Source: an uncultured Bacteroidales bacterium (GTDB lineage Bacteria; Bacteroidota; Bacteroidia; Bacteroidales; Bacteroidaceae). From it: a stretch of DNA of 46,156 bases. The first letter of the stretch is position 1. Every line of letters starts with the position of its first letter. The stretch is taken from positions 1 to 46,156 of the forward strand of contig CACYGK010000008.1 in the NCBI GenBank assembly GCA_902774005.1. The letters run 5' to 3'. The translations under genes were made by a program, and so were the position numbers. Shown here one piece after another: positions 1 through 46,156 of the stretch. Under the pieces are notes generated by a model. That model saw only the letters and a program-made list of their open reading frames with translations. It ran no database searches and had not been told where the DNA came from.

Positions 1-2696
1 CAATTGACTGGCAGGGTTGGAACGGTGCAACAGGCTATGTAGGCTGGGCTGCTCCACAGGTGACAACCAATGACGGACGTACGACTGCTGCTTGTGAGCG
101 TTACAATAATGATTGTAGTTTGATAGGCGATGTATTCACTCGCACACTGAGTGGTCTGACCAATGGTACATATCGTATAGAACTCTATGGCGCTGCAGCC
201 AATACTCCAGGTCGCGGATGCGATTCAGGTGTTGAGGAAGGCGATTTGACTTCTGTTTATCTGTATGCTCAGACAGCTGAAGGTGAGGTTAAGCAGTACA
301 TTCCTGCACACGTTGTAGACAACTTCAATAGTACTGGTATTGCAACAGCCGTTCTTGACGGTGTTGAAGTAACAGACGGAACAGTTAAGCTCGGTATGTT
401 CAAGGATAAGGCAATGACTAACTGGCATGTTGTTCAGCTGAAGGGCGTAACTGCTAAGGTTCTTGCTTCTGACCTCCTCGAAACTGCTGTTATTGCTGCA
501 AACATGGTTGAAGAAGACGATGTTCCTGAAGCTCTCTACAGAGAAATCCAGGAGACAATCGCTACTTACGACAAGGCTTATGACACAGCTGATGAATATA
601 AGGCTGCTATCGCTGCTCTCGAAGCTGTGATTGCAACCTATGATGAAGCTATCGCTGATGTTAAGGAAGCTTACGAAGCAGTTGCAGTAGCTGATATCCC
701 AGCAGCAATTGCTGTAGTTCAGGCAGCTATTACTCCTGAATTCGTTAAGGCTCAGACTGCTCCAGGTTCTGACATGACTCGCGCTGTTCCTAACGCTGCA
801 GGAAACGAGGCTGTTGGCGAAGACAACTGGAAGCTTGAGAATGCTCTTGCTGACGGTGAGAAGTTCCAGCTCGATACTTGGGCAGGTACAGCTTCAGGCA
901 TGGCTGTTCCAATGATTGAATTCTGGCACGCTCCAGGTACAGCCCTTGTTTCTAACACTATCTATCAGACTATCGAAGGCTTGAATCCTGGTATTTATCG
1001 CGTAACTGCTACTACAGCTGTTAACAACGAACAGACTGTTGCTCTCAATGAGGGTTCTGCTCTGTTGTTCGCAAATGAAGGCACTACAGATATCACTACT
1101 GGTGGTGAAACAACAAGCTTCTCTGGTACTACAGGTACATTCACCGTTGAAGGTGTTGTAGGTTCAGATGGTAAACTGACACTCGGCTTCAAGGCTGTTG
1201 AACCAAACTACAACTGGCTTGCATTCAAGGATGTTGAACTGACATTCCAAAATGTAGCTTACCCAATCTCTTATGCAGACGGTATGGTTAATGGTACTGT
1301 AGAAGGTCCTGCATTTGCAGCTGAAGGCGACGAGGTTGCACTCACAGTTACTCCAGCTGAGGGTTACGAACTCGCTTCTATCGCTGTAACTAACGAAGCA
1401 GGTGAAGAACTTGAAGTAGAATATGACGCATGGGACGGCATAGCAACATTCGAAATGCCAGCAGAGGCAGTATTCGTAGCTGCTACATTCCAGGAGGCTT
1501 ACGTTAAGGTTTCGGAATTCGCTATCGCTTCTGACGGCTTCATCGAGCCAGACGGTTCTACTAAGGTAACTGGTACATACACATTCGAAACTGCAGGTTC
1601 TTACTCAGAAATGTTCTTCGGTGAAGTAGTTTACGATGTAAAGATCACCGCTGAAGGTCTTGAAGAACCAATCGAAGCAACTCTCACATGTGATGAACTT
1701 GACGGTGATGTTGCAGGATATGTTTCTGGCCTTGAGAATGGCAAGGAATATACTGCTAACTTGGTAGGTGTTCACGTATGGGATTACACCTCATTCACTG
1801 AAATCTTTACTAAGGTTGCTGAACTCGGTGGCGTTCTCGCTACTACTAACTTCACAGCTGTTAAGGTTTACCCAATCTCTTATGCAGACGGTATGGTTAA
1901 TGGTACTGTAGAAGGTCCTGCATATGCAGCTGAAGGCGACGAGGTTGAACTCACAGTTACTCCAGCTGAAGGTTGTGAACTCGCTTCTATCGCTGTAACT
2001 AACGAAGCAGGTGAAGAAATTGAAGTTGACTACGACGCTTGGGAAGGCACAGCTACATTCGAAATGCCAGCAGAGGCAGTATTCGTAGCTGCTACATTCC
2101 AGGAGGCTTATGTTAAGGTTTCTGACTTCGCTATTGCTTCTACAGGTATCCTCGACGAAGATGGCGATGTTGAGATAACTGGTACATACGAATTCGAGGC
2201 TGCAGGTTCTTACTCAGAAGTGTTCTTCGGTGAGGTAGTTTACGATGTACAGATTACCGCTGAAGGTCTTGAAGCTCCAATCGAAGCAACTCTCACAGGT
2301 GACGTACTTGACGGTGAGGTAGATTCATACGTTGAAGGTCTTGTAGCAGGTACTGAGTACACAGCTAACCTGGTAGGTGTTCACGTTTGGGATTACAACA
2401 CGTTTACTGAAATCTTCACTAAGGTTGCTGAACTCGGTGGCGTTCTCGCTACTACTACATTCACAGCTATCAACCAGCCTGTTATCGAACCTCTCCTCGT
2501 TGACATCAACGTAGATCGTTACGTAGGCTATGGATACACTCCAACCGTTGCTGAGGTTGACTTCACAGAAGCTCTGGAATTCCTCGGTGTTGACGAAATC
2601 ACTACTGACATGCTCTCATTCGTTAACCCAGACCTCACTACTATCAGCTATGCTGACTACATGGCAGCTAACTACGATGGTTGGTGCTACTACTAA
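1..2696 (+). CDS. Secreted repeat protein, 5'-truncated by the window and frameshifted at its 3' end
   Basis: The reading frame is open from base 3, so the true start lies upstream; the GTG at 60 is only the first start-like codon. Seen in order: a beta-rich module with the phrase LTNGTYRIEL, a helical Ala/Glu-rich stretch (bases about 480-740, similar in feel to FIVAR-type helices), a second beta module, then two nearly identical 203-residue units. Each unit begins with a divergent InlB-B-like repeat (GTVEG...AEGDEV.LTVTPAEG) followed by an Ig/FN3-like beta domain. The last part (VGYGYTPTVAEVDFTEAL onward) resembles a DUF4859-like module. The frame ends at TAA 2694-2696, in the middle of that module, and the protein continues in another frame. 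Codon use is strongly biased to GCT, GAA, GGT and GTT, unlike the following operon, which may mean high expression. Probably a cell-surface or exported protein; function unknown. Confidence 0.8.
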   Translation, partial: IDWQGWNGATGYVGWAAPQVTTNDGRTTAACERYNNDCSLIGDVFTRTLSGLTNGTYRIELYGAAANTPGRGCDSGVEEGDLTSVYLYAQTAEGEVKQYIPAHVVDNFNSTGIATAVLDGVEVTDGTVKLGMFKDKAMTNWHVVQLKGVTAKVLASDLLETAVIAANMVEEDDVPEALYREIQETIATYDKAYDTADEYKAAIAALEAVIATYDEAIADVKEAYEAVAVADIPAAIAVVQAAITPEFVKAQTAPGSDMTRAVPNAAGNEAVGEDNWKLENALADGEKFQLDTWAGTASGMAVPMIEFWHAPGTALVSNTIYQTIEGLNPGIYRVTATTAVNNEQTVALNEGSALLFANEGTTDITTGGETTSFSGTTGTFTVEGVVGSDGKLTLGFKAVEPNYNWLAFKDVELTFQNVAYPISYADGMVNGTVEGPAFAAEGDEVALTVTPAEGYELASIAVTNEAGEELEVEYDAWDGIATFEMPAEAVFVAATFQEAYVKVSEFAIASDGFIEPDGSTKVTGTYTFETAGSYSEMFFGEVVYDVKITAEGLEEPIEATLTCDELDGDVAGYVSGLENGKEYTANLVGVHVWDYTSFTEIFTKVAELGGVLATTNFTAVKVYPISYADGMVNGTVEGPAYAAEGDEVELTVTPAEGCELASIAVTNEAGEEIEVDYDAWEGTATFEMPAEAVFVAATFQEAYVKVSDFAIASTGILDEDGDVEITGTYEFEAAGSYSEVFFGEVVYDVQITAEGLEAPIEATLTGDVLDGEVDSYVEGLVAGTEYTANLVGVHVWDYNTFTEIFTKVAELGGVLATTTFTAINQPVIEPLLVDINVDRYVGYGYTPTVAEVDFTEALEFLGVDEITTDMLSFVNPDLTTISYADYMAANYDGWCYY
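1261..2469 (+). repeat. Tandem duplication, period 609 bp (two copies)
   Basis: The segment starting acccaatctcttatgcagac at 1261 recurs at 1870, giving a period of 609 bp or exactly 203 codons. Long blocks are identical at the DNA level, for example the first 50 or so bases of each copy and the block coding for FEMPAEAVFVAATFQEAYVK. Each unit encodes one InlB-B-like repeat plus one beta-sandwich domain. The in-frame period and high DNA identity point to a recent duplication that can expand or contract. Confidence 0.9.
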
Positions 2697-3459
2697 GATC
2701 TGTGTTAAGTTCTTCCAGGCTGTCGAAGATGGCAAGTACGAAATCTGCGACATGAACGGCGCAGACGAGGTAGGTGCTACTTACACTGTAAGATGGGTTG
2801 CTAACAATGGCAATAAGGTTGTTGTATTCACAACTAACGTTACATTCGTTGAAGAACCTGTAACCGACTATACGTTTGAAGACCTCAACGTTATCGAAAC
2901 TCAGACTATTGAACTCGAATCTGAGCTTGGTGAGTGCTATGAAGGCTTGACATCTGATGTTGACGTAGAAGGCATCTTGACAAAGCTTGGCGAAAATGGT
3001 CTTGACAATGTTTCTATCTTCGCTGTTCAGTCAGACGGAACTCTCGATTCTAACTACAAGTTAGGTACAACTGATGGTTGGCGTAATGCAGACGGTGACT
3101 GGCAAGGTTGGGGAGATAATGCATACTTCTATGTTAAGGCTAACTTTGCTGCTGCTGACACCCAGATTTACGAAGTAGGCGGTATGCAGGACAAGAACAC
3201 AACCGCTGACTGGGAGTCTCCAGCAACATACACTGCTACTTACGCATTCGTTAAGCCAGGTGCTAATTTGGATGCAGTTGTTCTTGAGGTTAAACTCATT
3301 TACAATGTTCCAACTGGATTTGCTGAACTCAAGGCTGCTGACGGCGTTAAGCCTAACGGCAAGTACCTCGAGAAGGGTAAGATTGTTATCTGGCAGAATG
3401 GTACTAGAAACATATTTATTAGAGTGCGAGAGAAATCTCGCACTCTTTGTTTTTTTTAA
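2697..3459 (+). pseudogene. Out-of-frame 3' end of the repeat protein
   Basis: This frame continues the preceding protein after its stop (KICVKFFQAVEDGKYEICDM and onward). It completes one DUF4859-like module and contains a second one. The second module has DGWRNADGDWQGWGDN before AYFYVK, whereas at the break the text jumps from DGW almost directly to TTKICVK, so about ten residues seem lost together with the frame. The tail GKYLEKGKIVIWQNG looks like the C-terminal ends common on exported Bacteroidales proteins, but it then runs on to TAA at 3457-3459 through the terminator hairpin, so the natural stop has probably also been lost. A sequencing or assembly error is an alternative explanation. 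Confidence 0.65.
3421..3457 (+). terminator. Rho-independent terminator
   Basis: An 11-bp perfect stem (3421-3431 with 3436-3446, agagtgcgaga/tctcgcactct) closes a GAAA tetraloop and is followed by ttgtttttttt. It ends transcription of the repeat-protein gene and insulates the metalloprotease operon. The broken reading frame runs through it, which is further evidence that the gene's natural stop is missing. Confidence 0.92.
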
Positions 3460-3471
3460 ATAATGTTACAT

Positions 3472-3496
3472 ATTGTAATGTTTTTTCGTATATTTG
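3472..3496 (+). promoter_or_regulatory. Bacteroidetes-type promoter of the metalloprotease-SusCD operon
   Basis: TATATTTG at 3489-3496 matches the TAnnTTTG -7 box, with TTGT at 3472 as a weak -33 element. It lies 17 bp before the ATG at 3514 and downstream of the in-frame ATGs at 3463 and 3478, which excludes those as starts for a transcript from this promoter. Confidence 0.65.
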
Positions 3497-3513
3497 CAGC
3501 AAAATTCATTATA

Positions 3514-6060
3514 ATGAGATTAGTGTATCGTTTTTTACTGATGATTATTCTGGCTGCAGGTGTGATTTTGCCAGCAGAGGGAAGGAAGAAGAAGAAGGAC
3601 AAGGAACCGGCGAAGTCGGCGTATGCCCAGCTTACAGGCAGGGATTCGCTGAAGGTGGAGGGCTTGATGAATGTGGTAAGCAAGCAAGATACGATGTATC
3701 TGGAATTGCCTATCGAACTGCTTGGAAGGGAGATGCTGGTGGTGAACCGTCTGCAGAAGGTGCCGAAGGAACTCAACGAGAGTGGAGTGAACAAGGGCGT
3801 GAACTACGAGAACCAGGTGATACGTTTCGAGTGGGATAAGGAGGCGAAGACTGTGACTATACGTCAGCAGAGGGTGACTCCACAGATTGACCCTAACGCT
3901 GCAATGGCTAAATCGGTAAAGGACAATTATCTCGATCCTGTAATGGCTGTCATCAAGGTGAGCGCAGTCAGTCCTGACTCAGCATCGGTGGTGTTCCCAG
4001 TTACGAAACTGTTTAACGGCAGCGATGCGTGCCTGAACGATGTGTTCTACAATTTGAACATTGCGCAAAGTCCAAGCAACACGCTGAGCCGTATTATTTC
4101 AATAAAGTCTTTCGAGAAGAGCATTACAGCTACAAGCGAACTCACGACTTTCGTACGTGAGGGAAACAATCGTATATATGTGACGGTAGTTGTATCCACT
4201 TCGCTCATGCTGCTGCCTGATAAACCTATGCAGGGACGTGAGGAGTGCAGCAGAGTGGGCTATTTCTCTGATGAGGTGCTACGTTTCGATGATAATCAGC
4301 AACAGATTAAGAATCTGCACTACATAAACCGCTGGCGACTGGAGCCGGAGGATGAGGAGGCTTATCAGCGCGGTGTGCTCACTCGTCCGAAGAAGCAGAT
4401 TGTGTTCTATCTGGATCGCGCCATACCTCAGTCGCTCCGTCCATATATACGTCAAGGCATTCTGGACTGGAACGATGCATTCGAGTATGCAGGATTCAAG
4501 GATGCCGTAAGGGTGGAAGACATGACAGAGGAGATGGAGCGCGAAGGCGACGACCTGAAATATTCGGAGGTGGTATATGCAGCCTCGAAGAAAGCAAACG
4601 CCATGGGACCGGCTATTACCGACCCACGAAGCGGAGAGATACTGGATGCCGACATCATGTGGTGGCATAACGTGAGGAAGCTGCTCAGTCAGTGGATTAG
4701 GGTACAGACTTCTGCTATCGACCCTGCTGCACGTCAGCTGGTACTGCCAGACAGCGTCATTGGTGATGCAGCACGCTTCGTAGCCAGTCATGAGGTAGGA
4801 CACTCGCTCGGCTTGCGCCATAACATGAGGGCTTCATCTGCTTACCCAACGGATTCGCTCCGCAGTCAGTCGTTCATAGAGCGCACAGGAGGCATCTCTG
4901 CCAGCATCATGGACTATGCACGTTATAACTACGTGGCTCAGCCTGGTGACGGTGTGAAGGTGACATCTCCACATATCGGTGAATACGACCGCATGGCGAT
5001 AGAATGGGGTTATCGCTGGTTCCCAAGTGAGACGGAGGCAAAGATTGCCCTCTCACAGTTCCTCAAGGCACATAGCGCACGCCAGTTCATGTACAGCGAG
5101 ACAGGCGGATACCGTCAGGCTGTAAATCCGAGTGCCATGAGTGAAGACCTGGGCGACGACCCTGTGAAGAGTGCTTCGTACGGACTGGAGAACCTGAAGC
5201 GCATCATGCCGAATATTGCCAACTGGACACGCTCAGGCGAGATAGACCAGACGTGGGAAGAGGCTGCCGACCTGTGGAACGATATAATAACCCAGTGGGA
5301 CCTCTTCAACTATCACGTACTTGCCAACGTAGGCGGTATATATCTTGAGAATACTGTGCTGGACGACGGCAAGCAGACATTCACATACGTGCCTGCTAAG
5401 CGTCAGCGCGAATCAGTGGACTATATAATAAATAATGTGTTCACGTATCCGAAGTGGTTGTTCCCTAAGGAACTCATGACCCACACTTACCTGCTGAAGC
5501 ATGGTAGGGAGGAGCATCCGCTGACAGCTCTGAAGACGGAGCAGAACTTCATCTTCTGGGATTTGCTCTCGAACGAGCGCATGATACGTATGATTCAGGC
5601 TGAGGAAGACCTCGGAGCCAACGAGGCATTTACTGTAGCTGACATGCTGGATATGCTCCACACAGCTATCTTCACCCGTCATCCGAACCCAGACGTGATG
5701 GAACGAAATGTGCAGAAGAGTATGGTTGACATCCTTATCACAGCTGCATCGGAGAGTGCAGGAGTGAAACTGAATAATTACATCACGGACGACCCTGATT
5801 ATATGGAATATGCAGGTGTTGCCGAACTGTGTGGTTCGAAGGATTTCGTCACAAGTCGTCCGCGTACACTTTACGTGACAAATACTCAGTTGAGCCGTAC
5901 GAGCGATGCTATCAGTGTGAAACGCGGTGTGCTGGTGCGCATCCGCAACTGGGCTAAGAACAGGGTTGGCGACGGACGCACAGCCGTTCAGATGCACTTT
6001 GCAGACCTTGTGCAGAGAATCGATACTGCGCTCGGACTGAAACAACCTAATGTGCCATAA
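3514..6060 (+). CDS. Secreted zinc metalloprotease (DUF5117/DUF5118-type)
   Basis: A signal-peptide-like start (MRLVYRFLLMIILAAGVILP) is followed by a Lys-rich stretch, DUF5118/DUF5117-like N-terminal domains and a zincin domain. The zinc motif HEVGHSLGLRH has ligands at about H426, H430 and H436 and catalytic E427; a Met-turn-like SIMDYARYNY follows. This HExxHxxGxxH arrangement is shared with metzincins. About 848 residues is a usual size for this Bacteroidetes family. The start at 3514 is chosen because the promoter box lies between it and the upstream ATGs. It is first in an operon with a SusC/SusD pair 24 bp downstream, so it probably cuts proteins at the surface or in the periplasm to provide peptides for uptake. 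Substrate is unknown. Confidence 0.88.
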   Translation: MRLVYRFLLMIILAAGVILPAEGRKKKKDKEPAKSAYAQLTGRDSLKVEGLMNVVSKQDTMYLELPIELLGREMLVVNRLQKVPKELNESGVNKGVNYENQVIRFEWDKEAKTVTIRQQRVTPQIDPNAAMAKSVKDNYLDPVMAVIKVSAVSPDSASVVFPVTKLFNGSDACLNDVFYNLNIAQSPSNTLSRIISIKSFEKSITATSELTTFVREGNNRIYVTVVVSTSLMLLPDKPMQGREECSRVGYFSDEVLRFDDNQQQIKNLHYINRWRLEPEDEEAYQRGVLTRPKKQIVFYLDRAIPQSLRPYIRQGILDWNDAFEYAGFKDAVRVEDMTEEMEREGDDLKYSEVVYAASKKANAMGPAITDPRSGEILDADIMWWHNVRKLLSQWIRVQTSAIDPAARQLVLPDSVIGDAARFVASHEVGHSLGLRHNMRASSAYPTDSLRSQSFIERTGGISASIMDYARYNYVAQPGDGVKVTSPHIGEYDRMAIEWGYRWFPSETEAKIALSQFLKAHSARQFMYSETGGYRQAVNPSAMSEDLGDDPVKSASYGLENLKRIMPNIANWTRSGEIDQTWEEAADLWNDIITQWDLFNYHVLANVGGIYLENTVLDDGKQTFTYVPAKRQRESVDYIINNVFTYPKWLFPKELMTHTYLLKHGREEHPLTALKTEQNFIFWDLLSNERMIRMIQAEEDLGANEAFTVADMLDMLHTAIFTRHPNPDVMERNVQKSMVDILITAASESAGVKLNNYITDDPDYMEYAGVAELCGSKDFVTSRPRTLYVTNTQLSRTSDAISVKRGVLVRIRNWAKNRVGDGRTAVQMHFADLVQRIDTALGLKQPNVP

Positions 6061-6083
6061 TGAGATAATGCAATCGAATAAAT

Positions 6084-9000
6084 ATGAAACGACTACTTTT
6101 TTTCCTCCTTTCCTCTTTGCTATCGCTAGGGGCGTCAGCTCAGGCATCGGCACAGTCTGTCTCAGACACGCTGAAGGCACAGGGTATAGCACAGGAGTTT
6201 GAGTTGGATAACTTCGTGGTTACAGGTTACCAGAAGATAGACCGTCGTAAGATGACTGGTGTATCGACAACCATCAAAGTAGACGATGAAACCGTTGGTA
6301 CCATCCTCAATGTTGACCATGCATTGGAAGGTCAGGTCCCCGGACTATCAAGTGTAACCAGTACAGGTGCTCCGGGTGCGCCACTCAAGATACGTATCCG
6401 TGGTATCTCCAGTATTAACGGAAACCAAGACCCGCTGTGGGTGCTCGACGGTATTCCACTTGAAGGAACGGAAGTGCCTACGATGGATGACCTGAAGGAC
6501 ATCGACAACCTGTATCAGACCAGTATCGCAGGTATCAACCCTGCCGACATCGAGAGCATCACCGTTCTGAAGGATGCCGCTGCAACTGCCATCTATGGTG
6601 CACGTGCTGCAAACGGTGTCATCGTGATTACCACGAAGAAGGGTAAGGCTGGTGCTCCGAAGATTAACTTCCACACGAAACTGACGCTGAGTCCGAACAT
6701 GGGACTTGACCGTCTGAACCTCTTAAACAGCGATGAAAAGGTGAATCTCGAACTCGCTCTGCTGCGTTCAGACTATACGTTCCGTGAGAATAAAGGTGAC
6801 GTAGCACGTATCATTGCCAATCTGGGTGAGACTGCCGCATATAAGGCAGGTGGATGGAGTGCGCTGTCAGCAAATGCACAGAACCAGATCAATGCCCTCC
6901 GCAATATCAATACCGACTGGAACGATATCCTCATGCGCAATGCCTTCACTCAAGACTATGGAGTGAGCATAAGCGGTGGTGGAAACAAGGCTACATACTA
7001 CGTATCTGTAGGTTATAGCGACCAGCAGGGAAATGTGCAGGGTGTGAGTGCCGACCGTTTCAATACTACCATGAAGACGTCTATCCGTATCAACGAGATG
7101 CTGAAGGTGGGAGCTTCGCTCTTTGTGAACCAGCGTAAGCAGAAGTCGTTCATGACTGACTATAACGGATTTGTCAATCCTGTTTATTACAGCCGTCTGG
7201 CTAATCCTTACTTCCAGCCATATAAGGAAGATGGCACTTACAACTATGATGTAAATGTTCAGGGTGGTAAGGAAGACAGCGAACTCGACTTCAATATCTT
7301 CGAGGAGCGCAATAATACAAGTCACAAACGTAAGGACCGTCAGGTAATGGCAATCTTCGATGCCGAACTGCAGTTTACCGATTGGCTGAAGTTTACCACT
7401 CAGCTCGGACTCCAGATGGACTCCTATACAATCGATAAGTACGCAGGTGAGCATTCGTTTGCTATGCGTAAGGACTTGGAGCGTTCCATCTATTCATACA
7501 GCACAGGCAAGGCTCCTTTCCTGCCTCAGACTGGTGGTAAGCATCAGGTGACTGAGGGTCATGGTTCGCAGTGGACCTGGAAGGGAATGCTCGAGGGACA
7601 GCGCCGCTTTGGTGATGACCACGAGGTGCAGTTGATGCTGGGTTCAGAAATACGTCATACCGATGTAAATACCGTCTATACGGCTGCTTACGGCTATGAC
7701 CCGCGTACGCTGACTTCGCAGACTGTGTTCTACCCATCGGAAAACTCTGCCGAACTCTTCCCTCTGAGTCGTGAAACGCAAACTGAGAATGCATTTGTAA
7801 GCTGGTTTGCTACAGGTAGTTACACTTTCAAGGATCGTTATACCCTGGGTGGTAGTATCCGTTTTGACGGTTCGGATGTGTTTGGCGTAGCCAAGAAATA
7901 CCGCTATCTGCCTCTCTATAGTGTGAGCGGTCTGTGGCGCATTGGTGACGAACCTTGGATGAAGCGTGTGAAGTGGGTTGATGCTATGAACCTGCGTGCT
8001 TCGTATGGTATTCAGGGAAATATCGACAAGAACACCTCTCCTTACCTGATTGGTACGTACGACAAGAAGACTATATTCGGCAAGAGTGAATACATCATCG
8101 AGGCAGAGACAGCTCCGAATCCATCGCTCCGTTGGGAGAAGACACGTAACGTGAACGTGGGTATGGACTTCACCCTGTTCGATGGTTTCCTCACACTCGG
8201 AGTAGATTACTACTATCGTCGCAGCAGCGACCTGATTGGTCTGAAGATGCTTCCGCTCGAGACGGGTTTCAGCAGTACGACCATCAACTGGGCTACGATG
8301 CAGAACAAAGGTTGGGAATTTGCCGTTTCAACGCGCAATTTCTGGCGTAAGAACTTCCATTGGACTACCCAACTCAACTTTGGTATAAACAACAATAAGG
8401 TGCTTCGTGAAACCATTGCCGACAATGCAACCTATCCTTCACGCGAGGGTTATCCTGTAGGTGCTCTCTTCGCTTTGGAGACCGCTGGTCTGAACGAATA
8501 TGGCGACCCGTTATTCAGCAATAACAACGGCGAGGTGGTAACACTTAAGGAACTGATGAAACTGAACGAAAACGGACGCAGCACCCTCACAGCTGAGGAA
8601 CAGCGTGCCCTCTTCAAGTATATGGGTACTACCGACCCTAAGGTTTCAGGCGGTTTCATCAATACATTCGAATATAAGAACTGGACTCTGGGTATCAACT
8701 TCACGTTCAACTTCGGCATGAAAGTACGTGTCACCCCGTCTTACCGCAATACACAGTATGACCGTGGTCTCAATACCAATCACGACATCCTGAACAGTTG
8801 GTCAACAGAGAACACATCCGGTACTCTGCCTGCTCTTATGCATTTCGACAGCAAACCTGCTGCTACAGCAACGGATGCGGAGAAGAACCGCTATGCGGAG
8901 TATGTGCAGTATGAGGAGTTCAACCTCTACAACTATCTTGACACTTGGGTGCGCAACTGCAACTACTTCCGTCTGCAGAGTCTGCGCCTCGGATATAAGT

Positions 9001-9179
9001 TCGATATGCCTTGGATGAAGCGTATAGGTGTTCTCAATGCTACAGTAAGCGTTGAAGCACGTAACCTCTTCGTCATTGCAAGCAACTACGACAACTATCT
9101 AGATCCTGAGACAATGGGTAATCCGTTTGCTCAGCCGATTCCACGCGAGTTTATCTTTGGTATCAATCTAGGATTTTAA
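6084..9179 (+). CDS. SusC/RagA-like TonB-dependent outer-membrane receptor
   Basis: The protein has 1031 residues with a signal peptide (MKRLLFFLLSSLLSLGASAQ), a plug domain at about residues 45-185 (FVVTGYQKIDRRKMTG, IRIRGISSINGNQDPLWVLDG, ITVLKDAAATAIYGARAANG) and a 22-strand-type barrel that ends in an aromatic residue (FIFGINLGF). SusC proteins import ligands across the outer membrane using TonB energy, with SusD as the lid. Unlike many SusC proteins it lacks the N-terminal carboxypeptidase-regulatory-like domain; the plug begins soon after the signal peptide. It sits 23 bp after the metalloprotease and 9 bp before the SusD gene. With no glycan enzymes nearby, peptides in the manner of RagAB are the likeliest cargo (inference). 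Confidence 0.95.
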   Translation: MKRLLFFLLSSLLSLGASAQASAQSVSDTLKAQGIAQEFELDNFVVTGYQKIDRRKMTGVSTTIKVDDETVGTILNVDHALEGQVPGLSSVTSTGAPGAPLKIRIRGISSINGNQDPLWVLDGIPLEGTEVPTMDDLKDIDNLYQTSIAGINPADIESITVLKDAAATAIYGARAANGVIVITTKKGKAGAPKINFHTKLTLSPNMGLDRLNLLNSDEKVNLELALLRSDYTFRENKGDVARIIANLGETAAYKAGGWSALSANAQNQINALRNINTDWNDILMRNAFTQDYGVSISGGGNKATYYVSVGYSDQQGNVQGVSADRFNTTMKTSIRINEMLKVGASLFVNQRKQKSFMTDYNGFVNPVYYSRLANPYFQPYKEDGTYNYDVNVQGGKEDSELDFNIFEERNNTSHKRKDRQVMAIFDAELQFTDWLKFTTQLGLQMDSYTIDKYAGEHSFAMRKDLERSIYSYSTGKAPFLPQTGGKHQVTEGHGSQWTWKGMLEGQRRFGDDHEVQLMLGSEIRHTDVNTVYTAAYGYDPRTLTSQTVFYPSENSAELFPLSRETQTENAFVSWFATGSYTFKDRYTLGGSIRFDGSDVFGVAKKYRYLPLYSVSGLWRIGDEPWMKRVKWVDAMNLRASYGIQGNIDKNTSPYLIGTYDKKTIFGKSEYIIEAETAPNPSLRWEKTRNVNVGMDFTLFDGFLTLGVDYYYRRSSDLIGLKMLPLETGFSSTTINWATMQNKGWEFAVSTRNFWRKNFHWTTQLNFGINNNKVLRETIADNATYPSREGYPVGALFALETAGLNEYGDPLFSNNNGEVVTLKELMKLNENGRSTLTAEEQRALFKYMGTTDPKVSGGFINTFEYKNWTLGINFTFNFGMKVRVTPSYRNTQYDRGLNTNHDILNSWSTENTSGTLPALMHFDSKPAATATDAEKNRYAEYVQYEEFNLYNYLDTWVRNCNYFRLQSLRLGYKFDMPWMKRIGVLNATVSVEARNLFVIASNYDNYLDPETMGNPFAQPIPREFIFGINLGF

Positions 9180-9188
9180 GTAAACGTC

Positions 9189-10538
9189 ATGAAACATTCA
9201 TTTATACTATTCAATATAATTGCGGCATTCCTTTTCACTTCGTGTGATAAGTTCCTCGATATTCAGCCTACCGGTAAGGTAATAGCCAGAACAGGTGAGG
9301 AATACAGGGCGCTGCTTACAGGTGTTTATGCCAACTTCCCTGATGACCGTTCGCTCACAACCCTGCGTACAGATGAGGTGTATCTCGACAAAGCTACAAT
9401 CACAGCGGAGGACTATAACACGTATTTCGATATCTGGGTGTGGAATGATGCTGCACCTAGTGAGAATACAGCTACCTATAGTTGGCGGCGTTTCTACCAC
9501 ACCATCTATATCGCCAGCTATATCATCGAGAAGGAGAGTGAGATAGAGGAAGCCAGTCCGGCAGATGTAAGTCAGTTGGTAGGTGAGGCATATATGCTTC
9601 GTGCCTACTCATATTCTATACTTGTAAACCTTTTCGGAAAACCATACACCAAAGGTAATCCTTCGACTGACGCAGGTGTGCCTTTGCTGGTTAAGCCAGA
9701 CGTGGAGACAGTTCTCGAACGCAGTACTGTAGAGCAGGTATATCAGCAGATTCTCTACGATATCGATATGGCGAAGAAGAAACTCAATGTGGATAAGTGG
9801 GAGAACGACCTGAACTATCGTTTCAACAAGATATCGGCTGATGCCCTGATGGCTCGCGTATGCCTCTATATGGGCAGATGGCAGGAGTCGCTCGATGCAG
9901 CCAAGGCTGTGATAGAGGCTTATCCGGAATTGGAAGATATCACTCCTTCAACAGGTTATACCCTGCCTGACAATCACAACAGCAAGGAGGCTATCGTATG
10001 CCTCGAAAGGGTGATGAAATCGGAATATAAAGGTATTGGTTATCCTGATAAGAACTTCATTACTTCCATCGTTACAGGCGACCTTCGCAAGAACCGTTTC
10101 TTCAAGGCTAAGACAAGTGCTGTGTACGACCTGCTGAAGGGAGGAACAGACGATACGCGCAGTACGTTCCGTAGTGCTGAGTTCTACCTCACAGCTGCTG
10201 AGGCGGCTGCACGTCTGGGCGATCTCAACGGAGCAATCGACAACTATATGACTCCTATGATCAACAACCGCTATCTGGCTGCTCGTCGCACTCCGACTAT
10301 CAATGCCATGAAGGCAATGACGCAAGACCAACTCATCGATGCTATTCTTGAGGACCGTCGTGCGGAACTCTGTTTCGAGGGTCATCGTTGGTTTGACCTG
10401 CGTCGTACCATTCAGCAGTCCATCACCAAGAAGTATGGCGACGATGAAACCTATGTACTCGAGGAGGGTGACAGCCGTTACACTATGCTTATTCCAAAGG
10501 AGGCTATCAGTGCCAACCCGTTGCTCTCGCAGGAATAA
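9189..10538 (+). CDS. SusD/RagB-like surface lipoprotein
   Basis: The protein has 449 residues with a lipoprotein signal (lipobox FTSC, Cys19) followed by CDKFLDIQPTGKV, the usual SusD opening. It has TPR-like helical text (AYMLRAYSYSILVNLFGKPY) and the typical C-terminal RRAELCFEGHRWFDLRR. SusD proteins bind the ligand and cap the SusC barrel. At 449 residues it is slightly short for the family (about 480-600), suggesting a compact binding face. It is translated right after the SusC gene (9-bp gap), so the two form one transporter. Confidence 0.95.
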   Translation: MKHSFILFNIIAAFLFTSCDKFLDIQPTGKVIARTGEEYRALLTGVYANFPDDRSLTTLRTDEVYLDKATITAEDYNTYFDIWVWNDAAPSENTATYSWRRFYHTIYIASYIIEKESEIEEASPADVSQLVGEAYMLRAYSYSILVNLFGKPYTKGNPSTDAGVPLLVKPDVETVLERSTVEQVYQQILYDIDMAKKKLNVDKWENDLNYRFNKISADALMARVCLYMGRWQESLDAAKAVIEAYPELEDITPSTGYTLPDNHNSKEAIVCLERVMKSEYKGIGYPDKNFITSIVTGDLRKNRFFKAKTSAVYDLLKGGTDDTRSTFRSAEFYLTAAEAAARLGDLNGAIDNYMTPMINNRYLAARRTPTINAMKAMTQDQLIDAILEDRRAELCFEGHRWFDLRRTIQQSITKKYGDDETYVLEEGDSRYTMLIPKEAISANPLLSQE

Positions 10539-10572
10539 AGAAACAAGCTAAATACTCAAACAAAAGATAATT

Positions 10573-12153
10573 ATGAGACTCAGATTTTTAATTTTCAATC
10601 TTGCACTTACTGTCTGTGCTCTGGCTCAGGCGTGGAACTACGATTTCAGCACGCTGACAGACATCACGGAATATCAAGATAAGTATGCACCAAAGCCGAC
10701 TCCATCGGCTATTGGGGATGATGGTACCATCTATCAGACTGGACTTTACGATGACATGGTAGTCATTGGTGATTACATCCTTGAGAATGTTGCAACCAGT
10801 GCGTATATCGCTGCTATTGACCCAACTACTCAAATACCTAAGTGGGCTGTAGGTCTGCGTGGTGCTGCACACATCACTCAGATTCTGGTTGACGGTACGG
10901 ATATTTACGTATCAGGTACATTTGCTGATGAAGTGATTCTCGGCTCTATGGATATGGAGGAGAAGACAATCACTGGTACTACGCTGTCGCACGATCATGT
11001 GAATACTTTCGTTGCGAAATACTCTTCTGAAGGTAATCTCGTAGAAGTACTGCCTATTCTGCCAGTACTTAAAGACCCTGACACATACGAGGATAAGGAT
11101 CTCTCTGTGATTCCAACTGCTTTGGCTATGCGTGGAGGCAATCTCTATCTGTCATTCACCTACAAAGGTGGTTACAAGGTAGGAACAAACACCATAAACG
11201 GTACGGTACAAGATGCTCAAGGCAAGACTACATGTCTATGTCTTGGTGCGCTGTCTATTCCTACAAGCAGCCTGAAAGATGCTGTCAAGGTACTCGACGT
11301 TAGAGGAAGCAGTATGACATGCAAGGCTGGTCACGGACCTTGGAGCGTATGCCTCACTACTACTGCAAACAGCGTTGAAATCGCTACGTTCATCTCTGGA
11401 CAGTGTACTTTCGACTTTGCCGGATGGACTGGAACAGATAAGAAGACTTACAAGTATAACTACTCACAAACATCCGATGAAATCGGAATGGTATTCGTTC
11501 GTCTGACTGACGAGGGACATAAAGAGTACCAGTCTGGAGCAGGAGAGGCTGAATGGGCTCTTTCTTTTGGTCGCGATAAGGTGAGAAACATGATAGCAGT
11601 AGGCGATGAACTCTATATCTCTGGTAACCTTGCTACTGAGTTCCCAATGAAGAAGGATTTGAAGTCGCTACTCTTTACTGACCAGTTTGCTGCTTGTCTC
11701 GACTTGGAAACATACGAGGTGAAGTGGGCAACTACCACTGGTGCGAGAAACGAGGATTTTCCAAATGTGGATGACAGATACCGCGAAACCATCGGTGGTG
11801 CGCTGTCAAGTGGAAACTATATCATCATTGGTACTACTGACTTCTCTTGCGGAATGGGTGGTGCGAAGACTGACTTCGATGCCAGGGCTGCTGTAGGAAG
11901 TGATTATGACGTGTGCCTTGGTGTGTTTGCTAACGCTACGACTCTGACTGCTACTACAAGGTCGGCTAGCGGTTCGCAGCTTTCTGTAGGCGAATCAATG
12001 CCAAGTCGTGTAGATGCTATAGACACAGACGTTGAGGCTGTGCCACAGGCTATCTTCTCTGTTGACGGTGTTCAGAGAACCGCACAGCAGAAGGGCGCTA
12101 TCAGCATCATTAAGTATAGCGACGGCTCTGTAAAGAAGCAGGTGGGCAAGTAA
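10573..12153 (+). CDS. Secreted protein of unknown function, possible beta-propeller with sorting tail
   Basis: I do not recognise a named family. The 526 residues begin with a signal peptide (MRLRFLIFNLALTVCALAQA). The body alternates short strands with phrases such as DGTDIYVSGTFADEVILG and DELYISGNLATEF, about every 60-90 residues, as in repeat beta-propellers that report measured values. The C-terminus, IFSVDGVQRTAQQKGAISII then KYSDGSVKK, resembles type IX secretion-type tails of Bacteroidales, which suggests export to the surface. It is the last gene of the metalloprotease-SusCD operon (34-bp gap), so it may be an accessory substrate-binding protein, but this is inferred from position only. 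Confidence 0.7.
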   Translation: MRLRFLIFNLALTVCALAQAWNYDFSTLTDITEYQDKYAPKPTPSAIGDDGTIYQTGLYDDMVVIGDYILENVATSAYIAAIDPTTQIPKWAVGLRGAAHITQILVDGTDIYVSGTFADEVILGSMDMEEKTITGTTLSHDHVNTFVAKYSSEGNLVEVLPILPVLKDPDTYEDKDLSVIPTALAMRGGNLYLSFTYKGGYKVGTNTINGTVQDAQGKTTCLCLGALSIPTSSLKDAVKVLDVRGSSMTCKAGHGPWSVCLTTTANSVEIATFISGQCTFDFAGWTGTDKKTYKYNYSQTSDEIGMVFVRLTDEGHKEYQSGAGEAEWALSFGRDKVRNMIAVGDELYISGNLATEFPMKKDLKSLLFTDQFAACLDLETYEVKWATTTGARNEDFPNVDDRYRETIGGALSSGNYIIIGTTDFSCGMGGAKTDFDARAAVGSDYDVCLGVFANATTLTATTRSASGSQLSVGESMPSRVDAIDTDVEAVPQAIFSVDGVQRTAQQKGAISIIKYSDGSVKKQVGK

Positions 12154-12170
12154 GGAATACTTATGTCTCA

Positions 12171-12247
12171 AGAGCGCTGAAATTCTAAGCGCTTAAAAAT
12201 AAAATTCCAAGCGCTTAGAATTTAAATTTCAAGCGCTTGGAATTTTT
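12171..12247. terminator. Hairpin cluster with alternative pairing between convergent genes
   Basis: AGCGCT occurs four times (12173, 12188, 12210, 12232). Bases 12180-12194 pair perfectly with 12209-12223 (15 bp, 14-base loop) and bases 12202-12216 pair perfectly with 12231-12245 (15 bp, 14-base loop). The two stems share 12209-12216, so they exclude one another. The second is followed by a short T run, so it can act as terminator for the upstream operon; the opposite strand could use the first for the converging dehydrogenase gene. Confidence 0.75.
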
Positions 12248-12299
12248 ATACGGCAGGGGCATCATTTTTTCACCCCTGAATCGTGTCTTGTTTACGGCT

Positions 12300-13199
12300 T
12301 TATACCAAGTGGCGGATGAGTTCCTCACGATCGCCGCAAAGCATGTCGATGACAGGAATTTCTATCATTGTGTATGCTCCAGGCTGCTGCTTCAGACTGG
12401 CACGTGCCACGTTGACGAGTACCTGAGCTGTGAGGGCTGGGTTGTTTATCTTCATGTTGAACTCGAAGAGCTGGTTGTGAGTCTTACCACTGACACCCTT
12501 GCGAACGAGGTTCACTCCGTGACCTACGTCGTTGAGGTCGTCTACACATGCAACCTGCTGTACGTGAGTTTCGTCGTTTACGAAGTATGGATCGGCTTTG
12601 ATGGCAGCCTCAACCTGCTTGAAGTCGGCTCCGTCTTCAAGTTCTACATATACCATACGGCGATGGATGCCTGTACCTACAGGAATAGTCATTGAGAGGG
12701 CGTCGCGAACACCTTCGATGGAACGTACTGCTACGGAGTGACCCATTGAACGGCCTGGTCCGAAGTTGGTGTATGTGATACCTTTGGGAGCAAGTCCTTC
12801 GATAAGCGAACGTACGATGGAATCGCTTCCCGGGTCCCATCCTGCTGAGATGACGCTGACTGCATTATTTGCCTTTGCCACCTTATCGAGCGAACGGCGA
12901 AGGTCAACTATCTGTGTGTGGATGTCGAACGAATCGACTGTGTTGATGCCGAGTGCGAGACACTTCTTTGCATACTCCTCAACCTTACGTGTGGGGGTAG
13001 CAAGAATAGCTACCTGAACACCTTTGAGTTCAGCGATGTCCTTTACTACAGGAATGTTTGCCAGTTCGGCTGGTTTGTTGTCTGCACCACTGCGGCGCAC
13101 AATTCCTACGCACTCCATGTCGGCTGCTGCCTGAACTGCTTCGAGTGTGTATTTTCCGATGTTGCCATATCCTACGATGGCTACTTTGATTTTCTCCAT
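12300..13199 (-). CDS. ddh: meso-Diaminopimelate D-dehydrogenase
   Basis: The 299-residue product starts with a Rossmann fold, VAIVGYGNIGKYTLEAV (NADPH binding), and contains the family phrases ATPTRKVEEYAKKCLALG, VISAGWDPGSDSIVR and NFGPGRSMGHSVAVRSI. It carries out NADPH-dependent reductive amination of L-2-amino-6-oxopimelate to meso-DAP, the one-step branch of lysine and peptidoglycan precursor synthesis. The length matches the family. It converges with the SusCD operon and diverges from the receiver-PP2C gene; a -7 box lies 37 bp upstream. The aspartate-semialdehyde dehydrogenase of the same pathway is at 31731-32741, not adjacent. Confidence 0.95.
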   Translation of the reverse strand: MEKIKVAIVGYGNIGKYTLEAVQAAADMECVGIVRRSGADNKPAELANIPVVKDIAELKGVQVAILATPTRKVEEYAKKCLALGINTVDSFDIHTQIVDLRRSLDKVAKANNAVSVISAGWDPGSDSIVRSLIEGLAPKGITYTNFGPGRSMGHSVAVRSIEGVRDALSMTIPVGTGIHRRMVYVELEDGADFKQVEAAIKADPYFVNDETHVQQVACVDDLNDVGHGVNLVRKGVSGKTHNQLFEFNMKINNPALTAQVLVNVARASLKQQPGAYTMIEIPVIDMLCGDREELIRHLV

Positions 13200-13236
13200 C
13201 TTGATTGTTATTTAGTTGTTCTGATTTTTTCGGCTG

Positions 13237-13244
13237 CAAAGGTA
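13237..13244 (-). promoter_or_regulatory. -7 box of ddh
   Basis: On the minus strand this reads TACCTTTG, a perfect TAnnTTTG match, 37 bp upstream of the ddh ATG. It is divergent from the box at 13301. Confidence 0.6.
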
Positions 13245-13300
13245 AACATTATCGAAGGAAAAATGGAAAGGAATTTGCAAGAAAAATAAAATAAAAGTCG

Positions 13301-13308
13301 TACATTTG
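13301..13308 (+). promoter_or_regulatory. -7 box of the signalling operon
   Basis: TACATTTG fits TAnnTTTG and lies 21 bp before the ATG at 13330. A TTTG at 13274 could be the -33 element, with slightly long spacing. I see no other clear promoter until 24637, so genes 13330-24622 may share this one. Confidence 0.6.
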
Positions 13309-13329
13309 CCACATATTACATAATACGAT

Positions 13330-14493
13330 ATGGCAGTTAAGATTTTGAGTGTTGACGACGAAGTGGATTTGGAGCTTCTGTTGACACAGTTTTTCCGTAG
13401 AAAAATACGTAAGGGGGAGTATGAATTTCTCTTTGCCCACAATGGTTTGGAGGCTTTGCAGATGTTGCTGAAGCATCCGGATATTGACATAATTCTTTCA
13501 GATATAAATATGCCTGAGATGGACGGTCTGACTCTGTTGGCTAAAATCAACGAGATGAGGAATCCGGCTCAGAAGTGTATTATGGTAAGTGCCTATGGCG
13601 ATATGGACAATATCCGTAGGGCGATGAACAACGGAGCGTTCGATTTTGCTACCAAGCCGATTGACCTGGAAGATTTGGAACGCTCGATTGAGAATGCCAT
13701 CCAGCAGATTGAGTTTGTGAAGGCTGCTCAGAAAGATAAGAAGGAACTGAGGGATATACAGTCGGATTTGAGTGTGGCAAGAGAGATTCAGTTGGCGATA
13801 CTGCCTCGCAACTTCGACCTTAAGATGCCGAATTCGGAGACTATCGACATCCATGCATCGATGAATGCAGCCAAGGATGTGGGTGGTGACTTCTACGACT
13901 TCTTCCGCATCGACGACGAGAGATTCGGTTTTACGATTGCCGACGTATCAGGAAAGGGTGTGCCGGCTGCCATCTTCATGGCTGTGAGTCGTACGCTTAT
14001 CAAGGCAACGGGTCTGCGCGGATTGTCAGCACATGAGAGTCTGGAGATAGTAAATAATGTGTTGTGCGGAGAGAGTGTCGATTCGATGTTCGTAACTGTA
14101 TTATACGGAATATTCAACATCAAGACAGGAGAGATAAACTATTGCAACGCGGGACATAACGCACCATATATACTCCATCAGGACGGTTCGGTGGAAATGG
14201 TAGACTCGTTTGTCAACATCGTGCTGGGAGCATTTGAGGATATAAAGTTCAAGAGCAACTCGATGACCCTTGCCGAGGGTGATACACTGGTAATGTACAC
14301 AGACGGTGTGACGGAGGCTGAGGACATGGACAAGAATCTGTTTGGCGACCCACGTCTGGCGAGTGTGCTTGGCGAACTGAAGGGTGCCGATAGCGAAACG
14401 ATTGTAGATACCATCAACAAGAAAGTGAAGGAGTTTGCAGGTGACGCACCTCAAAGCGACGACGTGACTGTTCTGGTAATAAGAAGAAAGTAA
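13330..14493 (+). CDS. Response regulator with PP2C/SpoIIE-type serine phosphatase output
   Basis: Residues 1-120 form a CheY-like receiver with acidic pair D9/D10, phospho-acceptor D58 (LSDINMPEMDG), S87 and K109 (ATKPI), so all active residues are present. A helical linker (about 120-155) leads into a SpoIIE/RsbU-type phosphatase with metal-binding acidic motifs GGDFYDFF and IADVSGKGVPAA and the end motif QSDDVTVLVIRRK. Such proteins dephosphorylate serine or threonine on partner proteins when the receiver is phosphorylated; no STAS or anti-sigma partner is in this window. It is followed after 10 bp by the membrane WD40-like gene and then by two kinase genes, so it is the likely phosphorelay output of this operon (inference). 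Confidence 0.93.
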   Translation: MAVKILSVDDEVDLELLLTQFFRRKIRKGEYEFLFAHNGLEALQMLLKHPDIDIILSDINMPEMDGLTLLAKINEMRNPAQKCIMVSAYGDMDNIRRAMNNGAFDFATKPIDLEDLERSIENAIQQIEFVKAAQKDKKELRDIQSDLSVAREIQLAILPRNFDLKMPNSETIDIHASMNAAKDVGGDFYDFFRIDDERFGFTIADVSGKGVPAAIFMAVSRTLIKATGLRGLSAHESLEIVNNVLCGESVDSMFVTVLYGIFNIKTGEINYCNAGHNAPYILHQDGSVEMVDSFVNIVLGAFEDIKFKSNSMTLAEGDTLVMYTDGVTEAEDMDKNLFGDPRLASVLGELKGADSETIVDTINKKVKEFAGDAPQSDDVTVLVIRRK

Positions 14494-14503
14494 TACTGAT
14501 ATC

Positions 14504-16129
14504 GTGAAGACTTCAAAAACAATAATTCTTGCAGGTGTTGCAGCTGTCACAGTTGCAGCTGTGGGTTGGCTTGGCTACACTTTAGGACGCGAAGCCAAGC
14601 AACGTGACCATAATGAATTGTTGTACGAAGTGGAGAAACTGAGGGCAGAGGAGAAGGACGCAGCCGTGACGAAGCGCGTGAGTCAGCAGATGGAGGCTAT
14701 TGCCTACGAGCAGATGAACGTGTCGAACATGCAGAGAGACAGAGCTGAGGAACAGTCGCGTCTGGCTGAAGCCAATGCTGCAAGAGCCGAGGAACAGTCG
14801 CGACTGGCACAGGCAAATGCCGAAAGAGCCCAGCAGCAGACGTTGCTTGCAGAGAAGAACGAGCAGATAGCACGTATGGCTGCTAAGGAAGCTGAGGCAC
14901 AACGTGATGCTGCAACCTATTCGAAGAGTATCAGCGATACGCTCAGTTTCCGTACGCTGAGTCGTTCGTTGGGTACTACGTCAATATCACAGAACGAAAT
15001 AAGCAACAGGGAACTGTCTCAGATATTGGCTTATGCCAGCTGGTACTTCGTAGATAAATACAAGGGTAATCCTTATCAGAACGAGACGTTCCAGGCTCTG
15101 CTGGAAGCAACAAACTCCATTCGTACCTATACCACTCCGAATAGGGGAGCCGTGAATGCTGTTGTCGGACTGAAACAGGGTCGCGACGGTTGTGTGGCTG
15201 TGACTAACTATGGTGAGGTGGCTATGGTGGAAAAAGGAAAGATGAGGATGCTGCTTGAGAATAATATGTACGACTTCCGTGACGTATGGTTGAACGAGAA
15301 GAATATTTTTGCTCTGTCGTACAGCGGACAACTCTGTATTCTCGACTATAACAAACTGGAGGGTGTGGAATTGCTTCCAACAGAGAAATATTTCAAACTT
15401 CTGGAACTCGATGAAACCACTTTGCTGATAGCCGGACGCCATTCACTAACTTGGTTCGACCTGAGAACCATGAAGGCTGGGATGACACTCAAGATTGAGA
15501 AAGAAATCACGACACTCGTGAAGCGCAGGAATCAGACGTATATCTTTTATAAGGACGGAACATGCGATGAAATGGACGGTACTGGTAAGAGAAGCAGTAG
15601 GAAAACCCTTTCATACGGAGTGGTTACGTCGGCTATGTTCTCAGAAACGATGCGTGTGCTGTTCCTGGGTCTGAACAACGGAGATATAGTAATGCTGGAC
15701 GATGGCGACAGGTACATGACGACCCTTAGTGGTCACGTGTCAAAGGTGACAGGACTTGCCTACAGAGGTAAGATACTTGTCTCTTCATGTTACGACAGGG
15801 AGTTGTACATCTGGAATCTGCCGAAGTTGAAGGCTAACATAAAAGGCGGCACTCTGAAAAATGACACAGAAGAGAAAGATAGTGGTACGCCGAGAGAGTG
15901 GCTGGTGCCTGCAGGATATACAAGTAAAGCCTGGGCACTGTGTGTATGTACGAAGGCTGACTGGGCTTGGCTCGGACTGAGCGACGGAAGAATTATCAAA
16001 TACTGTGTATCGGTATCATATATGTCTGATCTGTTACACAAACAACTGAAACGCACTCTGACACATGACGAGTGGATGCAGTATGTGGGACCGAGTGTAG
16101 ATTATATTGATTTTCTGAAAGGTGAATAG
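14504..16129 (+). CDS. Membrane-anchored coiled-coil protein with WD40-like propeller
   Basis: The start is GTG, 10 bp after the previous stop. The product has 541 residues: a membrane helix at about 6-27 (IILAGVAAVTVAAVGWLGY), a long coiled coil at about 35-140 with a repeated RAEEQSRLAEAN/RAEEQSRLAQAN/RAQQQ pattern, and a beta-propeller from about 190 to 520. One clear WD40-like blade reads LSGHVSKVTGLAYRGKILVS followed by ELYIWNL. The topology suggests an inner-membrane anchor. It overlaps the next gene by 8 bp. WD40 propellers usually act as protein docking platforms, so a scaffold between the sensor proteins and the phosphatase is possible, but no direct evidence for that exists in the sequence. 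Confidence 0.75.
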   Translation: MKTSKTIILAGVAAVTVAAVGWLGYTLGREAKQRDHNELLYEVEKLRAEEKDAAVTKRVSQQMEAIAYEQMNVSNMQRDRAEEQSRLAEANAARAEEQSRLAQANAERAQQQTLLAEKNEQIARMAAKEAEAQRDAATYSKSISDTLSFRTLSRSLGTTSISQNEISNRELSQILAYASWYFVDKYKGNPYQNETFQALLEATNSIRTYTTPNRGAVNAVVGLKQGRDGCVAVTNYGEVAMVEKGKMRMLLENNMYDFRDVWLNEKNIFALSYSGQLCILDYNKLEGVELLPTEKYFKLLELDETTLLIAGRHSLTWFDLRTMKAGMTLKIEKEITTLVKRRNQTYIFYKDGTCDEMDGTGKRSSRKTLSYGVVTSAMFSETMRVLFLGLNNGDIVMLDDGDRYMTTLSGHVSKVTGLAYRGKILVSSCYDRELYIWNLPKLKANIKGGTLKNDTEEKDSGTPREWLVPAGYTSKAWALCVCTKADWAWLGLSDGRIIKYCVSVSYMSDLLHKQLKRTLTHDEWMQYVGPSVDYIDFLKGE

Positions 16130-18791
16130 GGTAATATACATATTGATTCTTTTCATGTCGAGCATAGGTTGTTATGCCCGCTACCCGCTTGGTACTCCTT
16201 TCTTCAAGAATTATCCGTCGAAGGTATATGGTGCGCACAACAGAAACTTCGACATCATGTGCGATGACAAGGGTTATGTGTATGTAGCCAACTTCGAGGG
16301 TCTGCTTATATACGATTATATCGGATGGAAGATTATGCACACTCCAGGTATTTCGCGAGTGACGGAACTGAGTCGCGACGAGAAAGGCAGAGTGTGGTTC
16401 AGCGGAATCAACGTAGAGGGATGCATACAGGATATACAGGGCGACAGTATCAAGGTGTTCTATACGAAAAGTGATAAGTATGCTTCAAAGAGCATTACCT
16501 TACGTAGTAAGAAATATGATGATATTGACCGATGGAATGGCATTGAAGTATATAAGAGACTGAAGATTTCTGCCGACCGTACCTTGCTGGCTACGGCTTC
16601 GGCAGGTGTGATAGCCATAGATGCAGATGGAAATGAAGTGTGGTCGGTAAACGAGGAAAAGGGTCTGTGCTCAAATAGTATAAATATGATTGACTACGAC
16701 GGCAAGGGTACTGTGTGGGGAGCAACGGATAACGGTATCTTCTGTATCAACGTGTCGGAGGTTTATACTTATTTCGGACAAAACGAAGGACTGCATGGAC
16801 AGGTTACTTGTATTGCAGAGGCTGAAGACAGACTGTTTGTGGGAACGCTGCAAGGACTGTACTATCTGAAAAATGGCAGATTTGAAAAACTGGATGCGAT
16901 AAACCAGGCATGCTGGCAACTTGCCGAGACTGTAAGAAAGAACGTGATTGCAGCAACCACTAACGGTGTGTTTACCTATGGTGTGGAGGTGGTGCAGAAA
17001 TCGGATAAGATGTCGCTCTCTGTTCTTGTGGAGAATGACGAATCATACCTCTCAGGTGAGTTGGACGGAATTTATCGCCGATGGTATGACAACAGGTGGG
17101 TACTGTTAGACAGCATAACCAATGTCATCAAGATGCAGAAAGACGACAAGGGAGATGTCTGGGCACTGACACTTGGAGGTGAACATTATTATAAACCAGC
17201 AAAAAAAGAGCATTTCATACGTCAGAAGAAAGGTATATTGTCGCAGTTGCTCGAATATACCGATGACAAGGGCAAACATTGGCATTGTAACGACGATGGA
17301 ATGGGACTGGTGATGGACGGAATGCCTGACGATCTGGCAATGTGGTTGAGACCATTCTCTAAATATAATATTCAGGCGATGTACGTCAATAACGGCATTG
17401 TGTGGATAGGAGGAAGTTTCGGACTGATACGTTTCGATATAGATCTCTCTCAGCATGAGAAACCTGTGATGCCTCATGTATATCTGCGTAATTACACGAT
17501 GTCGGACCGTTCCCTGTATGCTGCGATGGCAAACGATAAGCAAGATGCTATAGGTGAGACCATGTACAGTTTCCGACTTCATCATGGTGATGCATGGTCA
17601 AGATGGAGTAACGACCAGGATATCGACTTGCACAATCTTGCGTATGGTTTTTACCAGTTGAGTGTACGTTCTGTCGACCCGTTCGGAAATATAGCCGTGA
17701 GTGAGGAACAAGAGTTCTTGATTCGATATCCGGTATATATGCGGTGGTATGCACTCATATTCTATGTCTTTGTGCTGGCTCTGATTGTCGTGGCAATCTT
17801 CAAGTATCGCACACGTGTGCTGCGTCAGAGACAGGAAGCATTGGAAAGAGTGGTGACTGAACGCACGCAGGAAGTGGTGAAGCAGAAGAATGAGATTGAA
17901 ATTCAGAAGAACGAAATCGAAAACCAGAAGAACGAGATTGAAGAGAAGTCGAACAGACTGGAAACTACGCTGACAGAACTGCGTGAGACGCAGAACGAAC
18001 TGGTGAGAAAGGAAAAGGAGGCTACTGTCGGCAAACTGACTCAGGGACTTATAGACCGTATCCTCAATCCAATGAACTATATCAATAACTTCTCACATCT
18101 CACTCTGGGACTGACGAAGGACTTGAGACAGGATTTGGATGATGAGGCTTCCAATATGAATGCCGACACGTATGAAGACTGTGTGGATGTGCTCAACATG
18201 ATGACTACAAACCTTGAAAAGATAGAGCAACACGGACTCTCAACCACACGTATCCTGAAAGCGATGGAGGAGATGATGAAGGAGCGTTCAAACAAGTTGG
18301 AGCCGATGGATGTGGCAATGCTGTGCGACCAGGCTATAGAAGTGATGAAGAAGTACTACGCAACGGAAATACAGACATACAATATATCGGTGGAATGGGA
18401 CAAACCAGAGTTGCCGATTGTTGCGGATGTAAATCCGGAGTTGATGACAAGGGTAATTGTATCAATGCTTTACAATAGCATGTATGCCGTGATGAAGAAG
18501 GCTGACAAGCTGAAACAGAAGGGCGAGGATTATCAACCTACGATCCGTCTTACGATAATTCCGGAAACAGGTGAGGTACCACCATTCATTGAGATCTATG
18601 ATAACGGAACAGGAATAGAAGAAGGAATAGTCGAAAAGGTATTCGACCCGTTCTTCACTACCAAGCCTACTTCGGAGGCTCCTGGAGTCGGACTCTATAT
18701 GAGTCAGCAGATAATCCAGGACTTTGGCGGAAGCATAAAGGTAGAATCAGAAAAAGACATTTACACAAAATTCATAATTTCATTACCATGA
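16122..18791 (+). CDS. Propeller sensor protein with degenerate histidine-kinase core (pseudokinase candidate)
   Basis: The GTG start overlaps the upstream stop. Signal peptide at about 1-19; periplasmic two-component-regulator propeller blades at about 30-450 (KGYVYVANFEGLLIY, GKGTVWGATDNGIFCI, NGIVWIGGSFGLIRFD); a Y_Y_Y-like domain; one membrane helix at about 541-564; a coiled coil with KNEIEIQ/KNEIENQ/KNEIEEK repeats; then a kinase core. In the dimerisation helix the text is GLIDRILNPMNYINNF, aligning without gaps to GIAHEIQNPLNFVINF of the next gene: the phospho-His is Asp645 and the following Glu is Arg646. The ATPase part keeps an N-box Asn, DNGTGI and GVGLYM, so ATP binding may persist. 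There is no receiver or AraC domain, so it is not a hybrid HTCS. It overlaps the next gene by ATGA (4 bp). Confidence 0.88.
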   Translation: MNRVIYILILFMSSIGCYARYPLGTPFFKNYPSKVYGAHNRNFDIMCDDKGYVYVANFEGLLIYDYIGWKIMHTPGISRVTELSRDEKGRVWFSGINVEGCIQDIQGDSIKVFYTKSDKYASKSITLRSKKYDDIDRWNGIEVYKRLKISADRTLLATASAGVIAIDADGNEVWSVNEEKGLCSNSINMIDYDGKGTVWGATDNGIFCINVSEVYTYFGQNEGLHGQVTCIAEAEDRLFVGTLQGLYYLKNGRFEKLDAINQACWQLAETVRKNVIAATTNGVFTYGVEVVQKSDKMSLSVLVENDESYLSGELDGIYRRWYDNRWVLLDSITNVIKMQKDDKGDVWALTLGGEHYYKPAKKEHFIRQKKGILSQLLEYTDDKGKHWHCNDDGMGLVMDGMPDDLAMWLRPFSKYNIQAMYVNNGIVWIGGSFGLIRFDIDLSQHEKPVMPHVYLRNYTMSDRSLYAAMANDKQDAIGETMYSFRLHHGDAWSRWSNDQDIDLHNLAYGFYQLSVRSVDPFGNIAVSEEQEFLIRYPVYMRWYALIFYVFVLALIVVAIFKYRTRVLRQRQEALERVVTERTQEVVKQKNEIEIQKNEIENQKNEIEEKSNRLETTLTELRETQNELVRKEKEATVGKLTQGLIDRILNPMNYINNFSHLTLGLTKDLRQDLDDEASNMNADTYEDCVDVLNMMTTNLEKIEQHGLSTTRILKAMEEMMKERSNKLEPMDVAMLCDQAIEVMKKYYATEIQTYNISVEWDKPELPIVADVNPELMTRVIVSMLYNSMYAVMKKADKLKQKGEDYQPTIRLTIIPETGEVPPFIEIYDNGTGIEEGIVEKVFDPFFTTKPTSEAPGVGLYMSQQIIQDFGGSIKVESEKDIYTKFIISLP

Positions 18792-19627
18792 CAACCGAGG
18801 AGCAAAAACAAATAGAAGTTCTGCAGGAGCAGTTGCATACGCAGGAGAAGATGGCTTCGCTGGGAATGCTGAGTGCAGGTATAGCGCATGAGATTCAGAA
18901 TCCTCTGAATTTTGTCATCAACTTCAGTAAGATGTCGTCAAAACTTCTTGACGACCTGATGGACATAGTGGAAGAGTGTAAGGATAAGTTGGGCGACGAT
19001 GATGCCGATGAAATCGGTGATATCTCTACTGACCTGAAGGAGAATCTGGAGAAGATTCAGGAGCATGGTGAACGTGCCATAAGCATCATACGTGGCATCC
19101 TGCTGCAGAGTCGTGGTAAGGATGGTGAGTTCTTGCCAACGGATGTATGCAATCTGGTTCATGAATATGTGTGGTTGTCATATCATGCCATGAGAGCTAA
19201 CAACAAAGGTTTCAACATAAGCATCCACGAGGAATATCCGGAGGGTATGCAGAATATTATGGTCATACCACAGGATTTGAGCCGTGCTGTTCTCAATGTC
19301 ATGAACAATGCCTGCTATACGGTCAAGGAAAGGTCGGAAAGGGATGGTGATGATTACAAACCTGCAATAACGGTAAAGGTTGAAGACGGTGCGAACGATT
19401 TTTCTATCATCATAAAAGATAACGGAATGGGAATGTCGGAGGAGACTCGCAAACAACTCTTCAATACTTTTTTCACTACCAAACCCATTGGGCAGGGAAC
19501 AGGATTGGGTATGTCGATAACAAACGATATCATCACAAAGAACCATAAGGGAAAGATATTGGTGGAAACGGCTCCTGACGAGGGTTCCACATTCACATTC
19601 ATCATTCCTAAATCTCAGCAAAAATGA
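18788..19627 (+). CDS. Soluble histidine kinase
   Basis: The product has 279 residues with no signal peptide or membrane helix. A short coiled coil precedes the HisKA-type helix with phospho-acceptor H34 (GIAHEIQNPLNFVINF); the ATPase domain follows with N-box NVMNNACYTV, G1 box DNGMGM, FFTTK and G2 box GTGLGM. It lacks any sensor domain and is coupled by ATGA overlaps to both neighbours. Since the upstream membrane protein has the same core without the histidine, the simplest reading is that the two form a complex in which this protein supplies the phosphoryl group to the receiver of the PP2C protein encoded at 13330. Confidence 0.92.
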   Translation: MTTEEQKQIEVLQEQLHTQEKMASLGMLSAGIAHEIQNPLNFVINFSKMSSKLLDDLMDIVEECKDKLGDDDADEIGDISTDLKENLEKIQEHGERAISIIRGILLQSRGKDGEFLPTDVCNLVHEYVWLSYHAMRANNKGFNISIHEEYPEGMQNIMVIPQDLSRAVLNVMNNACYTVKERSERDGDDYKPAITVKVEDGANDFSIIIKDNGMGMSEETRKQLFNTFFTTKPIGQGTGLGMSITNDIITKNHKGKILVETAPDEGSTFTFIIPKSQQK

Positions 19628-21969
19628 AGCGTGTTATCTTCTACATATTGTTAATGATGAGTGTGACGGCGAAGGGTCAGGAAGTCCTTTCGCAGGCACA
19701 AACTGCGTTCGACATGGGACACTTTGAGCAGTTGGACACACTCCTTCTGAACAATATGGATGAAATCAAAGGCGAGGGACAGATTACGGCTTACCGACTT
19801 CTGGCTTTAAGCAGTCTTTATCAGGACAAGCCGGCAGAAGCAGAACTGTACGCTGGAAAACTGTTGGCTCTCGATCCATATTATACGGCTTATGGGGAGT
19901 CGCCGCGATTTGTGGATATCCTGGAACGACTGAAAAAGGGAAAGACTATGGTCACCACTGCATCAAGGGTAGAGGAAACGCCTGAGGAGGTGCCTGTGCC
20001 AGTAACCCTGATTACAGAGGAAATGATACAGGCTTCAGGAGCACGTACACTTAGTGAGTTGCTGCTGCTTTATGTACCAGGCATGTCTGCCATTGGAAGT
20101 GTGGAGGACAACATGGCAATGCGCGGAGTATATGGTCTGACACAGGAACATATGCTCGTCATGCTCAACGGTCATCGTCTGAACAGTTTCAGTACCAACG
20201 CCGAGGCGTTTGACTTCCGTCAGAATCTGGAGAAGATAAAGCAGATTGAAGTACTTCGTGGTCCGGCCTCTTCGCTCTATGGAAACGTGGCTCTGACAGC
20301 CGTTGTGAACATCATTACAAAGTCTGGTTCGGAGATTGAAGGTCTGTCGCTTACAGCCAAGGCAGGACTGAACAACAGTTATGGTGGCACACTGCTCTTT
20401 GGTGAAGGAAACCTGAGAACTGATGTACTTGCATGGGCTTCGCTCTATACTTCTAGGGGTGAGAAACGTTGGGAGAACAACACGCTGCGTTACATAGGTG
20501 GATACAATAATAAACCATCGTACGATTTGGGTATGAACGTGAGATGGGGAGATTTTACGATTGCAGCGATAGGTCAGCACTCAAAGACTGTACCTTACTA
20601 TAATCTGGTAGACTTTGACAATTACTTCACATACGATAAGTACGACTCGCAAGAGGGTGAGAAACCAGGAATTTCACGTATGCATGTGGGAGCCAACTTG
20701 GACTACACCCATACATTCGGCAATCTTACCATTTCTGCATCGGCATTTGCGACGAGCGAAAGGGTTCAGATATACAATGTGCTGGGTGATACAGTAAATC
20801 CCTTTGTTGCCAGCGCCCTTCTTTTTCTGTTCGATATGGATAATACTATGCCCGCACATACAATAGGTGTATGGCAAAGTGTACATTGGGAGGACTATAG
20901 CATGGGAGGCATGCTGAATGCAACTTATAAGTACAGAATGTCAGAGAATATGTATGGTTCGCTGTTGGGTGGTATTCAGTATGATTACTTCAAACTGTCG
21001 GATACATCGTTGAATTTGGGTCATGACTTCAATAAAGTGCATCTGACCACCAATACTATATTTACGCGTGGCGACGAACAGATGGCGTCGGCTTTCGTTC
21101 AGTTGAAACATAACTTCACGAAGCGGCTCATCTTCAACGGAGGTGTGAGATTTGATCATAAACAAAGGAACGACCATCGGAATATAAACACCGTCTCACC
21201 TCGTGCGGCACTCATATACATACCTAACAGTACGTTCAGCATAAAGGGAACATATGCCCATTCCTTTGTAGACGCTCCGTTCCTGTATCGTGCAGCAGAT
21301 ATATCTATATTCACTGGTTCGGAGAATATGGACCCAGAACACATGGATGCCATTCAGGTAAGTGCCACACTCAACCTGAAACCAATCAACACGAAATGTG
21401 AGTTGAATGTGTTCTATACTGACGTCCGCGACCTTGTCTTCTATACCAGCAATGACCTTAATGCCCACAGTCTGTTTGAAAATGCCGGAAATATAAGCAT
21501 GGGAGGAGTGGAAGGTGTTATCCAATACATTACTCCAAAGACTCTTCTGAATCTTAACATGACATATCAATACCCATTCAAGGTGGAGAACTTTTCCTCT
21601 CCGGATCACAACGTATGTAACATTTCACGTTTCCTACTCAATCTCGTGGGTTCGCAGCGACTATTCTCTACCTCACGTCTCGGCTCATTCTGGGTGCGTG
21701 CCAATATGCATTTCCAGACGGGTATGAAGTGCCTTGACAACGACCTGAAGAAGTCATCCCCCGATCCCAACATAAGCTACATAACTATTGACCAGTCGGC
21801 TGTGGCTATCTTTGGTGCAGGACTGGAGTGGAAACTCCCGTTCCGTCTTACGGCAGCATTCGATACGTACAACCTGTTCAATACTCACTATAAGATAGGT
21901 GGACGCCTGCAGCAGGGTAATCCGTCGCAGGGATTCAGTTTCCTGGGCAGACTGACATACGATTTTTAA
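19624..21969 (+). CDS. TonB-dependent receptor with N-terminal TPR-like region
   Basis: The product has 781 residues. After a signal peptide (MKRVIFYILLMMSVTAKG) comes a roughly 85-residue helical region with TPR flavour (QAQTAFDMGHFEQLDTLLL, PAEAELYAGKLLALDPYY), then the plug (PVPVTLITEEMIQASGARTL, VLRGPASSLYGNVALTAVVN) and a barrel ending LGRLTYDF. It is not SusC-like: no SusD follows and it is shorter. Such receptors usually import metal complexes, vitamins or other small ligands. The ATG overlaps the kinase stop by 4 bp, so it is produced with the signalling proteins. Ligand unknown. Confidence 0.9.
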   Translation: MKRVIFYILLMMSVTAKGQEVLSQAQTAFDMGHFEQLDTLLLNNMDEIKGEGQITAYRLLALSSLYQDKPAEAELYAGKLLALDPYYTAYGESPRFVDILERLKKGKTMVTTASRVEETPEEVPVPVTLITEEMIQASGARTLSELLLLYVPGMSAIGSVEDNMAMRGVYGLTQEHMLVMLNGHRLNSFSTNAEAFDFRQNLEKIKQIEVLRGPASSLYGNVALTAVVNIITKSGSEIEGLSLTAKAGLNNSYGGTLLFGEGNLRTDVLAWASLYTSRGEKRWENNTLRYIGGYNNKPSYDLGMNVRWGDFTIAAIGQHSKTVPYYNLVDFDNYFTYDKYDSQEGEKPGISRMHVGANLDYTHTFGNLTISASAFATSERVQIYNVLGDTVNPFVASALLFLFDMDNTMPAHTIGVWQSVHWEDYSMGGMLNATYKYRMSENMYGSLLGGIQYDYFKLSDTSLNLGHDFNKVHLTTNTIFTRGDEQMASAFVQLKHNFTKRLIFNGGVRFDHKQRNDHRNINTVSPRAALIYIPNSTFSIKGTYAHSFVDAPFLYRAADISIFTGSENMDPEHMDAIQVSATLNLKPINTKCELNVFYTDVRDLVFYTSNDLNAHSLFENAGNISMGGVEGVIQYITPKTLLNLNMTYQYPFKVENFSSPDHNVCNISRFLLNLVGSQRLFSTSRLGSFWVRANMHFQTGMKCLDNDLKKSSPDPNISYITIDQSAVAIFGAGLEWKLPFRLTAAFDTYNLFNTHYKIGGRLQQGNPSQGFSFLGRLTYDF

Positions 21970-21987
21970 CGACACATTATATATATT

Positions 21988-24036
21988 ATGTTTGATATAA
22001 AGGTTATGGCATTAACAGTAATGATGACAGGCAGCATGATGAGTGCCGCCGCTGAGAATGATTTTAAGTACGCTGACGAACGCTTTGCGGACTTGCAGAT
22101 GCTGAGGTATAAGGTTCCGGGATTTGAAAATCTGAGTCTGAAGCAGAAGACATTTATATACTATCTGCAGGAAGCAGCTCTGTGGGGACGTGATATACTA
22201 TGGGATCAGAACTGCCGTTACAATCTTCGCGTGCGTCGTGTACTCGAAGAGGTGTATAAGCAGGAAATGCGTTTCCGTACGGGTAACGAAGACGACAAGG
22301 AAGAATTTCAGGCTTTTGAGACATACCTGAAACGTGTATGGTTCAGTAACGGTATTCACCATCATTATGGATGTGATAAATTCCAGCCGGAATTCTCCTC
22401 TGCCTGGTTCAGGAATTGTGTTCTGAAGTATGCTTCGTCGTTCAATGATGTACAGGGAGGACTCGAACCTCTGCTTAAAGATGTCTGTGAAGTCATATTC
22501 AATCCTTATATACTTCAGAAACGTATCAATCTTGCTGAGGGTGTGGATCTTATAAAGACATCTGCCTCCAATTATTATTCCGGAGTTACTCAGGCAGAGG
22601 CAGAAGCATTCTACGAGAAGCAGAAAGCAGAAGGTGATGCACTCCATCCGGTGATGTATGGAATGAATTCACGTCTTGTAAAAGATTCCAAGGGACGTAT
22701 CTACGAGAAGAAGTGGACTGTCAACGGACTCTATGGCAGTGCAATAAAAAATATCGTCGATAATCTGCTGCTTGCACGTGAGTATGCAGAAGACCAAAAG
22801 CAGAAAGAAGTGATAGACCTGCTCGTTTCTTATTATCGTACAGGTGATTTGAAGACCTTCGACGATTACAGCATTGCATGGGCAGGGAATACAGAACCTC
22901 TGATTGACTTCGTAAACGGTTTCATCGAGTGTTACGGTGATCCACTGGGTTTGAAGTGCTCGTGGGAAAGTCTTGTAAACTTCAAAGACCTTGTTGCAAC
23001 GAAACGTACAGAGACCTTGAGTAAGAATGCGCAGTGGTTTGAAGACCACAGTCCTGTCGATGCTGCGTTCAAGAAGGACAAGGTTAAGGGCGTGAGTGCA
23101 AAGGTTATCAATGCAGCTCTGTTGGCTGGTGACCTCTATCCTTCTACGGCAATAGGTATCAACCTGCCGAACTCCAACTGGATACGTCGCGAGTATGGTT
23201 CAAAGTCGGTGACCATCGGCAATATCACAGATGCATATAATCAGGCAGCTAAGGGCAACGGAATGAGGGAAGAGTTCGTCCTTTCCGATTCTGACAAGGA
23301 GTTGCTCGAAAAGTATGCCGACGTATGTGATGAACTGCATACCGACCTCCATGAATGTCTTGGACATGGTTCCGGAAAACTGCTCGACGGAGTTGATCCT
23401 GACTCACTGAAAGCATACGGCAGTACGATTGAAGAGGCGCGTGCCGATTTGTTTGCTCTTTATTATTTGCCTGATGCCAAACTTGTGGAACTGGGACTCA
23501 CACCCAATGCCGAAGCATATAAGGCCAGTTACTATGCCCAGATGCAGAATGGTCTGATGACACAACTCGTGCGCATTCAGCCAGGTAAGAATCTGGAGGA
23601 AGCACATATGCGCAACCGCGCCCTTATTGCACATTGGGCATTTGAACATGGAAAGGCTGAAAACGTATGTGAATTTGTAAAGGTGAATGGCAAGACTTAC
23701 CTGCGTATAAATGATTATGAGAAACTTCGTGTTCTGTTCGGCAAACTGCTTGCAGAGATACAGCGAATAAAGTCGACAGGCGATTATCAGGGTGCGCAGG
23801 CTTTGGTTGAGCAATATGGTGTGAAGGTTGACCCCGAACTTCATAAGGAAGTGCTGGAGCGCTACTCAAAACTGAATATAGCTCCTTACAAAGGTTTTAT
23901 CAATCCGAAATATACAGCAGTTAAAGACAAGGAGGGTAAGATTATTGATGTAAAGGTGTCGTACAATGAAGGATATGCAGAGCAGATGATGCGTTATTCA
24001 GCCATGTATTCTGCCTTGCCACTTGTAAATGAATAA
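21988..24036 (+). CDS. Dipeptidyl peptidase III (peptidase family M49)
   Basis: The product has 682 residues, near the usual bacterial size. The zinc motif is HECLGH (H455-H460), the Cys variant of the eukaryotic HELLGH that I recall from Bacteroides DPP III, followed by GSGKLL; the third ligand region is EEARAD (E482-E483). The N-terminal part (YKVPGFENLSLKQKTFIYYL, ALWGRDILWDQNCRYNLRVR) is typical for the Bacteroidetes branch. A short hydrophobic start (MALTVMMTGSMMSAAA) suggests export. It removes dipeptides from the N-terminus of short peptides. It lies 18 bp after the receptor gene and overlaps the next by 8 bp, possibly linking receptor ligand and peptides. Confidence 0.92.
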   Translation: MFDIKVMALTVMMTGSMMSAAAENDFKYADERFADLQMLRYKVPGFENLSLKQKTFIYYLQEAALWGRDILWDQNCRYNLRVRRVLEEVYKQEMRFRTGNEDDKEEFQAFETYLKRVWFSNGIHHHYGCDKFQPEFSSAWFRNCVLKYASSFNDVQGGLEPLLKDVCEVIFNPYILQKRINLAEGVDLIKTSASNYYSGVTQAEAEAFYEKQKAEGDALHPVMYGMNSRLVKDSKGRIYEKKWTVNGLYGSAIKNIVDNLLLAREYAEDQKQKEVIDLLVSYYRTGDLKTFDDYSIAWAGNTEPLIDFVNGFIECYGDPLGLKCSWESLVNFKDLVATKRTETLSKNAQWFEDHSPVDAAFKKDKVKGVSAKVINAALLAGDLYPSTAIGINLPNSNWIRREYGSKSVTIGNITDAYNQAAKGNGMREEFVLSDSDKELLEKYADVCDELHTDLHECLGHGSGKLLDGVDPDSLKAYGSTIEEARADLFALYYLPDAKLVELGLTPNAEAYKASYYAQMQNGLMTQLVRIQPGKNLEEAHMRNRALIAHWAFEHGKAENVCEFVKVNGKTYLRINDYEKLRVLFGKLLAEIQRIKSTGDYQGAQALVEQYGVKVDPELHKEVLERYSKLNIAPYKGFINPKYTAVKDKEGKIIDVKVSYNEGYAEQMMRYSAMYSALPLVNE

Positions 24037-24622
24037 GGAACTGATAAATGACATAAAGAAAGAACTGCATGCCAGCATGAATGGTGTGGCATCGGCGGCA
24101 ATGCGTCAGACAGAAGACTACAGAGTGAACTTCGGTGTCGAGTTGCCTCGCTTACAGATGATCGCAACGGAGTTTCAACCTGGACGCGAACTGGCTCAGG
24201 CTTTGTGGAACGAGAGTGTGCGTGAATGCCGAATTCTTGCTACCATACTCATGCCAAGTGAAGAGTTTGATGAGGAGATATGTGAGATATGGGCATCAGA
24301 GATAAAGACCGTTGAAATGGCACAAATTTTTGCTCTGAACCTGATGAGTAGACTCCCTTATGCCAGTCGGAAAGCGTTCAGATGGATAGCAGCCGAAACA
24401 ACGATGCTCCAGGTTGTAGGTTACTTTACAATGTGTCATGTGTTGAGGCTTGGAGAGATGAGTGAACGCTCTGCAGAGGAATTGCTTGACCACTTGGCAT
24501 GTGACATACAGTCTGATGACATAAATATTCGCAAAGCAGCAGTCCGTACACTGCAGATATTTGCTAATCAGTCGGATATTAACATGGAGAAAGCTAAAAA
24601 AACAGCTGATTATTTGTTCTAA
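24029..24622 (+). CDS. DNA alkylation repair-like HEAT-repeat protein
   Basis: The 197-residue all-helical product has the AlkD/AlkC-like layout: ELHASMNGVASAAMRQTE near the start, then VNFGVELPRLQMIA, LWNESVRECRILATIL and MPSEEFDEEICEIW. It has no signal peptide. Some family members excise 3- or 7-alkylated bases, but I cannot confirm the catalytic residues, so enzyme activity is not assured. Its start overlaps the end of the DPP III gene by 8 bp, so it is translated with it. Confidence 0.7.
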   Translation: MNKELINDIKKELHASMNGVASAAMRQTEDYRVNFGVELPRLQMIATEFQPGRELAQALWNESVRECRILATILMPSEEFDEEICEIWASEIKTVEMAQIFALNLMSRLPYASRKAFRWIAAETTMLQVVGYFTMCHVLRLGEMSERSAEELLDHLACDIQSDDINIRKAAVRTLQIFANQSDINMEKAKKTADYLF

Positions 24623-24644
24623 CAAGCAAAAAGGTATAATTTTG
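24613..24644 (+). promoter_or_regulatory. Promoter of the Fur-family gene
   Basis: TTTG at 24613-24616 and TAATTTTG at 24637-24644 are spaced by 20 bp, the best complete -33/-7 pair in the window, and lie 19 bp before the ATG at 24664. The -33 element overlaps the end of the upstream gene. Confidence 0.75.
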
Positions 24645-24663
24645 CGTCCGCATCAAAAGAAAC

Positions 24664-25212
24664 ATGGGAAAATCTGCGAAAGAAATACTTAACGAATACA
24701 TTGAGGAACAGGGGAAGCGTAAGACTCCTGAGCGTAATGTAGTCCTTGATGTCGTACTCAAAAGCGAAGGACATCACAGTGCTGACGAGTTGCGTACTAT
24801 GTTGCCAAAGAAATACCCTATCAGTCGTGCAACTGTCTATAGTACACTCAGTTTGCTTGACGAGGTAGGACTGGTCTATAGCCATCAGGTTCAGGGAAGA
24901 ACTCTCTACGAAAATGCCTTTGGTGTCGAACCTCATCACCATTACATTTGTAAGGGTTGTGGCAAGATCTGGGATCTGTACGATCCTAAGATATCTGAGG
25001 TTGCCCAGTTGAGCAAGACTCCCCGTTTCAGGAAAATGCGCAGTACAATGTATATCTATGGACTGTGCGATGTGTGTGGAGCCCGCCTCTATCGTCTGCG
25101 TAAGAAGATGGAGAAGGAGCGGTTGGAGAAGATGACTCGTGAAGAGAGACGTTTTGCTCGTATCGATGAAGAATTGAGCGAGGTGGCAAAGTGGTTTAAT
25201 CAAAACAAATAA
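24664..25212 (+). CDS. Fur-family metalloregulator
   Basis: The 182-residue product has the winged-helix segment GHHSADELRTMLPKK then ISRATVYSTLSLLDEVGLV, the metal site EPHHHYICKGCG, and a second CxxC (GLCDVCG), the structural zinc site. It acts as a homodimeric repressor responding to iron, zinc or peroxide; which one cannot be decided here. The C-terminal 45 residues are unusually rich in Lys, Arg and Glu (KKMEKERLEKMTREERR), longer than in typical Fur. It has its own promoter and lies 11 bp upstream of purA, a pairing I recall from other Bacteroidetes. Confidence 0.92.
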   Translation: MGKSAKEILNEYIEEQGKRKTPERNVVLDVVLKSEGHHSADELRTMLPKKYPISRATVYSTLSLLDEVGLVYSHQVQGRTLYENAFGVEPHHHYICKGCGKIWDLYDPKISEVAQLSKTPRFRKMRSTMYIYGLCDVCGARLYRLRKKMEKERLEKMTREERRFARIDEELSEVAKWFNQNK

Positions 25213-25223
25213 ACATAAAACAG

Positions 25224-26498
25224 ATGAAAGTTGATGTACTCTTAGGTCTCCAGTGGGGAGATGAAGGAAAAGGAAAAGTCGTGGATGTACTTACTCCACG
25301 TTACGATGTGGTAGCACGTTTTCAGGGTGGTCCAAATGCCGGACATACATTGGAATTTGAAGGACAGAAATATGTCCTCCGTTCTATCCCTTCAGGTATA
25401 TTCCAGGGTGAGAAAGTAAATATTATAGGAAATGGTGTGGTTCTGGCTCCAGACCTTTTCATGGACGAAGCAAAAGATCTTGAGAAGAGCGGACATGAAC
25501 TGAAAAGCCGTCTTCACATATCTAAGAAGGCACATCTTATCATGCCTACTCATCGTCTGCTCGATGCAGCTTACGAGGCTGCAAAAGGTGATAAGAAGGT
25601 AGGTACCACGGGTAAGGGTATTGGTCCTACATATACCGATAAGACCAGCCGTAACGGTCTGCGTGTAGGTGATATTCTTTCCAACTTCGAAGAGAAATAT
25701 GCTGCTCACAAAGCTCGTCACGAAGAAATGCTTCGTGCCCTCAATTATACCAATTACGATATTACTGAGGTTGAGAAGAAGTGGATGGAAGGTATTGAAT
25801 ACCTGAAGCAGTTCTCACTCGTTGACAGCGAACATGAAATCAACAAACTGCTCAAGGCAGGAAAGAGCGTGCTCTGTGAAGGTGCTCAGGGTACAATGCT
25901 CGATGTCGATTTCGGCTCTTATCCTTTCGTCACTTCATCCAATACAATCTGTGCCGGAGCATGTATAGGTCTGGGCATTGGACCAAACAAAATCGGCGAT
26001 GTATTCGGTATAATCAAGGCTTACTGTACTCGTGTAGGTGCAGGTCCGTTCCCTACGGAACTCTTCGATGAGACAGGTGCTACAATCCGTGCCATTGGTC
26101 ACGAATACGGAGCTGTTACGGGACGTGAACGTCGTTGCGGATGGATTGACCTCGTTGCCCTGCGTTATGCTATTATGGTCAGCGGAGTTACCAAACTCAT
26201 CATGATGAAGAGTGATGTGCTCGATGGATTCGACACTATCAAGGCTTGTACAGCATATAAACTTAACGATGGAACCATCACTCGCGACTTCCCATATGAT
26301 ATCAGCGATGGCTTGGTAGAACCTGTATATGAGGAGATGCCAGGATGGAAGACGGACTTGACAAAGATTACCAGCGAGTCACAGTTCCCAAAGGCTTTCA
26401 GTGATTATATCGCATTCCTTGAGAAGGAACTCGAAACGCCTATCACTATCGTAAGTGTGGGTCCTGACCGCGAACAGACTATCGAACGCAAGAAATAA
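25224..26498 (+). CDS. purA: Adenylosuccinate synthetase
   Basis: The 424-residue product carries the P-loop GLQWGDEGKGK with catalytic D13 and GGPNAGHTL with catalytic H41, plus VGTTGKGIGPTYTDK and the C-terminal ITIVSVGPDREQTI. It makes adenylosuccinate from IMP, aspartate and GTP in AMP synthesis. All signature regions are present and the length is normal. It is probably co-transcribed with the Fur-family gene (11-bp gap). The other purine gene in the window, purE, is far away on the other strand. Confidence 0.97.
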   Translation: MKVDVLLGLQWGDEGKGKVVDVLTPRYDVVARFQGGPNAGHTLEFEGQKYVLRSIPSGIFQGEKVNIIGNGVVLAPDLFMDEAKDLEKSGHELKSRLHISKKAHLIMPTHRLLDAAYEAAKGDKKVGTTGKGIGPTYTDKTSRNGLRVGDILSNFEEKYAAHKARHEEMLRALNYTNYDITEVEKKWMEGIEYLKQFSLVDSEHEINKLLKAGKSVLCEGAQGTMLDVDFGSYPFVTSSNTICAGACIGLGIGPNKIGDVFGIIKAYCTRVGAGPFPTELFDETGATIRAIGHEYGAVTGRERRCGWIDLVALRYAIMVSGVTKLIMMKSDVLDGFDTIKACTAYKLNDGTITRDFPYDISDGLVEPVYEEMPGWKTDLTKITSESQFPKAFSDYIAFLEKELETPITIVSVGPDREQTIERKK

Positions 26499-26517
26499 AA
26501 AGTTCCAGTATATTTAT

Positions 26518-28269
26518 CTGAAAAGGTTTTATCTGATTATCAGTCTGCTTATAGGTGTGATGTATGCCTATGCAGATTCCCGTACGTTGAGCGATGCAAT
26601 GCGTATTGCAAAAGATTTCGTGCAACGGTCGGAAGGGTTCGGTTTGGGTGATGCAAATGTGGAGTTCACCATTGCCGACGATGGACAGAAACGGGCAAAG
26701 AACCTTAAAGACGGTAGCAGTTCCGATTATTTCATTCTTAATCTTTCTGATGCTGATGGTTACGTCATTGTCAGTGGCGATGACCGTTTCAGAGATGTAT
26801 TGGGTTATAGCAACGAAGGTGGTTTCAGTTTCGATGCTATGCCCGATGGATTGGCTTATCTGTTGTCTGCCTATAGTCGGGAAATGGATGCGGCAAAAGA
26901 ATATTGGAAGACTAATGACTTGACAGAATCCCCTTTAAGTTCGACATCTGCCTATCCCAGTGTTTCTCCTTTGGTGAAAACTCATTGGTGTCAGAACTAT
27001 CCGTTCAATGCTCAGGTTCCGATAGATTATTCAGGAAGTTATTCCACGTATCATGGTAAGGCAGCCATAGGTTGTGTGGCACTGTCTATGGCTCAGGTAA
27101 TGAACTACTGGAAATACCCATCTCAGGGCAGTGGTGGAATTTATCGTGATAAATATTATGATGACATAGCTGTAAACTTCGATGAGCAGACGTACAATTG
27201 GAATAACGTGGCTGCTGAATATGGCATCTATATAGACGACGATGGAATTGAAAGGGAGGCTACATATACTCAGGCTCAGGCTGATGAGATTGCTAAGATA
27301 TGTTATCATGCCGGAGTAGCTGTCAACATGATATGGAATGTTAATGGTACAGGTAGTTCCGGAGCATATGAGAGTGATATAGTCAGGGCACTTGCCGGTA
27401 GTTTCGGTTACAACCGATATGCCAAGTTGGTCTGTCGTGATGTTGTGGGAGTGGACGCTTTTTGTGATATGATAACAAGAGATTTAGTCAGTGGACGTCC
27501 CGTAATTTTTTCTGCTAATAGTGACGCTGGTGGTCACTCTTTTCTTATGGATGGTTACGATGCTTCGGCTCATCTTTTTCATGTCAACTGGGGATGGCAA
27601 GGAGATGACAACGGATATTATGCTATTTCGGTTCTTGAACCTTCAGGTAACATAGGTAACTTCATCGAAAATCAGTCGACAGTACTCGGTTTGCAACCCA
27701 CGGAAGAGGATTTCGGTTACACCCCCACAGTTTATTTCTCGCAGGCGACGTTGAAGGAAACATCCATCCAGAAGGGCAATAGTGTCGTTGTAGAGATACC
27801 CAATTTGTATTGCCAGGATGCTTTGTTACCAGGTCCTATTCAGATTGGATTGGTCGTCTACGACAACAACGGCATTCCTGTTACCGACATTTTTCATTTC
27901 AATTTGTCCACAGTCCAGAACTATATTACAGTATCTTTCTCATCTCCCGTTTTTCAAAAATCGATGTCAGCCGGCACATACACTATGCAAGTGTCGATGA
28001 AAGATGCCGATGGGAATATCTTTCCATCCCATGCTTACTATGGCAAAACAGAGAGTTGGACAGTTACTGTCTCGTCAAGCAAACCTAATGGCACAGTTTC
28101 ATTTGTTCCTATCGATCCGATAGCAACGGAGATAGATAGTCCTTTTGCTGATGCACCTTCAGTGTCTTCCGACGCATCTTCAGTGTGGTATACTTTGACA
28201 GGCATACCTGTATCTGTTCCGCGGAAGGGAACATATATCCGTGGAGGGAAGAAATACTTCTTTCGCTAA
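26518..28269 (+). CDS. C10-family (streptopain-like) cysteine protease
   Basis: The order is signal peptide, Spi-type prodomain (about 20-120, FILNLSDADGYVIVSGDDRF), C10 catalytic domain with nucleophile C186 (AAIGCVALSMAQVMNYW) and H340 (GGHSFLMDGYD), an Asn/Trp stretch (FHVNWGWQGDDNGYY), a beta domain and a type IX-like tail (YTLTGIPVSVPRKGTYI). It is probably secreted as a zymogen. No ATG precedes the signal peptide. The codon at 26518 is CTG, in CTGAAAAGG, just where MKR would be expected; the only standard alternative is GTG at 26455, inside purA, giving an unusually long and polar leader. The stop overlaps the convergent deacylase stop. Confidence 0.88.
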   Translation: MKRFYLIISLLIGVMYAYADSRTLSDAMRIAKDFVQRSEGFGLGDANVEFTIADDGQKRAKNLKDGSSSDYFILNLSDADGYVIVSGDDRFRDVLGYSNEGGFSFDAMPDGLAYLLSAYSREMDAAKEYWKTNDLTESPLSSTSAYPSVSPLVKTHWCQNYPFNAQVPIDYSGSYSTYHGKAAIGCVALSMAQVMNYWKYPSQGSGGIYRDKYYDDIAVNFDEQTYNWNNVAAEYGIYIDDDGIEREATYTQAQADEIAKICYHAGVAVNMIWNVNGTGSSGAYESDIVRALAGSFGYNRYAKLVCRDVVGVDAFCDMITRDLVSGRPVIFSANSDAGGHSFLMDGYDASAHLFHVNWGWQGDDNGYYAISVLEPSGNIGNFIENQSTVLGLQPTEEDFGYTPTVYFSQATLKETSIQKGNSVVVEIPNLYCQDALLPGPIQIGLVVYDNNGIPVTDIFHFNLSTVQNYITVSFSSPVFQKSMSAGTYTMQVSMKDADGNIFPSHAYYGKTESWTVTVSSSKPNGTVSFVPIDPIATEIDSPFADAPSVSSDASSVWYTLTGIPVSVPRKGTYIRGGKKYFFR

Positions 28270-29363
28270 CCAACTAGAAGTTCGAGATAGAGTGTGATAG
28301 CGCGGTCTATCTCACTTATTTTAATGAACTCATCGGCAGTATGTGAACGTGCGGACTCGCCGGGGCCCAACTTAAGCGATGGGAACGGCATCAGAGCCTG
28401 GTCACTGAGTGTCGGACTGCCAAACGGCTTCAGTCCTTTCTCTATGCACAGTTTTACGAACGGGTGATCTTCTGATATATGTGATGAACCTAAACGGAAA
28501 CTCCTTGCTTTCAGTTCCGATGTCAGGTGTTCCTTGAAAAACTCGAATATCTCCTCGTTTGTGTAGAATTCATTGCTGCGCACATCAATAGTAAACGTAC
28601 ATTCCGCAGGAATCACATTATGTTGCGTACCCGCATTGACGATGGTCACCGTCTGCTTAACAGGTCCGAGTAGTGGACTCTGCTTCGGGAATTGCCACTT
28701 ACTCAGCCATTCTATATCCTTCATGGCGTGATATATGGCATTGTCCCCTTCATTTCGTGCTGCGTGTCCTGCCCGTCCGTGAGCTGTAGCGTCTATTACC
28801 ATCAGTCCTTTCTCAGCTATGGCGGGTTGCATTCCCGTAGGTTCGCCAACAATAGCGAACGATATAGGTGGTAACATCGGCAACACACTCTCAATACCCT
28901 CCTTTCCGCTTACTTCCTCTTCACATGATGCCAAAAAGATATAATTGGGTTGATTGGAGTTAATGGGTAATGCACTGGCAGTGGACTTTCCATCAAGCCC
29001 ATTAGAACCAATAAGCCCAATAAAAGCCATAAGCAGAGAAACCAGTCCTCCTCCACAGTCGTTGGCTCCCAGTCCGTAAAGTTTGTCACCTTCCTGCGTC
29101 GCTTTATATGGGTCATGCTGCCATCCGTCTGCCGGTTTTACTGTGTCGATATGAGCATTGAGCAGAATTGTAGGACGGTTGGCATCAAAGTTCTTTGATA
29201 AGCTCCATACGTTATTACCCTTACGCTGGGTAACGAGTCCGTTAGCCTTCATATAAGCCTCCATAATGTCAGCAGCTTTGTCCTCGTTCCGACTGATGCT
29301 CGGTGTCTCAATCAGTTCTTTCAGCAGTTCTACAGCCTTTAAAGTAAGTGCATTGTACTCCAT
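28266..29363 (-). CDS. M20 family deacylase, ArgE-type (acetylornithine/N-acetylcitrulline/succinylornithine)
   Basis: The 365-residue product has the zinc sites NAHIDTVKP, GANDCGGGL and EEEVSGKEG, the dimer-domain text AHGRAGHAARNEG, and a C-terminal SARSHTADEFIKISE. Enzymes of this clade remove the acyl group from an arginine precursor; in Bacteroidetes the substrate can be N-succinylornithine or N-acetylcitrulline, which cannot be told here. About 20 residues (LIGSNGLDGKSTASALPINS, around bases 28960-29020) interrupt the fold between GGGLVSLLMAF and NYIFLASCEEE and derive from an inserted hairpin repeat. A promoter box lies 28 bp upstream, divergent from glyQS. Confidence 0.88.
   Translation of the reverse strand: MEYNALTLKAVELLKELIETPSISRNEDKAADIMEAYMKANGLVTQRKGNNVWSLSKNFDANRPTILLNAHIDTVKPADGWQHDPYKATQEGDKLYGLGANDCGGGLVSLLMAFIGLIGSNGLDGKSTASALPINSNQPNYIFLASCEEEVSGKEGIESVLPMLPPISFAIVGEPTGMQPAIAEKGLMVIDATAHGRAGHAARNEGDNAIYHAMKDIEWLSKWQFPKQSPLLGPVKQTVTIVNAGTQHNVIPAECTFTIDVRSNEFYTNEEIFEFFKEHLTSELKARSFRLGSSHISEDHPFVKLCIEKGLKPFGSPTLSDQALMPFPSLKLGPGESARSHTADEFIKISEIDRAITLYLELLVG
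28945..29020. repeat. Imperfect inverted repeat inserted in frame in the deacylase gene
   Basis: The left arm at 28945-28968 and the right arm at 28997-29020 are complementary at 18 of 24 positions with a 28-base spacer. The arms are made of TTGGGTTGATTGG/CCAATAAGCCCAA-like text. The insert keeps the reading frame and adds about 20 residues of low-complexity sequence not expected in this family. Confidence 0.6.
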
Positions 29364-29391
29364 TTTGTGCTATTTTTATTTAAAAGTGCAC

Positions 29392-29399
29392 CAAAGGTA
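29392..29399 (-). promoter_or_regulatory. -7 box of the deacylase gene
   Basis: TACCTTTG on the minus strand, 28 bp upstream of its ATG. It is a mirror image of the glyQS box 23 bp away. Confidence 0.6.
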
Positions 29400-29422
29400 A
29401 GAGTTTTTCATTATAAATGTCT

Positions 29423-29430
29423 TACCTTTG
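29423..29430 (+). promoter_or_regulatory. -7 box of glyQS
   Basis: TACCTTTG fits TAnnTTTG and lies 27 bp before the ATG at 29458. It overlaps the upstream in-frame start-like codon at 29428, which therefore cannot be the start. Confidence 0.65.
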
Positions 29431-29457
29431 CACCATAATTTAAAAAGAAAATCACAA

Positions 29458-31011
29458 ATGGCACAACAGGAAGATATTTTCAAGAAGGTGGTAAGCCACT
29501 GTAAGGAATACGGATTTGTATTTCCATCATCAGAAATCTATGATGGACTCGGCGCAGTTTACGATTACGGACAGAATGGTGTAGAACTCAAAAACAACAT
29601 CAAGCAGTATTGGTGGCAGTATATGGTTCTTCTGCACGAAAACATCGTTGGAATCGACTCTGCGATATTCATGCACCCAACTATTTGGAAGGCAAGTGGA
29701 CATGTTGATGCATTCAACGACCCACTTATCGACAATCGTGACTCAAAAAAACGTTATCGTGCAGATGTTCTCATCGAGGAACAGATTGCAAAGTACGATG
29801 AAAAGATAGAAAAAGAAGTAGCCAAGGCTCGCAAGCGTTTCGGCGATGCATTCGACGAGGCACAGTATCGTGCCACTTCTCCACGTGTGCTTGAAGAGAC
29901 TGCAAAGCGTGATGCACTTCATAAGCGTTATCAGGATGTGATGAATGCCCCTGGTGGAATCGACCTTGAAGGAATGCGTCAGATTATCATCGACGAAGAG
30001 ATAGCATGTCCTATTTCAGGAACCCGCAACTGGACAGACGTACGTCAGTTCAATCTTATGTTCAAGACTGAGATGGGTGCAGCAGCTGAAGGTGCCAGCA
30101 CGATATATCTGCGTCCTGAGACCGCACAGGGTATCTTCGTTAACTACCTGAACGTTCAGAAGACAGGCCGTATGAAGCTCCCATTCGGTATAGCCCAGAT
30201 AGGTAAGGCATTCCGCAATGAAATCGTAGCACGTCAGTTTATCTTCCGTATGCGCGAATTCGAGCAGATGGAGATGCAGTTCTTCGTAAAACCGGGTACT
30301 GAACTCCAGTGGTTCGAAGAGTGGAAGAAACGCCGTATGGCTTGGCATCAGGCACTTGGTTTCGGAGCAGAGAACTACCGATTCCACGACCACGACAAAC
30401 TGGCTCACTATGCTAACGCCGCAACTGACGTCGAGTTCAAGATGCCGTTTGGTTTCAAGGAAGTTGAGGGTATCCACTCACGTACCGACTTCGACCTCTC
30501 ACAGCATGCAAAATACTCCGGCAAGAAGATTGAATACTTCGACCCTGATGAGAATAAGTCATACACTCCGTACGTAATCGAAACCAGTATCGGTGTCGAT
30601 CGTATGTTCCTCTCTGTTATCTGCCACAGCTACTGCGAAGAGCAGCTTGAAGGTGGTGACGTGCGTACCGTACTTCGTTTGCCTGCAGCACTCGCTCCTG
30701 TCAAACTTGCAGTATTCCCACTCACTAAAAAGGACGGACTGCCAGAGAAAGCACGTGAGATTATCGACGAACTGAAATTCCACTTCAACTGTAAGTATGA
30801 AGAGAAGGATCAGATAGGTAAGCGTTACCGCCGTCAGGATGCAATCGGTACTCCGTTCTGTGTCACTGTCGATAACCAGACTTTGGAGGATAATACCGTT
30901 ACCCTGCGCTATCGCGACACAATGGAACAGAAGCGTGTTGCTATCTCTGACCTGCGTGGCATCATCGAAGATCAGGTAAGCATTCCAAGTCTTCTTAAGA
31001 ACTTGAAGTAA
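29458..31011 (+). CDS. glyS: Glycyl-tRNA synthetase, single-chain type
   Basis: The roughly 517-residue class II enzyme begins MAQQEDIFKKVVSHCKEYGF. It has motif 1 (PTIWKASGHVDAFNDP), motif 2 (GKAFRNEIVARQFIFRMREF), motif 3 (ETSIGVDRMFL) and a C-terminal anticodon-binding domain (APVKLAVFPLTKKDGLPEKA). It is the alpha2 dimeric form used by Bacteroidetes, not the two-gene GlyQ/GlyS form. It joins glycine to tRNA-Gly. The start at 29458 is chosen from the promoter position. A PPIase lipoprotein gene follows 4 bp later. Confidence 0.96.
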   Translation: MAQQEDIFKKVVSHCKEYGFVFPSSEIYDGLGAVYDYGQNGVELKNNIKQYWWQYMVLLHENIVGIDSAIFMHPTIWKASGHVDAFNDPLIDNRDSKKRYRADVLIEEQIAKYDEKIEKEVAKARKRFGDAFDEAQYRATSPRVLEETAKRDALHKRYQDVMNAPGGIDLEGMRQIIIDEEIACPISGTRNWTDVRQFNLMFKTEMGAAAEGASTIYLRPETAQGIFVNYLNVQKTGRMKLPFGIAQIGKAFRNEIVARQFIFRMREFEQMEMQFFVKPGTELQWFEEWKKRRMAWHQALGFGAENYRFHDHDKLAHYANAATDVEFKMPFGFKEVEGIHSRTDFDLSQHAKYSGKKIEYFDPDENKSYTPYVIETSIGVDRMFLSVICHSYCEEQLEGGDVRTVLRLPAALAPVKLAVFPLTKKDGLPEKAREIIDELKFHFNCKYEEKDQIGKRYRRQDAIGTPFCVTVDNQTLEDNTVTLRYRDTMEQKRVAISDLRGIIEDQVSIPSLLKNLK

Positions 31012-31015
31012 AAAA

Positions 31016-31657
31016 GTGAAAAGTAAGCAAATACTCCGTCTTCTGTCATTGTGCATTATGTCTTATGCATTTTGCATGGCATCTGTTTCTTGTTCCAAAG
31101 ATGAGGAAGAAGCGGGTGAGTATGATAACTGGCAGGCTCGCAACCAGGCATACGTCGATTCCATCGCTAATCTTGCAAAGCAAGGTTTGAACGGTTGGAC
31201 TCGTGCTCGGGTATATTACTATTCCCAGCCTTATGCTGACAGCCATCCGGACAACAACAATATCTATGTCTATATGCAGAAGATATCCAGTGGTGGCGGA
31301 ACTGTATGTCCCATCTATTCCGACACTGTTCGTGTTCAGTACCGCGGTCGTTTGATACCATCAAAGAGCTATCCTTATGGTAACGTCTTCGGTCAGAGTT
31401 TCTGGGAGGATAAGATAGAGGAAATACACGAGAATACAGCTGTGCCCACCCTCCTGGCTGTTGAAGAAAACGTACCGGGTTTCTGTCAGGCTCTGCAGAA
31501 CATGTACGAAGGGGATATATACCATATTGTCATCCCTTATGCCGTAGGTTATGGCAGCAACAGTACGGTTTCGAGCATTCCAAACTACTCCACACTTATC
31601 TTCGATACAAAACTCGTGAAACTCTATAAACGGGGAGAAAACAAGACATGGCGATGA
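31016..31657 (+). CDS. FKBP-type peptidyl-prolyl isomerase lipoprotein
   Basis: The start is GTG, 4 bp after the glyS stop. The 213 residues carry a lipoprotein signal (SVSC, Cys26) and an acidic stretch (SKDEEEAGEYDN). The C-terminal half is FKBP-like: DTVRVQYRGRLIPSKSYPYG, then a long insert, QALQNMYEGDIYHIVIPYAV, and STLIFDTKLVKLY. FKBP enzymes help prolyl bond isomerisation during folding; several aromatic active-site residues are altered, so activity is uncertain. The signal-peptide core (LCIMSYAFCM) is encoded by a TTATGCAT-like repeat also used in the EnvC-like gene. The location is probably the periplasmic side of an envelope membrane. Confidence 0.82.
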   Translation: MKSKQILRLLSLCIMSYAFCMASVSCSKDEEEAGEYDNWQARNQAYVDSIANLAKQGLNGWTRARVYYYSQPYADSHPDNNNIYVYMQKISSGGGTVCPIYSDTVRVQYRGRLIPSKSYPYGNVFGQSFWEDKIEEIHENTAVPTLLAVEENVPGFCQALQNMYEGDIYHIVIPYAVGYGSNSTVSSIPNYSTLIFDTKLVKLYKRGENKTWR

Positions 31658-31678
31658 CAGCCGGACTGCATAATAAAC

Positions 31679-31711
31679 AATAAACCCAACCTTTCAGAGG
31701 CTGGGTTTATT
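31679..31711. terminator. Bidirectional terminator between convergent genes
   Basis: AATAAACCCA (31679-31688) pairs with TGGGTTTATT (31702-31711), and CCT/AGG extends the stem after one mismatch. It has A- and T-rich flanks on both sides and serves both the PPIase gene and asd. Confidence 0.8.
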
Positions 31712-31730
31712 TGTGTATGGAAAAGATCGG

Positions 31731-32741
31731 TTATTTTACATTACCAACCTTGATAAGATACTCTGCAATCTGAACAGCGTTGAGTGCTGCACCCTTCTTG
31801 ATCTGGTCACCGCTGAGCCAGAAAGTGAGTCCGTTATCGTTTGCAAGGTCTTTGCGGATACGTCCTACATAAACATCATCCTTACCTGCTGTGAAGAGTG
31901 GCATCGGATATTTCTGGTTCTTTGGGTCGTCGATGACTGTTACACCTGGTGCTGCAGCAATAGCGGCACGGGCGTCTTCAACAGAAACAGGCTTTTCTGT
32001 CTCTACCCATACAGCTTCGCTGTGGGCACGGAGTGAGGAAATGCGTACACACATTGCCGAGCACTTAGCGTCGGTGTGCATGATCTTACGTGTCTCGTTG
32101 AACATCTTCATCTCTTCCTTTGTATATCCGTTGTCCTGGAATACGTCAATCTGTGGAATGACATTGTATGCCAACTGATAAGCAAACTTATTGACTGTAG
32201 GTTCCTTACCCTCTACAATCTCCTTGTACTGCTGCTGCAGTTCTGCCATAGCAGCTGCTCCGGCACCGCTGGCACTCTGATAGCTTGCTACGTGGATACG
32301 CTGAATATGGCTGAGTTTTTCAATCGGCTGCAGAACTACTACCATCATGATAGTAGTACAGTTAGGATTGGCAATGATGCCACGTGGACGGTTCAGTGCA
32401 TCTTCTGCATTACACTCAGGCACTACCAATGGTACGTCGGCATCCATACGGAACGCACTGGAGTTGTCAATCATTACAGCACCGAATTTAGTGATATCCT
32501 CTGCAAATTCCTTGCTTGTACCGGCTCCGGCACTTGTAAATGCAATGTCAACACCCTTGAAATCGTCACCATGCTTCAGCAACTGCACTTCATACTGCTT
32601 ACCACGGAAGGTGTATTTCGTGCCCGCACTGCGGGTCGAACCAAACAAAACCAACTCGTCAATAGGGAAGTTTCTCTCGTCAAGAACACGGAGAAATTCC
32701 TGTCCTACGGCGCCACTTGCGCCAACTATCGCAACTTTCAT
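31731..32741 (-). CDS. asd: Aspartate-semialdehyde dehydrogenase
   Basis: The 336-residue product begins [20 protein letters not shown] (NADPH-binding Rossmann fold), has catalytic Cys128 in [11 protein letters not shown], and the family phrases [16 protein letters not shown] and [15 protein letters not shown] with the active His. It reduces aspartyl phosphate to the semialdehyde, the branch point to lysine/DAP and to threonine and methionine. The length is normal. It is monocistronic, with its own TACCTTCG box. Confidence 0.96.
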
Positions 32742-32766
32742 AAGATTATTATTTTAAATTTGGGCG

Positions 32767-32774
32767 CGAAGGTA
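32767..32774 (-). promoter_or_regulatory. -7-like box of asd
   Basis: It reads TACCTTCG on the minus strand, one base from TAnnTTTG, 25 bp upstream of the asd ATG. Confidence 0.45.
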
Positions 32775-32788
32775 AGCATTTTTTTTTA

Positions 32789-32842
32789 ATTGGGAGTTAA
32801 AATTAGGAGTTAAATTGGAAGTAAAAGAGGAAGTTAATTTGG
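32789..32842. repeat. Degenerate 12-13-bp tandem repeat upstream of the DUF4292 gene
   Basis: Units attgggagttaaa, attaggagttaaa, ttggaagtaaaa and gaggaagttaat follow each other in the divergent asd/DUF4292 intergenic region, just upstream of the plus-strand -7 box. Confidence 0.65.
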
Positions 32843-32853
32843 ATTATTTTATC

Positions 32854-32861
32854 TAAATTTG
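32854..32861 (+). promoter_or_regulatory. -7 box of the DUF4292-EnvC operon
   Basis: TAAATTTG fits TAnnTTTG and lies 35 bp before the ATG at 32897. No well-spaced -33 element is seen; the repeat array occupies that position. Confidence 0.55.
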
Positions 32862-32896
32862 CACCGAATTTATGATATCTAGTAAAATCTGCATAT

Positions 32897-33523
32897 ATGC
32901 GAAGATGTAATATCTATGTTATTTGTGTTCTGACTGCCGCATTCCTTGTAGGATGCCGCAGCAGTAAGAATGCCTCTACCCAACCTGTAGAGTCCCAACC
33001 ACAGACTGCTGAAGTGGAACAACCTGCCACTGGTAGTGCAAGATCGCTTACTACTCAGACCAATCTTACGGCTCATGTAAAAGTACGTCTCACTTTCGAC
33101 GGCAACAACGTCGGAACAGGTGGTACTTTACGAATGAGAATGGGTGAAGTAATCCAACTGTCAATCCACGACCCATTCCTCGGCATTTCTGAGGTTGGAC
33201 GTATGGAGATAAGTCCTTACGAAGTACTCGTTATAGACCGCTATAACAAACGTTATGTCACGTTGTCATATGACGACCTGAATCGCTTTGCACGACGTCA
33301 GCTCGACTACGAAACCATCGAATACTACTTCTGGCAGCAGTCTTTGCGCAACGATACAGACGAGTTGCAGTTCCAGTTCCCCGTAGGTCGTAAGAATGTT
33401 GGACTGAACCTCCGTCTGTCGGGAAAGAACGACAAATCTGACTGGGATGCCCACACCACACCTCCGGACCGTTACGACAGGGTCTCTGCTGAAGAACTCT
33501 TTAAAAGCCTTTCGGAATTGTAG
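32897..33523 (+). CDS. DUF4292 lipoprotein
   Basis: The 208 residues carry lipobox FLVGC (Cys20), a Gln/Pro-rich linker, then a beta-rich domain starting LTAHVKVRLTFDGNNVGTGG and continuing MRMGEVIQLSIHDPFLGISE and RMEISPYEVLVIDRYNKRYV. This matches DUF4292, which is LolA/LolB-like in overall character. The gene sits directly upstream of an EnvC-like gene (20-bp gap), an order I recall as conserved in Bacteroidetes, so a role in envelope biogenesis or lipoprotein handling is likely. Exact function is unknown. Confidence 0.85.
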   Translation: MRRCNIYVICVLTAAFLVGCRSSKNASTQPVESQPQTAEVEQPATGSARSLTTQTNLTAHVKVRLTFDGNNVGTGGTLRMRMGEVIQLSIHDPFLGISEVGRMEISPYEVLVIDRYNKRYVTLSYDDLNRFARRQLDYETIEYYFWQQSLRNDTDELQFQFPVGRKNVGLNLRLSGKNDKSDWDAHTTPPDRYDRVSAEELFKSLSEL

Positions 33524-33552
33524 AAAATTGAAAGATTGAAAAGTTGAAGAAT
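33524..33552 (+). repeat. AGTTGAA-like simple repeat containing the EnvC start codon
   Basis: The text aaaattgaaagattgaaaagttgaag between the two genes is made of degenerate GATTGAAA/AGTTGAA units; the TTG start codon at 33544 is inside one. Confidence 0.55.
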
Positions 33553-34983
33553 CTGGGTAACAAAATACTACAGTCGTTATGCATTATGCGTTATGCTTTA
33601 TGCATTCTTCTCGCTTTCTCCTTAACTGCCCTCCCTGTTGAGGCTCAGCAACGGAAGAAGGCAACGACTACGAAAAAGACTTCCACTACTAAGAAGACGC
33701 AGACGAAGAAAGCGGCGGCAACGACGAAGAAAGTTGATAAGAAGACTCAGCTGCGTAATGAGAAAGCAGAGGCAGAACGCAAACGCAAACTGGAACAGCA
33801 ACGTGCCCAGCAACTGACACGTAATATCAAGGCGAACCTCGACAGTGTGCTGGTGATAAACGGACAAATCACCACTCAGAAACGTTCCATCGACAGTCTT
33901 GACAGCGAAATACATGTGCTTCAGGCAAATATCGATTCGATGACAATTGAGTTGAAACGCCTCGAAAAAGAACTTGAACAGCGTCAGAAGCAATATGCAC
34001 GTGCCCTGATTCAAGGGCGCAAACAGAAAAGTGTGCAGCAACGCCTCACATTCATATTCTCTGCCGACAACTTCGCACAGATAATACGTCGTATGCGTTA
34101 CATACGTGAGTACACAACCTATCAGCGTGCACAGGGCGAACTGCTCAAGGAAAAACAGCTTGAGGTAAACAATGCACGCGACCGTCTGTTGGGTGCCAAG
34201 GCTAAGATGGAACTCAACCTCGGACAGATGCAAAATCATCAGAAACGGTTGGAGGGTTTGAAGAGTCGTGCTGAGAAAAATGCCGCTCTGCTCAACAAGA
34301 ATCTTGCTGCCACACAGAAACAGATAGCAGAATACCAGAAACGCGAACAGGCACTCAGCGACCAGATTGAAAAACTCATCCAGGAAGAGATAGAAGCTGA
34401 ACGCCGTCGCCGTGAGGAGGCAGAACGCCGTCGTCAGGAAGAGGAAGCACGACGCAATGCACAGGCAGGTTCGAAGACTCCCAAGCCATCTACGAAAAAA
34501 GGAAATAAGGGTAGCACGGCTCCTGCCGAAAGAGGTACAGAGAGTTACAAGTATTCCGATACATCTGTAAAACTGAGCAGCGACTTCGTCTCGAACAAAG
34601 GACGCCTGCCTATGCCTGTCACCGGTGGCTATAATATCGTTCGCCATTTCGGTATATATAATGTTCAGGGACTGCGCAACGTAACCCTCAACAGCAAGGG
34701 TATCGACATACGCGGACAGAAAGGAGCTATGGCTCGTGCCATATTCAACGGTGAGGTAAGCAATATCTACCAATACGGCTCAACCTATATCGTCATGTTG
34801 CGCCACGGCAGATACATCAGTGTCTATTCGGGTCTGAAGAGTGTATCCGTACATAAGGGACAGTCGGTGAAGACAAGAGATAACCTCGGAACCATCGGAA
34901 CAGATGCCGACGGACACTATACCCTCCATTTTCAATTGCGTCGTGAGAAAGAACTGCTCAACCCCGAGCATTGGGTGAGGTGA
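33544..34983 (+). CDS. EnvC-like murein hydrolase activator with degenerate LytM domain
   Basis: The 479 residues comprise a signal peptide, a Lys/Thr-rich segment (KKATTTKKTSTTKKTQTKK), long coiled coils (about 60-170 and 220-320) and a C-terminal LytM/M23 domain. In the zinc site, HxGxD is SKGID (Ser384 in place of His) and HxH is TLH, so two ligands are gone while Asp and the last His stay. E. coli EnvC is likewise inactive and works by activating amidases at division, so the same role is likely here. The TTG start puts the signal-peptide core LCIMRYALCI at the same residue numbers as in the PPIase lipoprotein; ATG at 33586 is the alternative start. Confidence 0.88.
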   Translation: MKNLGNKILQSLCIMRYALCILLAFSLTALPVEAQQRKKATTTKKTSTTKKTQTKKAAATTKKVDKKTQLRNEKAEAERKRKLEQQRAQQLTRNIKANLDSVLVINGQITTQKRSIDSLDSEIHVLQANIDSMTIELKRLEKELEQRQKQYARALIQGRKQKSVQQRLTFIFSADNFAQIIRRMRYIREYTTYQRAQGELLKEKQLEVNNARDRLLGAKAKMELNLGQMQNHQKRLEGLKSRAEKNAALLNKNLAATQKQIAEYQKREQALSDQIEKLIQEEIEAERRRREEAERRRQEEEARRNAQAGSKTPKPSTKKGNKGSTAPAERGTESYKYSDTSVKLSSDFVSNKGRLPMPVTGGYNIVRHFGIYNVQGLRNVTLNSKGIDIRGQKGAMARAIFNGEVSNIYQYGSTYIVMLRHGRYISVYSGLKSVSVHKGQSVKTRDNLGTIGTDADGHYTLHFQLRREKELLNPEHWVR

Positions 34984-35006
34984 TATAAAGTTGAGAGTTG
35001 AAAGTT

Positions 35007-38000
35007 ATGAGACTGACAGATAAAATACGATTGACAATCACGGTACTGTGCATAAGTATATGTACGACGTTGCAGGCGCAGGTGACTACCTCGTCTGTGT
35101 CGGGTACGGTGATGTGTGAAGGTGAGACAGCAATCGGTGCCTATGTCACAGCCGTCCATACCCCGTCGGGTGCTATATATCGTGCAGCAACTAACGGATA
35201 CGGAAATTATACTATCTCCGGAATGCGAAGTGGCGGACCATACGTGATAGAGGTGTCATACATAGGTTTTAAGACAAAGCGTTTTTCCGACATCTTCCTG
35301 GTACTCGGACTGAATACCGTCATTGATGTGCAATTGGATGTTGACACCCAAAAACTCAACGAGGTAGTTGTAGTGGGTCCGGAGAAGAATAACATGCGTA
35401 GCGACCGCTCCGGTGTGGTGACTTTCCTTAACTCCGAACAAATGGCACTTGTTCCGTCTGTTGTGCGGACCATAACCGATATGGCACGTATCACTCCGCA
35501 GTCGAGCAATGCCAGCGGTATGGCAATAGGTGGAGGAAATTTCCGTCAGTCAAGCTTTACTGTCGATGGAGCCTCATTCAATAACATCTTCGGAATCGAC
35601 GAGACTCCCATTCCGGGTGGCGGAAGTCCTATTTCGCTCGATGCCATCGAACAGATGACAGTCAATCTGACTCCTTATGATGTGCGCCAGAGTGGATTCA
35701 CAGGAGCCGGAATCAGTGCCGTGACCAAGAGCGGAACAAATCAGTTCAAGGGCTCTGCCTACAGTTATCTCACCAGTTCGTCACTTTCCGGAAGCCGTGT
35801 GGCAGACAAGGCACTTCCTACCGTATCAGCCCATAGTAACACCTACGGACTCACGCTGGGTGGTCCCATCCTGAAAGATAAACTCTTCTTCTTTGTAAAC
35901 GGAGAGATAGAGGATGATGTGAAGGAAGGTCCCGATGCCCGTGCCGGCAACGGCCAACCTCCATATGACAACACATCACGCCGTCCTCAGCTTACCGAAC
36001 TCGAAGGTCTTTCCAAATATCTTCGCGACACCTATGGCATCGAGACCGGTACTTGGCAGGATTATAACGTAAAGGCACCTTCCTACCGACTGCTTGCACG
36101 CATCGACTGGAACATAAGCGACAGCCATAAGTTCAATGTGCGACTTACCCGTTCCAACCGTAAGCGTTCTAATCCTCCTTCTGCTTCGCGAACCATCGGC
36201 AGCAGTCGTTCGTCCAAGATTTACGGAGGTCACCAGAACACCTATGGCATAAACAGCTACTACAGTATGAGTCCGGAGGGTGGACGATACATCGAAGAGT
36301 TCCGTTTCACCTCTGTTGCTGCCGAACTCAACAGTCGTTTCGGTAAGGTTGACAACACACTGCGTGCTACTTATTCATACCAGGATCAGCCACGCAGTAC
36401 CGATTATGATATAACCAAACCTGTCGTTGAAATCGTCATGAGCGACGGACAGGGCAAATTCCCCTCATGGGCTTCCATCGGTGATATGTTCACCTATGGC
36501 AATTATGTAAAAACCAAGAACCTGGTCATTACCGATGAGCTTCACTTCCAACTCGGAAATCATAAATTCTTCGGTGGTCTGCAGTTTGAACATACCTATG
36601 CTTCCAATGGTTATGCACAGGCAGGTGCCGGCTACTATGCCTTCGAAGCTACTCAGGCAGAAGTGAGCAATGGCGATTGGGCTACAGTATTCGGTCGTGC
36701 TCCACGTGCCTTCGGTATCACATACGGTAACAACTCCTCCCGTTCTCTCGTAGAATCTGAGATGAGTACCAACCAGTGGTCACTCAATCTGCAGGATAAC
36801 ATGACACTGTCCGACCGTTTCCGACTCTCCGTCGGAGCACGTCTCGAACTCCCATGCTATCCTTCGCTGTCCGACAACTTCAATCAGAAATTCTACGACA
36901 TCGATTTCGGAGGTCATCACTACAGCACCGACAACCTGCCCTCAAGTCGTCTTTCGCTCTCACCACGCGTCGGATTCAACTGGGATATCCTGGGTACGGG
37001 TAGTCTGATACTCAGGGGAGGTACCGGACTGTTCGTCGGACGTATTCCGTTCGTATGGTTCGTTTCCGCCGTAATCAACTCGGGTATGAAGCAGACCTCC
37101 TACTTTGCAAGTGGCAGTGCTGCCTCTTCACTCCGTTTCACTACCGATCGCGATGATATGCTCCGACAAGTCAATGCCCAAAGCAATATCTCGGTACCAA
37201 CCAGTCCTACCATACTCAGCAGCGACTTCCGTTTGCCGAAGACATGGAAGAGTTCGCTCTCTCTCGATGCCAAACTGCCCGGTGACATCGACTTCTCATT
37301 TGAAGGTTTGCTGAGCCGCGACATCAATCCTGTAGTAGTATCTAATGGCGACATCTACTGGGACGGCACCTCCACCATCGACCTCGGACATGGTGACGTG
37401 CGTCATCAACTGTCATACTACGACCCACAGCATGCTCCTTACATACTTGAAAATGCCGGTGGAAAGGCATATTATATATCTCTCACGGCAGGTCTGCTCA
37501 AGTCCTTCCCCTTCGGTCTCACTATTGCAGGCAGCTATACCAAGTCGTGGGCAAAGAGTTATACCGAGGGCGTCGGCAATCAGGTCACTTCTGCCTACAA
37601 TAACTACCGCGCTTCCGTCAATGCCGTAAACGATAACGAAACGGGTTATTCCACTTATGTGGCTCCCGACCGCGTGCTACTGTCGCTGAGCTATAAAGTG
37701 CGTACATCGAAACATTCCAATTCCATAATCAGCCTTATCTACGACGGCTACCAGTACGGATTCCTCACAAACTTTGGTTTCAACCGCTATTCCTATACCT
37801 TCACCAACTGCGTCAACGGCGACCCTACGGCACCGGGTAACCTGATTTATATTCCGGCTTCGCGTGAGGAACTGCAGACGTGGAACTTCAAAGACAACGG
37901 AACAGTGGACGGACAGACCTATACTGCCGACATGCAGCGCGACGACTTCTGGTCGTACATCGAACAAGACCCATATCTCAGCAAGCACAAAGGTCAGTAT

Positions 38001-38315
38001 GCAGAGCGAGGTGGAGCCAAGATGCCATGGCATCATCAGCTCGACTTCAAGTTCACTCAGGAGTTCCACATCGACTGGTGTAAGACCACCCACACCCTCC
38101 AGCTCGGTATGGATATCTTAAACCTTCCCAACTTCCTCTGTAAAGACTGGGGTGTCTTCAAGCAGATTACAGGCAGCGACCTGCTCAACTACGATAAAGG
38201 ACAGTACACATATAACCTGCAGAACGGAAAGCGTCATCTGACAACCTATCAGAATTTTATCGACGCAGTCTCCACCTACCAGATTATGTTTACCATCCGT
38301 TACCTGTTCAATTAA
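35007..38315 (+). CDS. Oar-type TonB-dependent receptor with carboxypeptidase-regulatory-like domain
   Basis: The roughly 1102-residue product has a signal peptide (MRLTDKIRLTITVLCISICT), an Ig-like carboxypeptidase-regulatory domain at about 30-110 (SSVSGTVMCEGETAIGAYVT), a plug (VVRTITDMARITPQSSNASG, FTGAGISAVTKSGTNQFKGS) and a very long barrel ending FTIRYLFN. This is the Oar/OmpA-related receptor family; no SusD partner is present. ATG 35007 is preferred to TTG 34998, which lies in an AGTTGAA repeat. The gene follows EnvC by 23 bp and is followed by a kinase gene after 12 bp. Ligand unknown; proteins or peptides have been proposed for some relatives. Confidence 0.9.
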   Translation: MRLTDKIRLTITVLCISICTTLQAQVTTSSVSGTVMCEGETAIGAYVTAVHTPSGAIYRAATNGYGNYTISGMRSGGPYVIEVSYIGFKTKRFSDIFLVLGLNTVIDVQLDVDTQKLNEVVVVGPEKNNMRSDRSGVVTFLNSEQMALVPSVVRTITDMARITPQSSNASGMAIGGGNFRQSSFTVDGASFNNIFGIDETPIPGGGSPISLDAIEQMTVNLTPYDVRQSGFTGAGISAVTKSGTNQFKGSAYSYLTSSSLSGSRVADKALPTVSAHSNTYGLTLGGPILKDKLFFFVNGEIEDDVKEGPDARAGNGQPPYDNTSRRPQLTELEGLSKYLRDTYGIETGTWQDYNVKAPSYRLLARIDWNISDSHKFNVRLTRSNRKRSNPPSASRTIGSSRSSKIYGGHQNTYGINSYYSMSPEGGRYIEEFRFTSVAAELNSRFGKVDNTLRATYSYQDQPRSTDYDITKPVVEIVMSDGQGKFPSWASIGDMFTYGNYVKTKNLVITDELHFQLGNHKFFGGLQFEHTYASNGYAQAGAGYYAFEATQAEVSNGDWATVFGRAPRAFGITYGNNSSRSLVESEMSTNQWSLNLQDNMTLSDRFRLSVGARLELPCYPSLSDNFNQKFYDIDFGGHHYSTDNLPSSRLSLSPRVGFNWDILGTGSLILRGGTGLFVGRIPFVWFVSAVINSGMKQTSYFASGSAASSLRFTTDRDDMLRQVNAQSNISVPTSPTILSSDFRLPKTWKSSLSLDAKLPGDIDFSFEGLLSRDINPVVVSNGDIYWDGTSTIDLGHGDVRHQLSYYDPQHAPYILENAGGKAYYISLTAGLLKSFPFGLTIAGSYTKSWAKSYTEGVGNQVTSAYNNYRASVNAVNDNETGYSTYVAPDRVLLSLSYKVRTSKHSNSIISLIYDGYQYGFLTNFGFNRYSYTFTNCVNGDPTAPGNLIYIPASREELQTWNFKDNGTVDGQTYTADMQRDDFWSYIEQDPYLSKHKGQYAERGGAKMPWHHQLDFKFTQEFHIDWCKTTHTLQLGMDILNLPNFLCKDWGVFKQITGSDLLNYDKGQYTYNLQNGKRHLTTYQNFIDAVSTYQIMFTIRYLFN

Positions 38316-38327
38316 AAATCTGTACAC

Positions 38328-40352
38328 ATGAATACCGGAAAATCCATAGCTGTTCTGTGCTGCACATTGCTCAGTATCATGCTGACATGTTGCACCGGAC
38401 TGAATCCTGACCATCATGACGAGGATGCCATACATCTGCTCGACAGTGTTTCGGGTACCAAGAACTACCCACGTCTGGCATTCGTGGCAGACAGTCTGGA
38501 GAAGGCAGGCAGCATCTGTCCCACCATAAACTACTACTGGCAGGGGTATGCCGCCTATCGTCAGATGCAGCGTGTCACAGCAGAATTTTACTGGAATTCA
38601 TCGGTGAAATCGGGTGAAAAATCCACATCCCACGACGACCTTGCCTATTATGCCAAGTCGGCAAGTTACCTCGTCGGTTCGTATGTGCGTTATCGCGAAT
38701 ACGACAAGGCACTGAAGACATCCGAGAGCGTCCTGTCCCGACTCGATCATCTCCACTTCGATGCTACCAGCGATTACAACAACCTGCTTATCATCCTCGG
38801 TTGTTCCGAGTTGCACTATGGCATGCATATCGAGGACGTGTCGCAGATGTGGGACAAAGCCTACCATCGTCATCTGGAGAATATGAAAGCCAATCCTACA
38901 GCCACATCCTTCAAGGATGCCATTGTCGGAGTGGTGAACATATCCTATTGCTGTATGGATGAGGGATACTACGAGGCAGCCACCGAATGGGCTGACCATC
39001 TTGCACATATCGTCTTGGAGTACGACAATCTGTATCATGACGACAGCAAATATGTCGATAAGCAGTGGGCGCGTTTCACCATCTTCAAGGCTACTGCCCT
39101 TGAGAAGCTGGGAAGAAAAAAAGAAGCTGCCGTTACCTTCTGTGAGTACCAGTGTACGAACTTCGCACAGACCTTCGAGGGACAGATGGATGCATGCGAA
39201 TATCTGACTGCTGCCGGACGTTGGCGCGAGGCTGCTGCCAACTATGACAACCTCCATTCCTACATGGCTATCCACGGTATGGACTACTCACTCGAGAACC
39301 TCCAGACATACATGCTGAAGATGTACCGTGCCAATGCCGAAGCTGGTCGTCTGACTGTTTCCGACAGCGTAGCCCGCACCATCTGCGAACGTCTCGATTC
39401 TGCCATCCTCATCTCACGTATGCAGGATGCCGAGGAACAGGAAATCATCCGCAGCAAAGAGGCACAGATAGCCGAACAGCAGCGCAGCATGGAACGGCAG
39501 ATGCTCATCATCGCCTTCATCGTTCTTATTGCCCTGCTCGTCACTGCAGCCATCTATATCTTCATGCGTAACCAGCATGCACGCCATCTGGCAGAGAAGA
39601 ATGCACAACTCAAACTCGCCAATGCACGTGCCGAGGAGTCTTCACGCATGAAGACCAACTTCATCCAGCAGATATCCCACGAAATCCGTACCCCTCTCAA
39701 TATCCTTTCCGGTTTCACACAGATTATCACCACACCGGGCATGGAACTCGAAGAGGCAGAGCGTGCGGAGATAAACAAAGGTATAGTTGAGAATACCGAC
39801 CGCATCACCGGACTTGTCAACAAGATGCTTGAGATGGCTGATGCAAGCAGTCAGACCGTGATAGAATGTAACGATGAGGTGACTCCCGAACAGATAGCAT
39901 TCGATGCCATCGGCAAGATGGGCATAGCACAGAGCGAAGGCATCACCTTCGACTACCAGGCTGACGAGAACATATCGTCCGTCCTTCTGCACACCAGTCA
40001 CAGTCAGTCCGTACGTGTCCTCTCACTCCTGCTTGACAATGCCCGTAAGTTCCTCGTCCGTCCTATGACACCGGTTCAGGGCACAGTCCGTCTCTTCCTC
40101 CGCTGTGGTTCCGTCCTTCCTTCCGACGGCACTTCCCAACCCTCCGTCTCCTTCGTAGTTGAGGATACGGGTATCGGAATACCTGCCGAGGAGGCAGAAC
40201 ATATATTTGAGGATTTCGTCCAGCTCGACGACTACTATGACGGTACAGGCATCGGACTTTCCGTTGCACGTAGCATAGCCCGTCGCATGGGTGGCGACGT
40301 CATTCTCGACACCTCCTATACCGGTGGTGCCCGTTTCGTCTTTACTCTTTAA
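38328..40352 (+). CDS. Sensor histidine kinase with TPR-like sensor domain
   Basis: The 674-residue product has a signal or lipoprotein-like start (SIMLTCCTG), a periplasmic helical TPR-type region (about 30-370), a coiled segment, one membrane helix at about 392-413 (MLIIAFIVLIALLVTAAIYI), HisKA with H451 (IQQISHEIRTPLNILSGF), and an ATPase domain with a degenerate N-box (SLLLDNARKF), DTGIGIP and GTGIGLSVA. No receiver domain or response-regulator gene is adjacent, so its partner lies elsewhere. It is co-transcribed with the Oar-type receptor (12-bp gap). Its stop overlaps the convergent queH stop. Confidence 0.92.
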   Translation: MNTGKSIAVLCCTLLSIMLTCCTGLNPDHHDEDAIHLLDSVSGTKNYPRLAFVADSLEKAGSICPTINYYWQGYAAYRQMQRVTAEFYWNSSVKSGEKSTSHDDLAYYAKSASYLVGSYVRYREYDKALKTSESVLSRLDHLHFDATSDYNNLLIILGCSELHYGMHIEDVSQMWDKAYHRHLENMKANPTATSFKDAIVGVVNISYCCMDEGYYEAATEWADHLAHIVLEYDNLYHDDSKYVDKQWARFTIFKATALEKLGRKKEAAVTFCEYQCTNFAQTFEGQMDACEYLTAAGRWREAAANYDNLHSYMAIHGMDYSLENLQTYMLKMYRANAEAGRLTVSDSVARTICERLDSAILISRMQDAEEQEIIRSKEAQIAEQQRSMERQMLIIAFIVLIALLVTAAIYIFMRNQHARHLAEKNAQLKLANARAEESSRMKTNFIQQISHEIRTPLNILSGFTQIITTPGMELEEAERAEINKGIVENTDRITGLVNKMLEMADASSQTVIECNDEVTPEQIAFDAIGKMGIAQSEGITFDYQADENISSVLLHTSHSQSVRVLSLLLDNARKFLVRPMTPVQGTVRLFLRCGSVLPSDGTSQPSVSFVVEDTGIGIPAEEAEHIFEDFVQLDDYYDGTGIGLSVARSIARRMGGDVILDTSYTGGARFVFTL

Positions 40353-40918
40353 TCTGATTTCTTGTCGGCAGTTCTGCACATGCTGAACTCACATCCGCAG
40401 TACTGCTGGTTGTAGAATCCGTTCTCCTTCAGCAACTGATTGCGTCTCTCCTGCAATCCTCCCTTACGCCAGTTCCGTGCATCGAAACTGACTCCACCCA
40501 CCTGTCCGGCAGCCCACATACCGGCCTGCGTTATCTGTTCGAGACTCTTCCAACGACTCGATGCCAACGTCGTGGTGAACTCCTGCAGTCCCAGTTCCTT
40601 GCATTTCTCCGCCGTTCTCAGCAGTCTGTACTTGAAACATTCCAGACAGCGGCTGCCGCGCTCAGGTTCCCCCTCCAGTCCCTTCACATACTCAAGCCAT
40701 GCTTCGTGGTTATAGTCATCGTCTATAATTTCCAGTCCCAACCTGCCGGCATATCCTGTTATCTCCTGCTTCCTCGTCTCATACTCCTCCTTCGGGTATA
40801 TATTCGGATTGCAATAGAATATCGTTGGACGCACATCATTGTTCAGCATCCACTCTATAATCGCACTCGAACAGGGAGCGCAGCAGGAATGTAGCAATAC
40901 CTCTTTCGCCATCGTCAT
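40349..40918 (-). CDS. queH: Epoxyqueuosine reductase QueH
   Basis: The 189-residue product has LLHSCCAPCSSA near the start (Cys12, Cys13, Cys16), RGSRCLECFKYRLLRTA in the middle and a C-terminal QQYCGCEFSMC. These cysteine sets match the DUF208/QueH family that carries out the last step of queuosine formation on tRNA. It is a non-homologous replacement for the cobalamin-dependent QueG. ATG at 40912 (MAKEVLLH) is an alternative start. It is the last gene of the purE-ispG-queH unit (27-bp gap). Confidence 0.92.
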   Translation of the reverse strand: MTMAKEVLLHSCCAPCSSAIIEWMLNNDVRPTIFYCNPNIYPKEEYETRKQEITGYAGRLGLEIIDDDYNHEAWLEYVKGLEGEPERGSRCLECFKYRLLRTAEKCKELGLQEFTTTLASSRWKSLEQITQAGMWAAGQVGGVSFDARNWRKGGLQERRNQLLKENGFYNQQYCGCEFSMCRTADKKSD

Positions 40919-40945
40919 GGAGTAGCAGGACTGTCCTGTTACCCT

Positions 40946-42331
40946 CTATTTCTTCATGTCGTTATCTATCAGTTCCAGCAGTCGGCTCACTGCCTCAGCC
41001 TCCGGAATATTCTTCTCTATGCACTGCTTGCCCTTGTACAGACTGATTTTACCCACACCTGCACCTACATATCCGTAGTCGGCGTCAGCCATCTCACCCG
41101 GTCCGTTCACGATACATCCCATGATGCCTATCTTCAGTCCAACGAGGTGACGGGTGGCTTCCTTAATCTTCGCAATGGTCTCTTCCAGATTATACAGGGT
41201 GCGTCCGCATCCCGGACAGGATATGTATTCGGTCTTTACGAACTTCACCCTTGCAGCCTGCAATATCGAATCTGCAAGGTCTGTAAGTCTTTCTTTCGTA
41301 AATCCGTCGTTCCTTATCTCCAGTTTATGTGCCAATCCATCGATGAAAAGTGCACCAGTCGTCATCGCAGCCTTCAGTTGCAGGTCTTCCCACGACGTCT
41401 CTCCAAGAGTCAGTGTGACGGTATCATCCTTTATCGCAGCCTTCACTTCTTCTCTCAACTGTGCACACTCAGCGATGCAGTCCACGAGCTTACGGGCTAC
41501 TGGTATCTCCTTCTCCGGAGCCTCCGACAGACTCACACGTATCGTGTCACCGATGCCTTCGCAGAGTAGGGCACCGATACCTACGGCACTCTTTATCCTG
41601 CCGTCCTCACCCTCACCGGCTTCCGTCACTCCCAAGTGCAGCGGGAATGCCATACCTTCCTTCTCCATCTCCTTCACAAGCAGTCTGACCGTACGTACCA
41701 TCACCACCGTATTGCTGGCTTTTATCGATATGACCACATTCCTGAACTGCTCCTTCACACAGATACGCAGGAACTCCATGCACGACTCCACCATTCCTTC
41801 GGGTGTATCGCCATAGCGCGACATGATACGGTCCGACAGCGAACCGTGGTTCACACCTATACGTATGGCTGTTCCGTGCTCCTTGCAGATATTCAGGAAC
41901 GGTACGAAACGACTCTCGATTTTCTTGATTTCATCGGCATATTCCTCGTCTGTGTATTCCAGACTCTTGAACGTACGGGCTGGGTCAACATAATTACCCG
42001 GATTGATGCGCACCTTCTCGCAGATGGTAGCAGCCGTATCGGCTACGGCGGCGTTGAAATGGACGTCAGCCACCAGAGGTACCGTATATCCGTCCTTTCT
42101 CAGTCCGTCCTTTATGGCTTGCATATTCAGTGCCTCGCGCTGTCCTTGGGTAGTGAAACGTACTATCTCACCACCTGCATCCACGATTCGCTTAGCCTGT
42201 GCCACACTGCCTTCCGTGTCCATTGTCGAGGTATTAGCCATCGACTGTATGCGAATCGGATTCTTACCTCCGAGCAGCACACCGCCTACACATACCTCCC
42301 AACTCTCTCTACGTCTGTACATCATTAGCAT
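40946..42331 (-). CDS. ispG: 4-Hydroxy-3-methylbut-2-enyl diphosphate synthase
   Basis: The 461-residue product has the TIM-barrel text GGKNPIRIQSMANTSTMDTE, VADVHFNAAVADTAA, RIGVNHGSLSDRIM and LGVTEAGEGEDGRIKSA, and the iron-sulfur part with CPGCGRT and MGCIVNGPGEMADADYGYVG. It converts methylerythritol cyclodiphosphate to HMBPP in the non-mevalonate isoprenoid pathway. Plant and most Bacteroidetes forms have a large middle insert and reach about 600 residues or more; here only about 75 residues (ECAQLREEVKAAIKDDTVTL to DLADSILQ) remain between the barrel and the cluster domain. The catalytic parts look complete. It overlaps the purE end by 7 bp. Confidence 0.95.
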   Translation of the reverse strand: MLMMYRRRESWEVCVGGVLLGGKNPIRIQSMANTSTMDTEGSVAQAKRIVDAGGEIVRFTTQGQREALNMQAIKDGLRKDGYTVPLVADVHFNAAVADTAATICEKVRINPGNYVDPARTFKSLEYTDEEYADEIKKIESRFVPFLNICKEHGTAIRIGVNHGSLSDRIMSRYGDTPEGMVESCMEFLRICVKEQFRNVVISIKASNTVVMVRTVRLLVKEMEKEGMAFPLHLGVTEAGEGEDGRIKSAVGIGALLCEGIGDTIRVSLSEAPEKEIPVARKLVDCIAECAQLREEVKAAIKDDTVTLTLGETSWEDLQLKAAMTTGALFIDGLAHKLEIRNDGFTKERLTDLADSILQAARVKFVKTEYISCPGCGRTLYNLEETIAKIKEATRHLVGLKIGIMGCIVNGPGEMADADYGYVGAGVGKISLYKGKQCIEKNIPEAEAVSRLLELIDNDMKK

Positions 42332-42831
42332 TTATAAGTGTATTTCACCTCTTTCAGTTCGGCATTAGCCTTCTCAATCTTCTTGCAGAGACCTTTCTTA
42401 TACTCGGCAAACTTCTCAGCCAGCTGCTCATCTCCCAGTGCCATCATCTCCACAGCCAGGATGGCAGCGTTCAGTGCACCGTTGATAGCTACTGTTGCCA
42501 CAGGAATACCCGGAGGCATCTGCATGATTGAGAATACAGCATCCATGCCGTCGAGCACACTTCCCTTGATAGGTACTCCGATTACAGGCAGTGTCGTACT
42601 GGCTGCTATCACTCCAGGCAGAGCTGCAGCCATACCTGCTCCGGCAATGATTACCTTGATGCCGCGTGCCTTTGCACCCTTTGCAAAAGCCTCTACTGCG
42701 TCAGGTGTGCGGTGTGCCGACAATGCGTTAATCTCGAACGGAATCTGCATCTCGTCGAGAAACTGTGCTGCTTTCTCCATAACAGGCAGATCACTCGTAC
42801 TGCCCATGATAATCGAAACAATTGGTGTCAT
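42325..42831 (-). CDS. purE: N5-carboxyaminoimidazole ribonucleotide mutase
   Basis: The 168-residue product begins MTPIVSIIMGSTSDLPVMEK and has the active-site stretch INALSAHRTPDAV and GAGMAAALPGVIAASTTLPV, then IQMPPGIPVATVAING. It is a class I PurE acting in purine synthesis. Nothing is missing. The gene is preceded by an AGTTAAA tandem repeat and followed by overlapping ispG, so the two are translated together. Confidence 0.96.
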   Translation of the reverse strand: MTPIVSIIMGSTSDLPVMEKAAQFLDEMQIPFEINALSAHRTPDAVEAFAKGAKARGIKVIIAGAGMAAALPGVIAASTTLPVIGVPIKGSVLDGMDAVFSIMQMPPGIPVATVAINGALNAAILAVEMMALGDEQLAEKFAEYKKGLCKKIEKANAELKEVKYTYKC

Positions 42832-42833
42832 AT

Positions 42834-42875
42834 CTTTAACTTTTAACTTTTAACTTTTAACTTTTAACTTTTAAC
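42834..42875. repeat. 7-bp tandem repeat directly upstream of purE
   Basis: There are five exact copies of ttttaac (42841-42875) plus one variant (ctttaac, 42834). Read on the purE strand these are GTTAAAA units ending three bases before the ATG, so they occupy the leader of purE after the PAP2-like gene. Confidence 0.9.
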
Positions 42876-42890
42876 CAAGGTCTCCGCCCT

Positions 42891-43514
42891 TTACATCCAC
42901 GCCAGCAGGATGAATACCAGCGAACAGACGAAACCGATGATGAATCCTACGATTACCTGAGCCAGCGAATGCTGACGCAGGATGATACGGCTTGTTCCCA
43001 GTGCCCCGCTCAGCAGGATGAGTGCACAAACATACCACATAGGGTTGAAGTAGAACAGGTTGCTGAAGGCTATCAGTGCACCGACCATACCACCCATGCC
43101 CACCATGTGGGTACTTACCTTCCACCATGCATTGATGAACACACAGATAATCTGCGACACGAAGGCTGCCATCACCACACCCCTTACGAACATCACTACG
43201 TTTATCCTCGACAGCACTACCAGACATACCGTATAACTGCAGATCGTCAGCAGGTAGGGCATGTGTCGGTGTTCGCGGTGCGACAACTGCCAGTGTGTCC
43301 AACTCATCACCATACGGAAGATGTTGATACCCAGTCGCGGTATGAACACGGTGAAGATGAACACCGTGAACAGCAGGAACAGCCTGTATTCTATGGGCAG
43401 CATCTGCAGGTAGCTGTTGAAGAACAGCACGATGAGAATCCACACCGGAGTGTAGAACGGAGAGAATACTATCGAGAGTACCCTTGCTATTTTCATCAGT
43501 CGTTTCTCGCTCAT
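42891..43514 (-). CDS. PAP2-like integral membrane protein
   Basis: The 207-residue product has five or six predicted membrane helices (VWILIVLFFNSYLQM, RLFLLFTVFIFTVF, LLTICSYTVCLVVL, VVMAAFVSQIICVFI, VCALILLSGALG, VIVGFIIGFVCSLVFILLAW). The segment SRIILRQHSLAQVIVGFIIG fits the SR...H motif of the PAP2 superfamily, but the first motif (KxxxxxxRP) is not clear, so phosphatase activity is uncertain. Its start overlaps the rpoN stop by 4 bp, so it is translated with rpoN. Confidence 0.78.
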   Translation of the reverse strand: MSEKRLMKIARVLSIVFSPFYTPVWILIVLFFNSYLQMLPIEYRLFLLFTVFIFTVFIPRLGINIFRMVMSWTHWQLSHREHRHMPYLLTICSYTVCLVVLSRINVVMFVRGVVMAAFVSQIICVFINAWWKVSTHMVGMGGMVGALIAFSNLFYFNPMWYVCALILLSGALGTSRIILRQHSLAQVIVGFIIGFVCSLVFILLAWM

Positions 43515-45022
43515 GTGCTCAGTCTTTTCTGTACGGGCGGAATGCCCATTTCATCGCGATATTTTGCCACCGTACGGCGTTTAATGTTCAGTCCTTGGTG
43601 TGCCAGCATTTCCGACAACTGCGAGTCGCTCAGCGGTGTCCTCTTGTCTTCCCCCTCTATCATCTGTCTTATCATCTCCTTCGCCTTGTCTGCATCTACC
43701 GTCTCGCCTTGTGCGTTCGAACGTGTATGCTTGAAGAAGAACGACAGCGGGTAAATCCGTCCGTCCACCATGCAGTACTTGCTGTTCCTCACCCTCGACA
43801 CCGTTGATATGTCATATCCTGCCTCCTCAGCCACATCTTTCAGAATGAGCGGCTTCAGGTCGTCCGTGTCCTGAGTCAGGAAAAACAGCTTTTGCAGCTT
43901 TATGATAGCCCTCATCGTCTTTATCAGAGTCTCGTTCCTTTGGCGCACTGCATCGATAAACAGCTTTGCAGCCTCTACCTTACCACGTGTGTAAGTCACG
44001 AAATCCTGCTCGCTGCGACTCAGTTTCCGTTCCGTCTTCTCGTACGCCTTTAGTTGGTTCAGGTATTCCTTGTTGATATGCATCACGGGCAGTTCACCGT
44101 TATTCAGACGGCAGCTCACCTGTCCGTTCTCGTCCGTTTCAACGATGAAATCGGGTACTGCCGAACTCACCCTGTCCTTTGCCGACTCCGTCAGAGCCAG
44201 TCCCGGATGCAGATTCAGTTTCTTCAGTTCGTCGAACACCACCTTCAGCTTCGTAGGTGAAATACCCATCAGCCTTGACAGCTTCTCCGTGTTGTTATTC
44301 ACGAACAGGTCATAGTGTTCGTCTATGATTCGTCTGCCTTCCTCCAGCAGGAAATACTTCTCACCCAGCAGATGCTCCTTATCGTTCATCCTGCGGTCAA
44401 TCTGCAGGAGCAGACACTCCCTCGTGTCCCTGGCACCGATACCCGCAGGGTCAAACTGCTGCAGCACTCCCAGTGCCTCCTTCAGTTCCTCCTCATCCGT
44501 CTCGATGTTATGCTGAAACAGCATCTCGTCTGCAATCTTATGCAGCGGAACATCGATGAAACCGTTATCATTCAGCGAATTTATCAGATACTCCACCAGC
44601 GTCCGCTGATGAGCAGTAAGGTCAAAATCGATGAGCTGTTCCATCAGACTGTCCACAAACGACACCGTATCGCCTATGGGCATCTCCTGCCTTTCCTCCC
44701 CGCTGTACCTTCCAGCCACCGGCAGATCATCCGACTCAAACATATCATCATTATAGTCAGATGCGGACTCCTGCCCATCCTCCATCTCCCCCTCGTTGTC
44801 GGGGGTATCTTCTTTGTCATTAACCTCCCCTTCGGTGTCTGAGGTTTCCTCGTTATCAGGGGCTTTTTCAGTCTCCAGCGTCACATTATCGATAGCCTCA
44901 TCCTTCACCCTCTGTTCCAGCTCGACAATAGGCAGTTCCAGCAGCTTCGTAGTCATAAGCTGCAATGGCGACAACTTCAGCAGTTGCGCCTCCGTCTGAA
45001 CCTGATACTGTCTCTGTTGCAT
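43511..45022 (-). CDS. rpoN: RNA polymerase sigma-54 factor
   Basis: The roughly 503-residue product begins MQQRQYQVQTEAQLLKLSPL (activator-interacting region), followed by a very acidic linker of about 50 residues rich in Asp/Glu, the core-binding domain (DFDLTAHQRTLVEYLINSLN, QQFDPAGIGARDTRECLLLQ), a DNA-binding domain (DVAEEAGYDISTVSRVRNSK) and the RpoN box RRTVAKYRDEMGIP near the end. It directs polymerase to -24/-12 promoters with AAA+ activators, none of which is in the window. ATG 45022 is chosen over TTG 45034 because a promoter box covers the latter. Confidence 0.96.
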   Translation of the reverse strand: MQQRQYQVQTEAQLLKLSPLQLMTTKLLELPIVELEQRVKDEAIDNVTLETEKAPDNEETSDTEGEVNDKEDTPDNEGEMEDGQESASDYNDDMFESDDLPVAGRYSGEERQEMPIGDTVSFVDSLMEQLIDFDLTAHQRTLVEYLINSLNDNGFIDVPLHKIADEMLFQHNIETDEEELKEALGVLQQFDPAGIGARDTRECLLLQIDRRMNDKEHLLGEKYFLLEEGRRIIDEHYDLFVNNNTEKLSRLMGISPTKLKVVFDELKKLNLHPGLALTESAKDRVSSAVPDFIVETDENGQVSCRLNNGELPVMHINKEYLNQLKAYEKTERKLSRSEQDFVTYTRGKVEAAKLFIDAVRQRNETLIKTMRAIIKLQKLFFLTQDTDDLKPLILKDVAEEAGYDISTVSRVRNSKYCMVDGRIYPLSFFFKHTRSNAQGETVDADKAKEMIRQMIEGEDKRTPLSDSQLSEMLAHQGLNIKRRTVAKYRDEMGIPPVQKRLST

Positions 45023-45031
45023 AATCGGGTG

Positions 45032-45039
45032 CAAAAGTA
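45032..45039 (-). promoter_or_regulatory. -7 box of rpoN
   Basis: TACTTTTG on the minus strand fits TAnnTTTG and ends only 9 bp before the ATG at 45022, so the leader would be just a few bases. It overlaps the TTG at 45034. Confidence 0.55.
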
Positions 45040-45046
45040 CAACTTT

Positions 45047-45601
45047 TTATTTAATATTTATGCAAAACTTTCTTGCCTCTTTTCTTGCTTCCCGCCATCT
45101 GGGAAAGAAATTATCCATCAGAGTGTGGAACCGTGCATTATGGCTCGGTTCCAGCAGATGGCACAGCTCATGCACCACGACATGCTCCACACACCACTCG
45201 GGCAGAAGCAACAGATACAGGGAAAAACAGACGGAACGCCGCCGTACATTGCACACGCCCCATCGCGACACCATAGCCCTGTACTGCACCTCCGACGGAC
45301 AAACCCCCATCTCCCTTGCATGCCGCTCCACCATCGGTTCCACCAGTGCCTTCAATCGCTCCACAGCCTCTGTCCTTTGTGCCCTCGTTGCCAGCGGCAA
45401 CTGAGCATAGAAAGCATTCCGTCGCTCCTGCCTCTCCATCGCCTTCTTCCTGTTCTTCTCAATCCACTCCCTATGCCTCTCAACGAACTCCTCCACCTCC
45501 CGTCTCGGCATACCCCATGGGGCCGACACGTGCACATCGCCGTTCTTCACGATTCGCATCGACATCCTGCTCGTCCTTCTATACGTCAACTGTATTGCCA
45601 T
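45047..45601 (-). CDS. YgjP/DUF45-type metal-dependent hydrolase
   Basis: From ATG 45601 the product has about 184 residues. It begins MAIQLTYRRTSRMSMRIVKN and HVSAPWGMPRREVEEFVERH (typical for DUF45), then SRWGVCNVRRRSVCFSLYLL and the zinc site VVHELCHLLEPSHNARFH. This family is related to M48/SprT-like proteases; substrates are poorly known. ATG codons at 45619 and 45652 are alternatives, but a promoter-like TATCTTCG (45621-45628) covers the region between them and favours 45601. It ends 24 bp before the rpoN ATG. Confidence 0.88.
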   Translation of the reverse strand: MAIQLTYRRTSRMSMRIVKNGDVHVSAPWGMPRREVEEFVERHREWIEKNRKKAMERQERRNAFYAQLPLATRAQRTEAVERLKALVEPMVERHAREMGVCPSEVQYRAMVSRWGVCNVRRRSVCFSLYLLLLPEWCVEHVVVHELCHLLEPSHNARFHTLMDNFFPRWREARKEARKFCINIK

Positions 45602-45620
45602 CGTAAAACCATTTTCCATG

Positions 45621-45628
45621 CGAAGATA
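45621..45628 (-). promoter_or_regulatory. -7-like box of the YgjP-type gene
   Basis: It reads TATCTTCG on the minus strand, one base off TAnnTTTG, and is used here only as a weak guide to the start codon. Confidence 0.35.
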
Positions 45629-45697
45629 CGTATTTTTCAGAAGAAGATGCAAAAAAACAAGTCATAATTTACTTTAGCACGTCCCTGCCGTGATGCG

Positions 45698-45762
45698 AAA
45701 TGGCAGGCTCACGCTCATGAAATGGCAGGCTCATGCTCCGAAAGAGGCAGGCTCACGGCGCG
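45698..45762. repeat. Degenerate 22-bp tandem repeat
   Basis: Three units begin at 45698, 45720 and 45741, each with a/gGGCAGGCTCA in common (aaatggcaggctcacgctca, aaatggcaggctcatgctcc, aaagaggcaggctcacggcg). Confidence 0.75.
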
Positions 45763-46057
45763 AGCGAGAAGGAGAAGGGCGGCTGTGGGAATTGATGAAT
45801 GTGTCAATTCCGAAGCCGTTGGCGCTGCGAGAATCGCGATATCTTAGCGATTATGCAGGGCAGTCTTCATCAGCCATCCAAAGATATCGTAGCTTCAGCG
45901 GAGAGTTTTTGGACAATGGCGGAAGTGGGGGTGTTCCGAAGGTATCGTAGCTTTAGCGGAGAAGCTTCGGCTAAACGCGAGGTCGGGGGTTGTGATAAGA
46001 GCGTAATAGAGACCTTATCTGCACCTGTTTTAGAAGAGATAAGACAGGCAGGTATGA

Positions 46058-46085
46058 GGTCATTTGGTCATTTGGTCATTTGGTC
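46058..46085 (+). repeat. GGTCATTT tandem repeat
   Basis: There are three exact GGTCATTT units (46058-46081) and a partial fourth. The exact reverse complement AAATGACC occupies the last 8 bases of the window (46149-46156), on the other side of the palindrome. Confidence 0.85.
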
Positions 46086-46115
46086 AAAATCGTTTTTCAA
46101 AGTGTCAAAATCCGC

Positions 46116-46145
46116 CACTATATATAAATATATTTATATATAGTG
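46116..46145. repeat. Perfect 30-bp palindrome
   Basis: The sequence from cactatatataa to ttatatatagtg equals its own reverse complement over 30 bases (15-bp arms, no spacer). It is almost entirely A and T and lies between inverted GGTCATTT/AAATGACC repeats, so the whole forms a larger nested inverted repeat that continues beyond the window. Confidence 0.9.
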
Positions 46146-46156
46146 AGCAAATGACC

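Follow-up and report, generated by a model that had tools for sequence, protein, structure and literature searches.

A Bacteroidales family of histidine kinase-like sensors with Asp-Arg in place of the phospho-acceptor His-Glu, usually encoded beside a sensorless kinase and a REC-PP2C regulator

A group of Bacteroidales possesses a real and conserved family of histidine kinase-like sensors in which the phospho-acceptor His and the Glu that follows it are replaced by Asp-Arg (hereafter DR). The exchange is fixed in one branch of the tree of related cores, the ATP site is mostly kept, and the DR gene co-occurs and has been co-inherited with the gene of a sensorless kinase that carries His-Glu (HE), in a gene order that usually includes a response regulator with a receiver and a SpoIIE/PP2C phosphatase domain (REC-PP2C). 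Our preferred reading, to which we assign a probability of roughly 0.55, is that the DR protein acts as a sensor pseudokinase that gates the sensorless kinase, and that this kinase drives a partner-switching phosphatase, the two kinase-like proteins together making up one split sensor. In this family the substitution is fixed, a partner kinase and a regulator usually accompany it, and some relatives have retained the His.

The window, by which we mean the whole stretch of 46,156 nucleotides analysed here (contig CACYGK010000008.1 of an uncultured Bacteroidales bacterium), contains a run of genes on the forward strand, joined by overlaps or short gaps, that encode in order a REC-SpoIIE/PP2C response regulator, a WD40-like protein, the Reg_prop pseudokinase, the kinase, a TonB receptor and an M49 peptidase. 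The regulator (positions 13330–14493, 387 aa) matches Pfam Response_reg (1.2e-22) and SpoIIE (7.9e-52), with Asp58 as its predicted phospho-acceptor. It is followed by a 541-aa WD40-like repeat protein (14504–16129), whose WD40/propeller Pfam matches were weak and all below cut-off and in which an N-terminal hydrophobic helix and a coiled coil precede the repeats by eye. The DR gene (16122–18791, 889 aa) was assigned from Pfam, alignment, AlphaFold2 and Foldseek, with a GTG start at 16122 deduced from the reading frame; counted from this start, the codons of D645 and R646, the residues that replace the phospho-His and the Glu after it, lie at 18054–18059. The HE kinase gene (18788–19627, 279 aa) encodes H34-E35 and matches HisKA (9.6e-08) and HATPase_c (1.3e-19), with no receiver. 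The original prediction had reported an ATGA overlap between these two genes and an undamaged frame in the DR gene. The window sequence bears this out, with both frames intact; within bases 18780–18799 (TCATTACCATGACAACCGAG), the DR stop occupies 18789–18791 and the HE ATG begins at 18788. Downstream lie the TonB-dependent receptor, which has an N-terminal extension before its plug (19624–21969; Pfam Plug and TonB_dep_Rec), and the M49 peptidase (21988–24036, same direction).

The genes on either side of the kinase pair recur in related loci. In all 29 fetched stretches from the window's family, the window included, a WD40-like homologue is found no more than 30 bases from the DR gene. A TonB receptor is encoded at a distance of up to 1.3 kb from the DR gene in 27 of the 29, making it a usual, not a universal, neighbour that may carry the compound sensed. 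Neither gene was found by the DR gene in the fetched stretches of loci L194–L196 and L055.

Pfam identified HATPase_c and Reg_prop (3.7e-08) in the DR protein, with no HisKA match at E 0.01 and no PAS domain, and the protein ends after its ATP domain without a fused receiver or AraC-type DNA-binding domain. The AlphaFold2 model (mean pLDDT 81, pTM 0.54; low confidence at about 575–598 and at 627–632) is strand-rich to around residue 534, followed by helices at 538–578, 593–674 and 681–723 and then by an alpha/beta domain. The best PDB matches returned by Foldseek were to the periplasmic sensor of BT4663 (2.4e-22), with the kinase cores of ZraS (3.8e-14) and HK853 among the lower matches. The protein is thus laid out as a Reg_prop sensor, a membrane-type helix, a long helix, a DHp containing D645-R646 and an ATP-binding domain, in agreement with the propeller sensor, membrane helix and ATP domain originally ascribed to it, with the membrane helix called by eye and from the model. 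The model, the Foldseek matches and the conserved residues all indicate a two-helix DHp and an ATP-binding domain with N, G1, F and G2 boxes; the HisKA hallmark, an acceptor His then an acidic residue, is absent. The soluble partner was likewise correctly described as keeping its His without a sensor, as it comprises HisKA and HATPase_c with 33 residues ahead of the His and no other domain.

A sensor region like that of the window was matched in most fetched DR loci. L194–L196 and L055 have no propeller before the DR core, where apparent membrane helices and a coiled coil were the only features recognized by eye. Sensing in the periplasm is therefore not a property of all DR proteins, and we rejected the idea that a DR protein needs its propeller.

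To define the family we combined several searches. Using the sensor as query, 15 of 45 genomes of the genus were positive at E 1e-20 and 27 of 399 genomes of the family at E 1e-60; a profile of 18 DR cores gave 25 positives among 393 genomes of the order at E 1e-60 and 77 among 395 genomes of the phylum at E 1e-45, with DR and HE proteins mixed in both sets. A scan of named genome contigs contributed the best 80 of at least 592 loci. The resulting counts are lower bounds, as the genome searches scored few candidates per genome and each search yielded at most 30 loci. The 55 DR entries correspond to 53 distinct DR genes, with identical cores at L058/L192 and at L205/L221. In the fetched loci, 231 distinct related cores had a motif that could be read (cores gapped at the motif were uncounted); of these, 53 have DR, 177 HE and one HA, and none has the intermediate motifs DE or HR. 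Removal of near-copies left 213 cores, of which 137 (52 DR and 85 HE) were taken into the tree, with 76 HE rows, chosen by locus number, left out.

The two residue classes are sharply defined. Alignment of the window's proteins places D645 opposite H34 and R646 opposite E35, confirming the correspondence first proposed from the window, and in the tree alignment D and R are each present in 52/52 DR rows, as are H and E in 85/85 HE rows. This invariance holds although DR cores have a median pairwise identity of 46% and a minimum of 28%, and nine of the 24 invariant columns (of 276) in the class fall within residues 642–657. Together, these observations indicate that the substitution reflects fixation, not decay, in keeping with the earlier suggestion that the loss was selected. 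Sequencing error or decay was rejected on the same grounds, the window's gene having an intact frame and D/R being fixed in 52 cores, and repeated independent loss of the His was rejected because a single branch parts DR from HE rows.

Conservation extends to the surroundings of the former acceptor site. N649, the phosphatase-type Asn at His+4, is present in 52/52 DR cores, as are N652 and N656, and P650 is kept; the same Asn and Pro are present in nearly all HE relatives. The positions that are at least 90% fixed both in DR cores and in their HE partners yet differ between them are D645, R646, Y653, I654, M715 and E716, with M715 common to DR cores and most other HE relatives. R710 is found in 51/52 DR cores, and Ser occupies this position in 33/43 HE partners; a contact between D645 and R710 is a guess from helix register only. 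In the ATP site, N785, D827, G829, G831, T846, T847, G855 and G857 are present in 52/52 DR cores and K848 in 51/52. In 43/52 DR cores Ala stands in place of the first Gly of the G2 box, a change that could weaken ATP binding.

We then compared the distribution of the two kinase-like proteins. The DR protein (at E 1e-60) and the small kinase (searched at E 1e-40) were detected in the same 27 of the 399 family genomes, with no hit to either in the remaining 372, and an HE kinase gene lies within 1.3 kb of 46 of the 53 distinct DR genes. Constant pairing, which the original prediction had put forward as a check, holds as a strong tendency and fails as a rule: four DR genes (L201, L203, L212 and L054) lack an HE kinase anywhere in the stretch fetched, and the second DR gene of L202 has its nearest 7.9 kb away, so that strict adjacency is rejected and the pairing is not absolute. 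The other two of the seven DR genes lacking a close HE kinase, at L200 and L056, belong to loci cut by contig ends. Gene order also varies within the module, as at L209, where DR-WD40-TonB is divergent from REC-PP2C-HE with the genes still neighbours. At L195 (7125–9401), two tandem DR genes accompany one HE kinase gene and one REC-PP2C gene.

The DR and HE lineages have also diverged together. Over 34 close pairs the distances among DR proteins correlate with those among their HE partners with a Mantel r of 0.87 (the best of 999 permutations reached 0.25); over all 43 pairs, compiled by hand from the tree row names, r is 0.96 (best permutation 0.49), a value inflated by deep divisions. In a maximum-likelihood tree of the 137 cores, computed from an alignment with the two motif columns removed by a quick method with no bootstrap and rooted at the midpoint, a single branch (SH-aLRT support 100) sets all 52 DR rows apart from the others, and the DR side forks (support 99) with 15 Bacteroidales HE rows. 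The HE partners occupy two places in the tree, 39 of 43 grouping together far from DR and those of L132, L133, L134 and L137 lying next to it. This pattern may reflect a single exchange of the partner or a misplacement of rows by the quick tree. The position of the 39 does not support a recent or simple tandem duplication of DR and HE within the family, and suggests that the small kinase is not like a recent copy of the DR gene.

Relatives that retain HE point to how the module arose. Of 40 such loci, examined with flanks of up to 1.5 kb, 18 lie beside a REC-SpoIIE gene, from which a one-kinase form next to this regulator probably came first; a second kinase of this type was found in these flanks at one locus, L180. 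A window-like sensor was matched in 13 of the 40 (L139–L149, L151 and L154). The original prediction had named His-bearing homologues of the sensor without the small kinase as evidence against it, and these 13 are examples in a loose sense, given their short flanks, with those included in the tree falling outside the DR branch.

On the output side, a REC-SpoIIE gene lies within 2.5 kb of 46 of the 53 distinct DR genes, and D58, K109, D187, D205, D325 and D378, which include the receiver phospho-Asp and the SpoIIE Asp residues that are the hallmark of REC-PP2C proteins, are present in 46/46 rows from the fetched loci at E 1e-60, near-copies included. Of the 53 DR genes, 11 have both a STAS gene and an RsbW-like gene at a distance of no more than about 6 kb; these belong to the same gene run as DR at L194, L196 and L204 and stand apart from each other at L219, L208 and L223. 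L205 and L221, which have identical cores, have DR-HE, and no REC-PP2C gene was found in the fetched stretch; L205 nevertheless has STAS and RsbW-like genes, the STAS match being weak (6e-06). In the window's own genome, STAS and RsbW-like genes lie side by side on contig C29, which is not the contig of the window.

Our results are consistent with a model in which the protein encoded at 16122 would be the sensory half of a two-protein histidine kinase, with its Reg_prop sensor and membrane helix relaying a signal from the periplasm. With Asp-Arg in place of His-Glu, it should neither autophosphorylate nor donate phosphate, and the adjoining sensorless HE kinase would supply the phospho-histidine. 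The HE kinase, with so short a segment ahead of its His and no further domain, must receive its input from another source, and because only the DR protein of the two has a sensor or membrane helix, a DR:HE sensor unit is favoured. The two proteins would meet through their homologous DHp helices; such heterodimerization is plausible, and with a full DHp kept by both kinases homodimers are possible as well. The DR protein would then set whether the HE kinase phosphorylates the receiver of the REC-PP2C protein in the run, control presumably passing from DR to HE. By analogy with established partner-switching systems, the substrate of the phosphatase would be a phosphorylated STAS protein, as part of a partner switch of the RsbW/STAS kind.

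A different division of labour is possible, if less credible to us, in which the DR protein is a dedicated transmitter phosphatase that docks the phosphorylated receiver and removes its phosphate under periplasmic control, with the HE kinase being constitutive or separately regulated. The DR cores have lost exactly the H and the E and kept N649, N652 and N656, a pattern that matches CrdS, for which PMC3510030 reports that the Glu serves kinase activity only, that most phosphatase activity persists without the His and that the Asn at His+4 is required for phosphatase activity alone. D645...N649 also has the i,i+4 acid-amide spacing of the CheZ DxxxQ motif, as given in the same source. However, the Asn and Pro shared with nearly all HE relatives may be structural, and the CheZ likeness may be accidental, as the CrdS variant N375T is described as partly active as a phosphatase and N375Q as having no measurable activity, with no acidic residue required (PMC3510030). 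DivL is reported to be without phosphatase activity (PMC4211667), and PMC12632262 argues against phosphatase action as a general role of pseudo-histidine kinases. Gating and phosphatase roles could be combined in the DR protein. A broader scenario, which we regard as speculative, is a clade-wide split, within Bacteroidales, of the one-kinase REC-PP2C form into a D-R sensor acting as a signal-controlled REC phosphatase, with D645...N649 as its site and the class-specific Y653, R710 and E716 rebuilding it, and a sensorless kinase; the two would form an obligate DR:HE heterodimer, whose DR ATP domain might phosphorylate the His of the HE protein in trans.

It is unlikely that the DR core instead reads out the regulator, binding REC-PP2C in a phosphorylation-dependent manner and feeding that state, not a periplasmic signal, back to the HE kinase. 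DivL, according to PMC4211667, binds DivK~P, leaves its phosphate in place and is proposed to act on a kinase other than itself, and the nine of 24 invariant columns that surround the former acceptor site would suit such a role; the window-like sensor region in most fetched DR loci argues against it, as does the ATP site, since DivL is reported to bind an ATP analogue weakly (PMC4211667) whereas DR proteins keep most ATP-site residues. That the core is a non-functional relic, with only the sensor or membrane anchor mattering, has the loss of both His and Glu in its favour and is very improbable given that D and R are invariant in 52/52 cores at identities down to 28%, that the ATP site is kept and that the window's frame is unbroken. 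Finally, H704 may serve as an alternative acceptor in the DR protein, although this His is also kept in HE relatives (35/43 partners and 40/42 others).

To our knowledge, few His-less kinases have a known partner. DivL, FasBC, the split CheA3/CheA4 kinase and RetS/GacS, the last as mentioned in PMC12675982, provide functional parallels, and ChrS is reportedly a further pseudokinase (PMC9491836). The His is missing from 0.9% (722/76,471) of sampled HisKA domains (PMC12632262). Caulobacter DivL, which is linked to CckA, resembles the DR protein in combining a kinase scaffold, a fixed non-His residue at the acceptor site and a separate active kinase, but it is described as having Tyr (Ala in one species) at this site, PAS sensors, a hybrid kinase with a phosphorelay and weak binding of an ATP analogue (PMC4211667), whereas the DR module has D-R, a Reg_prop sensor, an overlapping gene for a 279-aa HisKA kinase without a receiver and a REC-PP2C regulator. 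The FasBCA system of group A Streptococcus similarly has two sensor-kinase-like proteins and one regulator, with a proposed heterodimer in which one member is a pseudokinase; in the passages describing it, the proposed pseudokinase FasC keeps its phospho-His H246 and its kinase domain is dispensable (PMC12675982), unlike the DR protein, which keeps the ATP site and lacks the His. In Rhodobacter sphaeroides, CheA3 and CheA4 divide kinase functions over two complexed proteins, but the split as described is between ATP binding and phosphotransfer (PMC3591291), whereas here HE has both and only DR is without the His. As far as the cited passages show, the combination of residue pair, partner and output found here is present in none of DivL, FasBC, CheA3/CheA4 and RetS/GacS.

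The DR protein shares its Reg_prop periplasmic sensor fold with the Bacteroides HTCS sensors BT4663 and BT4673, as judged by Foldseek. HTCS proteins are defined by a fused receiver and an AraC-type DNA-binding domain; the DR protein has neither, its core is without the His, and its output is a separate REC-PP2C protein. Partner switching of the RsbU/RsbV/RsbW type can run with a REC-PP2C regulator, and the DR module resembles it in its SpoIIE phosphatase with conserved Asp residues and in the STAS and RsbW-like genes near 11 of the 53 DR genes, differing in that its input is a pseudokinase–kinase pair. The module is an indication that partner switching in Bacteroidales is under two-component control. 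Among the matches listed from the open-access literature, we found no description of the DR family and no paper on such control in Bacteroidales. Soluble cores of about 280 residues allow direct tests of how a kinase is split into sensor and catalyst and of whether two proteins can share out kinase and phosphatase activity between them.

Several further loci drew our attention. The DR cores at L212 (6377–8410) and L201 (8278–10722) are part of TPR-like proteins by eye, with no HE kinase nearby; near the L201 gene are a SpoIIE-type protein and a putatively SiaB-like one. At L197, L200 and L203, a long transporter-like gene lies directly upstream of the DR gene and presumably resembles those of ADP/ATP translocases. 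SpoIIE and RsbW-like matches at positions 178–1230 of contig C62, each in a 750-residue open frame, mark a second SpoIIE/partner-switching protein in the genome of the window, and contig C15 (19499–22066) of this genome has two HATPase_c matches, each in a 1545-residue open frame.
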